DNA of 64,000 nt from Gossypium raimondii (lineage: Eukaryota > Streptophyta > Magnoliopsida > Malvales > Malvaceae): NCBI RefSeq assembly GCF_025698545.1, contig NC_068570.1:59911924-59975923 (forward strand). Direction: 5' to 3'. The notes beneath the pieces were generated by a model. The model was given only the letters and a program-made list of their open reading frames with translations, made no database searches and was not told the DNA's origin. The position numbers were made by a program, and so were the translations under genes. Shown here piece by piece: positions 1 through 64,000 of the stretch. The first letter of the stretch is position 1. Each line of letters starts with the position of its first letter.

Positions 1-34
<34 letters not shown>
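1..34. repeat. (TA)n microsatellite at window edge
   Basis: An uninterrupted AT dinucleotide run fills the first bases of the window. Similar runs occur near 36657-36687, 43439-43466 and 44952-44971. They mark AT-rich intergenic DNA and carry no coding signal. Confidence 0.9.
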
Positions 35-35
<1 letters not shown>

Positions 36-269
36 AGCAAGTACAAGTTGTCAAGTTTGAGTACTACAATATATATATTAACCATTTTAAAATTGTGTAA
101 ACTCATAATAGTGATAAAACACCATTTAGTCCCTGAACTTGATAATTTTTTCCAACTTAATCTCCAAACAGTTTTTATCAACATTACTTTTGAAACTTGA
201 CAACTTTTCTCAGTTTTAGTCCATTTGATGACGTGACACTATGATATCGTGCCGTACCAAATTAGGAAA

Positions 270-531
270 CCATGGGTGTCAAGTCCAAGCCCATTTTCGA
301 GCCGGCCCGAATATACCAAAAAAAGTCAATTTTACTATTTAAAAATTAATAAAATAATAAAATATTTTTTATTTGATATTATATATAATTTAAATTTAAA
401 TTTTTAAATATTTTTATTATTTACATTAAATTCAGGCCAATCTGGCCCGACCCAAAGTGTAAAAATCCTTGTCCAGGCCCGACCCAACTCGAGTCTAGCG
501 AGCGAGCTACCCGACCCTTGGACAAGTCTAC
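270..531. repeat. Remnant of GGCCC-rich hAT-type MITE
   Basis: Short blocks rich in GGCCCGACC and GAGCCGGCCCG flank an AT-rich core, and the right edge reads TTGGACAAGTCTA. This is a degenerate member of the GGCCC-rich foldback family whose better copies (5392-5824, 21054-21435) have TAGAGGTG-like ends and 8-bp target duplications. No clean target duplication is visible here. Confidence 0.5.
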
Positions 532-777
532 TACTTACATCCTAAAATAATTAGTCTAGTAAACTTGAATAGAATGGGTTGAGCTATACATTTTCCAACT
601 AATATCGGTCAGAACAAAAACTACTAAGAAAACCTACCTAGGTTTAACCCTACCTGAAACTTAACCCATAAACAAGTTTAAAATCAATTTCAAAGATCTA
701 ATTATAAATTATTTTTTGTACCAAATTGTCAAAAGTTTGTAAAAGTTAAGATCCAACTATAAAACTCTACTCATAAG

Positions 778-905
778 GCATTGGCTTGTTAGTTGAGGCG
801 GAGGCTTTGGGTTCTTTAGTTTCAGGATTTGAGTCTCACTATGCGCAATTTTTATATGTAGGTCTTCGTCCCACCATGTGTGTATGTCGTGTGTGGGTTT
901 AATTT
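778..905 (+). repeat. tRNA-like SINE fragment (family 3)
   Basis: The stretch beginning GGCTTGTTAGTTGAGGCGG resembles a Pol III A-box region. About 40 bases on, GGATTTGAGTCTCACT resembles a B box. This spacing is typical of the head of a tRNA-derived SINE. Only one copy is in the window, so the call is tentative. Confidence 0.35.
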
Positions 906-1023
906 AATTCTTTTCAATTCTTCATTCAACATACTTTATATTGATTTGATTTCACATTATAATTGGTGAAACATATATTTGTACCGTATTTGTATTTTGC
1001 ACCTAATAATTGATTAACCATTT

Positions 1024-1170
1024 TAGGCAGGAAAAATGTGGAATGGACCAAACATATTGGATAGAAGCAACAATCAATGATCCAAGTTTTCAGAGGGAAT
1101 TAATGAGATGCATACATGTGGGGTATTCAAAGGGAAATAATGAGATGTATACATGTCGGAGTATTATGTG
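1024..1170 (+). pseudogene. Relic of receptor-like kinase last exon
   Basis: After an acceptor-like TTTTAGGCAG, the plus strand encodes scattered pieces of the last exon of S-domain/DUF26-type kinases. The clearest piece is EATINDPSFQRELMRCIHVG, which matches the kinase subdomain XI block that normally continues with LLCVQ. The piece before it (AGKMWNGPNILD) is in another frame, so there is at least one frameshift, and the sequence stops matching after IHVG. A 37-bp direct duplication (units starting about 1095 and 1132) includes the IRCIHVG-coding part. No other exons are seen nearby. It is read as a decayed relative of the intact kinase gene 1.3 kb downstream. Confidence 0.6.
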
Positions 1171-1882
1171 GGTAAAACTTTGCAAATGATAGACCTATCA
1201 TACCATTTCCATGATAGTTATTAATGGCAAGCCCCCTTGATTTTTCTCTAAAAGTTATATTTATTTAGGGGCTTTTCCTTTGTTAGAACTGGTTTAATTA
1301 TGGTTTTAGTCCTTCTAATATGTAAAAAATTTAGGATTTAGTCATTTCACATTAATTTAGCATAATTTGATCCATTTATTTTTAATGGTATTAGTAGCTT
1401 CAAATTGATAAGATTGTTAGTTGTTGCCATGGATTATTTTTAAACAACTTTAAGCATTCAACTAATTTGTAAATTTATTATTGGTTGAACGTGATTGATT
1501 GTTTTTGCGTGACCTTGACCATGCGACTAAATAACAATAAAAAAAATCATGTCATCACTTTAATGACAACGATCAAATTATGTCGAATTTAAGTAGATGG
1601 ATTAAATTTCAAATTTTTGCATAGTAAAGAAATTAATATCATAATTTTACTAAAATTAATTAATTAATTAATTAATTTCAACCAATTTGATTTTTCATTT
1701 TATTTATTTTGGTTTTACTAAATTTTATAAATTTTTTTATCCCAAAGTACGATTTAAATGATTTCGATATTCATAAGTGTTGAAATCTTAAATGTGAATA
1801 ATATTATACAACATTTATAATATAATATATTAAGTATGATTATATTTACCTTCTTGTAAAAGGAAAAGTACATACCAACAAG

Positions 1883-2003
1883 TGGTCGGGTGCAATGGTA
1901 AGGCACATTGCATTCTTAAGAGGAGAATGTATATACGAACCTTGTAGACAATATTGTTAGGAGGGGCAGCCAAGGACTCTAAACATGAACCATAAAACAA
2001 AAT
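1883..2003 (+). repeat. tRNA-derived SINE (family 2)
   Basis: It begins GGGTGCAATGGTAAGGC (A-box-like) followed by CATTGCATTCTTAAGAGGAG and a degenerate B box near 1937, then TTGTTAGGAGGGGCAGCC and ...AACATGAACCATAAAAC. The same order recurs at 44408-44530 (+), 30228-30360 (-) and 43285-43418 (-), so this is a dispersed family. Confidence 0.6.
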
Positions 2004-2459
2004 CGAATCTTACTCCGACTCATGAGTTAATGGATAAGATACTCATACTTTTAGAACTCAATTAAAAAAAATTGAAATTTAGGGAACAATTTAAAATCTA
2101 GATCATGGTTTGAGGACATATGATGAAATTAACCCTTACATGATAAAACACATGAATCATGCTTAGATATGTACCAAGTTTGGTGGTGGAAGAAGCCGTG
2201 GAGAGCTAGGTTCCTTGAACAACAAATATCACTTTGTCGATATCTATTTCCATGGTCAAAAACTTCAAATCCACTAACAATTCCCATTGTAAAAAAGTGA
2301 TTTTGATGGTTCACAAAGTGGAAAGAGGGAATAATTTTCCAGACACACCCTTTGAATAATTTTACAAACTATTCTGTATTCATGTACGCATATAGTTAAC
2401 ATCTCTTTTTGTTCTAAGGAAGTAATAACAATCTCTGCAATTTCTCAAAAGAATATGAT

Positions 2460-6790
<4,331 letters not shown>

Positions 6791-8337
6791 ATCTGCTTGC
6801 TTTCCACCTTTTACGAGTATGAAGATACGAGCTTCCCATTATTAACATTATAGTAGAATTGTATATGTAGTCAAGCTTGTATAGACCTTCTAGATACTTT
6901 AACTCAATCAAAACTCATCTTTTGGGTCATTATTTATCGTGGTCCAAAATTTTTCCAGAGAAACATTAGGATGACCCAAAGTTCAAATATTCGATAAAAA
7001 TATTTATTTATCGAATTTAAATTAGGAAAAAAAAATTCAATTAAGGTGGTTTGTGTCTATTATTATCAATGTTCATGGCCCTCCCCCCTCCAACGTTTGG
7101 ACAAGTGTGTGCTCTGCCTTTCCCCACACTTTCCATGCCAAAATGTCCTTTTCATAAAAGAAATACAAATCTCAATTCTCAAATTTATATATTTTAAATA
7201 TGATATTTGTTACACCTCGTCGAATCAGTTCAGGTAGTAAATCTCGGGAGTAGTACGAGTGAACCCTTTTGTGGGAAATCGCTTTATTATTTGCATCTAA
7301 CCCATCAATAGTAGTCTAACACATGGCATTTCGAGACAAGGGACTAAGAGTATGTAAGACTCGAAGTTTGGAACTAGAGTCGAGCGATCTCATTTTAATT
7401 CTGCCTCTCTCCCATACTTAAACTCTTCATCTCCTCTTACCTTCAGAGACGACTCTTCATTCTATCCTTAAATATGGTTAATAAGAACTCAAAAATTAAA
7501 ATCAGTGGTGGATTTAGATTTTTTTAAAGGGGTGGAATTGAATTATAACTTTTTGAGAGGTTTAAAATATAATTGCCAGTTATTAAATTTTTTTTATAAA
7601 TCTACCTTATATTAATTTATAATTTTAATATTTATGAAGGTGACTGAATTGTCAATATTCTATTTTTGGGAGGTCAGTATGAGGTATATATGACACGTCA
7701 AGTGTTACTGTCTGGTTGTTCCATCAACCACGTTGAGACTTAATAAAAAGACTTATTTACTTTTTTATTTCACATATAACGACTAATCAAACCATAATAT
7801 TAATAATTTTTTTGAAAAAACAAATGAGGAATTTCAAGGTGGAAAATTAAATAAAAGAATACATAAATCCACGTGTCATCCTGATATGCTTTGGCACACA
7901 AATTTGGACTTTGAGAAGAGTTGACTTTAAACGGGTGCCACTAATTACAAGGAGGAAATAGTAATTTCAAGCCAATAACGGAGGCCGTTGTTCGGTCACC
8001 ACAGCATTTTTCTTTTGGTTGTGTCCTTTTCAATGCTAATCAATTTATTGTCCTTCCGTTCCCGTTCCGTCCGTTTCGTTACGTATTGGTAAACGAGTTA
8101 CCGAGTTTACCCCTCTCAATGCGTTAATGCTGGAAATAAGGCTTTAATGGTCATTAATGAAAAAGTTGAGAGAATGATGACTTTTTAAAGCCCCTCACAA
8201 ATCTAGAGTTCCTTTCCCCTTATATTTCGCCAATAAACTCTCAATCTAATTGGCGCCAACTCAGCAAATGTTAAATCCGACCATTTTGTGGATCGGGTTT
8301 TAATTCGGTTGACATTGTTGTTGTTGTAATAATTTGA
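6791..8337. other. Intergenic DNA, decayed repeats
   Basis: The first 200 bases or so are probably the 3' UTR of the kinase gene. From about 7500 to 7680 there is a copy of a foldback repeat starting GTGGTGGATTTAGA, also seen near 40640 and 53070. Pyrimidine-rich text near 8050 (GTTCCCGTTCCGTCCGTTTC) is unexplained. No gene was recognised. Confidence 0.5.
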
Positions 8338-8690
8338 AGGATATTGTATGGAGATTTTTGTATTAGGAGTCAAATTGTAATTTTTCCACTCTACTCAAAA
8401 AATTAACAAATTAGTCCCTATGTGTTATATTAAATAGTAAATTGGTCTATTTGTTAAAAATTTCATCAAATTTTACTATTAAAAATTAGTCACTGTACAT
8501 CAATATAATGTGCACATGGCGTGTAGCTATTTATTTATTATGTCAGCTACGCAGCTTTTTAACAGTAAAATTAGATGAAATTTTTAACAGAAATAACTAA
8601 TTTACTGCTTGATCTAACGTACATGAAGTAATTTTGTCCATTTTTTGAGCAAAAGAGGCAAAATATAATTTATTCCATGGTACTTTTACC
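8338..8690. mobile_element. Foldback MITE, Mutator-like family
   Basis: The left arm contains TGTATTAGGAGTCAAATTG and the right arm ends CCATGGTACTTTTACC. The arms are imperfect inverted copies meeting at a centre that contains the ATGTGCACATGGC block. It belongs to the same family as the copies at 5341, 23778 and 47334. Confidence 0.65.
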
Positions 8691-10072
8691 ATATGTATAC
8701 ACTTAAGCACATAATATCTTCCGTTTTAGGTATTAGGATATTAGGGTAGTTTAGACAAAGTATATAAAAGAATCTAATTTTTTGTATGTATATTGTATTT
8801 ATATTGTTATGTATTATAATCATATTAAAATAAAGGGGCAAAGTTAAAAAATTTTCTTGGGGTTAAAATTAAATTATAAATTTTACAAAAGTTAAAATGT
8901 AATTTTTATCATTGTTTTTACGGATTAAATTATAATTTTATCATTTTGAAAGACTAAAGTGTGATTTCATAATTTTACAACTTTTAAAGGGTTTAAAGAG
9001 AAATTTTCCCATTTTAGGAAAAAAGCTGTTCAATATATTAAGTAAAATTGGAAACACATGAGTATTGATTGATAATTTATAAAAAAGATATTTTAAATAA
9101 ATTCTTGATATCATTAAAATAGAATATTTAAAATTTAATTTTCCAAAAAAATTATTGAAAGTTTTAAGTGAAAATTATGAGAGAAAAGGAAACACAAAGT
9201 ATATTCTTATTAACCATGGAAATTAGTTTCTCAACAACATCATTGTTTGGAATGAAATTAAATTATTCAACTAAGTCGAATTTAAAAATTAATTATATAT
9301 ACTAAAAATTCTATCACATGCGTATGCGTGTGGAAATCAAGGATTTAGAATATAAATATGTTCGCAATGTTTGAGTTCTTCTCGACATTATCTTTCGTGG
9401 CAATGGATCAAGTCAGACAGTTTCCCTAATATGATTTGAACATTCATACCATTTTTTATAATACGTATTATTGTAGGTTAAAGGTGAGGTTAATTCGATC
9501 GAATATTATTTTTGAATTTATTTTGATAAAATGACTTTAGAATATTATTTAATGAAATCCAAAGCCTTGTTTTAATTTATAAATATTTTTTCTAGTAAAT
9601 AAAAATCAATAAATCCACTATTTTAAATATAAAACATTTGTTTTGTATTATAAAATTAAAATTAATTATAAATTAAATAAAAATATTGACATTTTTATTT
9701 CTAATAATTTAATGCCACGTTAGCATATTTTCAGTATTGTAGTCATTTCACAAGCTATAACTACCTTTTATATATATATCAATGAAACTTCTTTAATGAA
9801 ATTGTCCTTAATACCCTTTTATTATCCCCAAGTCCTTAATCCGAAAATTCAAGCTAATAAGAGGGGCATTGTAGACATTTCACAACCCAAAACCACCCTT
9901 CACAAGCTAAGTCTGTTTTTTTTTATTTAATTTTTGTCTGTGTGAATTGAAATGAAAAAGAAAATCATAATCTCTCATCACAGTTTCCAAAAACCTCATA
10001 AAAACCCTTCTTTAAAAGCTCTTTGAGAGATTAGAACAAGGGCTGAGTCATTTTGTCCGAGTTGGTAACGCG
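8691..10072. other. Intergenic and promoter of PUB8-like gene
   Basis: AT-rich DNA; about 8840-9010 has a decayed copy of the repeat that ends in ...AAATTTTCCCATTTTAGG. A TATATATATA run at about 9769-9779 lies roughly 300 bp upstream of the U-box gene start and could be its TATA element. No coding sequence was recognised. Confidence 0.4.
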
Positions 10073-11173
10073 ATGTCGACTCAGTTTCCGGACGATTTCA
10101 AATGCCCAATATCTCTCGAAATAATGTCTGACCCCGTTATTCTTTCATCGGGTCATACTTTCGACCGGGTTTCAATCCAACGGTGGTTAGATTCCGGTCA
10201 CCGTACTTGTCCGATTACCAAGCTTCCCTTACCTGAACACCCGTGGCTTATCCCTAACCATGCTCTTCGTTCATTGATTTCCAATTATACCCTCGTCTCC
10301 CCCTCGAAATCACAACCTTGTTCTCAGCCACAAACCCTTGTTTCTGCTTTGACGTCCCCTTCGTCTCCTATTGGAACCAAGCTTGACTCGCTCACTCATC
10401 TTGCCGGACTCACTAAGCGTGACTCGTCGCTTCGCCGTAAACTCACTGAGTCTGGGGCTGTACCCGCTGTTCTTAAGTTTGTTGACTCGGAGGATCCGGT
10501 TTTACAAGAAAAGGCACTTTCTTTGCTCCTTAATCTTAGTCTAGATGATGATAACAAAGTGGGTTTAGTTGCAGAAGGTGCGGTAAACCGGGTCGTTAAA
10601 ATATTACGTATCGGTTCACCCGATTGTAGAGCCATAGCTGCAACGATTATAACTAGTTTAGCCGTCGTTGAAGTGAATAAAGCGACGATCGGAGCATACC
10701 CAGATGCGATTCCGGCATTGGTTCGGCTTTTAATTGCAGGTAAAGGAAGGGAAAAGAAAGAGGCAGCAACAGCTTTATATGCAATTTGTTCATTTACTGA
10801 TAATAGAAGAAGAGCTATCGATTGTGGTGCTGTGCCTATATTGATAAATTTATTGGATTTAGGGTTGGAACGGGCTATTGAAGTGTTGGGATTATTGGTT
10901 AAATGCAAAGAAGGAAGAGAAGAAATGATGAAAGTTAACGGGTGTGTTAAGGTTTTGGTTAAGGTTTTAAAGAATGGGAGTTCAAGAGGGGTTCAATATG
11001 GGTTATTTACTTTGAATTGTTTGTGTAATTATAGTGAAATTTTTTGTTTTGAAGCAAGAAAACAAGGGGTTTTAGGGATTTGTATGGGGTTAGTGGAAGA
11101 AGAAAATGAGAAGATTAAACGATATCTTTCGAATTTGGTTCAAACTTTGAGTGGAAACCATGCTAATGGATGA
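10073..11173 (+). CDS. PUB8: U-box E3 ubiquitin ligase, PUB8 type
   Basis: A single intronless exon encodes 366 aa. The U-box lies at about residues 8-82 (FKCPISLEIMSDPVIL, GHTFDRVSIQRWLDSG, CPITKLPLP), the E2-binding fold that transfers ubiquitin to substrates. Armadillo-like repeats fill about residues 100-360 (for example LQEKALSLLLNLSLDDDNKV and ALYAICSF) and would bind the substrate. Length, lack of introns and near-continuous similarity to remembered Arabidopsis PUB8 (about 374 aa) support the orthologue-level name. The ATG is the first in frame after a short leader and directly precedes the U-box. Codon usage is more GC-rich in the 5' half than the 3' half. It should be a cytosolic or nuclear ligase. 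The substrate is unknown. Confidence 0.93.
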   Translation: MSTQFPDDFKCPISLEIMSDPVILSSGHTFDRVSIQRWLDSGHRTCPITKLPLPEHPWLIPNHALRSLISNYTLVSPSKSQPCSQPQTLVSALTSPSSPIGTKLDSLTHLAGLTKRDSSLRRKLTESGAVPAVLKFVDSEDPVLQEKALSLLLNLSLDDDNKVGLVAEGAVNRVVKILRIGSPDCRAIAATIITSLAVVEVNKATIGAYPDAIPALVRLLIAGKGREKKEAATALYAICSFTDNRRRAIDCGAVPILINLLDLGLERAIEVLGLLVKCKEGREEMMKVNGCVKVLVKVLKNGSSRGVQYGLFTLNCLCNYSEIFCFEARKQGVLGICMGLVEEENEKIKRYLSNLVQTLSGNHANG

Positions 11174-12516
11174 ATCAATGCATCAATGGTGGAAATGGAA
11201 ATGGAGGTGAGTTGTTTTTGTTTAGCTTTCTTGTACAAAAAGGTGGAAAAAAGATTAGATTTTTGTATCTTTGTATATTTGAATAAAAGTGGAACATGAT
11301 GGAATATGAAGGATTGTTGTTCTTCCTTGGTTTTTGGATGTTGTAGTGAAAAACAAAAAATCAATATTTAGTTGACTTGAATCATAGTTGCATGTTTATT
11401 TAAGTTTTTGATCTCGTCTATTTGGAAACTTTTGATCTTTTATGGACTTAGGGATTGAATAATTAGATTCATTTCGGTTACAATTGTGATTGTTTTTCCG
11501 TTTTGTTCGATCGATTTGCGTAGAACTTTTGTCTTATTTAGTTGCTTTTGTGTTTATTACGAGTATGGTGTAGTGTAATACAGTATTTCTCACTTGCTTT
11601 CTTTATAAATACACTGTTAATATCGCCCCCGGATTTGCCGGTACATTGATTTTTTTGTGATGTTGTAAATGTCCTAAAGCATTGAATTTTGGTGATGTTG
11701 CATATCTGTTACATTCATTTGCAGATGCTGTAATTGCTTACTTGAATACGGTTTATATGCTTTCATTGTTGACAAATGAATATGCTGGCATAACTAGTTG
11801 ATTGTTTCTTGTTTTTGTGTTGAATTCAACATTTGGACTGGTACTTTGTCTCGAACGATACCAAAGTTGTACCTCGAGGCTTTCTTGTTGGTGTATGAAG
11901 AAAAAAAGGCCGATGTTCATATTCTTCTTTGAGTATAAAATAGAATAGATTTGATGTGCTTATGTTGAGTGAATGAACAATTGTTGTTAACCTCGTATTT
12001 GATGATTTTACGATGGATCATGCACTCTCTAGCTTGGCTAGGCACGTCAAGGTTGAAAACTTCGGAAAAAGGTATGTCCTGTTGAAGTTTTATCTCTGGT
12101 TACTAGAGATTCTCTTAATATAGCTTATTATATAGTTGACTGACATTTTGTTGGCTAAAGCTTCATATAAATTGCTGCTTATGTAGATACAGAAACTTGA
12201 AAAATCATTTAGTGCTTTTGAAAACCTTGAATCGAGCAAGATTTCGCCCTTTTAATCTTTTGGTTTGGAGTAGTGTAGGTGGCTTACATTTGCAGTAGTG
12301 TAGGTGGTTTCTTTGCAATGATTGATTGTTATATAGACCAGCAGTGCATCAATAGTAAAAGTTCATCCTTGTTTTATAAGGGGCCTATGTCTAAGTCCTT
12401 TTTTTTTGTGCAAAGGTCGTAGTCCAATGATTTAGTTTCAAGTTTAGGGTTGGGGTCTAGTTTTAGGTTTAAGTTGGCAAGCTCATAGTTGTTTATAAGG
12501 GCCTAGCTCTAAGTCA
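11174..12516. other. Intergenic, no gene recognised
   Basis: The 3' UTR of the U-box gene probably extends some 200 bp. The rest has no sustained coding frame. A short direct duplication of AGTAGTGTAGGTGG occurs at about 12270-12310. Confidence 0.4.
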
Positions 12517-12750
12517 GTAAAAGTACCGTAGAAGCCCCTGAATTTAGAGTTAGAGTGAGAGTTAGATTGCATTTTAATTTCTCTGTTCTTGTTAAAAAGT
12601 TTATCCATTTCTACGATTAAAATTTGATTCTTATACGTAAGCATGAGATATATATGGCATGTCAAGTATTATTCTCTGGTTAAAAGTTAAATAGATGAAA
12701 TTTTCAGCAAATAAAAAGTAATTTAGAGTGCAAAATGCAATCTAAATTTC
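12517..12750. mobile_element. Foldback MITE, degenerate copy
   Basis: The left arm reads AGTAAAAGTACCGTAGAAGC then GAGTTAGATTGCATTTT. The right arm has the inverse AAATGCAATCTAAATTT. The central part has CATGAGATATATATGGCATG, corresponding to the family's centre. It belongs to the family with Mutator-like target duplications. Confidence 0.55.
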
Positions 12751-13072
12751 GGTTTGAATGGGGGAAGTGCTCAGCAGCCAACAGAAAGATGAAGTATTTG
12801 TGAAGCAAAAAAAGCTTAATGTGACGGACACAAATTTTCACATCCACACGTCATGGATGTTTTTAAAGACATTGTTTGGTCTGGTCGGAGAATATAATAT
12901 TATTATATATGTTGGCAGAGTTATGTTGAAGCTAACCATAGCATGCGTGTCAAAGGTAAAAACTAAAAAGTAAATTTGTATTAATAAAGAAGGCCATAAC
13001 ATCACATCGTTAGTGAAATGTCTACTGCAAGGATCAAAGTTTATGCTTCTTTAACTTTTCTGATAATATTTT

Positions 13073-13300
13073 TTAATGCTTTGAATTTATATTGAAAATA
13101 AAGTGTGTATTTGGAGCTTCAACAACCCCTGTTTTTCTTTTCTTTTTTTCCTTTAATTTCTTCATTTGCTGTTTATTTGATTGTGACACAATCCCAACAA
13201 GCAAACCAATATGTAAATAAATAATTAAAAGAACGGATAAAAAAGGTGATGAAATTCCGAAGAGCTTTCCAATGAGATGGGAGATACCATCTTTACTCAT
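13073..13300 (-). CDS. Possible small membrane peptide, 75 aa
   Basis: An ATG-initiated frame of 75 codons encodes MSKDGISHLIGKLFGISSPF followed by a strongly hydrophobic stretch (LSVLLIIYLHIGLLVGIV) and a Lys-rich tail (KKLKEKKKRK). This is the layout of a single-pass membrane peptide. It was not recognised as a known family. A frame of this length can arise by chance in AT-rich DNA, and it could also be part of the trailing region of the neighbouring FYVE gene. The hydrophobic/basic pattern is the only support. Confidence 0.25.
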   Translation of the reverse strand: MSKDGISHLIGKLFGISSPFLSVLLIIYLHIGLLVGIVSQSNKQQMKKLKEKKKRKTGVVEAPNTHFIFNINSKH

Positions 13301-13687
13301 TGCTGCCTCCTTTAAAGGCAGGACCTCAGAGATTGATTCCGTTTATTGGTTTAACGGTAACTGATTGTTGAAGTATTCTAACTCTTAATATAAGGATCTT
13401 CATGGTAAATTTTATTTTCCCGCAACTACAATAAACCCTGATGTCAACCGAAACTTAACAGAAACATAAACAAGAAGAGATCCATTTATAAATCATCATG
13501 TTCAATCTTTTATTGCAAATGGTATGAAATGAAGAGCATTTTCCACCTAAGAATCAATGATTAAAAATTTAGTATACATATGCTTAAGATGGAAATAAAT
13601 CATTTTTCACATGGTAGCCACAAATATTATGTACCTCAAATCATTTTCCTAGCTGAAAATGGAAATTTATATGATTTTAGTATTTTA

Positions 13688-16600
13688 TTAAGACAAGGAA
13701 TTTAGCTTTTTCTCTAGCATTTTGGCCTTTCTAAGTGCATCTAAAGCCTCAGTTTGTTTCCCTGACCTTTTTAAGTTGACTGCCTTGACCTTTTCAGCTT
13801 TGATCCGCTCTTCCAACAGGATTCTCTCTTGGTTGACATTGTCAGTTTTTGCGATGTGGTGTTTTACAGGTTCTGGTCTTTGAGGGCTATGTTCGATCGT
13901 ACTAGAACCATCTAATCCAATAGCTTTCAGGGCAGATAAAAGTTGAGGATCGAGAAGATCCTCAACAGCTACATCGTCTGCTTTTCCTCCCCCGGTGTTT
14001 GTTGAATCCTGACCAGATGATTCTTCCAACTGTGCCTCAAGAGACTTGGCTATTTCAAACTCAGCTTCTGCTTCTTGAAGCTTACCTTCTCTTCGGAGTT
14101 TCAAAGCTTGGCGCTTATGACTAAGGGATTCTTGTTGCAGCTTGAAGCGATCACGTCCAGACAGTGGTTTTGGAGCCAAAGTTGATGCAGCCTTCTCTTT
14201 TGTCGCATCAGAAGGGAAAGAGGATGCAGATATTGAGCCATCATTTGTGTCGGCTTTTGGTGGAGTGCCGTCTTCTGTCGGGCTCTTCTCCAACAGTTTT
14301 GCTAGCCGAAGTTCTTCTCGAGCTTCTGCTAATTTTCCGTCTCTCTTCAAAGCAAGTGCCTTCTTCTTATGAGACAAAACTGCTTGCCTAAGTGAATCTT
14401 GGTTGTTCTCAGAAGCAAATCCCTCACCCAGACTTGCATCGATCGCATGTGTTTTCTGCTCTCTATTCACTACCCTACCTTTTGCATCGGTACCTTCATC
14501 GTTGGTTCTAAGATCTAGGGAAGACAATGGAGCATCAGTTTTAGCAAGGGAAGATATGTGGGATACAAAATCACCTTTCACTTCATTTTTCGAAAGCCCT
14601 TGCTTCTCATGGTTGGCAAATGATTCGGCATTCGTAGGTTTACTGTCCTTGGACAAATCAGCAACAAGTTCTTCTTTCGGAGCTTCCAATTCGGCCAGTT
14701 CAGATTCCAGTAACTTCGCCTTTTCCAACAAGTCCTCAGCCTCTTCGGCTTGTCCATTTCGTCTAAGGGTGAGAGCCTTTCTTTTCAAGTTTAGAAGTTC
14801 TCTTTCAATTTCCCTTTTACTTCTTGGTGGCGAAGCAGACATACCCAAAGAGGGTTGAATAACAGATGGACAGCCAGAATGCAAGGACTCAGAGGAATGC
14901 TTTTCGTGCTTAGTTACCGGTTCAACTTCGTCCCCTTTCCAACCCAAATTCTTTAGCATTGAGAGCATAGCTGGATCAGTCATATCATTCTCCGTAACAT
15001 TTTCATCTGCTTCTTCCACAACACCTTTTTCATTCGGCCACTTTGGTTCGACCACTTTCTGTGGGGCTTCCATTTCTGCAATCTCAGCCTCTAATGCTTT
15101 AGCTGTTTCCAGCACTTCCTCTGCCTCGTCAGTATTTCCTTGGCGCCTAAGCGAAAGAGCTTTCCTTTTTAAGCCTAATAACTCCCTCTGTATTTCAGCT
15201 TTAGTTCTTCTCGTTGCCTTAACCGGGATCATTGGAGGAGATTGAGTCGAAGAAGATTGAATAACTTTTTCAGAATCCTTTTGTTTAGAATGTTTTGGCA
15301 AAGAGTTCGAAAGCTCATCATCATTTTCATTCCAACCTAAGTTCTTTAAGATCGAAAGATACGTCGGATCATGCAGGTCTTGATCTGTAACATCTCCTTC
15401 AACTGGAAGAGTTTCTGACAAACTATCGTGCTCGTCTTTCAAAGTTACCTGCGCAGCCTTTGTGCTGGAAGTGTTGTCCATTTCTTCAAGTTGCTGCTCG
15501 AGAATCTTGCCTTTCTTCAATTCTTCCTCCGCTTCATCGAGTCGTCCTTCCCTTCTCAAAGCGAGGGCTTTCTTCTTCAAACCCAAAAGCTCTTTCTGAA
15601 CAGCCAATCTACTCTTTCGTGGAGGTTTTAGATCATTGTCATCACCCAACTTAACTGACTTCTTTGATATATCAGCAGATTCAGGAGTTGGACCATTTTG
15701 ATGAACTGTAAAATTCCCAGCCTGAGAATCGTAGCTTTCAAGGTCCTTCTCAAGTAACTTTGCCTTCTTTAACTGCACCATTGCCTCCGCAACATTACCA
15801 GCTCGCTTCTGACTAAGGGCCTCTCTTTTTAACGAAAGAATTTCATTTAACAGTGCCTCCCTGTTAACAGGAGTAGACCGAGGCATAATGTCTTCACTTG
15901 GATTAGAATCCTCGGCCCAACCTAGTGATTTCAAAGCAGCAGCTATTTCCGGATCATCCATATCGTTATCAGTTACTTCAAAATTATCATCAATGCCAAT
16001 ATCATCACCGGTTCCCAAAAGTTTACCAAAGTCAAAGCCTTCTGTATGCTCGTACTGAACTAACATATCATCTTGTTTATCATTACCCATGCTATTAATT
16101 ATAGCAGATAGCTCATCATCCGAATCATCAGCTCCGGCCAATAGTTCTTGTTCCTCGAGTTGCTTCTCCAAGACTTTAGCTCTCTTTAGTTCTTCTTTTG
16201 CTTCTGCAAGCTTCCCCTCACGCTTCAACATGAGAGCCTTTTTCTTAATGGCAACAACCTCGGTCTTGTCTGTGCCATGTTTGCCACTTTTCTTCGGCAT
16301 TTCTCCGAGAAGTGAGGAGAGTTCACCTTCCAAACTCATAGCTGCGGATCCTTTACCCTCATTATGTGGATCCATATCAGACCACCCGAGTTCCCTGAGT
16401 TCAGCTGCCAGGTCATCCTTACCCACTTGAGTAGAGGCCTTATTTTTTCTGCTGACGGCATCTTTGTTCTGGGTCTCGGACATATTGCTAGATGACAAAC
16501 TTTTTTTACGGTTTTTTCTTATATATATCTCCAAAGACTCAGCTTGCCTCTCTAGCTCTTTTCCTCTTTTAAAGGCTTTCAGAGCTTCCTCGGGTTTCCC

Positions 16601-18200
16601 TTCTCCTTTTAGAATCTTATACTTTCTTTTTTCCTCCACTGCTTGCTGGCGCAGTTCCTCAGGACTCGAAGATGCCATATCATTCTGCATACGCTGATCA
16701 ACAGACTGACTTCGATGTATTTCTCCTCCCCTGTCATGAACACTGGAAGACGATGAACTGCTATTTGCCCGAGCAACACTAGGAGTCATATCATTGTTGG
16801 AAGTTACTCTTAATGAAGAGGATTCCTTTACGTCGGCACCAAGAATCTGGTTCAAAATGTCATCCTCGTTTTTAGCAGCCGGTTTTGAACTACCTGCATG
16901 AGCCAGCTAAATCATTTAATATATCGACGGTAATCCTTCGGATGAGCAAATAAACAAGTGCCCCTCATACAAACTTAAATCGGCAAATCTAAAATCAACA
17001 TGCTCGTAATTTAGTTTTACAGGGAGGAGAAAAACTCAATAAACCCGAAACACCGATTTCTAACACCAAACCTATCATTGATTAAATGCAGTACACAGTT
17101 AAGAAAATGATACCTCTCCCAGCTCTACTTTTGTGTCCATGGCGCAGCTCAAATCGTGCGGCCTCTTCTAGCGTTTTACAAGGTTCGCAGATACGAACGG
17201 GCGAATCACCCTGTCCACGCAAAACCATTCTCTTCTGAGTACAGGAACCGCAAAATAGGCCCCCACATCGTCGGCAGTGATGCTGGTTTATCCAGAGTTG
17301 ATAAAGAAACATTAGTAATTAAAACAATTATTACCAATAAGAGAAAAAAAAGGATCATGCAATAATTATCAGACAAATTCCTGAAGCAATGTAAAATACT
17401 AAAATTTTATTGACGGGATTTTGACCTCTCAGGGAGAAGTCTGCAAAGTGTCTGACTCCTCAACAGGTTCGATATTGGGTCCGAGGTGCCCATGTTCAGT
17501 TTTATTTCTAGCTTTCATCTCCCAACCCTGCCGAGAGCCTGAGCTAGTTCACAAAATAACTCTACCAAAAGCCTGATATGGTGACGGGTTCATAGAGCCA
17601 GAGTGCCTTAGGCTCTCTGTAAAGTGACTCTGTAAACCAGCTTGGGCTCTCGACAAATTCAGGAGACAAGACCCGAGATAAAACCAAACATAGACACTCC
17701 AAGCCCAGTATCCAACCTCCTGAGGAGTTCGTCAACCCTCAATGGACGACAGTACACCAGCTTCTCCCCGAGAGGTCAAAATCCCCTCAACAAATTTCAA
17801 GTAGAACAATTATCACCCAAAAGAAAAAAGGATTCGACTATGAATTTTATCTATCAAGGAGCATCAATAAGTTAAACCAAAAAAGAATCTCAAATTCCAA
17901 TACAATCATTCCATATTTATATCAAAAAATTCCACGAGTAATCTAAAATACTAAAATTTCAACTAAAATCAAAAGAACCCACAAATTTGGAGAGTAAAAA
18001 AAAAAGAAATTTGAGATATGGGTATTGAAATAGAGATTAGAAAAGACAAGAATCCCTTAAAAAATCAAAAGGTCAAAAGCAAAAACCTTGCGATTGATGA
18101 AAGTGAACTGAGAAGAACATCCTTGGCAATGAGAAGCATCAACTACCCAATTATTCCCTCTCAATGAAGGCTTTGCAGGCAATCCGATCTTCTCCAACAT
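13688..18200 (-). CDS. FYVE-domain protein with nine helical repeats
   Basis: Three exons join in frame: 18200-18087, 17282-17114 and 16893-13688 (1162 aa). The N-terminal FYVE zinc finger spans about residues 18-75: WVVD, CQGC, the phosphoinositide-binding RKHHCRRCG across the first splice junction, CGSC and CEPC. It is predicted to bind PtdIns3P on endosomes. The rest is a charged, helical body with nine copies of a roughly 36-residue unit, consensus K(K/R)KALxLKREGKxxEAxxEL then AKxLExxLEE. Between them are five copies of a DPxxLSxLKxLGW motif. Domain order and length resemble Arabidopsis At1g61690 (annotated phosphoinositide-binding, no assigned function). Antisense frames along exon 3 are shadows of its low-complexity codons. 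Intron 1 holds a 381-bp inverted-repeat element. Cargo and pathway are unknown. Confidence 0.92.
17410..17790. mobile_element. Inverted-repeat element in FYVE gene intron 1
   Basis: The left end TTGACGGGATTTTGACCTCT and the inverse of the right end, TTGAGGGGATTTTGACCTCT, match over about 30 bases (next GGGAGAAG in both). Inner arms also match weakly (CTGACTCCTCAACAGG against CCTCCTGAGGAGTT). It is about 381 bp with no coding capacity. No clean target duplication is visible, so the superfamily is undecided. Confidence 0.6.
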
Positions 18201-19115
18201 ATCGTAAAAAAATAAAACAAATCAAAATCAAAATCAAAGGTCTTTGATCTTTGATCTTTCTTTTTCTTGGGATTTTTTCTCTTTATTTTTCGATTTCTTT
18301 GGGTAGATTTATTGTAGAGAGGGGAAGTAAAAATATGAAGTCTTTTAGACATTTTCGTTTCTCATAGAAAAAGTAAAAGGGTTGATGATGAGTACAAAGT
18401 ACAAACACGATGCAACGACGTCGTTTATGGATTGGCGCCAGGGGTATGGATAACTCGCTTATAATTAGGTACCAAATTGAAAGGAATTTCAGCCCAAATC
18501 AAACTATTGGGTTGTATCGATTTCAAGTTAAATCAATTTAAATTAAATTATTTCGGGTTTAAATTATTTTTAGTTCGAGTTATTTTATATACAAATTATT
18601 TCGGGTTTAGATTATTTTAGATTTATTTATTAAAATTTTTGCGTTTGGCATTAGGTCGGAGTTACTTGTTTGCCTTCTTTCAAGTTCGATGAGTTTTTAA
18701 CTATTTCATCATAATTTGGTCATTATACTTTACGGAAATCGAGGAGGATTAAGTTGTTAGAAAACATATGAACTTGAATTACTGCTTTTTTGCTAATTTG
18801 TTGCATATGAATTGATGAGCTTCTAATGTTGTTAACGATGACAAAAAGATTTAACAGTGCTATCCAGTCGGACTAACTTGTTAGTTTTCATAAGTACGAG
18901 AATCAAAGTCTTAGACTAAATTAGAAGGATTAAACTCTTAATCTTCATCAAGTATACAGATGAAATGAAGATGAAAATAGTCCTTCATTATTTGAATTAG
19001 GCACCTTTGTCGATAAATGGAAGTAAAGAGAAATCCTAACAAGTTCTTACAACACCCTTAACCGATAGAACCTTGATAAAATGGATATACACTCGTTCTC
19101 CTCCATGTTTGTGTC
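18201..19115. other. Intergenic, promoter of FYVE gene
   Basis: This stretch lies between the FYVE gene start and the CRK stop, both on the minus strand. About 215 bp upstream of the FYVE ATG there is a perfect 12-bp palindrome AACGACGTCGTT (18414-18425) with an ACGT core, the class of site bound by plant bZIP factors; its function is inference. No gene was recognised. Confidence 0.4.
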
Positions 19116-22100
19116 TCATCTAGGAACTAACGTAGAGACTGTAACCTCATTTCTAGTGAATCGATCTGAATTATTATCATTTGGCGATGCTGAAGCCGGT
19201 GTCTCTGATTGCACAATGATGGCACTATTGGGGTTCATAAAAGCTGGTGCGGATGGCATCAACATTGATATAGAAGTATCGCTAAGCATAAGAAGGACCG
19301 AGTTCATGGACGGTCTAGTTTCATCATTTGCTTGAACACATAGCAACCCTATATGAATGCATCTCGTCATTTCGCTTCTTGACCCACGATTGCCCCTCAA
19401 ATACTCATCTACCAGATTTAAACTCGTTCCTTCTCTCCAATTTCTCCAGGCCTGCGAATTTTCGATAGATCGAAAACGACAATGTTTTGTAAGTTGATAC
19501 GAATCGTGAAAAACGACATCCGCCCCATAAAACATTAGTGTTTTTTAACTTACATATGTAAGAAGATCCGCCCCGTTGTTATGGAAATGGCTGATTTTGT
19601 CACCACTAATGATTTCCAAAATCAACACACCAAAGCTGTAAACATCAGATTTAAGTGAAAGCTTCCCACGCTTTATGTATTCCGGAGCCATGTATCCACT
19701 ATACACAATAAACAGGTAAATGAATTTCGATTACTTGGCTATCAAGGAAGGGCAAATTGAAACTTACAATGTTCCTGCAACCCTTCTTGTATTATCTCTA
19801 GTCTGGTCGGCTTTGAACAACCTTGCCATTCCGAAATCGGAAATTTTGGGATTCATTTCTTCGTCTAACAGAATGTTCGAAGCCTTTAGATCACGGTGAA
19901 TGATTCGATACCGAGAATCTTCGTGAAGGTAAAGTAATCCTCGAGCTATTCCTGTTATGATTTTGTACCTTGTGTCCCAATCTATCAGTAGTCGTTTGTT
20001 CGGATCTATGAATCGATGAAATAATATGAACAAAAAAATTACAAATTGGCTGTGACTAAATTTGCAAGGACTGAAATGAAAATAAAGAAAATATTAGTAC
20101 CAAATAAAAAATGGTCGAGGCTTGAATTAGGCACAAACTCAAATATAAGAAGCCTTTCTTTTCTTTCCAAGCAAAACCCTTTAAGCCTAACCAAATTCCT
20201 ATGTTGAAGCCTTGCCATTAACATGACTTCGTTCTTGAATTCGTCATCACCTTCTCCAGATTCATTAAATAATCTCTTCACAGCTATCTCTTGTCCGTCA
20301 TCAAACCTACCCTGTAATAATAATAATAAAACACGATATTCGATTAAATCTCGATATTGTTCAATATTCGAATCCCAACGATATGTACATTAGCATGAGA
20401 TACCGCGGCACACCATATGTCACTGTCTGGTTATTTTATCAGCCACATCAGTTTTTAACAGTATAAATTTATGAAAATTTTAATATAAATGACCAATTTG
20501 CTATTTGATCTAGTGCACAGGAACTAATTTACCCTTTTTTTTGAGTAAAAATGACAAAATACAGTCTAACTCCTAATACAAAAACCTCCACGATACTTTT
20601 ATCGAATCCCAACATATATAAATATAAATACCTTATAAACAGCACCAAATCCACCTTGTCCAAGCATGTTATCATGGGAGAAATTGTTTGTTGCCTTTAT
20701 TACAGATTTCAATTGAAATAGAAGTGACTCCAATTCCAAACCATTATCCTTGTCTGCATTATTGACACATGAATATTAACCACTTTGAACATAAAATTTC
20801 AGTTCATCTTACATGACAATGACTTACTGTTCATGTCTTGTTTTGACAATTTCGTTTTTCGTCGAAGGACGAAAACGGCGGCAACTATTGCTACGAAAAC
20901 GATGACCGGCACGACGATGATTGCAATAGTTTTTGATGAAATGCTTTCCTTATTGTCTGCACAAACAAGAAAACTGTTGGGTAACATTGCAAAATGCAAT
21001 AAGGTATATGGAAGTGATTCTCAAATTTCACCAAGGGTAAATTACATTAGTAGTAGAGCTGTCCATGGGCCGGGCCGGGCCCTGAAAAAAGTTTCGGCCC
21101 GACTCTTAGGCCCGGGCCCGGCCCGAAATATGGGCCTAAAATTTTGCCTAGGCCTGGCCCGGGAAAAAAAGAGTAAGCCCGGCCCGGCCGGCCCGATTTT
21201 TAATAAACACAAAAAAATATTTTAAAAATAAAAATATTTTTAAAGTATTTTAAAATTAAAAAATAAAAATAAAAAATATATATTTATTATATTCGGGGCG
21301 GGCGGGCCGGCCAAAAGTTGAGCCCGAGCCCGGCCCATTTTAAACGGCCTCGTTTTTTGCCCAAGCCCATATTTGGGCCTATATTTTACGAACCTCCCAT
21401 ATTTGGGGGCGGGCCGCCCTACCATGGACAGTCTAATTAGTAGCCACCTAATCATGGGCCAGGCTGGGCCGCCTAAAATATGGGAGGGTTCGGGTAAAAA
21501 TATAGACCCGAAATATGGGTTTAGGAAAAAAATGAGGCCCGTTTAGAAAACGGGTCGGGCCTCGGGCACTACTTTTTTTGCCCGGGCCCGGCCCGAATAT
21601 ATAATAAATATTTATTTTTTATTTTTTAAATTTTAAAATATTTTTAAAATATTTTTTATTTTTAAAATAAATTTTTGGTGTTTATTAAAAAAAGGGGCCA
21701 GGCCGGGCCGGGCTCGGGCTTAGGAATTTTTTCTTGGGCGGGGCATGGACAAAATTTTAGGCCCATATTTTGGGCCGGCCGAGCCCAGGCCTAGGATGAA
21801 GGCCGAATTTTTTTTGGACCCGGCCCGGCCCATGATCACCTCTACTCAAATAGTCACTCAAATAGTCACTTGTGTCTTTTTTGGTCACTAGCTACCAGTT
21901 GACTAACTATAACAACTTTTGAAATTGGCATACTAGCAACTTTAACGTTTAATATTTATATATTATGGCAATTTAGTCTTGATTCTAAGAAAAATGTAAC
22001 CCTCAAAATTGAAACACCTAAAATCCAAGATAATAATTTTCATTTTTTTCAATTCTTTTGAATTTAAACCTCGATGTCACAGAAAAACAAAACTACAAGA

Positions 22101-23073
22101 CTAAATTACACAATATGTAAATGTTGAGAGTTAATTTTTTTTTTTAGAATCAAGACTAAATTGACATAATTTATAATGGTTTAAGGTTAAAGTTGCTATT
22201 ATGCCAATAAAAAGACGAAATCGAATACTTAGGTGACAAAAAAAAAAGAGTAGTTTACCCTGATACTTAACCTTTTATTGTTGCTAATGGATTGTCGATC
22301 GAATCAGGAGGCGGAGATGAAAGCGATAATCGTACGGTATCGGCAGTAGGCGAAAAGAACGTATACAAATCCCACCGCATACGGCAACTCGGCGTTTCGA
22401 CGTAACCGCCTTGATAAGTACGACAACACTCGGTATACCGACGAATCAATGTCCTTAAACAAGTTAAGCAATTACTTTCGAACAAATCCGGTGTACATTG
22501 CATTAATGCTTGAATTTCCTCAGCCACACCAGTTGCATATTTAAGCTTTGAAGATCCCATTGAAGCTTTTTTGGCCACAGCTTCCATTAATTCACCCCAA
22601 AGCTCAAAAAACAACGTTAAATTCGATGCAACATCTGTAATAGCATTAGGGTTAATCGCTTCTTGTATAGGTTCCAATGCTAAAACACCAAATAAAGACT
22701 TGTCTGAATATCGAACAAGACATGGTATATCACCATCCCATGAGAATGCTTCTGTTTGGTTTTTACAACTTGATAGTAATTGATGAGCTGTAAAATTGAC
22801 ATAAACCAAACAATCTTCTCCAGACAAATCACCTCTACATAGTGCTTGAGCATAAACTCTGTTGGGTCCGTCTTCACCAATGGAAGTATTGAAGAAACCG
22901 CCATCTTTAGACACGTTTGCTGGGAGAGAAGTGAGGATTAGGTTACGGTTTCGAGCAAAGGGACTGTTGGTGGTGAAGTTATTACCAGTTTCTAAACAGG
23001 TTTGGGCATTTGTGAGAGAAATAACTAAGATTATTACAAGGAAGAAAGCAAAAACCAGGTTGTTTAGATACAT
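19116..23073 (-). CDS. Cysteine-rich receptor-like kinase (CRK), copy 1
   Basis: Seven exons join in frame: 23073-22272, 20956-20828, 20753-20632, 20311-20101, 20005-19768, 19698-19554 and 19451-19116 (660 aa). I chose the ATG at 23073 because it opens directly into a signal peptide ([20 protein letters not shown]); an upstream in-frame ATG at 23136 would bury it. Two extracellular DUF26/stress-antifungal domains follow. The second keeps C-x8-C-x2-C ([13 protein letters not shown]), but the first reads [13 protein letters not shown], with Tyr replacing the third Cys. Exon 2 is the membrane helix ([20 protein letters not shown]). Exons 3-7 form a complete kinase: [39 protein letters not shown]. 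CRKs act at the plasma membrane in redox and defence signalling. Intron 1 holds several MITEs, including two hAT-type copies. Confidence 0.92.
20385..20603. mobile_element. Foldback MITE half-copy in CRK1 intron 3
   Basis: It contains TTAGCATGAGATACC, the CTGTCTGGTTATTTT block, and a right arm ending TCCTAATACAAAAACCTCC then GATACTTTTATC. It matches the right half of the family at 23778 and 47334; the left arm is largely missing. Confidence 0.55.
21054..21435. mobile_element. hAT-type MITE, GGCCC-rich, exact 8-bp TSD
   Basis: The ends TAGAGCTGTCCATGG and CCATGGACAGTCTA are inverted repeats. The element is flanked by ATTAGTAG on both sides (21046-21053 and 21436-21443), an exact 8-bp duplication. 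Subterminal blocks are extremely GGCCC-rich and the core is a short AT filler. It lies in CRK1 intron 1 and interrupts a foldback repeat beginning GGGTAAATTACATTAGTAG. Confidence 0.88.
21445..21844. mobile_element. Second GGCCC-rich hAT-type MITE, adjacent
   Basis: Immediately after the 21054-21435 copy, another element runs from about CCTAATCATGGGCC to CATGATCACCTCTA. It has the same internal order (AAAATATGGG, GGGTCGGGCC, AT core, GGCCGGGCCGGGC). The left terminus is degraded, so the boundary is approximate and no target duplication was found. Confidence 0.65.
21845..22262. repeat. Foldback repeat in CRK1 intron 1
   Basis: The left arm has AATAGTCACTTGTG, TTGGTCACT and ATGGCAATTTAGTCTTGATT. 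The right arm has the inverse AATCAAGACTAAATTGACAT and ends AGTAGTTTACCCT. Related copies lie at 29912-30080, 45037-45555 and 62705-62944. Together with 21001-21045, it forms one element interrupted by the GGCCC-rich MITEs. Confidence 0.6.
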
Positions 23074-23384
23074 TGTTTTCAGGTAAGGGTGATGATTTTG
23101 GTGAATACAGGGGGTTATAAAAAATTTCATGACCATGATGGCTCTGCCATGCGATAACAGAACACAAGGTTTGAAACTCGGTTTGGTTGAAGGGAAGTGA
23201 GGGAAAGTTGCCTTATTTTAATGAGACTGTGTCCGACAACACGTGTAGAATATGGCCTAGTGGTACTATAATATAATTCTTTTTATAAAAAAAATTAATC
23301 TCTATATCGAAATTTGGTTGGTTAAAGACTTGGTTCTTATACAAAATGAGGTCAAATTTTGTTTTAGGCTAGAATTGACTCGAC

Positions 23385-23502
23385 TATTTAAAATCCCTTC
23401 TCAATTTATAAATATGAGAATAATGCGCTTCAGTGCACTTGAATCCACGTCTTCCTACATTAACAATAATAGCCATATCAATCAAGTTAAGACTCGATCG
23501 AC
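23385..23502 (-). repeat. tRNA-derived SINE (family 1)
   Basis: Read on the minus strand, the start GTCGATCGAGTCTTAACTTG corresponds to the A-box region seen better in other copies as GAGTCTTAGCTCAGTTGG. A degenerate B box (GATTCAAGTGCAC) follows, then GAAGCGCATTATTCTC, TATAAATTGAG and the body. Sister copies lie at 37445-37592, 38250-38372 and 42839-42971, all in the same orientation. Confidence 0.65.
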
Positions 23503-23777
23503 AAAATTTGCTAACGTATGTCATCAAGAATCAATGAACCAAGTTGTCTTAGAAAGCATCAATTTTTTGGATAAATAATTTAATTTCATGCTTAAGACCT
23601 TTACTTTTCTTCTTAAAGACATTATTATTTTTTTAAAGAAGTATCATATCTTCGAAGGAATAATTTACACTCGTGTTTAGGAGTATAATTTTTTTTCGAT
23701 ATAACAATTTTAAGTTTAAGAGCAATATAATAATTTATGGAAGCGTCATCATTTTTTAAATTAATAGCTTAAGCTCT

Positions 23778-24050
23778 GGTAAAAGTACTATGGAAGTCTT
23801 TGTACTAAGAGTTAGATTGTATTTTTCTTTCTCTATCCAATAAATGAGCAAATTGGTTTTTTCTGTTAAAATTTCATCTATTTATACTATTAAAACCGGC
23901 GTAGTTGACAAAATAACCATATATTTACACCTAGTATGCCACGTGTACTTCATGTTGAAATACATTGACTAATTTTTAACAGTAGAAATAAATAAAATTT
24001 CTAATAGAATACAATCCAACTCTTAATATAAGGACCTTTACGAGACTTTT
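23778..24050. mobile_element. Foldback MITE, Mutator-like family
   Basis: The left end is GGTAAAAGTACTATGG then GAGTTAGATTGTATTTT. The right arm is the inverse (ATACAATCCAACTCTTAATA then ACGAGACTTTTCCC). The centre contains GCCACGTGTACTTCATG. Both arms are present, about 273 bp in all, with no coding sequence. Confidence 0.7.
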
Positions 24051-24540
24051 CCCTTAAACTAGTATTTAAGAGCAATACAATAATATATTGGTCAAAATTG
24101 TCTTCCTATAGACTAAGTTTCTTTAATATTACACTTTCCAATATCTACCAATAATTTGACATTGCAATTGAAAAAACGTCCACTACACCACTAGTTGTAC
24201 CATTTTCTAATAATAAAATCATCATAATTTTTGAAAATTTTAATACGAGAAAAATGATCTATTTGTTGATAAGTATTAGCTCAATTGACATCATTGTTGT
24301 TATAACAATTTAAACTCGGGAGATAAATGTCAGATTTTCACACGACAAACTGTTCATAAAGAGATTTTATAAGCCCTTTATTGACTAAAATAATATCTAG
24401 TTAAAAATAACGATGAGATTATACATGCTTAGATAAGATGGATTTAATGTTGAAATTCGAATCTTAAATCATATCGGGATTTGATCAAATATCGTGTTTT
24501 TCTATCATTATAGGATAAGCTTGATGATCGACTAAAAAAA

Positions 24541-24972
<432 letters not shown>

Positions 24973-25124
24973 TGAAAACTTGCATACATAACGGAATGAT
25001 AATTCAAGTATCGAAATTAAATAAAATAAAGTTTATATATATATCGAAAGAGAAAATGGGTATAATTTTAAAACAAAGATATTATTATATTTAGACCAAA
25101 AATTGGCAGATAAATAACACAGCA

Positions 25125-28483
<3,359 letters not shown>

Positions 28484-28779
28484 GTTTCTTTAAGCTAAGG
28501 CGGTAAGTGAAGGCTGTTCATCAATGTCGGAAAGACAGGTTGAACCTGAAAAAAGCAAGTGGTCGTATAAGTCAAGATGAGTTATTATAGGCATTTACGC
28601 GTCTTGGATTGGTGATGGAATTGACGATATATATCGAAGTACTGCACTCACACATGCATCAGGTCCACAGTCCACACTGACCTTTGAACAAATCCTCCCC
28701 AAGTTTGCTTAAAATTCGATGGAAAACTATTTCTTATATATTAAATTGATATTTTTTAAATTTTATTTATATACATGGT

Positions 28780-29090
28780 TAAAAATTGGCATAATTGATA
28801 GAATATCCAGATAATAATACGTGGTATGTCATGTGTATCTCAAGGTTAAATAATTTATTTATTTTTACTATTAAAAACTGGTCATTGTACGTTAGCATGA
28901 GGTAATGTCATTGTCTAGTTATTTCCACTAGTCACGTTAGCTTTTACCAATAAAAATATATGCAATTTTTAATAAAAGGACCAATTTGTTTTTTTATCTA
29001 ACATATAGGGGCTCATTTGTTCATTTTTTGTGTAAAGGGAAAAAAATGCAATATGAATCATAATAAAGTGAAGGCTCTTTGGGTATTGGT
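28780..29090. mobile_element. Foldback MITE upstream of CRK2
   Basis: It contains TTGGCATAATTGATAGAATA, ATGTGTATCTCAAGG, GTACGTTAGCATGAGGTAAT and AAAAATGCAATATGAATC, in the family order. The termini are degraded. It lies about 300 bp upstream of the CRK2 ATG. Confidence 0.5.
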
Positions 29091-29104
29091 CCTGTTTGAG
29101 GACT

Positions 29105-29545
29105 TATTATTGGGTTAAATTCTGCTATTAATCTCTATTCTTTATAAAATTGTGATTTAATCCCTATACCTTAATTTGATATTTTTAGTCTTGTACTTTT
29201 CAAATTTTAAAATTCCCATCATCATTAAATGATAATTGTTAAATTCATTAAAGTTATGTTATTCTCAAAATCTGATACGGTATGTGTAATATCATGTTAG
29301 CTTATTATTTCTACATAAATGGATTAATTACATTATTTGTGTCAAAATTGAAATTTTAAAATTTTGAGAAGTATAAGTACTTAGAATGATTTAGTCGGAG
29401 AATATGGGCTAAATTTATAACTGTTCATATAGTACAAGATTAGTAATTGAAGTTATCCAAACGAATTTACCGATTTAAAAAATATAAAAACTAAATCTAT
29501 AATTTTCACAAAATATAAGGACTAATAACATAATTTAAACCGAAC
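29105..29545. repeat. Foldback repeat (AAATTCTGCTATTAAT family)
   Basis: The left arm starts GGGTTAAATTCTGCTATTAA and contains GATTTAATCCCTATACC. The right arm carries the inverse elements (TATAAGGACTAATAACATAA). A related element lies at 40140-40495, whose right edge AGCAGAATTTGACC is the inverse of this left edge. It is non-coding. Confidence 0.5.
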
Positions 29546-29739
29546 TTGAAAAAGCAAGTCGTCGTAGTCAACAAAAGTTATAAAGGCATTTAATTTTTAA
29601 TTGATGAATGGGCGATGGCAGTTGGTAAGGAGATAATGATCGAAGTAGTCTGTTCACATTCATGGTGCCTTAAAAGATGCAGCCCCACACACTGACGTTT
29701 CGACAAATCTAATTCAACTTTACATTCATGGTGCCTAAT

Positions 29740-29895
29740 TTAGGTACTTAACTGAGACCAAAAAAAAAAAAAAAACTTTGGTAGCGATTATTGAAGCTAA
29801 ACTTAGGAACTAAAATGGGACAAAAATCTCAAGTACTAAATTGAATGTTAAAACCAAACTCAGGTACCAAATAAAGTATTAAACCTTTTTGACAA
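29740..29895. repeat. Fragment of TTTGGTACC foldback repeat
   Basis: It contains AATTTAGGTACTTAACTGAG, AACTCAGGTACCAAATAAAG and TATTAAACC, the right arm of a family whose fuller copies lie at 36770-37107 and 38588-38845. An A-rich run interrupts it at about 29760. Confidence 0.5.
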
Positions 29896-29911
29896 TAAGA
29901 TTATTAGAATG

Positions 29912-30080
29912 TAGGGCAAATTACATTAGTAGTCACCTAACTATGAGCAAATTTCTTTTTTAGTCATCCAATTATAAAATGTTACAAAATGATCACTCAA
30001 CTATTAGTAAATTTCTTTTTTGGTCACCTAACTATTCAATTTTGTCTTGTTTGGTCACTATCTGTCTAATGGTTGCAACC
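29912..30080. repeat. Fragment of GGGTAAATTACATTAGT foldback repeat
   Basis: It starts GGGCAAATTACATTAGTAGT and has serial TTGGTCAC / AACTATTAG blocks. It is the left half of the family also seen at 21845-22262, 45037-45555 and 62705-62944. Confidence 0.5.
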
Positions 30081-30227
30081 TTTAAAATTGGCATCATAGT
30101 AACTTGAACCCTCAACATTTATGCATTGTGTCAATTTAATCTTTGGAATGTTAGACCTTAATTACTATTCCAAAACTATTTTCCTTTGGAGTAGTGAAAC
30201 AATATTTTTTTTTTGTTTTGGTATTCT

Positions 30228-30360
30228 TCATATCCGTTTTACAGTCCATGTTCGGAGTTTATGGTTGCTGCTCTCAGTAATGTCGTATCCAATGTTTGAA
30301 CTTGTACGTCTCCCCTTAAAAATACAACGTTTCTTACTATTGCACCCGACATTTGTATAT
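30228..30360 (-). repeat. tRNA-derived SINE (family 2)
   Basis: Minus-strand reading starts CGGGTGCAATAGTAAGAAAC (A-box-like), then GGGGAGACGTACAAGTTC (B-box-like), then ACGACATTACTGAGAGCAGC and CCGAACATGGACTGTAAAAC. Family members lie at 1883, 43285 and 44408. Confidence 0.6.
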
Positions 30361-30414
30361 AATGAAATAATATATGATTCAATGAAACACTAATCAATTA
30401 GCGAGGTGACAAAT

Positions 30415-31510
30415 TTGAAATTGTAACCTCATTAACAGAACATACTCTAGCATAGGAATAGGGTTGATTTGGTTCTAGAACAACACGTCCAACAAGTTCT
30501 GTTGGTTGAGGAAGTGATATGGTCTCACTTCACAACATGAGAATTACAGATGATATGGTTGGTCTATCTGTTGGGTCTTCTTGCACGCACAATAACCCAA
30601 TATGAATGCATCGAAGCACCTGACTGACCACGCATGACTCGACAATCAATGGATCTATTAGCTTCATTCCTTGACCTTCAGACCATAGTATCCTTTAGGC
30701 AAGACCCCTCAATTGAATATCAAGATAGTCATGTACGAATCTTATCACTTTAAACTAATAAATGAGAGCCAAATGATTGACTCGTAATAAAGAAACCCAA
30801 TTGGTTGGCTTTGGTGAGTAAGAGTTGGCATTGTTTAAATTCTCTAGAATCTGATGATACAAACCGGCCGTGTCACTAGTTTCGTTTTCTGAAGGAGGCA
30901 GAACCGGCACCGGGGCTTCTGATTCAACACCATGGTTCTTGGTTATGCTAGTCTCCGGTGATACGTCTCAGGGTGTTCCATAAAACTGTTCCACCTCGTA
31001 CCTGATATTACAGCTCGGTGTAAGAACTCATCCAACCTGTTTTCCGACAGATGCTTTTGGAAGTTGAGCAATAGCTCTTTGTAGACATGACAGACAATCT
31101 GCAGCCGACAAATCAGGGGTGCATTGAACAAGTCCATACAACATCATGGAACTCCAAACATTAACTTGTTTAGTTGCATACATGTGGTTAGAAACATTCG
31201 AAATCATCTTCGTTAGATCCTCGAATCTCTGCAAATTCATCCCAATGGTTTACATCTTGAAGGTTCCATGCATAAAGAACAGGTGATAGCTCCATGATAG
31301 AGAAGAAAGATCTATAGGAACAACGCACTAGGCATTGATCATCCCATATGATCGCTTCTTTGTTACCGGGACACTGGTTTCCGATCTCAGCGCTTGTTGT
31401 GTTAATGCAGCTTTTGTAGATATCGGGTTTAACATCACCTCTACAAAGGAAAAGGCCATAAACTTTGTCTGGTTCTACCCCATTCAAGGTCCTTGCTCCG
31501 GTTTCAAGTC
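30415..31510 (-). pseudogene. Truncated CRK pseudogene
   Basis: The minus strand encodes DUF26 remnants: domain 1 near 31490-31190 (KVYGLFLCRGDVKPD, with Tyr where the second Cys should be) and domain 2 near 31190-31020 (CTPDLSAADCLSC). A Pro-rich stalk follows at 30930-30880 (ESEAPVPVLPPSE), then the last kinase exon at 30690-30420 ([28 protein letters not shown]). The signal peptide, the membrane helix and kinase exons 3-6 are absent. At least two frame breaks lie in the DUF26 part and further damage lies in the last exon. A protein kinase cannot be made. It is the third CRK-type locus in a row on this strand, so it is a decayed tandem duplicate of the two intact genes. Confidence 0.88.
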
Positions 31511-31804
31511 CTCCTTAGTGGCGGATCCGCTAGTTGTGAGTACAAAAACCCTGGTTGTTTGGGCTTCTCTGGCCACGCCCTTCCCTCCCGGCGACGATAG
31601 TTGGTTGTGTGGGCTAGTGTTTGCATCAAATGCACAATATATTCATGAACATATAATTAAATAAACAAACACATTTCTCATTTTATATATACATATATAT
31701 ATTAATGAAACATAATTATTGATAATTACAACAATAATATTAATGTTTTTATTTATCAATTAAAAAGTAAATGAGTTTATTCATGAACGTATAGGAAGAT
31801 TCAT

Positions 31805-32398
31805 TTAACCGAAATGAGCATGACATTTCTTGTTCTTCCAAGCCGGCAAGATCGATCCTTTTGGTCCAACTCCAACATCACAATTGACATGCATCTTATG
31901 GTGCTTAGCATCCCATGTTCTAATCTTGTATTTGATCACCGACGTTATTTGCAACCGGAAAACCACCATCCCTTGTTTCCTAGCATTAATGAACTCCGGC
32001 CAACGCTTTCCGGTCACCGTCAGCGTCACCCCACAAAATTTACCATACAACATCGTAGTTCTCTTTGGTCCTTGTAAGAAGGGTTCCATCAATGGTGTCC
32101 ACCCGATTTGTTGATCCCTATAAAAGACCAACCCGGCCACGGAGTCGTAATAGATTCCGTTGTGCTTGTTGGTGTTACGGGCGGTGACGTTGAACGTTAT
32201 TCGAGAATCGTTGAACCCCGACGGTTGAGCGAAACCAGGGACGGTGAAATCGATGATATGAAACGTTGGACGATGAGGGCGTAAACTAAGCCATAGAATC
32301 AATAAAATAGTGCCAAGTAAAAGTAAAAGAATAGACAAGAATATGGTAAGCAGTTTGGTGAAACCCTGGCAATACTTCTCTGACTGGACCGCCGCCAT
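31805..32398 (-). CDS. NHL (NDR1/HIN1-like, LEA_2) protein, copy 1
   Basis: A single exon encodes 197 aa. A short basic cytoplasmic tail is followed by a membrane helix at about residues 16-36 (LLTIFLSILLLLLGTILLIL), the family's LRPHRPTFHI junction and an LEA_2 beta-sandwich with potential N-glycosylation sites (NDS, NVT). The family's typical blocks are present (FTVPGF, ITFNVTARN, IGIYYDS-like NGIYYDS). NHL proteins sit at the plasma membrane and several act in pathogen responses; a specific role here is inference. The N-terminus lacks the roughly 65-residue cytoplasmic extension found in copy 2. Antisense frames over it are shadows. Confidence 0.9.
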   Translation of the reverse strand: MAAVQSEKYCQGFTKLLTIFLSILLLLLGTILLILWLSLRPHRPTFHIIDFTVPGFAQPSGFNDSRITFNVTARNTNKHNGIYYDSVAGLVFYRDQQIGWTPLMEPFLQGPKRTTMLYGKFCGVTLTVTGKRWPEFINARKQGMVVFRLQITSVIKYKIRTWDAKHHKMHVNCDVGVGPKGSILPAWKNKKCHAHFG

Positions 32399-32489
32399 TG
32401 TTTGGACTGATGGAGGTGGTTTTGGTTCGGAGATGGAATCAAAGGGTGTTGTTCTGCAGTGTTGATTAAGTGATCTTAAAAAGGGAAGG

Positions 32490-32628
32490 GACGTTAAAAG
32501 AATTTGTACCCTTTTTGCATGGCGAAAGAAAAGAATAAGGCCATTATCGTTTAATGAAATAAGCTATCCATGTTCACAAATGATCTGTGTTTTGGATATG
32601 TAATGCTATGATTATGTTTAATTACTAC
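32490..32628. repeat. Upstream segment shared with 34172-34310
   Basis: The sequence from AAAAGAATTTGTACC through CTTTTTGCATGGCGAAAGAA and GTGTTTTGGATATGTAATGC to TGATTATGTTTAATTA lies just upstream of NHL copy 1. It recurs almost intact at 34172-34310. A shorter related piece (CTTTTTGCATGGGGAAAAG) lies upstream of NHL copy 2 at about 36556. It is the duplicated promoter-proximal DNA of the NHL unit. Confidence 0.8.
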
Positions 32629-32629
32629 T

Positions 32630-33215
32630 ACATTATGGCCAAGTCCGAAACTCGGACCAAAATTTGGGAGGATTTGAGTAAAAATATTAAACTTGAAAAT
32701 GAATCTGGGTAAATAAATTAGGCTCGTTTAATATGATCCAAGCTCGAACTCAAACATTCAAAGCTCAAGCTTGACTGGCCCGATCTATTTTCTATGTATA
32801 TATATATATAACACAAATAAATTAAATTTATAGTTAAATATTAAAAAAATTAAGATACTTATATATAACACATAACTATTGAATAATTTAATTATATAAT
32901 TCGAGTTTTAATATTGTGTTTAATCAGACTAGAATGATGAGGTTGCGAGCAAGTTTTTATTTGTTATTTCTTTGTTCGAGTCAAGTAGAGTTTAAATTTT
33001 TTTTAAATCAAGATCAAGCTCAATTCGTCTAAAAAATTCATACTACTGTTTAAAAATAATAAAATAATAAAAATATATTTTTATATTAATATTTATATAT
33101 TTTTATAATTAAATTTAAATAAAGATATTTAAAAAAAATTATCAAACTAGGTCCAAATTCGACTCAAATCGAGCTAAACCAAGTAGGTCACCCAACTCAT
33201 AGACAACTCTACTTT
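32630..33215. mobile_element. GGCCC-family hAT-type MITE, degenerate
   Basis: The left part has ATTATGGCCAAGTCCGAAAC and AATTTGGGAGGATTTGAG, then an AT-rich core. The right part has CCAAGTAGGTCACCCAACTC and ends ACAACTCTA. The order matches the family with 8-bp target duplications; GC-rich blocks here have decayed. Confidence 0.55.
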
Positions 33216-33230
33216 CACATTATATCTTTG

Positions 33231-33975
33231 GGTAAACTACTAAAATAGTCGCTTTTGTTTACCTCAGGTTACATTTTAGTCACTTATGTTTGAAATGTTA
33301 TGTTTTTGTTACTTACGTCATCAAATTGTAACATTTTAGTCACTGAGTCGTTAACGGTGTAATAGTAAGCTGACGTGACACGTTAAATCATCATTTCAAA
33401 CAAAAAAATTTAGGTTAATTTATACAATCAGTCCCTATATTTTTTTTCATTTTGATCAATTTAATTTTTTTCTTTTATGTTCTTTTAACTTTTCTTCTTC
33501 TTTTTTTCATTCTCTTTTACTTCTCCCTCTATTTTCCTCCCTTTCTCCATTTTTTTAACATAGTTTTTTTTTCTATATTTTCCATTTGTTAAAACTTGTC
33601 CCTATACTTTTATTTTTTGAACAATTTAATTTTTTTCAAGTGAGGCGAGCTTGTGGACTGATTTTAACAAATGAAAAACATAGAAAAACAACGTTAAAAG
33701 AAATGAAGAAGGGAGGAAAACAGAGGTAGAAGTAGAAGAGAATGTATGAAAAAAAAAAAGAAGATTAAAAGAACATAAAAGAAAAAAAAATTAAATTGCT
33801 CAAAATAAAAAAAATATAGGGACCAATTACAGAATTTAACCTAAAATTTTCGTTTGAAATGATGATTTAACGTGCCACGCCAGCTTACCGTTACATAGTT
33901 AACAGCAATTAACGGCTCAGTGACTAAAATGTTACAACACGATAACGTAAGTGACTAAAACTATTTATACCTTTT
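33231..33975. mobile_element. Long foldback element, about 740 bp
   Basis: The left arm has ACATTTTAGTCACTGAGTCG, AGCTGACGTGACACGTTAAA and TCATCATTTCAAAC. The right arm has the inverses GTTTGAAATGATGATTTAAC, CACGCCAGCTTACC and CTCAGTGACTAAAATGT. Each arm is roughly 180-350 bases, meeting in a pyrimidine/purine-rich centre (TCTTCTTCTTTTT against AAAAAAAGAAGA). It has no coding capacity, and transcripts would fold into a long hairpin. Confidence 0.75.
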
Positions 33976-34124
33976 GTCCTACTTTTATTATAACGAGTAT
34001 CTCTTCTTATCGTCGATTTAAATTCGGATTTGAGTTGAAATAACTTATTTAGTTACGGATTAGTGACGGATCTTGTTATTAAATGCATCGGTGGTATCAT
34101 TCATAATTCCAACATTACATTAAA

Positions 34125-34310
34125 AAAATCAAATAAAAATAAGAATAATTACGTAACAATGGAAGAACCAAATAAAAGAATCTATAGTCTTTTTGCATGG
34201 CGAAAGAAAAGAATAAGGCCGCCATCGTTTTAACGAATAAGCTATCCACCTTGGTAAATGCATTGTGTTTTGGATATGTAAGGCTATGATTATGTTTAAC
34301 TAATACGAGA
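34125..34310. pseudogene. Flanks of a deleted NHL gene copy
   Basis: The left part (34125-34171: AAATCAAATAAAAATAAGAA to CAATGGAAGAA) matches the DNA just downstream of NHL copy 2 (about 35645-35687). The right part (34172-34310) matches the DNA just upstream of NHL copy 1 (32490-32628). In a normal unit these two flanks enclose the coding exon. Here they are joined directly, so a third NHL unit appears to have lost its entire coding region. No coding sequence remains. Confidence 0.75.
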
Positions 34311-34314
34311 ATAG

Positions 34315-34773
34315 TAGATCTGCTTATGGTTTGGGTTATTCGTTTAAATTTTGAAATTTAAGAGAGTTTTGATAAAAATATTAGGTTTGAAAAATAAGCT
34401 TGGGCAAAAAAATTAGACCCGTTTGAAATATGGTCCGAGCTTAGGCCCGAGCCTGATCCACCCAGCATGTTTTCTATTTTATATAAATATTATGTTATTT
34501 TTATATAGTATGTAATATATAACACGTAAAAACTAAATTTATAGTAATATATAATGTTTTAATGTAAATATTTAAAAAAATGTTAAAATGTTTATATAAA
34601 AATTATATAAAGATATATATAGGCGGGCCTAAAATGGACTTCGGCTAGTCATTTACAAATATGGGTAGACTTGGACAAAACTTTAGACTTATATTTTGGA
34701 CTGAGCTGAGCTTGAATAAACATAAAGTGTATTGATCTCAACCCGAACCCGGCCCGACTAATAAACACCTCTA
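34315..34773. mobile_element. GGCCC-family hAT-type MITE, degenerate
   Basis: The left end is TAGATCTGCTTATGG. The interior has TTAGGCCCGAGCCTGATCC and AATGGACTTCGGC, and the right end is AATAAACACCTCTA. The flanks GAGAATAG and AGTAATAG are only partly alike, so the target duplication is not secure. Confidence 0.55.
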
Positions 34774-34841
34774 AGTAATAGTGTGATAAATACAATATAA
34801 AATATCCAAACATGCCTATATTAAACTACAAAATAGCTCTT

Positions 34842-35370
34842 GTTGATATCGTGATACAGCAAAAAGGAGACACGAAGGAGGATGTGATGGTGGTCACGGA
34901 GGCCGGTTCACCCAATCAGGGCGGAGAGCCGGTGGTTACAAAGAATGAGGGGGAGGAAAGTTTGAAGGCTAAATGCTAAGAGTAAGTTGGCAGAGTATAG
35001 ACTTAGTATGCTGAAGAGTTTAACCTCTCTTCCTCGTTATTGGAGGTATTTATAGGCGGGGTCTCGTGGAAGATGGTGTTAATGTGCTGGACCTACCATC
35101 TAACCATCATTATGAAACATGTGGGATGGATGTCTTCGAAAGGATGAGAATGTCTGTGATGGGATAGATCCTGTCATTCCTAATTTGGCGGTATGGAGCA
35201 GTTAAACCCGACCAACGACATCATGTTCATAATAGAAGGACGAGGGCCTGGAGTAGCGGGTGGTTCTTGCTTGTCTAGGTGATTAGGACGGGAGGTGAAG
35301 CTCGAGGGTGACCTTCTGATTAGTAACTAATGGATTTGTTGTTCAAGTGTCCTTATTTGGATAGAGGAAT
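34842..35370. mobile_element. Probable LTR-retrotransposon LTR fragment (fossil)
   Basis: On the minus strand this GC-richer block has a promoter-like CCTATAAATACCTCC followed by an AGAGG-rich leader, the layout of a plant retrotransposon LTR. No internal coding region, primer-binding site or partner LTR is visible, so it is a partial, broken remnant. The boundaries are approximate and the family (Gypsy or Copia) cannot be decided. It lies between the NHL ghost copy and NHL copy 2. Confidence 0.4.
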
Positions 35371-35389
35371 ATAACAAGTCTTATATTAT

Positions 35390-35645
35390 GAGATTGAATA
35401 ATTAATTTAATTATATAATTTGATTTTCTTTATTGTGCTTAATTAGAATAGAAGGATGAGGTTGCTATAACAAGTTTTAATTTGTAAGTCATTTATTTGT
35501 TCTTATATTTTCGCATAGAGATGTCTATGAACTGGATCAGATAGTAGCTTAATTTTCTAAAAGATTCAAGCTTAATCTCGACACGTTCAAAAAGCTCATG
35601 ATACTGTTTAAAAATAATAAAATATTTTTATATTTTTATAATTAA
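35390..35645. repeat. Duplicate of 32880-33130
   Basis: The segment with TTTAATTATATAATTTG, TTGTGCTTAATTAGAATAGA and GGATGAGGTTGC corresponds to TTTAATTATATAATTCG, TTGTGTTTAATCAGACTAGA and TGATGAGGTTGC near 32890-32950. It therefore belongs to the same local duplication as the NHL genes, or to a shared MITE interior. Confidence 0.5.
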
Positions 35646-35731
35646 AATCAAATAAAAATAAGAATAATTACACAACAATGGAAGAATCAGTTGAAATGAA
35701 AATGAGAAAGAAAAAACATGTTATGCAAGAA

Positions 35732-36529
35732 TCAACTGAAATAGACAGGACATTTCTTGTTTCTCCAAGTCGGCAAGATCGTTCCATCGGGTCCAACAGC
35801 AACATCGCAATTAACATGCAGCTTATGATGTTTAGTATCCCACGTAGTAACCTTAAATCTAATCACCGACGTTATCTCCAATCGGAAAATCACCGTCCCT
35901 TGTTGCCTAGCATCCATAAACTCCTTCCAACGGTTACTATTCACCGTCAACGTCGCCGCACCAAACGTACTGTACACGATCGTAGTCGTCTTCGGTTCTT
36001 GGTAAAAAGGGTCCATTAACGGAGCCGACCCGATTTGTTGATCCTTATAAAAAACTGACCCGACCATGGAATCGTAGTAGATTCCAATGTGTGGATTAGA
36101 GTTCCTGTCTGTCACGTTAAACGTTATTTGAGCGTTCTCGAACCCCGAAGGTTGAGACAGACCAGGAACAATGAAATCAACAATATGAAACCTAGGACGA
36201 TGAGGACGTAAACTAAGCCATAAAATGAACAACACAATGCCAACAAATAAAAGAAGAGACAAGAATATGGTACATAAAATCTTGATGACTCGATTGGTAA
36301 AGCTTTCGCGAACACGGTGTGCGTAATAACGGGCAGTGTGGTGGCGTTTGATGGGTTGAGGTTGCGCTTGCGCTTGCGCTTGCGCTTGCGGGGTTGGTTG
36401 GTTCGGGTAGTCTTGTAGGGTGTACCGGATCGGCAACCTGTCGGAACGGGCCATTTTTTCTTTTCGAGAAGGTTTTCGGAGACGATTTTTGGGCGATGAA
36501 ACGGAAAGTGTTGCTTTTGTAGTGGCCAA
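35732..36529 (-). CDS. NHL (NDR1/HIN1-like, LEA_2) protein, copy 2
   Basis: A single exon encodes 265 aa from the first ATG, or 240 aa from an in-frame ATG at 36454 (MARSDRLPIRYTLQD). The cytoplasmic N-terminus carries an Ala-Gln run (AQAQAQAQPQP) coded by a GCGCTT-type hexamer repeat (about 36366-36390), which could vary in length. The membrane helix lies at about residues 83-106 (ILCTIFLSLLLFVGIVLFIL), then LRPHRPRFHI and an LEA_2 domain (QPSGFENAQITFNVTDRN, IGIYYDSMVG). It is clearly paralogous to copy 1 throughout the membrane and LEA_2 parts. A plasma-membrane, defence-related role is expected from the family. Confidence 0.9.
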   Translation of the reverse strand: MATTKATLSVSSPKNRLRKPSRKEKMARSDRLPIRYTLQDYPNQPTPQAQAQAQAQPQPIKRHHTARYYAHRVRESFTNRVIKILCTIFLSLLLFVGIVLFILWLSLRPHRPRFHIVDFIVPGLSQPSGFENAQITFNVTDRNSNPHIGIYYDSMVGSVFYKDQQIGSAPLMDPFYQEPKTTTIVYSTFGAATLTVNSNRWKEFMDARQQGTVIFRLEITSVIRFKVTTWDTKHHKLHVNCDVAVGPDGTILPTWRNKKCPVYFS

Positions 36530-36651
36530 TTACGTGATCTACAAGGAATTTGATGTCTTTTTGCATGGGGAAAAGAAAGGAATATAAGGCCCTTGTTTAT
36601 TTGGAGTTTGGGTGCAACTTTGGTGCTTATAATCATTAATTAGAACAACGA

Positions 36652-36689
<38 letters not shown>

Positions 36690-36770
36690 GATATAGGAAT
36701 TGCCAACTTGAAGGTATAAAGGTATCTTTGCTGCGTATAGGAACTGAAAAGTATGCGTACAATTTGGATA
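36530..36770. other. Upstream of NHL copy 2, with (TA)n
   Basis: It contains the shared NHL upstream piece (CTTTTTGCATGGGGAAAAG) and a (TA)n run at about 36657-36687. No gene was recognised. Confidence 0.5.
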
Positions 36771-37107
36771 AAGAATAAAGTTCATATACTATTTGGTTCA
36801 TGAGTTTCGTTTTATTTTCAATTTAGTCCTTAAGTTTTTTTGGTCCCAGTTTGGTATCTAAGTTTGGTTTCAATATTCAAATTGGTATCTGATTTTTATA
36901 ATTTTGATACTTGAATTTTTTGTCACCTGATTTTGGCTTCTGTGTTCAGTTTGGTACATGATTATTTTTTTACTAGAGCGCACGTGTCAAATATTCATTG
37001 GGCCACATAATTCCATTTGGTTTGAGTACTAAATTGAATATTAAACCAAACTCAAATACCAAATAGAACATAAAAATCAAACTTAGATACCAAATGATTT
37101 ATTAACC
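36770..37107. repeat. TTTGGTACC foldback repeat
   Basis: The left arm has TATACTATTTGGTTCATGAG. The right arm has AACTTAGATACCAAATGATT and TTATTAACCCT. The arms are imperfect inverted copies with repeated TTTGGTAC / GTACCAAA-like blocks between. Sister copies lie at 38588-38845 and 29740-29895. Confidence 0.6.
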
Positions 37108-37239
37108 CTAGAGAATCTGGTTTTCAAATTATTAGGTGGCAGAAAATTTGTTTATTGTTTAAATTATAAATATTCTAATATGGGTGGAATATGATTTTAA
37201 CATACTTTACAACTACATTCATATTTAATAAATATATTA

Positions 37240-37891
37240 TGTTTTTGTTTAAAACTGTGATTCGGGCGAATTAATGTACGATATCGTTATGTTTTATGTT
37301 TATTAAAGTTTGATTCAATTCAAAATTTAAGCTTAAAATTTTGCTCAAACTCGTCTGTATTTGTAAATACTAATTCAATCTCGTTTTAGGCTAGATCATA
37401 TATATGTATGTTTTAAGATATATATTGTTTTAAATTTAATAACTATTTTTTTATACGAATGCCTAGAATTACCCACAATACCTCCCCAAACCTTAAATAG
37501 GAGGATCAAACGCGTCTGAGCGTGTTCGAACCCACATCCTTCTGCACTGGCAACATTAATGCTTATGCTAACCGACTTAAGACTCAATCAATAATATTTA
37601 ATATTTTAGATTATTTTTCTTTTGTTAGAAATTTAATTTTAGAGAACATATTTTTTAATGTTTACATAGTATTTTTATTATTCTATATTTAATTTAATGT
37701 GATATAATATATAAAAATAAAATATATATTATAAATCGATCTCGGACCGTGAATATTAAAGTCCAACCTTAACTATTATTTTAAACAGATTCAAGCCCAT
37801 TTTCGGACCTCATACTTTTATCCAAGCGCTTCCATATTTCAGATACGCTTTGGAGCTTGAGTGAAATCCGCTCCATAAATAGGTCTACTAA
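37240..37891. repeat. GGCCC-type MITE split by a SINE
   Basis: The right end (CTCCATAAATAGGTCTA) and the CTTAACTATTATTTTAAACA/GATTCAAGCCCATTTTCGG block are of the GGCCC-MITE type. The left end near 37258 (GTGATTCGGGCGAATT) is uncertain. The family 1 SINE at 37445-37592 lies inside, as if inserted. Confidence 0.4.
37445..37592 (-). repeat. tRNA-derived SINE (family 1)
   Basis: On the minus strand: GATTGAGTCTTAAGTCGG, GCATAAGCATTAATGTTGCC, the B-box-like GTGGGTTCGAACACG, then ATCCTCCTATTTAAGGTTTG and GGTAATTCTAGGCAT. The order matches copies at 38250 and 42839. Confidence 0.7.
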
Positions 37892-38249
37892 AATTCAAAT
37901 ACGAGCATTTATATCTTTCATTATTTTTAGGTTGAGGCCTCCTACTAGCAAAAAACATGAAAATAGCCCATTAATATTTTGGGTCTTATTACTCATTGGG
38001 ACCAATAATGTCTAGTCTTTGGGCTACAATGTTTGTATATACGATTTGTACCAAGGTTGAGTTCTACAATTTGTATTTAATATCGTGTTTAACATATGAA
38101 TACGAAGACATGACTTTTAAAAAATTTTCTAATATATAAAAAAATATTTACGAAATACGATAATATTCATCTTAAACAAGTAACTAATGACAAATATTTA
38201 CGGCGAGATTCCTATTCTATCTTTTATATATATATATATATAATGTTTA

Positions 38250-38372
38250 AAATTACCAATAGTCCCTGTTAATCCTAGGAGGATAATATGCTTCAACGCA
38301 CTCGAACCCATATTTTCTTACACTGACAACAATATCGATACCTATTGAGCTAAGACTCAATCGATAAAATTT
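38250..38372 (-). repeat. tRNA-derived SINE (family 1)
   Basis: On the minus strand: GATTGAGTCTTAGCTCAATA (a good A-box region), ATTGTTGTCAGTGTAAG, GTTCGAGTGCGTTGAAGC (B box) and ATTATCCTCCTAGGATT. This copy preserves the tRNA-like head best. Confidence 0.75.
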
Positions 38373-38587
38373 CCGTTTATTTTAAAATTAAACTATTTGG
38401 TCATATATACAATTTGCGTAAGTGTTGGCTCAATTATTTTACTTTATTGACTTATAGGCATATGTGGTGTTACTGCTATATTAGATAGAAGATAATCCAC
38501 TTGGTTGGTTCAGATTTCAAAGTTTGGACTTTCATGATAGGCGTCTATTTATCAATGGTAAATTGAAATTGTATTTTAAAAATATGG

Positions 38588-38845
38588 ATTAATGCACTAT
38601 TTGGTACTTATATTTAGTTTTAATATTTAATTTGGTACCTGAGTTTTTTGTCCTAATTTAGCATTTAAGTTTGGCTTCAATGTTCAATTTGGTACCTGAG
38701 TTTTTTCAAATTGATACTCAAGTTTTTCTTTGTCCCAAAGTTTGACTTCAATGTTCAATTTGGACTACATGATATTGTTTGGTTTGGGTATCAAATTGAA
38801 CACTGAAACCAAATATAAATACCAAATGGTATATTAACCCTAAAA
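38588..38845. repeat. TTTGGTACC foldback repeat
   Basis: The left arm has TTAATGCACTATTTGGTACT. The right arm has the inverse AATACCAAATGGTATATTAA. The middle has TTCAATTTGGTACCTGAG blocks. It is the same family as 36770-37107. Confidence 0.65.
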
Positions 38846-38849
38846 ATAT

Positions 38850-39130
38850 TAATACATATCCCTTTTGCACATTTACTCAATAATGTTATAAAAACACTAA
38901 AAATATTAAAATAAATGTTTCCCCAGCAAATTGAAAATACAAAAGAAAAAGTATATAGGCATGTGATTCGCACCGAGCCCGGGCCAAAAAAATTATGCCC
39001 GATGCCCAATTCATTTAGAAAAAGGGGCCTTATTTTTTGTCCAAACCCATTTTTCGGATTTATATAATTTCCTACTTTTCGAACAAGCCTTCGAACCTAA
39101 ACGAGTGACCTGACCCATGATTATATCTAA
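38850..39130. mobile_element. GGCCC-family hAT-type MITE, right part
   Basis: The interior ACTAAAAATATTAAAATAAA then TGTTTCCCCAGCAAATTG matches the cores at 48745-49288 and 60934-61470. It is followed by CCGAGCCCGGGCC and a right end ACCCATGATTATATCTA. The left terminus is missing. Confidence 0.6.
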
Positions 39131-40139
39131 TTGCATGCATTAATATATATAAATTGAATATGAGTTTAGTTCAAATGAGTGATTATTCAAAATGGACTAT
39201 GAATATTTAGATAATTCTAAAAAATTTCTATCCTAATCCTTGGTATAAAAAATTAAAAATATACAAATTTCAACTTTGACTATTTTAGTTGATAATGGTG
39301 GTTAGCCCTCATTTATGTGTATTATTGTTTTTTTTTTTGGTGAATTATGAGAGGAAGGCAAAGCCCTAACAGTAACGCAACTAGCGCGACTCAAATCCAT
39401 GCCACATCTGAGACGATGAACACCTTAACCATCAGACTAACACATGGGGTTCATGTATGATTGTTGTTTGATTATGCATTAATTGTAGCATTGTTGGTGG
39501 TTTTCACGTTTATAGGCAATTGCCATGATTAGTTTTCGATTGACTCTCTTATACTCGTATTCGAATATTGAAGATGACATTATTAAGGAGAGCAGTCACG
39601 AATTTTTAATTAATTATTTTTTATGAATAATAAAACTTATATGAAAAATACTTTAGTTTTAAAAAATGGAGTTTTTTTTTTAAAATTTTACAAGCAAGAC
39701 TAAGAATTTATCACGTGCCTTTCTTGATTTAACAAATTTAGCCCACAACATTTGTGTAAATGTTGAGGCTAAACTTTGTTGAGTTTTTTTTTTTTTTTAG
39801 AATTAAAGCCAAATTGACAAAATATGTAAACACCAAGGGATAGTTTTTTTATTATATCAATCGAAATTATGTACAATTGACGTAAGACATTAACATTGTG
39901 ATTAATTGTCCTTAGTTGCTCACTTTCAAAATTGACAGAGATTAAATTGCTCCGATTTTTTTGAGAGGGACTAATTTGTTCAATATTGAAATTGAGAAGG
40001 AGCGAAAAGATCTTTTTATCTTTTTTATTTATTTTTTAAACATTAATTAAAAAAACATAATAATTAGCTTTTTATCTTTTTATCATATCTATTCTTTTGG
40101 ATACAATACCTAAAACTACCCAACCCTAATATGTTTAAA
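39131..40139. other. Intergenic repeats, no gene
   Basis: At 39335-39450 there is a GC-richer block (GAGAGGAAGGCAAAGCCC, GCAACTAGCGCGACTC, ATCAGACTAACACATGGGG) that looks like part of a retroelement-type repeat but has no second copy in the window. Foldback-like poly-T stretches lie near 39790. No coding frame was recognised. Confidence 0.4.
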
Positions 40140-40495
40140 TTACGAATCTAGTCCTGTACTCTAATTTAGTCATTTTCAGTTCGTGTATTTTTCAAATTTT
40201 AAAATTTCAATTCTAACCCAAATGTAGGATTAAATTCATTAAGTTAAGTTTTGTTATTTCCAAAATCTTATGTGGCAAACGTATTAGCACATGTGCAATG
40301 GCATGTCAACTTGTTTTTTCCATATAATACTCACAAAAGTTACATCATTTTAGTTAATGGTTACCGTTTGAGTCAAGACTGAAATTTCAAAATTCAAAAA
40401 GTATAGGGACTATATTTGATCAAATTGGAAAACAAAGACTAAACCCACAACTTATGCATAGTACCAAACTAATAGCAGAATTTGACCTAACGAAT
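40140..40495. repeat. Foldback repeat (AGCAGAATTTGACC end)
   Basis: The left arm has TAGTCCTGTACTCTAATTTA. The right arm has AGCAGAATTTGACC and AAACAAAGACTAAACCC, inverse to the family's left arm. It is related to 29105-29545. A further degraded copy continues to about 40635. Confidence 0.5.
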
Positions 40496-40639
40496 TTAAC
40501 TGCTATCATTACGATCAATGCTGAAATGTTAAAATTCGAAAATTATGAAAACTAAAATTAATCAAATTAAAGCATAGCGATTAAATCTGCAACTTACACA
40601 TAATACATAGACTAATAACAGGATTTTACCAAATAATAA

Positions 40640-40882
40640 TAAGCAGGGGCAAAGCCAAAATAATTTTTTAGGGGGGGTCGAATGAAATGTTAATTTTTGA
40701 TAGTTTATATCCTTATAAATTTTAAATGATTAAATCAAATTTTTATAATTTTAGGAGGGACCAAAGTGTAATCTTACCTTTACTAATTTAAAATTTTAAA
40801 AAAATTTAAAGAGTCTAAATAGTAATTTTTTATTTTAGGGAGATCGGGGCTCTGCCAGTCTCCCCTGAATTCGCTTCTGATA
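40640..40882. mobile_element. Foldback MITE (GGGGGTCGAATG family)
   Basis: It starts AGCAGGGGCAAAGCC, then AGGGGGGGTCGAATG, and ends TCTCCCCTGAATTCGCTTCT. The middle has AGGAGGGACCAAAGTGTAA. Related copies lie at about 7500-7680, 43600-43790, 50205-50485, 52660-52775, 53068-53250, 61640-61810 and 63630-63740. It is a common, non-coding intergenic element. Confidence 0.6.
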
Positions 40883-42838
40883 ATAAAATAAATGAGATTT
40901 CAACCCAAAATTCAAAGTTAGGTTAAATGAAATGAAAGGAAAAGCCAATGGCCAATTACCATAACCAAACAAAGGGAAGTAGTTTATTTAAAGCAACTTC
41001 ATATTTAATTGACCACTATGTTTGACTTGTAAATTTACCTACCCTCAATTATTAAATAATATATAATTATTACTTGTAATGAGTTTTTTTTCACATTATA
41101 AAAGGATAAAATTTAAAATTAAATACTTAATTTCGATTTTGTGTGATTTTATACATAAAATTTTGATTTAATTTAATTTTCTAAAATTACTAGTAACATT
41201 ATCGAATTAACACTATTTTATGCGTTGATATATTACATACAAAACAATTATATCAATCGAATATGAAAATAAATATATGTACCCATTTCTTTAAATGCGT
41301 ATAATTGAATCAAAATCAAAGTTTCATACGTATAATTGTACCAAATCAAAACTCATATATCAAATTGCAAATTGGATCAAAATTCATGTATAAATTCGAT
41401 ATTTATCCTTATTTTAAGCACGCATACTTTTTTAAGCAAACCCTTTTTTGGGTTTAATATTTCTGTCTAAACTCTTTCGAATTTCGAATAAATCTTTAAA
41501 CTTAAGCGAATAACCCGAACAGATTTAGATTACGGTATAATTCTTTTCCTCTGTATATAATAATATATGGTTAAATTTTCCAACTCAACATAAATATTGC
41601 AAACATGATCTATTGGAGGGTAGAAGTCTTAGAAGAACAAGTTTCACACCAAATACAAGTTATCCCACATGTATTCAATGAAATTCCATATGCTAATAAG
41701 TAGCACAAAGTCCCTTTAATTAGATCAGGAAGGTTACCTCCTCCTTCTTTTCCTCTTTTCGGTGCACTGTTTTATTGAGTGATTTATGGTACATTTTACT
41801 CGAGCATCTGCAATTGTCATGTATGAGTTTTGTTCCATTATATTTCGGAAATTTTTTATTTATATTTAAATTGTATCGTATTTATATTTGTAAACTCTCA
41901 AAATATGTGTTAGATTTTGTGTGACCTTTTATATCAGTACGGACCATATCGCACAAGTTGAGCCCATATAAAACTATATTTCTATTATTTGATTTTAATC
42001 AGAATATGGTTTTTCAACCTTAATGAATTTCTTCTACTCTGCTCGTAATTTTTTTCCTGAAAGGGTTTCCACGTAAAATCTGCTATCCAAATAAAGAAGC
42101 ATTAAAATTTAATATGGTCCAACAGATACTAATTTAAGATTTAATTAGCCAAATTAAGCATTATTTTAACTTCTTAAAGCACACGTTCACGTGCGTAATT
42201 GGTCACCTAAATTATATGATAGTGGGAAACTACATGAGCCACCAGCAGCATATCCACCCTCCACAGCCACAAATGTTGGCACTACCACATGTGCTGTTCC
42301 ATTAATCATTATGGACCAACCCTTTTCTACTTTAATTATCTCACTCTTTCCTTAATTTTATGATTATTATGCAGTACTTGAAAGGCATTCTCAATATAAT
42401 AATTCTCAATATACTAATTTATAGAATAAAAAATTTGTTGAATATTTTATATTTAAGATTAAATTGATAGAATGGGTAAATATTAGAGGACTAAATTTGT
42501 TATTAAATTAATTTTCCGCTATTCATTTTAATGGCAACTAAAATATTTGATTTTGAAAAGTTTAGTGACTGAACTGGAAAAATCAATAGTTCAGTGACCA
42601 GAATAGAACGAAGACAATAGTTTAATAACATTTTTGTAGTTTACCCTTTAAAATATTGACAAAATCTTATGCTCAAATGGAATCGATTGCACAAGGTGTT
42701 TTATTCACGAATTGTAAGATTACCTCTATTAATAGGATTACCGGAATGTAAAATCAGTTAGCACATTACAAAGTATGTTATATTATTGTTTGTTTGATGG
42801 AATATAAGATTGTCTCTTGATCATATTTGCTCATTTTG
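40883..42838. other. Intergenic AT-rich DNA, no gene
   Basis: No sustained coding frame, RNA gene or clear repeat boundary was found in this two-kilobase stretch. Pieces of foldback repeats occur near 42540-42660 (AGTGACTGAACTGG, TTTGTAGTTTACCC). Confidence 0.4.
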
Positions 42839-42971
42839 AGAAAATGCTTAGAACTACCCATAACCCCTCCTCAACCTATAAATAGGAGGATAATACGCTT
42901 CAGCGCGCTCGAACCCAACTCTCCTGTATTGATAATAATACCCATATCAATTAATTTAAGACTCAATCCAC
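42839..42971 (-). repeat. tRNA-derived SINE (family 1)
   Basis: On the minus strand: GATTGAGTCTTAAATTAATT, then GGGTTCGAGCGCGCTGAAGC (clear B box), ATTATCCTCCTATTTATAGG, TTGAGGAGGGGTTATGGG and TAGTTCTAAGCATTTTCTC. It is the most complete body of the family in this window. Confidence 0.75.
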
Positions 42972-43284
42972 GAAAAAAAATTATCGTTGAATTGATGAAA
43001 AAAACAAAAGGATAATGATGAATGAGCCAGCAGAAACTTAGTGCGACATTGACGTTTAGAGTCCCATGGGGAAATGGCCATCAATATCTTAATCATCTTA
43101 GATAATACCACACCACTAAATCACTTCAAGGAATTGAGTTTGGCACGCAATTGCTAATGTTGTTGATGCATGCATTGTGTAATTAACTCAATCTTTCAGC
43201 AGATGGTATGCCCATTTCAACTAACAATTTCAGGTCCCACACTATACCTGTCTAACTATAATTTGGATTCATTTAAATCCGCAT

Positions 43285-43418
43285 TATTCTTTTTCGTTTT
43301 ATGGCTCATGTTCGGGGTTCATAACTGTTTTTTTCAATAGTGTCGTCTTTAAGATTTGAACCTATGTCTCCCCTTAGGAATACAATGTGCGTTACCATTG
43401 CACCCAACACTCGTTGAT
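43285..43418 (-). repeat. tRNA-derived SINE (family 2)
   Basis: On the minus strand: GGGTGCAATGGTAACGCAC, TTCCTAAGGGGAGACATAGG, TTCAAATCTTAAAGACGACA and CCGAACATGAGCCATAAAAC. It is the best-preserved copy of the family and is immediately followed by a (TA)n run. Confidence 0.7.
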
Positions 43419-43435
43419 ATTGAAATCTAATATTG

Positions 43436-43471
<36 letters not shown>

Positions 43472-43599
43472 TTTCACTTTTAGAAATATAATACAAATGT
43501 ATATATTTAAGCAATTATAATTCAGATAAATCATAATCCAATTAATACAAAGTACAATGGATGAAAAATCGAAAAGAATCGAATAAAACCCACACATGA

Positions 43600-43795
43600 T
43601 ATTCGCACATGGAATAGGAGCAAAGTAAAAAAAAATAGTTTTAGTAGAGCCAAAAATAAGTAAAAAATTTTGAGTGACCAAAGTGCAATTTCACCATTAT
43701 ATTAGTTTGTGATTTCTCAAAAATCCAAAGAACTATATAGAGAATTTTCTATTTTGGGGACTAAGGCCATTGCTTGCCCCCGGTAAGACTAGAGC
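43600..43795. repeat. GGGGGTCGAATG-family foldback, partial
   Basis: It contains GAGTGACCAAAGTGCAATTT, TTCTATTTTGGGGAC and TTGCTTGCCCCCGG, the right half of the common MITE described at 40640-40882. Confidence 0.45.
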
Positions 43796-44095
43796 CCCAC
43801 ATATCACAATTGCACATTATGAAACTTGAACCTAGTTAAGGACCCAAGACCTCCAATTTAATATAATATTTTTAAATTTAGGTTTATTTTATGAACTCAA
43901 ATAATTTAGATATATATGTTTAATTTTATGAAAATTGATAAGTTTTTTTTTTTACTTTAATTTGTCAAAATTTAGTCACAGTAGTAATTTATAATAATTG
44001 AGAAATTAGTCCAATTGTTCGTAAATACATGAACTTAAACTATTAATTTTCGCTAATTTGTTGCATATAAATTATTGAAGTGATTGATTTCTAAG

Positions 44096-44245
44096 GTTGG
44101 GTTTGGATGAGTGATTGGGTGCGGTGTGGTGCGTTTAGCTTACTTTTTGTCTCACGCTACAGTATCGCTACAGTATCTAATCTCACCGCTACCGCTGTTT
44201 TTACACTAACTGCAGATAAACGCACCGCCCATCCAAACTCACCCT
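44096..44245. mobile_element. Short GC-rich MITE, about 150 bp
   Basis: The left end GGGTTTGGATGAGTG and the inverse of the right end, AGGGTGAGTTTGGATGGGCG, are terminal inverted repeats. Inner parts also pair: GTGCGTTTAGCTTAC against CTGCAGATAAACGCACCG, and CTACAGTATCGCTACAGTAT is a direct duplication. It is a compact non-autonomous DNA transposon of a type common in plants. The superfamily is not settled because the target duplication is unclear. Confidence 0.7.
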
Positions 44246-44407
44246 AAATCAATGATTTAACGATAAAATCTAACCATTTTTGTTCAATCTTATTAGTTTC
44301 TAAATTTTCATAAAATATAAGATTATGATAAATTAAAATAGAGGAATTATTTTTTCAATTTTCGTATTTATAGGGATGGAATTTGAACTATTAATATTGA
44401 ACCTAAT

Positions 44408-44530
44408 TCTATAAACAAATGTTGGGTGCAGTGGTAAAGTACATTACATTCCCAATGGAAGACACAAGTTTGAGTTCTGGAGCCAACATTATTGGGAGAA
44501 ATAGTCACGAACTTTGAACATGAATTGTAC
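44408..44530 (+). repeat. tRNA-derived SINE (family 2)
   Basis: It starts TTGGGTGCAGTGGTAAAGTA, then CATTCCCAATGGAAGACAC, AGTTTGAGTTCTGG (B-box region), ATTATTGGGAGAAATAGTC and GAACATGAATTGTAC. It is the same family as 1883 and 43285. Confidence 0.65.
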
Positions 44531-45036
44531 AACTTCATCAAATATTACATTTTTCATTTTAGTTTAGTAAAAAGATTTTTACAATTTTTATATGCTTTTA
44601 GAAGGTGAGTGACTCTTTAGCTTGTTATGGATTTCTAGAAGCTCTCTAAAGGTTGTCCTTGTTTTGAACTCATACAATCACAACATCTTTAAGTTACTTT
44701 TGATTGGTAGTTTTCGATTTCTGCTATCGTTATTTTAACATCTATTTTTTATTAGATTCGTCGGAATGCTAATAAGATTACTCATTAGTCATCAGCTCGT
44801 TTGAGTGGGCCTTATTTCAAGCAAGCCCTCATATTTATGATTATATTATTTCTTGTTGAGTTTTCTACAATTTGATGCTACTGATAATACCCGTGAAGAG
44901 GGGCTTTTAAGTTTAGTTGAATGGAGTGGGCTAAAGTTGTCCTCTTTTATAAATATATATATATATATATAAAATTTATATATGAAATAATCAATCATTG
45001 TCACTAAATTTTAAATATTAAATCTTGGGTAAGTTT

Positions 45037-45555
45037 AGGGTAAACTATACTTTTAGTTACTAAATTATGGGTAAGTTTTTATTTTGGTCACTTAACTAAA
45101 AATGTTGCAATTTGGTCATTGAACTATTCAGAAGTTTTCATTTAAGTCACTGAACTATTCAAAAGTTTTTATTTAAGTCACTACGATGGTAAGTTTTTTT
45201 TTTTTTAAGTTTTGCTAGCAAACTTCATGCGGAGATTCAATGACCGGTACGGTGGATTAGTACCCATCGACGAGTAGAATAACAAACCTTAGATCCAAGT
45301 CAATCGATCTGATGGTCAGTATCAAAGATCGAAGAAAAAAGTTGTTTGAATTTTAGTTCGCAAATTTGTAACGTTTAAAGTTGTTTCATGAAAAAGAAAA
45401 GTTGATGCAATCAGTGCGAACAAAGAAAGCCATATAACATCGATTTTAACAGCCCAACAATTAAAATAAAAACTTTTAAATAGTTTAGTGACAAATTAAG
45501 TGACCAAAAACGAAAACTTACCCATAGTTGAGTGACTAATGGTGTAGTTTACCCT
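45037..45555. mobile_element. Foldback element with unique core
   Basis: The left arm is AGGGTAAACTATACTTTTAG then TTTATTTTGGTCACTTAA. The right arm is the inverse, AAGTGACCAAAAACGAAAAC and GTGTAGTTTACCCT. A single-copy core of about 240 bp (with GGTACGGTGGATTAGTACCC) separates the arms, so it may have captured unrelated sequence. No frame of note was found. Confidence 0.65.
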
Positions 45556-46418
45556 TTATTTTTAACAAACTTATATATAAACTTTGATTCAATATGCAAT
45601 TTAATACATAAATTTTGATTTGGTGCAATTATAGACATGAAACTTTAATTGTGCTCAAATGTATACATAAAACTTTAATCTTGATTCAATCCTATAAATT
45701 TAAAGAAATGAATACATCAATTTATCTTTAATGTACTCAAACGCATCTCCTCCTACTACATTAACAACAATATTCGTACTCAATCGAGTTATTACTTATT
45801 TTGAAGTCATTACACTTACTTCAAGTACAAATACTTTTTCCTATTATTAGCTATAATCAACATAAATAAAAATCTAAAATTTTCACAAATTTCTATTTAT
45901 AAATGAAAATTTCCTATTAAGAGTATACCAACTCATTAAACAACCCATCATATAAAAACTATATATATATATATATAAAGCCTCCACAATTCCAAATCCT
46001 ATATCTTTCATTTGCATGTATTTGATTACATTTTTTCCTTCATCTTAACCAAATTCCCATTTCAAATTTCCTTCCTTCATTGATTTTTATGTTTTTTTTT
46101 AAATCTCTCTGCAACATATATCAGTTAAAGCTTCAACCTTTATACCCAAATACAAGATTTTGATTTTAAAAAAGCATCAGTCTTTGTTCTTTTGTGTATA
46201 AATCACGAGATTTGTTTGGTTTCTAAGAAAATATTTTATTCGTGTTTGGAAGATTTTCTTCACTATTTTAGAGGGTGTCTCTGTTTTTCGTTCTTTCGTT
46301 TTATCTTCCAATCAAGTGGTTTTGAATTTTTGATTTAAAGAGTTACCCAATTGGATACGCAATCGTTGACGCTCTATAAAGTCTTAATTCCACCTCTTCG
46401 TTTCATTTTCCCGAGAAA
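45556..46418. other. Upstream region of 46.4-kb gene
   Basis: A degraded family 1 SINE piece lies at about 45739-45800. A TATATATATATATAAAG at about 45961-45979, followed by pyrimidine-rich leader DNA (TTCCTTCATCTTAACC), fits a TATA element and 5' UTR of the gene starting at 46419. No other gene was recognised. Confidence 0.45.
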
Positions 46419-48133
46419 ATGTTGGACCTGACGGAAAATCCCAAGTTGGTAAGTATAATCTCTCCGGGTTTTCTTCATGTTTCCCCCTTATTTACTGTTC
46501 AATTGGTTTTTCTTTTCATCATCATAATCAATCGTTTCATTTCTAATATAAATCCTTGAAAACATTTCATCTTCGAATTTGGGGATAGGATTTGGCATCT
46601 TCCAATGAGATTTCAACACAAAAAATCTCAGTTTCGAATCATATAAGTGGGTTTCAATACACAGCTGATAAACCCGATAGCTTTGTTATCGACATGGATA
46701 GTTTCTCTCATGGAGGACTCAATAAAGAAATCAATCAAAACCCAAGAATCACGGTAAGTTTACTTTCTTTCTTTTTTCTGGGAAAATTTTCAAAATCTGT
46801 ATTTCTGAATTACACGTGTTTACAACTCAATAACACTGTTCATGCATGTGTGAAAATTTCAGTTTTTTTTTTTTTTATTTAATAATTCGCAGAAAAGCCT
46901 TTCTCGTAAAGGGTCTATGAGAGGGGACAAGAAGATTATAACTTCAAATTGTACAATTTCTAATGATAAAGACTCTATTGTTGCCACTTCACCAAAAGGT
47001 ACAAACTTTTAGCATTAATTGCTTAGGTGTTGCCATTTGCTGGGTTTTTTTTTTAACTTGTCCCAGTAAAATTTTCCCGGAAAATTAAAAAAAAAAGGGG
47101 GAATTTTGGCTATGTTATCAGTTTCCTTGTTAAATTCCTTGAATCGTTTAAATCTAACTTGTTAACAATAAGGTAGTTCTTAGGTAGTATTTAGCTAAGT
47201 TACTCAGAATTAAGCCTTTTGCCGGATTGGGTTTTTTCCGGCTATATTTCCTGGCCCGTTTTCCGTCGAATATGTGTCGAAAACATGTACTCCGAACAAA
47301 ATGAAGAACCGGAGCAATATAAGTATTTAGGGGGGTAAAAGTACCATCGAGCCTCTTTTACAGTCGGATTGCATTGTCCGGATAAATTAGTCCCTATACT
47401 TTAAATTAAAGAGTTAACAGGATCTTCTATTAAAAATTCCATTGAGAATTAGTCCTTGTTATGTAAGAACTATTTTGCTCATTTTTTGAGAAGGGGCAAA
47501 ATGTAATCTGATTTCTAATACAGGGGCTTTCATGGTATTTTTACCATATTTAGGGGTACCTGAATTTAAGTACTGCTGGTGCTTGGTGTTTAGTAAGCTA
47601 TTATCCTTTTCATTGATGTTCTTTGTCTTTGATTCATGTTTTCAATGTTTTCTTGCAATTTTTTGTGGTAAAATTTGCCTTTTAGTCTCCATAGTCTTAA
47701 CTATTTTCTTCGATTTGGCATCGAGTGATCGGATTGCAACTTCTCTGGTAGGGTCTAACACGGTTGAAAAGCCAACAACGGTCTCTGTAGGGTCTACCGA
47801 TCAGACCAACAATCCACAAGTTCATCATCAGATCACCATTACAACCGGCAATATCAAAGCTCCACCTGACAGCAGATTCAGTCTACTACGGAGAAACAAT
47901 TCCCGACGGTCTTCTTCCCTGTGGGTACTCGATCCCAAGAGGATTCTCTTTCTCTTTGCCACCTTGTAAGTTTTCAAAACCTATCATGTACAATTTCTAT
48001 TTCAACAACTTCAATATATTGAAACCAAAACTTTGCCGGGTTTTCCAACAGGTCGAGTATGGGAACGATTTTGTTGATATATTTCACATTGTCAATCGGC
48101 AAACCCGATGGAGAAGAGAATGCTTTCGATTAG
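46419..48133 (+). CDS. Small C-terminally anchored membrane protein, unknown
   Basis: Five exons: 46419-46448 (MLDLTENPKL), 46589-46753, 46893-46998, about 47686-47965 and 48052-48133, giving roughly 217-220 aa. Exon phases agree at all junctions. The acceptor of exon 4 is uncertain: AG at 47684-47685 or 47693-47694 both keep the frame, while the AG just before GTGATCGG would break it. The protein is hydrophilic and Ser/Asn-rich, with a basic patch (SLLRRNNSRRSSS), then one hydrophobic segment close to the C-terminus (RILFLFATL joined to SSMGTILLIYFTLSI) and a short acidic tail. This suggests a tail-anchored protein facing the cytosol. No recognised domain. Intron 3 contains a MITE with a 9-10-bp target duplication. 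The function is unknown. Confidence 0.75.
47334..47547. mobile_element. Mutator-like foldback MITE with TSD
   Basis: The left end GGTAAAAGTACCATCGAGCC and the right end GGGGCTTTCATGGTATTTTT then ACC are inverted repeats of the common family. The flanks TATTTAGGGG (47324-47333) and TATTTAGGGG (after 47547) are identical, giving a 9-10-bp target duplication, as expected for Mutator-type transposases. It lies within intron 3 of the 46.4-kb gene. Confidence 0.8.
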
Positions 48134-48744
48134 TTCATAGTCGGAACTATACTCACCGCCAACTTATTTGCTAATAGCAATACATCGCAACATAACATAC
48201 AACACGGTGAGAAACCGAAATCGAAACCAACACGAGTTTGATAACGAGGCTAGTTTGAAGAAAGAAAGAAAGAAAAAGAAAAAGAAAAAGGAGGAATGTA
48301 AAAAGCTTATTATCAACAATTGCATTAAAGGTAGCAACAAATCTAGAAGAAGTTGCCAAAGCTTTCTTTAGGCTCTTAGAGAAAAATTTTGGAGATGAGG
48401 ACAAGTACATACTTCATTGTGACAAAGATATGGAATTTGCCCATTTTAATGTATGTATGTATGTATGTATGCATGTATGTATGTATGTAAGAGATGAAAA
48501 GAACATGATATGTTTTAATATTTTTTTGTGCTTCATCGTTTATGTATCCTTAGTTGACATATGAAATGGAGGATTTATACCACCTGCTGATACTCTTAAC
48601 CTTACTACTCTACCTTCATGCCATTCCTCCGTCAACCACCCTTATCTCCACCTTCAACCACCACCAGTGATCAAAATAAATGAGAAATTGTAAAAATAAA
48701 AATAAAAAAAATTGGTGTCTAAAATGATAATTTATTATTAGATT
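48134..48744. other. 3' region with microsatellites
   Basis: It holds a GAAA/AAG-rich run (about 48258-48290) and an (ATGT)n microsatellite (about 48451-48488), probably within or just past the 3' UTR of the preceding gene. No further gene was recognised. Confidence 0.5.
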
Positions 48745-49288
48745 TAGACCCGATGTAAAATTTTAGGGCCGTTTTCTTCAAAAATAGGTTTTAAATTTTG
48801 TCCAAACTCTGTCCAAATTAAAAATGTTAAATCTGATTTCGATTCGGTTTGCCTGTATTAATCTTTTTAGTTTATTTTTTATATAAAAAAATATTATACA
48901 TCAAATACACTAAAAATATTAAAACAAATATTCCCAACAAATTGAAAATATATTAAAGACTTTATCCATAAATAACACTAAGATAATTGCAACTTAATAA
49001 GTAAATACCTCTAAAATAGTAGCAAAATTGACAATAAAACAAGAGTTAGACAATATTCAAACAATAACAACAAAATAGTAGCAATATAATAGCGACATGG
49101 TAGCAAAACAGTAACAGAACAGTTGATTCGGGTCGGGTCCAGACAAAAATTTTACATGAGGCTCGACCTGTTTAGAAAATAAACCATATTTTTTTGTCGA
49201 ATCTATATTTTTACTCAAACCCTCTCACTTTTCGACCGGATCTTCAAGCCTGGAAGGGTGATCCGACCCATAATTAGGTCTACTTATG
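48745..49288. mobile_element. GGCCC-family hAT-type MITE, long form
   Basis: The core ACACTAAAAATATTAAAAC then CCCAACAAATTGAAAATAT, and repeated AAATAGTAGCAA blocks, match the element at 60934-61470. The right part has GATTCGGGTCGGGTCCAGAC and ends CCCATAATTAGGTCTA. Both flanking blocks are present but decayed. Confidence 0.65.
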
Positions 49289-49597
49289 ATAGTTGGATAA
49301 CTATATTTGTAGTTCAAGAGCAAATATGAATTTGACCAACTACAAAATAAAATTAAACTAGTGTAATCACTAACAAATAAAAAATCGGTAAGAATTTAAT
49401 TAAAATTTCATATATATGATTAGACATATAAAATGACCAAAATATCGCAATTGTATATGATATAACTCAAATCTAGATGCTCATCAACTCGAGGTTTGGT
49501 GTTTTGTTAAAAAAGGCTTTACTGCAACACTCAAACCAGTGTATGATGCTAATTACTAAGGATGGGCAGAGGAAAAGAAACAAAATTAAAATGTACA

Positions 49598-49671
49598 TGT
49601 CTGAGCCCGGGTTCGAACCGGGGACCTCTAGTGTGTGAGACTAGCGTGATAACCAACTACACCACCCAGAC
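49598..49671 (-). tRNA. tRNA-Val (anticodon CAC)
   Basis: On the minus strand the gene starts GTCTGGGTGGTGTAGTTGG. The acceptor stem GTCTGGG pairs with CTCAGAC (with one mismatch/wobble), the D-arm holds a canonical A box, and the anticodon stem CTAGT/ACTAG encloses the loop CTCACAC with anticodon CAC. The T-arm is CCCCGGTTCGAACCCGGG with a perfect B box, and the discriminator base is A. There is no intron, and the gene is 74 nt with the discriminator base. All arms are intact, so it is likely functional. Confidence 0.97.
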
Positions 49672-51544
49672 GATGAAAGCTGGCTTTCGCATCTAAATAT
49701 AAAATCATATAGAAATAAAAGCAAATTGAATATAGAGATGAAATTAAATAATCACAAAAAGTATTTAAAATAAAAACTTTTGATGTAGTTAATGTTTTTT
49801 TGAAATTTATTTATCATTTGAGCAATTTTTTTGAATATTTATATTATCATTCTTCTGAAAATTATAGGTGAAAAAAATTCAGTGAAATATATATGTTTCG
49901 TTTTATTTCTTTTTATTAATATACATGCTTTTGCTGTATATGTTAAGTCATTATTCTTAACTAAATATATTCTCGATTGGTCTTATATATTGTAATTATT
50001 TTGCATGGTTTGACGGTTGTAACTAAACCGATATAGTTGTACCTCGTATTAAATACATAACAACGTGAAATAATTAAAACACGATATAACATGAAAATTA
50101 TATAAATACATACATATATCAATTTTACATATAATGAACTATTAACATAAAAAATATAGAAATTCATAACATTTAAACATATATATTCTCTTTAAAAGTA
50201 TGATTAAAAGTCGTGGAGAGTAGTGCTAAGGGGGCAGACAGGGCTCTTACCATCATTTAACAGGGGAAAATTGTAGTTTTTACTTTCTAAAATGCATAAA
50301 ATTATAAGTTAGTACATGGTAAAATTACACTTTTTTTTCTTCAAAAATGATAAACTTTTGATTTAGTCCTTTAAAAGTTATAAAGATAATTTACTAATAC
50401 AATGGTGAAATTGCATTTTAGCTCTTATAAAAACATCTAACTTAATTTCAATCCCTCCAAAAAGTATTTTTGACTTCGCCACTAAAATCATGTAAAACAT
50501 GAGATGAATTGACACACACTAACACACAAATTATTTTTTAAATCGAGTCTCTATGATAAATTAAGTGAAAAAGGAAAAAAATATAGCAAAAGGATGAACA
50601 AGAACCATTCATAGACCAATTCTAGAAGTAATTTAAGATATGATCATGATAAAGAGAAATAAATGATCAATAATAGATACAAAATATAAGAAATTAATAA
50701 GGGTAGACTATTGGTCCTTTTCACATGCAATGAGACAAAGAAAATATTTTCAATGTTCATTGATGTTTGCTACTCATGCAGTGAATCTCATTCATTAACT
50801 GTCATTTTTAATATCATTTGTCACGTCACATAAGAATTAATTGAAAGCACGTTTAATCACCATCTTATTTAGATTTATGGTGATAGACCATTTGACTAAT
50901 TATCCTTGACCCACTAATAGAGATGTGACACGTGATACTTCGAGATTGTAGCTAAGAGTGTAAAAGTCCCCAACTCTGACTAGAAAAGGGATCCCTTATC
51001 TTTTTATTCTTCTCTCTCTCCTCATTCAACCTTCTTACCCAACTTAAATATCACCTTCACCTGAATAGCTCCCATGGTGGCTCTCCATCTTGTGCTTAAC
51101 GGGGTGAACTGTCCAACTACACCGCCATTTCCATCTTGCCAGATTCAAGCATCAACAACTATATTTGACTTCTTTAGACGGTTCCTTACAATGTTGTCAA
51201 TGTCGTATCGAATGATATATTATTTTTATACTGGTACTGGTACATACTAATATCTTTGAGTAAAATTATTACATATTAAATTTATAATTTTTTATTAAAC
51301 CATCCCACTCATCAAAGTGAATTCCTAACCATGTCTTAGATGAGAATCAATTTGAAGGTTTTCCAAAACCCATCTCATATTTCCTTGTTTTCAACCTCTA
51401 AAACAATAATAGTTAAGATTTCATCTTAAAAGACCCTTCAAAAAACAAGAAAATAGATCTATAAGGTTGCCTAAACCCATTATTGAGTGCACTAAAACAA
51501 ACGTACAACCTCTTAAATAAGATATTTACCGTTGATAGTAATGA
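49672..51544. other. Intergenic DNA, no gene recognised
   Basis: AT-rich DNA. About 50205-50485 is a common foldback MITE copy (GGGGGCAGACAGGGCTC to CTTCGCCACTAAAA) in inverted orientation to the one at 40640. Elsewhere there is no sustained coding frame. Confidence 0.4.
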
Positions 51545-51720
51545 CAAGTTTTCTCACCGTAAGTGTTTTCCGAAGAGGTAAACAACTAGTAATGAAACGT
51601 GCTCCATTTCCATGAACAAGGATTGAACCCCCAACCACATGGTTAAGGAATGAGGTGAATAACCAGCACACTATCCTTAATTCAAAACTTAGGCATTGCA
51701 CTAAAATCATCATACAACAA
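51545..51720 (-). repeat. tRNA-like SINE (family 4)
   Basis: On the minus strand: GGATAGTGTGCTGGTTATTC (A-box-like), CTCATTCCTTAACCATGTGG, GGGGGTTCAATCCTTGTTC (B box) and ATGGAAATGGAGCACG. Spacing of the two boxes fits a tRNA-derived head. There is one copy in the window. Confidence 0.5.
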
Positions 51721-52659
51721 TTTCCTACATCTCTTACAAACAAAATTCCCCATTAATGCTTCAAGATTTCTGTTCAAGGTTTAGAGTTTTTGAAAAGGTT
51801 TTCTACAATGTTTTTAGAATCATATTTGTGGTTGAATCGATCAAGTCATTAAATTTCAATTTCATCGGTTTAAATGAAATAAATTATTAAAAATTCATAA
51901 AATTTTTAAAAATTAAAAAAAATTATAAAATTTGTTTCAATCATCTGTTAACCATTCATCTTAACCTGATTCAATTGATTCGTATAGCTTCACGAGTCAA
52001 TTGATTTTTTTGTTACTCTCCAAATCAGCACCTCAAGTTCAATTAAAACAACATCAATTTTCGAAATTAAGAAAGAATATGATGAGGTTTGAACAGGTTT
52101 CTAAATCAGAGAATTTGATAATTCAAATGGACAATTTCTTTTACACTTTTGAAAGAAAATAAATATTTTTGAATTTTTTATAATTATTTTTAAAATTTTA
52201 GAATCAAGGTCAAATTGAAAGAAAAATACAAACACATTAAAGGTTAAATCTGTTAATTTTTTTTAAAATCAGGATCAAATTAACTAAGGTTGTAAGTATC
52301 GAGATTAAATTTATTATTCTGCGGAGGCCGAATACTATACCTTTGATTGTTAAGAATAATATCGATTGTTCGGTGGACGACACTTCGTAAACTACTTCCA
52401 GAAGAGTGAATCCCCTCAACAAATATGAATGTGACAAATACAAATAAATTAAAGAAAAAAAAAAGATGAATAAGAACCATACATAGGCAATGAGAGATAA
52501 ATGTACGAATGATAGCTACAAAATATCATATGAATATAATAAATTATTAAGGGTAGGCTACTTTTCTATTTGGCATGCATTGAGACAAGACATTATTTTC
52601 AATCTTCATTTATTGATGCTTGCTGGTGGAGCCCTTCCACAATTTTTTTTAAGATTAAA

Positions 52660-52775
52660 GTAGAATAAAGTAGAATTTTTTTTAATTTATTAGAAATTAA
52701 ATTACAATATTTCCATTTGAGGAGAGGTTAAGACTCCTCCCTGTCCCACTTCTAAATTCGCCTCTGTTACCCACC
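52660..52775. repeat. Fragment of common foldback MITE
   Basis: It contains TTGAGGAGAGGTTAAGACTC and ACTTCTAAATTCGCCTCTG, the right end of the family described at 40640-40882. Confidence 0.45.
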
Positions 52776-52804
52776 AAACATTGTCAAGTTAAAGAGTTAA
52801 ACAT

Positions 52805-52978
52805 CTCGGAACTCCAAAACTCCGATCCTCTTTGGGTGTGCATGAGCATGGTGTCCCATGCCAACATAGCTCTCTTCACTACAATTTAACTCTCGGAACT
52901 CCGAAACTCCGATCCTCTTTGGGTGTGCATGAGCATGGTGTCCCATGCCAACATAGCTCTCTTCACTACAATCTTAGC
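52805..52978. repeat. Two tandem 87-bp units
   Basis: Two nearly identical copies start at 52805 and 52892 with CTCGGAACTCC. Each contains GTGTGCATGAGCATGGTGTC and CAACATAGCTCTCTTCACTA. Only one or two differences are visible between them, so the duplication is recent. A short reading frame runs through both, but nothing marks it as a gene. Confidence 0.85.
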
Positions 52979-53067
52979 ACTTACAATAGCATGCCATCAG
53001 TGATCAAGTTAGGCATCAAGAATAATCCCATAGCATAAGTGGGTAATGGTTGCATAAAGACCTATTT

Positions 53068-53250
53068 GCGGTGGCGGAGCTGGAAATTTATTTGGAGTTG
53101 GAATTAAATTGTATATTTTTATAATTTTTAAAGAATTAAATTAAAATTTTACCAATTTTGAGGAACCAAAACACAATTTTATTATTACTAATTTAAAATT
53201 TTATAAATTATAGAAAACGTGCCACTGGCTCCACCACTGCCTATCAACTA
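53068..53250. repeat. Common foldback MITE copy
   Basis: It starts GCGGTGGCGGAGCTGG and ends TGCCACTGGCTCCACCACTGC, clearly inverted. The interior has the GAGGAACCAAAACACAATTT block of the family at 40640-40882. Confidence 0.65.
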
Positions 53251-53981
53251 GCCTACCAAATGTTTTGTTGCAACCCAAAACCAAATGTATCCCCAAATAT
53301 CATAACCCTTACTTCCAATATGCAGCTTAGTGACTATCTACTAGAGTTGAAAAAAAATAAATTGAGGGTTAAATGTGTTAATTTTTTAAAATCGAGATTA
53401 AATTGTAAAAATTATAAGTATTGAGGATTAATTTTATTATTATATTAATAAAAAAATGACAATTTTAATATCTCATTAGAGATTTAACAATAAAGTGACT
53501 AAAATTATAGATTTAACAATGAAGTACACCAAGAGCATAACTTAGCTTAATTTTTAATATAAAATTAGTAGGTTAAAATATATCATAGGTTTTTGTACTT
53601 TTTATAAATTTGGAATTTAGCCCATACTTTTATTTCTAAGAATTTAGTCCTCTACTTTTCATATTTCAAAATCCAGGTTCAATTGTTAACATTGTATTTA
53701 TTTATATTTCAATTTTTAACCAAACTAAAAATATATTTATATTGCATTTTTTTCAAATATTGAAATAAAATATGGAATTTTACAAAATGCTACTTATAGT
53801 TGACCAAATAAATAGCTTGTTTTTAAAACATCATTAAAATATGGTTTTAAAAGCAAAATATAATAAGTAAAAGGGTCTAATTTTACTACTTTTATCTCTT
53901 AGATCCATACACATTAAAAATCCTAAAAATAGGATTGAATGTGCATAAACTCACATGGAGAAAGTATCTACCACCTAATCA
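53251..53981. other. Intergenic DNA left of the MULE
   Basis: AT-rich, with fragments of foldback repeats (TTGAGGGTTAAATGTGTTAA, GAATTTAGTCCTCTACTTTT). It ends at the 9-bp target duplication AAGATGTAG. No gene was recognised. Confidence 0.4.
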
Positions 53982-53990
53982 AAGATGTAG

Positions 53991-54235
53991 GACCATTTTA
54001 CCATTAAAGATCAATTTCTAATTTTATTTAGGGAAATAGGCTAATTTTTTTAATTATTTACAAAAAAAGATCTATTTTAGCAAAACGAGTCCACGTAAGA
54101 GCGTTTTTGGGAAAAGTTTTAGCAAAACGCATCCCTAGGGGAGCGATTTTACCATGTCAGCACAAAATGCGCCCACATGGACACGCTTTGCTAACGCGGC
54201 AAAATTGCTCCCCCAGGGACGCGTTTTAGCTCGTG
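53991..54235. repeat. MULE left terminal inverted repeat
   Basis: It pairs with 60570-60803. The inner 100 bases (about 54128-54232) are themselves palindromic: AAAACGCATCCCTAGGGGAG against the inverse of CTCCCCCAGGGACGCGTTTT. The TIR thus contains its own hairpin. It is GC-richer than the surrounding DNA. Confidence 0.88.
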
Positions 54236-54239
54236 TTTT

Positions 54240-54480
54240 TTAGGGTTAGGGCTTTTTGCATGTTTAGTCCCTATAGTTTTTTGGTTTAGGGTTTTGTTAA
54301 AATAATTGAGGGGTTTTGATAGGTTTAGGGTTTAAGATTTAGGGTTTTTTTAAAATTAATTAAAATAGGTTTTTGAAATTTTAAATAAATTAATTAAATT
54401 AGAGTTTAGGGTTTTTAAGAAAATTATTTAAATTATAGTTTAGTTTTTTTTAATAATTTTGTGTTTAGGGTTTAGGGAAA
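54240..54480. repeat. Telomere-like TTTAGGG motifs in MULE
   Basis: At least six TTTAGGG or TTAGGG motifs lie in loose array (TTTAGGGTTAGGGC, GGTTTAGGGTTTAAG, ATTTAGGGTTT, GTGTTTAGGGTTTAGGG). They are irregularly spaced, so this is not a telomere tract. It may be a degenerate interstitial array or telo-box-like regulatory DNA picked up by the element. Confidence 0.6.
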
Positions 54481-54508
54481 ATTATATTGACAATATAATT
54501 TTTTTGTT

Positions 54509-55150
54509 TTTTTTCTATAGTATCTGAAAAATAATTTTGAGAAGACGGTTCTGAAAAGATAATGTAAAAAACGCTTCAAGCAGGATGCACTGTTAGCAAA
54601 ATTACTGAAAAAAGCTCCCGCGTGGATGCTCTTTTTCTATAGTAGTTCCTGAAAAAATAATTTTGAGAAGACGGTTCTGAACAAATAGTTTAAAAACGCT
54701 TCAAGTAGGATGCAATGTCAGCAAAATTACTGAAAAAAGCTCCCACGTGGACGCTCTTTTTCTACAGTAGTTCCTAAAAAAATAATTTTGAGAAGACGGT
54801 TATGAACAAATAGTGTCAAAAACATTTCAAGTAGAATGCACTGTCAATAAAATTACTGAAAAAAGCTCCCACGTGGACGCTCTTTTTCTACAGTAGTTCC
54901 TGAAAAAATAATTTTGAGAAGACGGTTCTGAACAAATAGTGTCAAAAATGCTTCAAACAGGATGCACTGTTAGCAAAATTACTGAAAAAAGCTCCCACGT
55001 GGATGCTGTTTTTCTACAGTAGCTCCTGAAAAAATAATTTTGAGAAGACGGTTCTGAACAAATAGTGTAAAAAACGCTTCAAGTAGGATGCACTGTCAGC
55101 AAAATTACTAAAAAAAGCTCCCACGTGGACGCTCTTTTTCTACAGTAGTT
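54509..55150. repeat. Five tandem 126-bp units in MULE
   Basis: Unit starts fall at about 54509, 54631, 54756, 54882 and 55008. Each unit has the order CTTTTTCTA, AATAATTTTGAGAAGACGGT, TTCAAGTAGGATGCACTGT and GCTCCCACGTGGACGCT; a sixth begins at 55134. The CCCACGTGGACGC piece resembles the TIR, so the array may have grown from subterminal DNA. It lies just upstream of the transposase remnant and could have been its promoter region. Confidence 0.85.
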
Positions 55151-55247
55151 CCTGATTGACCCTAGACTATAAATGAGCCAAATTTCATTTTCAGGTTGTA
55201 TAAGTTACAGCAAAAAAAATTAAGGCTAAGTAGAATAGAAATTGAAG

Positions 55248-56537
55248 ATGAGTGAACGTATTAGTGTTGTTATTTACTATGATGGTGAGGTCCATGACTC
55301 CGAGAATGGCATTGTTTTTTATCGAAGAACACAACATGACTGGTTTTTAACCAGAACATAGATTTGACAGAAATTCCTAAAAGAATTAGGCGTAAAATCT
55401 TCAGAATGATGCCAATGAGAGTTTCGTCTATTAAATATTGATTTTGTGCTTCGGTTGATTCAGTGGCATATGACTCATTTGATATCAAAGGTGGTCGTAG
55501 CTTGGAGGCGATGGTGCAGACTCATCTCGCTAGTAGATCACACTATCTTGAGTTATATGTACAATTTTCATCGCCAAATGAAGCATTTGCGACTTCAACA
55601 TCTACTTCTATTCGAGGGAAATACACGACCCTTGCATGACACTCTGTTAGTGGGAGGCAGAACACGGAAGCGCCCGTATTTGGTAGCAGTATGGAATACA
55701 TAACCCCTGCACGACATTCGGTTAGTGGATGGGACATGCACCTCGATGGGTCGATGTTCGATGCTGAAAATACGTACTGAGGAATGACATCAACTTCTAG
55801 TGGTTGACAACCCACATCTGATTGGAGATGTTATGAAACGTATACAAGAAGGGATGATGTACTTCCTACGACGTCCACCGACAAGGGGACCTCGTACGTT
55901 GTAGATGATGGTGGGTTGGATGATGAGTCCGATGTGGATCCACCTCGAGAGCCCAGCTCCGATGGTGCAAAAGTTGTATTATTTTCATTTAGCGGCACTA
56001 TTTTCAAAGCGAGCAGCGAGTTATAAAGGCCAAATGCAGGGAGACCGTGTATGGTGCCGGAAGGTATTGCAAGAACTTAACAAGACGAAGGCGCGAGCCA
56101 ACACCATGCACACAGTAAGTCACGATCGCGACAACCTATGGTTTTGTGTGACGAAGTTTGATAGACCGAACCAAGATATTACAGGCGGGCAATATCATGT
56201 ACACCTAAGAAATAAGACTTGAGACTATGGGATATTTGACGCACTTCGTTATCCATGCGCTCATGCAATTACAGCTTGTCAGAATCTCCGTTTGGATCCC
56301 ATGAGATATGTCGACGAAGTGTAAAAAATAAAATACATGTATAATGTGTGGAGACACGTATTCCTACCGGTCCCAAATGAACGTAAGTGGCCTCCTGTAT
56401 CGCTTGCTCCGTTTAATTTGTTACCAGATAGAGAATTGTGTCGCAAACCAAAAGGTCAACCTTGCTCGAGTAGAATACGAAACAATATGGATATCCGCGA
56501 AAGAACAAACCAACAGAAGTTGTGCTAATGGTGTAGG
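55248..56537 (+). pseudogene. MuDR-type transposase remnant of MULE
   Basis: The plus strand begins MSERISVVIYYDGEVHDSEN, the N-terminal start typical of these plant transposases, and soon breaks. Later pieces include FSKRAASYKGQMQGDRVW and the SWIM zinc-finger region at about 56205-56290 (RYPCAHAITACQNL), where the first two cysteine codons of the CxCx(n)CxH pattern are lost (one is now a stop, one is Tyr). A C-terminal zinc-knuckle start (QKLC) follows. Several stops and frame changes are present, and the central DDE catalytic domain is essentially missing between about 55800 and 55950. It can no longer act as a transposase. Confidence 0.85.
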
Positions 56538-58207
56538 TGTTAGAGTATGCTCAAATATCAATCATGAGATGGTTGTAATAACATACTTGATTTATCATGT
56601 TTATTAATATAAGGCGTTACCATTATTATTTCAGTTTATTTTCTGTGTGTATAAATAAACTGTTTTATAGTAATGTCCTGAGAATAATATGATTATTCTT
56701 AAAAGGTCCTTAGTCAAGTACTATTGTTGGCTAGGACAACAATAATGCATTAAGACTAACATGTACTTGATTGATGATAAAGAGTTGTCATTGATATGGT
56801 GTGTCAAAATCAATGCATGAATATGTATGTTAGAGAACAAAATATTGGACTGACCCGTTATGAGTATGTTTCTTCGATTATTATGTAATTGTCACAACAT
56901 TACTCAGAGTGATTAATATGTATATGATTCTCAGACTTGAGATCATCATTATCCAAACATCGTGAGTTATATATTTTGATACAGTCAAACGTACACCGTA
57001 ACTGGTTGTTCTATAAAGGCTGATGTTGGATATACCACGATCTATGTAGAAGGATAAGGTTGATCGATATAGGATAAGTCCCTCCTACATAATGAGAGTA
57101 ATAACTTAGGCCACTTGATTGAGTGAGACTAGAAATGCATGGCCATGCTCAAATAAGCTGATATGAGATGTCATATTTATTTGAATATCATAGTCTACTC
57201 AAGATATCAAGGAACATGGGATGGACTATGCAAGTGTGACTATTCCATGACTTGTGTCCAACCCAGAGATAAATGACTTAAGGATTAATACATGAAAGGC
57301 TAATCACAAAAGGTATGCCGAATCATGATTTCTTGTAACTTAGGTAGCAATGATGCATTGCTAGATGCCACTCATTGTTTGTAACATTAGAATCATTCTA
57401 GTATTACTGCTAACGTTACAAGAACCTACAGGGTCACACCCTATGGTTGAAATGAACGGAATAAAACATAGTTGGTATTGTGTTTGGTTGTCACATGAAT
57501 TAAGTTAATTGTAGAATTAATTTAATTGGGTAATCAAATATCGAACATATTATATGTACAAGGTTGTTGTACACATAATGAGAACATAGTTCTATTAATA
57601 TATGAATTTGGTTCGTATATAAATTCAAATAAATATAGTTTACCGAAATCATTATTATAATTAATGTAATTATAATTTTAGGTTTAAAATATTGTTATAT
57701 TTATTTAATTTCAATTATGATTATTATGTTCTAATAAATATTTAATGAATTATGATTCATCAAATATATATACCAATGATAAGAAGGTTAAAGTGTGTTT
57801 TTTATTAAAAACCCTAAAAAAATTAAAAATCCCATTTTTAATTTTTAAACATTTTTAAAGTGTTTTTTTTATTAAAAACCCTAAAAAAATTAAAAATCTC
57901 ATTTTTCTTTGCTTAAAAAGTCTAGCAGCAGTCAAGCAAAGTCTTCTCCAAAATAATTTTGGGGATTTCGTCTGTTCATTGCCAACTAGGTGGATTACGT
58001 AGAGGCCGAAGTCATCAAAGGTTGCGGCTTGGTTCGATAGTAGATCAGAATACTGGTTGTCGAAGCGTCGCTGTCTACTCAGTTTAAAGATTCGGTAATT
58101 TTGAAACCTTTATTTCACCCCGATTCGATCCTCGCACATGGATCCATGGTTTGGATCGCCAGATGTATTAATTTTTTCTACGTCGTGGGGGTGCCGGAGT
58201 TCCAACA
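56538..58207. mobile_element. Solo LTR of an LTR retrotransposon (fossil)
   Basis: A 1.67-kb block begins TGTTAGAG and ends TCCAACA (TG...CA ends). It is flanked by GTAGG on both sides (56533-56537 and 58208-58212), a 5-bp target duplication as made by retroviral-type integrases. No internal region, gag, pol or second LTR is present, so it is a solo LTR left by recombination. It is probably Copia-type but the family is not certain. It contains a roughly 70-bp direct duplication (about 57785-57905). It inserted into the transposase's zinc-knuckle region of the MULE and is therefore younger than the MULE. Confidence 0.82.
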
Positions 58208-58496
58208 GTAGGAACCCAGGTCATACAATTTGATCATGTCCAAATCGAAATAGTTGATAGTTGCTGTAATAAAACTATGTTGCATTATTTATATTTTATT
58301 AAAAATATAAAAATATTTAAAATATTGTCTTATTCAAAAGAACTTTTATTTTATTAAAAATATAAAAATAAATTACTATTAAAATATGAAAAACAACTTT
58401 TATTTTATTAAATGACACAATATAAAAATAGTTTGTACAAATATATTAAAAAAATCAATGTTCGTGCCGGTCGAAATCAGTGCTACATCGGGGTCG

Positions 58497-60343
58497 TCAA
58501 CGGTTACGCATTGGATTCCTTTTTGGTTCAACTTCCGGTAGCGGTTGTGGTTGTGGGTGTTGGGAGGATGACCCACCTTGATAGAATAAAGAATGTGAAG
58601 ATGTTTCCATCACCCACGGTGGAGGTGTTTGAATCCTATAAGGTGATAGGGATTGGTAATGAGAAAAGCTCCCCGACGACGCCTCGTGTGATCCCTCATG
58701 CGATGACGGCCTATATATCACCAGTTGAGTCGGAGTCATCGAAAAAAGAGATGCATCGGGCCATGCATTCCAACCTGGCATAGAACTGGAAAAAGGAAAC
58801 ATATAACGGTTAGGATATATATATAAGGGCTAGGATACTCACCTGGCATAATCTGAAGAGGTTGTGATATGGTTGTCGTCGGTTGAGGCGTTGGGCTCGA
58901 TGATTGTGTGGGCGCTGTTGATGGGCCTGTGCCGTCATCCCTATTCCTTGAATTTAAAGGGCCCCGTCATTTCTTTTCGACACGAATTTGCCGATACCTC
59001 TGCTCTTTCGACAGTAAATATGGTTTGTCATGGATTCTAAACCATGACATGTAATCCGATGCGCACGCTAACTGTAGAATGATGATCGGTTCCCAAGTAG
59101 GTATATGATCATACCAATTTTTTGACATTTCAATATATTTCGACCAGAATACCGACCAATTCGTATTTGATTATCGTAAGTCAATTTTATGCTCATCATT
59201 GAGCACCTCAGGTGCCACAGAAAATCGATTGTCGAAATCCAAATTGTTGCAACACTCTATCCTTCTGGTACATCTCCACAGTAGCATAGTTGACCAATGA
59301 GACCTTCACATGCCAAATGTTCAGATTTTGAAAGAATTCATCCATAGAAGCCGTATATCTTCAAGAGCGGTAGGTATTCTAACATAACTCGCCGAATGGT
59401 TCCACCTAATTAAATAAATTTTTAGCATACAATTATATTTTAAATGTATATAATAATTGTAAAATCTAATATAAATTTTACATCGTTATGAGTGGGAATG
59501 TATATGGGTGGTCCACTCAAGACGTAAAAATAGAAAGCGAAATTGAGCCCATTATTGTAGTAGTGATAAACAACCTCCGATTTTGGTTTTAGTTGATGGT
59601 GTCGCCCCACACATCTCTCGATACAATGTTGCCAACACGGCAGACCCCCAACTAAATTCGCCAGCTGCTCTAAAATCAATGAGTTTCAGCAGCCACTACA
59701 GATGTACGAGGTTTCGTGACAAGTTCAGCATCAGATAACCTCCAATAATATCAAGAATGTATGCCCAAGCATACCATATTTTTTCTACTTTAGTTGAATC
59801 ATTCTCCGACTTCAGAAATGTGTCTCGTAACTAACCTATCTCGATCCGACCTCCGTTAATATTATCCGAAATCGCACCCAAAAGATCGTAACATACGGCT
59901 CCTCAATCAGCAGATTGAACGGACCCGATGAGTGCGGACTCATCTACCAGCAATCCCAATTGTAACTGCACGTCCTCAAAAGTGATGGTACACTCTCCGC
60001 ATGGAAGATGGAATGTGTGCGTCTCGGGTCTCCACCTCTTTATCAATGCGCTGATGAGTTTCGGGTCCAACTTGCACCTGGCCTATAGTGGCCATGTGCC
60101 AAAAACCCGCTTCCCACAAGTAATTCTCTATCAATAGTGATGGAGGACCAGACATATTATGAATATAACATTGTAACACCCGATCTATAGACTGTTATAA
60201 AAAATTATAAAATAAAAATTAATTAAAATTACATAAATGAAAAAAATATTAAATAATATTGAAAATTTAAAATTAACCCTTACCATTTTCATTTGTTCGA
60301 AGGAGATATGTTTATGCTCGAGACGAATTAATTCTCCGGCCAT
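58497..60343 (-). pseudogene. Plant mobile domain (PMD/MAIN-like) gene of MULE
   Basis: The minus strand starts at 60343 with MAGELIRLEHKHISFEQMKM (exon 1, 60343-60284), a GTAAGG donor and an acceptor near 60196. It then shows the PMD body in pieces: YLWEAGFWHMATIG, GAVCYDLLGAISDNINGG, CGATPSTKTKIGGCLSLLQW and PEVLNDEHKIDLR. The Pro/Ser-rich tail near 58500-58800 (YRPSSHEGSHEASSG, QTPPPWVME) completes the order known for the MAIN-like, 'Ser/Thr phosphatase 7 long form homolog' proteins abundant in cotton. Several frame changes and stops break it. Intact PMD proteins (MAIN, MAIL1) are nuclear and help silence transposons; what a MULE gains by carrying one is open. It lies in convergent orientation to the transposase. 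Confidence 0.85.
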
Positions 60344-60569
60344 TGCTAACACGATCAAATATTTTTGAAATTATAAAAAAAATACTAATTCAGAAAAAAA
60401 ATTAAAGAGAGCTTTTTTGCCAAAATTAAAGAGAGCTTTGAGAAATTTAGAGAGAAATTTGAGAGAAAATTGAAGAAATAGTGTGTGAAAAAATAGGAGG
60501 GGTTTTATAAGGTTTTTTTTTTCCGTTGGACCCCCCAACGGTCAAAAAATCAAATAGCCATTGGGGAAA

Positions 60570-60803
60570 AAACAAGGGTAAAATGCGTCCCTAGGGGAGC
60601 GAGTTTGCCATGTTAGCAAAGCGCGTCCACGTGAGCGCGTTTTGTGCTGACATGGCAAAATCGCTCCCCCAGGGAAGTGTTTTGCTGAAATTTCCCCCCA
60701 AAACGCTCCTACATGAACGCGTTTTGCTTCCGGTAAATAATAATAAAAATTGGCTCATTTTCGTAAATAAAGTTGAAAATGGGCCTTTAATGGTAAAATG
60801 GTC
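60570..60803. repeat. MULE right terminal inverted repeat
   Basis: The inverse complement starts GACCATTTTACCATTAAAGG and follows the left TIR through CAGCACAAAACGCGCTCACG to CTAGGGACGCATTTTACCC. Small indels and base changes separate the two arms, indicating some age. It is palindromic internally, as is the left arm. Confidence 0.88.
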
Positions 60804-60933
60804 AAGATGTAGAGCATAAAAATATGTTGGGGTTTTGGTTAAAATCACAATTTAGTAACCATAAACAAAAATAACAACAATGAAATTTTTAGGGTTTAAA
60901 ATAAAGAAAACCCAACCTTTGAATCATCATTAG

Positions 60934-61475
60934 AGGTGATCATGGGCCGGTCGGGCCGGATTTGGGTCGAGCCTCAATAGAATTTTAGGTCTGTTTTTTA
61001 AACCCGATCTGAAAATGGGTCTAAAATTTTGTCCAAGTTCAACCTGGATAAAAATGCTACAATCCGAGCCTGGCCTGCTCGTATTAAATTTTTTTATATA
61101 AAAATAAATTTAAAAAAATATAATACATCAAATATACTAAAAATATTAAAATAAATGTTTCCTAACAAATTTAAAAATAATAATAAAATATTTATACTTA
61201 AATAATACTAAGATAGATGCAACTTAGCAAACAAATACATTTAAAATAGTAGCAATATAATAACAAAACGACACCAAAACAACAAAAGCAATAAATTTTA
61301 TTTTTTTTGTAAATTTGGGCTGAGCTTAGGCCAAAAAAGCTTACCAAATGCTCGACCCGTTTAGAAGGTAGGCCTTGTTTTTTTTTTTGCCCAAATCCAT
61401 TATTCGGGCCTATATTTTTTTCAAACTCTCTTAATTTTCAAACGGACCTGACCTGCCCCATGATTATGTCTAATG
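60934..61475. mobile_element. GGCCC-family hAT-type MITE, long form
   Basis: It starts TAGAGGTGATCATGGGCCGG and ends GCCCCATGATTATGTCTA. The core has ATACTAAAAATATTAAAATA and repeated TAGCAATATAATAAC. It lies 120 bp to the right of the MULE. The 8-base flanks ATCATCAT and ATGTTACT do not match, so the target duplication has decayed or one end has changed. Confidence 0.75.
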
Positions 61476-62409
61476 TTACTATATATTTAGTCTTAACATT
61501 TCAATTCCTTAATTATATTTTTCCACATCAATATCAAACTTCTAAAAATATTGACCCACCTCTCTTTTTCATCACATTTCTTTCCATTGGAATTTTCTAA
61601 ATTATGCATGTGTTTATATTGAATTAATGTTAGGTGCAATAGTTAGGGACGAAATTAGAAAAAAAAAAGTGAGAGGGTTTGATTTATGAATTTTCTAAAA
61701 GTTAAAAATATAAATTTATCTTTATATTAACATAAAATTTTCAAAAATTAAACTATAAAATTTTCATTTTTTGGAGATGCTATAATCAAATTTTAAGAAG
61801 TGAACATACAATTTTGTTGTTGAATTAACTTTTAAAAGGACTATTTGGGTAATTTAGGAGGATTAGGGAGACTATTCAAATTTGAACTTTGGACTTGGAT
61901 CAGTAGTTTAACCAGTCAGGTTATCGGATCGTTGGTCCAAACTGTTCAATTTAAAAATATTAAAAGAACCCAATTCAATTGTTGGTTTCAATCCGTCCGT
62001 ATCGATTTTCAATCTAATCTGTTCAAAGTCATTTTTCATATCAATCAAACATTATTAAAAAGATAGAGAAAAAAATCTCCAATTATAGGATAATTATGGA
62101 ATTGGATAAGGACACAAATATGATAAGACCCCATGATACTAAGTTCTAATCCTTAACACTACACATGTTGACAACTACATAGAGATTAAGACAAAAGGCC
62201 AAAGAATCTTTTCTAATTAGTGCCCCCAGCTACCCATCAACCTTCTTAGGCCACCACAGCTCCTCTACCTGTCGTTCAACTTACATATTTTTATTTATGT
62301 TTCCATCCAAACACATGATCTAATCATTTCCCCTCATTGGCTCTGTTTACTTCATTTCTAAGGTCCAAATTAATTATCTCCCTTCCCTTCAATCTTCAAA
62401 ACTCCATTA
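61476..62409. other. Upstream region of the R3-MYB gene
   Basis: It contains a decayed common foldback MITE (about 61640-61810, AGGGACGAAATTAGAAAAA). Pyrimidine-rich DNA precedes the ATG at 62410 (TCCCTTCCCTTCAATC), a likely 5' leader. No other gene was recognised. Confidence 0.45.
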
Positions 62410-63340
62410 ATGGCTGACTCTCAACATTCCTCTTCTGGTAAAACTTATGTCAACTCTCAAGGTACCTCTCAAATACTCTTTCTTTCTCACTGTTAGATCT
62501 TTGGGTTTTGATTGTATGTATGTATGCTTTGGGTTATGGATACTCTTAAGCTTTGGTGTCTTTTTTTTTTTTTTAATATTACAGACTTTAGTTCAGAGGA
62601 GGAAACAAATGAAGAATCAAAGCTTAAATTCTCTGAAGATGAGGAAACACTTATAATTAGGATGTTTAATCTGGTTGGAGAGAGGTAAAGTCTCTTTAAT
62701 TTTTGGGTAAATTGCACTGACTCAACTATTAGTAAATTTGTTTTTTGGTCAACCAACTACGAAAAAAGTTACAAAATCGTTACTCAACTATTCAGTCTGG
62801 TCACCCAACTATTTTAAATTTTTAGGTATTTTCATTTTTAAGTTAGTCAACTGGTAACAAAAAAGACAAAATTAATGACCAAAAGTTGGGTGTCCAAAAA
62901 AAGAATTTACTAATAATTGGGTGATTACTAATGTAGTTTACCCTTAATTTTTTGGGTTAAAATATGTAAAAGTCTCTATACTGAGTCTTATTTTTCAATT
63001 TTCAAAATTCAGGTTTAACTATTAATATTGTTAGGTTTTTCTGTTAAATTTGTTCGTGTACTATTTTAAAATTTTAAAAAATACTTATTTTAATAGTCAT
63101 GGAATTAAAAAAATAATGTTGTAATAAACTTAAGGATGTTAAAATCTAAAACGTAGAGAGATTAAATTTTTAAATATAAAATTACGATGATTTAATTTCG
63201 GATTTTTCGAAAGGTACGAAAATCAATGCCTGACAAGACTTTTTATTAACAGGTGGGCTTTAATTGCTGGAAGAATCCCCGGTAGAACAGCTGAAGAAAT
63301 TGAAGAGTATTGGAATACCAGGTATTCAACAAGTGAATGA
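62410..63340 (+). CDS. Single-repeat R3-MYB, CPC/TRY/ETC type
   Basis: Three exons join in frame: 62410-62461, 62585-62684 and 63253-63340 (79 aa). The single R3 repeat covers about residues 33-77 ([19 protein letters not shown], then [19 protein letters not shown]). The exon 2/3 junction lies inside the Arg of GERW, as in CPC/TRY genes. The bHLH-binding signature (D/E)Lx2(R/K)x3Lx6Lx3R is present except that the first acidic residue is Thr. There is no activation domain and the C-terminus ends just after the repeat (NTRYSTSE). Family members are small mobile nuclear repressors that compete with R2R3-MYBs for bHLH partners and so limit trichome, or promote root-hair, fate. In cotton such genes are candidate fibre regulators; that role here is inference. 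Intron 2 carries a MITE. Confidence 0.9.
62705..62944. mobile_element. Foldback MITE in R3-MYB intron 2
   Basis: The left end is GGGTAAATTGCACTGACTCA and the right end TGATTACTAATGTAGTTTAC then CC. TTGGTCAACCAACTA and AATGACCAAAAGTTGG blocks are also inverted. It is the same family as 45037-45555 but compact. Splice sites of the host intron are unaffected. Confidence 0.65.
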
Positions 63341-64000
63341 GAAAAAAAAGAGGACATTTTTAAAGAAAGGGGCCAAATTTGAGGGACTGGATGGCAATTA
63401 TGGGCAAGAGAGCAATGATGGGTATTTGCTGTAGTCACCAAAAACGGGTCAAGAATATGGTATAATCGGTTCAACCCGACTTAGAAAATTGAGCATTGTT
63501 GTTTGATGTTTTGGGGTTTTCTCTTGTTTTGATGTACTGTCCCTATATATACTTTTAATATCCCAAGGATGTTTCTGAGTTTATTATGTGTGTGTTTTTT
63601 ATCCATTTAGTCTTCAATTTTTAATTTTTCAGCATTTGGAAATGAAATTGTACAAAAAGCAAAAATGCTTGAATCATAGATTTGAGGGACTAAAATACAA
63701 TTCTACCATTATATTAATATGTAATTTCATAAAATTTTGAGGGGCATATCCTTGCTAGCATGTTTATCATTGGAATATCTACAATTTTTTGTAAAATTTA
63801 AACATTGAACACCCAAATCCACTAAATATCCACATTTTAGAAAACAGAGTGTTTTCTAATAACAATTTAAAAAAAAAATTGGAATATTCGAATCTAAATT
63901 CATTATTTGTACAATTGTTCTAAGTTAGCCCTTAAATTGGCAATTGTTTCCATATTAGGACTTAAACTATAGGGCTTTCAAGGAAATATTAGGGACTAAC
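63341..64000. other. 3' region of R3-MYB and repeats
   Basis: The first 200-250 bases are a likely 3' UTR. About 63630-63740 has part of the common foldback MITE (TTGAGGGACTAAAATACAAT, TTTTGAGGGGCATATCC). The last 100 bases resemble the TTAGTCCC/AGGGACTAA-type foldback repeats. No further gene was recognised. Confidence 0.45.

Follow-up and report, generated by a model that had tools for sequence, protein, structure and literature searches.

A dead MULE copy in Gossypium raimondii from a two-gene family with an antisense plant mobile domain gene and a candidate VANC-like function

Within a 64,000-nucleotide stretch of Gossypium raimondii DNA (NC_068570.1; hereafter the window), we identified a MULE that almost certainly has a plant mobile domain (PMD) gene of its own. 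On balance, we lean towards reading this element as a dead copy from a past amplification of a MuDR-like MULE with two genes, whose PMD most likely performs VANC-like counter-silencing. Antisense PMD genes in MULEs have already been published (Dupeyron 2019, PMC6446971), as has the idea of counter-silencing (Ikeda 2017, PMC5418596), in the parts of those papers drawn on here. What appears to be new is a weak link, suggested by profile matches, between PMD exon 1 and DUF1985, a domain of the VANC anti-silencing proteins; no paper naming PMD and DUF1985 together was found in the literature searched.

Ends and gene content of the element

A target-site duplication of approximately 9 bp is part of the definition of a MULE. 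The element occupies positions 53991–60803 of the window and is flanked on both sides by perfect 9-bp duplications, with inverted ends of approximately 250 bp that both open with GACCATTTTACC and are identical over their first 19 bases (Table 1). These ends, together with a SWIM-type transposase remnant and a PMD gene in the same unit, both broken, had been proposed by an earlier sequence-only reading, and each was recovered here. A repeat search returned the inverted arms as two pairs (53991–54061/60733–60803 and 54079–54228/60579–60728) and the subterminal tandem array as direct-repeat family D1. The joined flanks matched this locus only, besides a repeat in the right flank, and revealed no paralogous empty site, and an Rfam scan of 53500–61300 gave no match.

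Table 1 Features of the element, in positions of the window
Feature	Position	Strand	Description
Left target-site duplication	53982–53990		AAGATGTAG; exact match to 60804–60812
Left terminal inverted repeat	53991–54241	+	Begins GACCATTTTACC; 251 bases against right end, 78% identity
Subterminal tandem array	54527–55155		5.0 copies of a 126-bp unit; TRF score 1062, 91% match
MULE transposase remnant	55248–56532	+	N-terminal part, SWIM finger and downstream remnant; stops in every frame
SWIM zinc finger remnant	56223–56321	+	PF04434, 17.0 bits, E 0.0043
Solo LTR insertion	56533–58212 (LTR itself 56538–58207)		TG...CA, 1670 bp; 5-bp duplication GTAGG on both sides
PMD gene	58458–60194	−	Antisense to transposase; exon 1 ~60194–59484, later exon parts 59342–58458; by tblastn
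Right terminal inverted repeat	60567–60803	−	Aligned with left end
Right target-site duplication	60804–60812		AAGATGTAG; exact match to 53982–53990

Compared with L039, a relative of the same subfamily and with the same kind of ends, the transposase of the window has lost ~1.56 kb with the MULE catalytic part near 55980–55986. Because the catalytic part is deleted and every frame contains stops, this copy is non-autonomous, having no open transposase with a catalytic domain. Its SWIM finger scores below the curated Pfam cut-off (19.6 bits for PF04434), while that of L039 lies above it (23.3 bits). The catalytic piece of L039 falls under the PF10551 cut-off (20.2 versus 27.6 bits) and the elements of a third subfamily (L043–L046) lie over it (59.4–64.6 bits). 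Transposases of the sister subfamily (B) align both to L039 and to those of the third subfamily; across L039, L043–L046 and subfamily B, the family encodes a MULE transposase. Between the transposase remnant and the PMD gene stands the solo LTR, a later insertion missing from L039; the 40 genomic copies scored, out of 2457 candidates, include two same-strand pairs separated by 7.1 and 8.9 kb, the arrangement of a complete LTR element.

The PMD gene was located with PMD open reading frames of other loci as tblastn queries (including L014, L015, L022, L030 and L031). Those of L015, L022, L030, L031 and L036 align to parts of exon 1, with main pieces 62–70% identical, and this exon carries five stops and two frame-shifting indels. 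A Pfam search of the window's own short open pieces reached no PMD or MULE domain, and the PMD call therefore rests on relatives. In the window and in relatives, a PF10536 gene convergent to the transposase lies within the ends. The window copy makes neither protein and is at most a putative substrate for its relatives.

Copies in the genome and selection on the two genes

Among the matches listed, PMD lay within 10 kb of 18 of the 40 best left-end matches and on the inner side in 17, window included, corresponding to 15 distinct PMD places; an inner-side PMD was missing for the other 23. Within the same scope, transposase DNA was present at 12 of the 40, and PMD and/or transposase on the inner side at 26 (window included). 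The eight PMD–transposase pairs found between two best-40 lists all had the same order and orientation. A Pfam search returned 12 close PMD–MULE pairs, every one convergent and 1.97–2.49 kb apart, against a chance expectation of 0.28 pairs, and in subfamily B all six sampled PMD exons adjoined a convergent transposase in which the DBD, the catalytic part and SWIM were all recognised. By copy comparison, the family encodes a transposase in sense orientation, made up of an N-terminal part, DBD_Tnp_Mut, the MULE catalytic part, SWIM and a CCHC-like knuckle, together with a convergent, spliced PMD gene.

PMD was found inside three end types: GACCATTTTACC, GACTAATTTACC (L041) and GGGTTTTTTACC (L044 and L045). 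Exact 9-bp duplications surround the PMD-bearing L041, L044 and L045 and also L040, which has the same ends as the window and no PMD in its DNA match. The duplication has one mismatch at L042, where it came from a scripted search, and at L039, where it was seen by eye and missed by the script. For L043 and the six sampled B stretches no duplication-flanked ends were found, and L046 gave no inverted repeat, most such stretches being too short. Units of 120–126 bp sharing stretches with the window's array occur at L039 and L040, of the same subfamily, and likewise on the transposase side at L041, L087 and L090 of the sister subfamily. Tandem arrays are widespread in plant DNA, and some of the loci examined had none. 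Open reading frame listings, taken without exon borders, showed at most one open gene in each of the 13 two-gene elements covered, and the sole deletion form that retains just PMD is L042.

Selection was estimated from dN/dS, with shifted frames for comparison. Between the window's subfamily (A) and B, PMD gave 0.256 (shifted frames 0.94 and 1.23), and within B 0.416 (1.02 and 1.17); the corresponding values for a 150-codon part of the transposase were 0.236 and 0.409. Between subfamilies, the constraint on PMD thus matches that on the part of the transposase tested (0.26 versus 0.24; shifted frames 0.85–1.26), and PMD was under purifying selection alongside the transposase as A and B diverged. 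Within A, PMD gave 0.57 in the true frame and 0.54 and 0.68 in shifted frames; because these match, selection there is indistinguishable from decay, and we dropped the value of 0.57 as a sign of selection. The check for purifying selection across copies that the sequence-only reading had suggested accordingly revealed it between subfamilies but not within the window's own. Of the reverse-strand frames compared for A against B, one reached 0.35, which we put down to putative sharing of third codon positions by that frame, and the other two gave 0.99 and 1.54. Codon-model omega (0.58 for A and B together, 0.67 for A and 0.52 for B) is not taken as the main result, since kappa was stuck at 1.000 and terminal decay dominates.

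What the PMD gene may do

For PMD exon 1, weak matches to DUF1985 with E ≤ 1 were obtained in 11 of the 14 members (the best at 9.5e-5), with a host PMD protein (L013, which we take to be MAIL2-like) at 0.0016, and none of six reversed-sequence controls matched anything. The host proteins L009–L011, which belong to a different PMD type, and two MULE-like PMDs (L018 and L051) showed no match at E ≤ 10. The similarity is limited to the C-terminal half of the model (approximately positions 71–140) and is a remote match rather than a VANC assignment, with a best per-protein score of 22.8 bits against a curated cut-off of 35.1; DUF287, the other VANC domain, was likewise found in none of five PMD second-exon proteins. 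Searching the genome with the DUF1985 model returned nothing at E 0.001; when repeated at E 10, the best 23 hits were all PMD exons, which are copies of related sequences and not independent events. A further remote relative of PMD, besides DUF1985, is DUF7745, matched by 5 of the 14 members with a best value of 7.9e-5.

For the function of PMD we consider counter-silencing evenly poised, and VANC-like counter-silencing is the mechanism that we favour. On this model the element encodes a PMD protein that, like VANC, would act on non-coding DNA at the ends of the element itself, where tandem arrays are frequent, and would thereby keep this DNA open for transcription and transposition.

An origin without any link between gene and ends, in which a host PMD gene came to lie by chance between ends of separate elements, has negligible probability: the exact 9-bp duplication and matching ends enclose the whole unit, collinear copies elsewhere refute it and nothing was found for it. 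Such a host gene, or copies with these ends never containing PMD, had been named by the sequence-only reading as grounds for giving it up; PMD inside the copies, its place beside the transposase and its constraint between subfamilies run against both. A Pack-MULE carries gene pieces without a transposase gene, whereas the window retains a transposase remnant and all six sampled sister loci have both genes. That PMD is nevertheless a chance passenger in Pack-MULE style is very improbable. Gene pieces are described as frequent in MULEs in the material used from PMC13317346 and PMC6446971, and no selection was seen within subfamily A, but the place and orientation of PMD are fixed in three subfamilies and its between-subfamily dN/dS lies below that of shifted frames. 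PMD is very probably functional cargo.

Two functional alternatives to VANC-like counter-silencing deserve more weight. Maize MuDR has two convergent genes, mudrA and mudrB, and the layout found here resembles it; PMD might, like mudrB, help transposition or integration with no silencing role, which we think rather unlikely. Its constraint equals that on the tested transposase part, which would suit a helper, and mudrB is apparently needed for integration (according to the part of PMC6446971 consulted), but the remote matches of PMD point to DUF7745 and to the VANC domain DUF1985. Less probable still is that the element captured its PMD from the host, a silencing factor that would now interfere with MAIN/MAIL complexes of the host as their decoy or dominant-negative partner. 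The silencing role of PMD-C and proposals of captured anti-silencing cargo (in the passages used from PMC5418596 and PMC8616336) speak for this, as does a conserved core common to MULE PMDs and the host MAIL2-like protein (alignment A1). On the other side, exon 1 of the window's PMD and of L041 is only ~37% identical to L013, and a poorly rooted tree nests this protein, the only host MAIL2-like one seen, among the MULE PMDs; given its long branch and support of 71–84, we did not use the tree for the direction of capture. The putative decoy came from the sequence-only reading, of which our results support another part, PMD as a gene of the element that was constrained between subfamilies.

Relation to known elements and host PMD genes

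According to Table 1 of Dupeyron et al. (2019; PMC6446971), the plant MULE groups MUDR, MUDRAVI2, MDR, MULE-Monocots and MULE-Solanaceae_1 carry PMD, in many cases antisense. The present family is like them, as far as that table and accompanying text go, in having a SWIM and/or CCHC transposase, a 9-bp duplication, an antisense PMD and ends that measure tens to hundreds of bp; unlike them the window copy is broken, and the likeness is one of features, not of transposase phylogeny. To that work we add copy numbers from a single genome, tests for selection and the putative DUF1985 link. Captured PMD-C in MULEs of grasses and Amborella was reported by Ikeda et al. (2017; PMC5418596), in the portion used here, with a suggested anti-silencing role; there PMD is described as fused to the transposase, whereas in the present family the two genes are separate and convergent. 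In maize MuDR the arrangement is similarly convergent, but the second gene of our family is a PMD, likened to mudrB by layout only. DUF1985 is present in VANC proteins, whose targets are frequently arranged as tandem repeats (Hosaka et al. 2017; PMC5735166, in the sections drawn on). VANDAL21/Hiun with VANC shares with the present family an accessory gene carried by a MULE, tandem arrays outside the coding parts and DUF1985, the last as a weak match here. It differs in that DUF287 is absent from the five PMD second-exon proteins, DUF1985 is below cut-off and the terminal inverted repeats are long here; VANC is a proven transposon anti-silencing protein, to which MULE PMD is likened by sequence alone.

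PMD occurs both in host silencing proteins and in transposons, and PMC8616336, in the part consulted, counts it among the domains of unknown function. In tea, 175 phased-siRNA loci were reported at PMD genes (PMC10673657), and in cupuassu many PMD gene families (PMC11152179); the word MULE is absent from the excerpts used of both papers. It is possible, although we hold this only tentatively, that PMD belongs to a single superfamily with the DUF1985 part of VANC and that the widespread antisense PMD of plant MULEs is a general, sequence-directed anti-silencing gene acting on the end arrays of its own element, in which case host MAIN/MAIL, MULE PMDs and VANC would be relatives on opposing sides. 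If MULE PMDs are VANC-like, whether transposons carry PMD against silencing would be testable by VANC-type assays, and many annotated plant 'PMD genes' may be transposon genes.

Structure of the window element and its subfamilies

The sequence-only reading had described a Mutator-like element (MULE) with target duplications, long terminal inverted repeats (TIRs), a SWIM-type transposase remnant and a plant mobile domain (PMD, PF10536) gene, both genes being broken, and each of these features was recovered. The TIRs share every one of their initial 19 bases and are 78% identical across 251 bases, and the duplications and matching ends are beyond chance. In the transposase remnant a SWIM finger is still recognisable, while about 1.56 kb with the catalytic region is missing relative to L039, a 6.4-kb copy on another chromosome with ends like the window's; L039 keeps this region, at a PF10551 score (20.2 bits) under the cut-off of 27.6, and is free of the inserted long terminal repeat (LTR). 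Among the best 40 of 2457 LTR candidates, two pairs on the same strand, spaced at 7.1 and 8.9 kb, have the appearance of full LTR elements. Exon 1 of the PMD gene carries 5 stops and 2 frame-shifting indels.

Features of the window element, its subfamilies and related loci
Feature	Position	Strand	Details
MULE unit	53982-60812		exact 9-bp target duplications AAGATGTAG on both sides
Left-end palindrome	54124-54227		imperfect, ~104 bp, held within the terminal repeat
Transposase remnant	from 55248	plus	stops in all three frames
Inserted LTR	56538-58207		1,670 bp; duplication GTAGG
Repeat inside LTR	57788-57906		52-bp stretch repeated, 67-bp spacing, 96%
Spliced PMD gene match	60194-58458	minus	from comparison with other loci
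Right flank	about 60906-61012		enters dispersed repeat; at least 38 other genomic places match
Related element in L040	501-6382 of L040		window-type ends; exact duplication ATCAAATTT; inverted ends about 830 bp
Subfamily A: window, L039, L040, L042			ends GACCATTTTACC or near it
Subfamily B: L041			ends GACTAATTTACC; duplication GTGATAGAG
Subfamily C: L044, L045			ends GGGTTTTTTACC; duplications TCACCCTTT and GTACCTATG
Presumed MAIL2-like host PMD gene (L013), the one seen	C7:19288678-19289247

Within subfamily A, duplications are exact in the window and L040, with one mismatch in L042 and, judged by eye, in L039. Neither PMD nor transposase was seen in the DNA match of L040 to the window element. 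No clear ends were found in L043 and L046, two further PMD-MULE loci. The PMD of L041 is 68–69% identical to two subfamily A copies, 58% to L018 and 44–47% to L044, L033, L035, L037 and L038.

PMD genes inside related elements

We searched the host genome (750.8 Mb, 281 contigs) with the left end of the element, scoring 40 of 349 candidate places; of the 76 resulting matches the best 40 were used and 36 secondary ones were dropped. These were compared with PMD-DNA (40 scored of 1626 candidates) and transposase-DNA (40 scored of 1059) searches. PMD lies within 10 kb of at least 18 of the best 40 end matches and on the inner side in at least 17 (the window counted in both), because the match at C12:5827336 faces away from its PMD; the 17 represent 15 different PMD places, two of the elements having been matched at each of their ends. 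PMD recurs inside copies with these TIRs, contrary to the condition under which the sequence-only reading would have been refuted. Transposase DNA was present at at least 12 of the best 40 end matches, and PMD and/or transposase on the inner side of at least 26 (window counted in both); since 14 of the 40 have neither gene among the matches listed, the counts are lower bounds. The left-end palindrome appears as a second, opposite-strand match in 32 of the best 40.

The two genes also keep a fixed arrangement. At least eight PMD-transposase pairs within 6 kb, window included, were found between the two lists of 40, all in identical order and orientation, seven spaced at 1.3–1.5 kb and one, the LTR-containing pair of the window, at 2.9 kb. 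Pfam searches placed a MULE hit (of 150 scored) within 6 kb of 12 of the 117 scored PMD hits, and all 12 pairs are convergent and 1.97–2.49 kb apart, compared with a chance expectation of 0.28 pairs. When six of 150 PMD hits, spread down the list, were sampled for subfamily B (7.5 kb each), every one was paired with a convergent transposase that has DBD, catalytic and SWIM parts; the stretches, most of which do not reach the transposase-side end, showed no ends with a duplication. L042, a deletion form of 2.7 kb, retains PMD and lacks transposase. Copies with both genes intact, which the sequence-only reading had suggested listing, did not emerge: judged from ORF listings alone, none of 13 elements with two genes (window, L039, L041, L043–L046 and L087–L092) has both of them open.

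PMD-C is reported to have been captured twice by MULEs, as transposase fusions in grasses and Amborella, with an anti-silencing role proposed for the captured form (Ikeda et al. 2017, PMC5418596); eudicots have mainly genic PMD-C (Nicolau et al. 2020, PMC7156037); several MULE groups include antisense PMD, and half of the VANDAL members have 'PMD and/or DUF' (Dupeyron et al. 2019, PMC6446971); and a review repeats the counter-silencing idea (PMC8616336). From Ikeda et al., Dupeyron et al. and the review, both the element type and this idea are therefore already known. The window element belongs, as an ordinary broken copy, to a known but little-studied kind, and its PMD as a decoy, the captured silencing factor of the sequence-only reading, is unproven. 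Two further papers report 175 phased-siRNA loci at PMD genes in tea (PMC10673657) and many PMD gene families in cupuassu (PMC11152179); these PMD genes may be MULE genes.

Selection on PMD and transposase

We compared 23 PMD copies of subfamily A (window, L039 and L042, plus the best 20 of the remaining 37 PMD-DNA matches) with 21 of subfamily B (L041 plus 20 of the remaining 149 hits, mostly picked for open frames, a bias against stops and not against amino-acid changes). Median dN/dS was 0.256 between A and B (483 pairs; shifted frames 0.94 and 1.23), 0.416 within B (210 pairs; 1.02 and 1.17) and 0.569 within A (253 pairs; 0.54 and 0.68). Measured against shifted frames, purifying selection on the PMD, which the sequence-only reading had proposed checking, is therefore clear between A and B and within B, but within A the value for the 23 copies cannot be told from those of shifted frames. 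Exon 1 is free of stops and frame shifts in 2 of the 23 A copies. The A copies form a nearly star-shaped tree with long tips: an old burst, now decaying. For 150 codons on the SWIM side of the transposase, dN/dS was similar to the PMD values: between A, represented by the window and L039 only, and B it was 0.236 (12 pairs; 0.85 and 1.26 in shifted frames), and within B 0.409 (15 pairs; 0.79 and 0.90).

Similarity to the VANC system

VANDAL MULEs encode an anti-silencing protein, VANC, which has the domains DUF1985 and DUF287 and whose targets are often arranged as tandem repeats (PMC5735166). At the transposase-side end of the window element a 126-bp unit is present in 5.0 copies; arrays have 2.2 copies in L039, 3.1 and 2.1 in L040, and 2.1–2.7 copies of a 120–126-bp unit, with shared stretches, in L041, L087 and L090 (subfamily B). 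L040 has its 126-bp arrays on both sides, within the inverted ends. Subfamily C (L044, L045) has arrays of other, shorter units. No array of the 120–126-bp kind was found in L042, nor in the fetched stretches of L088, L089, L091 and L092, which often stop before that end. These end arrays appear to resemble VANC targets.

PMD exon 1 matched DUF1985 in 11 of 14 aligned members at E≤1, best in L038 (9.5e-5); others were L035 (4.5e-4), L013 (0.0016), L044 of subfamily C (0.0017) and L041 of subfamily B (0.019). L013, which we take to be a MAIL2-like host gene, nests within the MULE PMDs of a poorly rooted tree (support 84), a position that may reflect capture or domestication. At E≤10 there was no DUF1985 match in L051 (subfamily A), L018 or L009–L011, presumably single-exon host PMD proteins. 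DUF7745 (PF24924) matched 5 of the 14 (best 7.9e-5), no other family besides PMD matched more than one, and none of six reversed sequences matched anything. DUF7745, a weak PMD matcher, is very abundant in the host genome (1924 candidates, 118 scored places). DUF287 was found in none of five PMD second exons, and no paper joining 'DUF1985' and 'plant mobile domain' was found within the literature searched.

Searched against the whole genome, the DUF1985 model found nothing at E 0.001 and at least 148 matches at E≤10 (best 0.0011; 150 of 389 candidates scored). Three of the best 23 were already in the Pfam PMD list, and the other 20 are all PMD exons in which the DUF1985 hit falls within the PMD hit. 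The match covers half of the model and is one remote similarity repeated across related copies; at the sequence level it suggests that PMD and DUF1985 are homologous, and this link is the part worth following.
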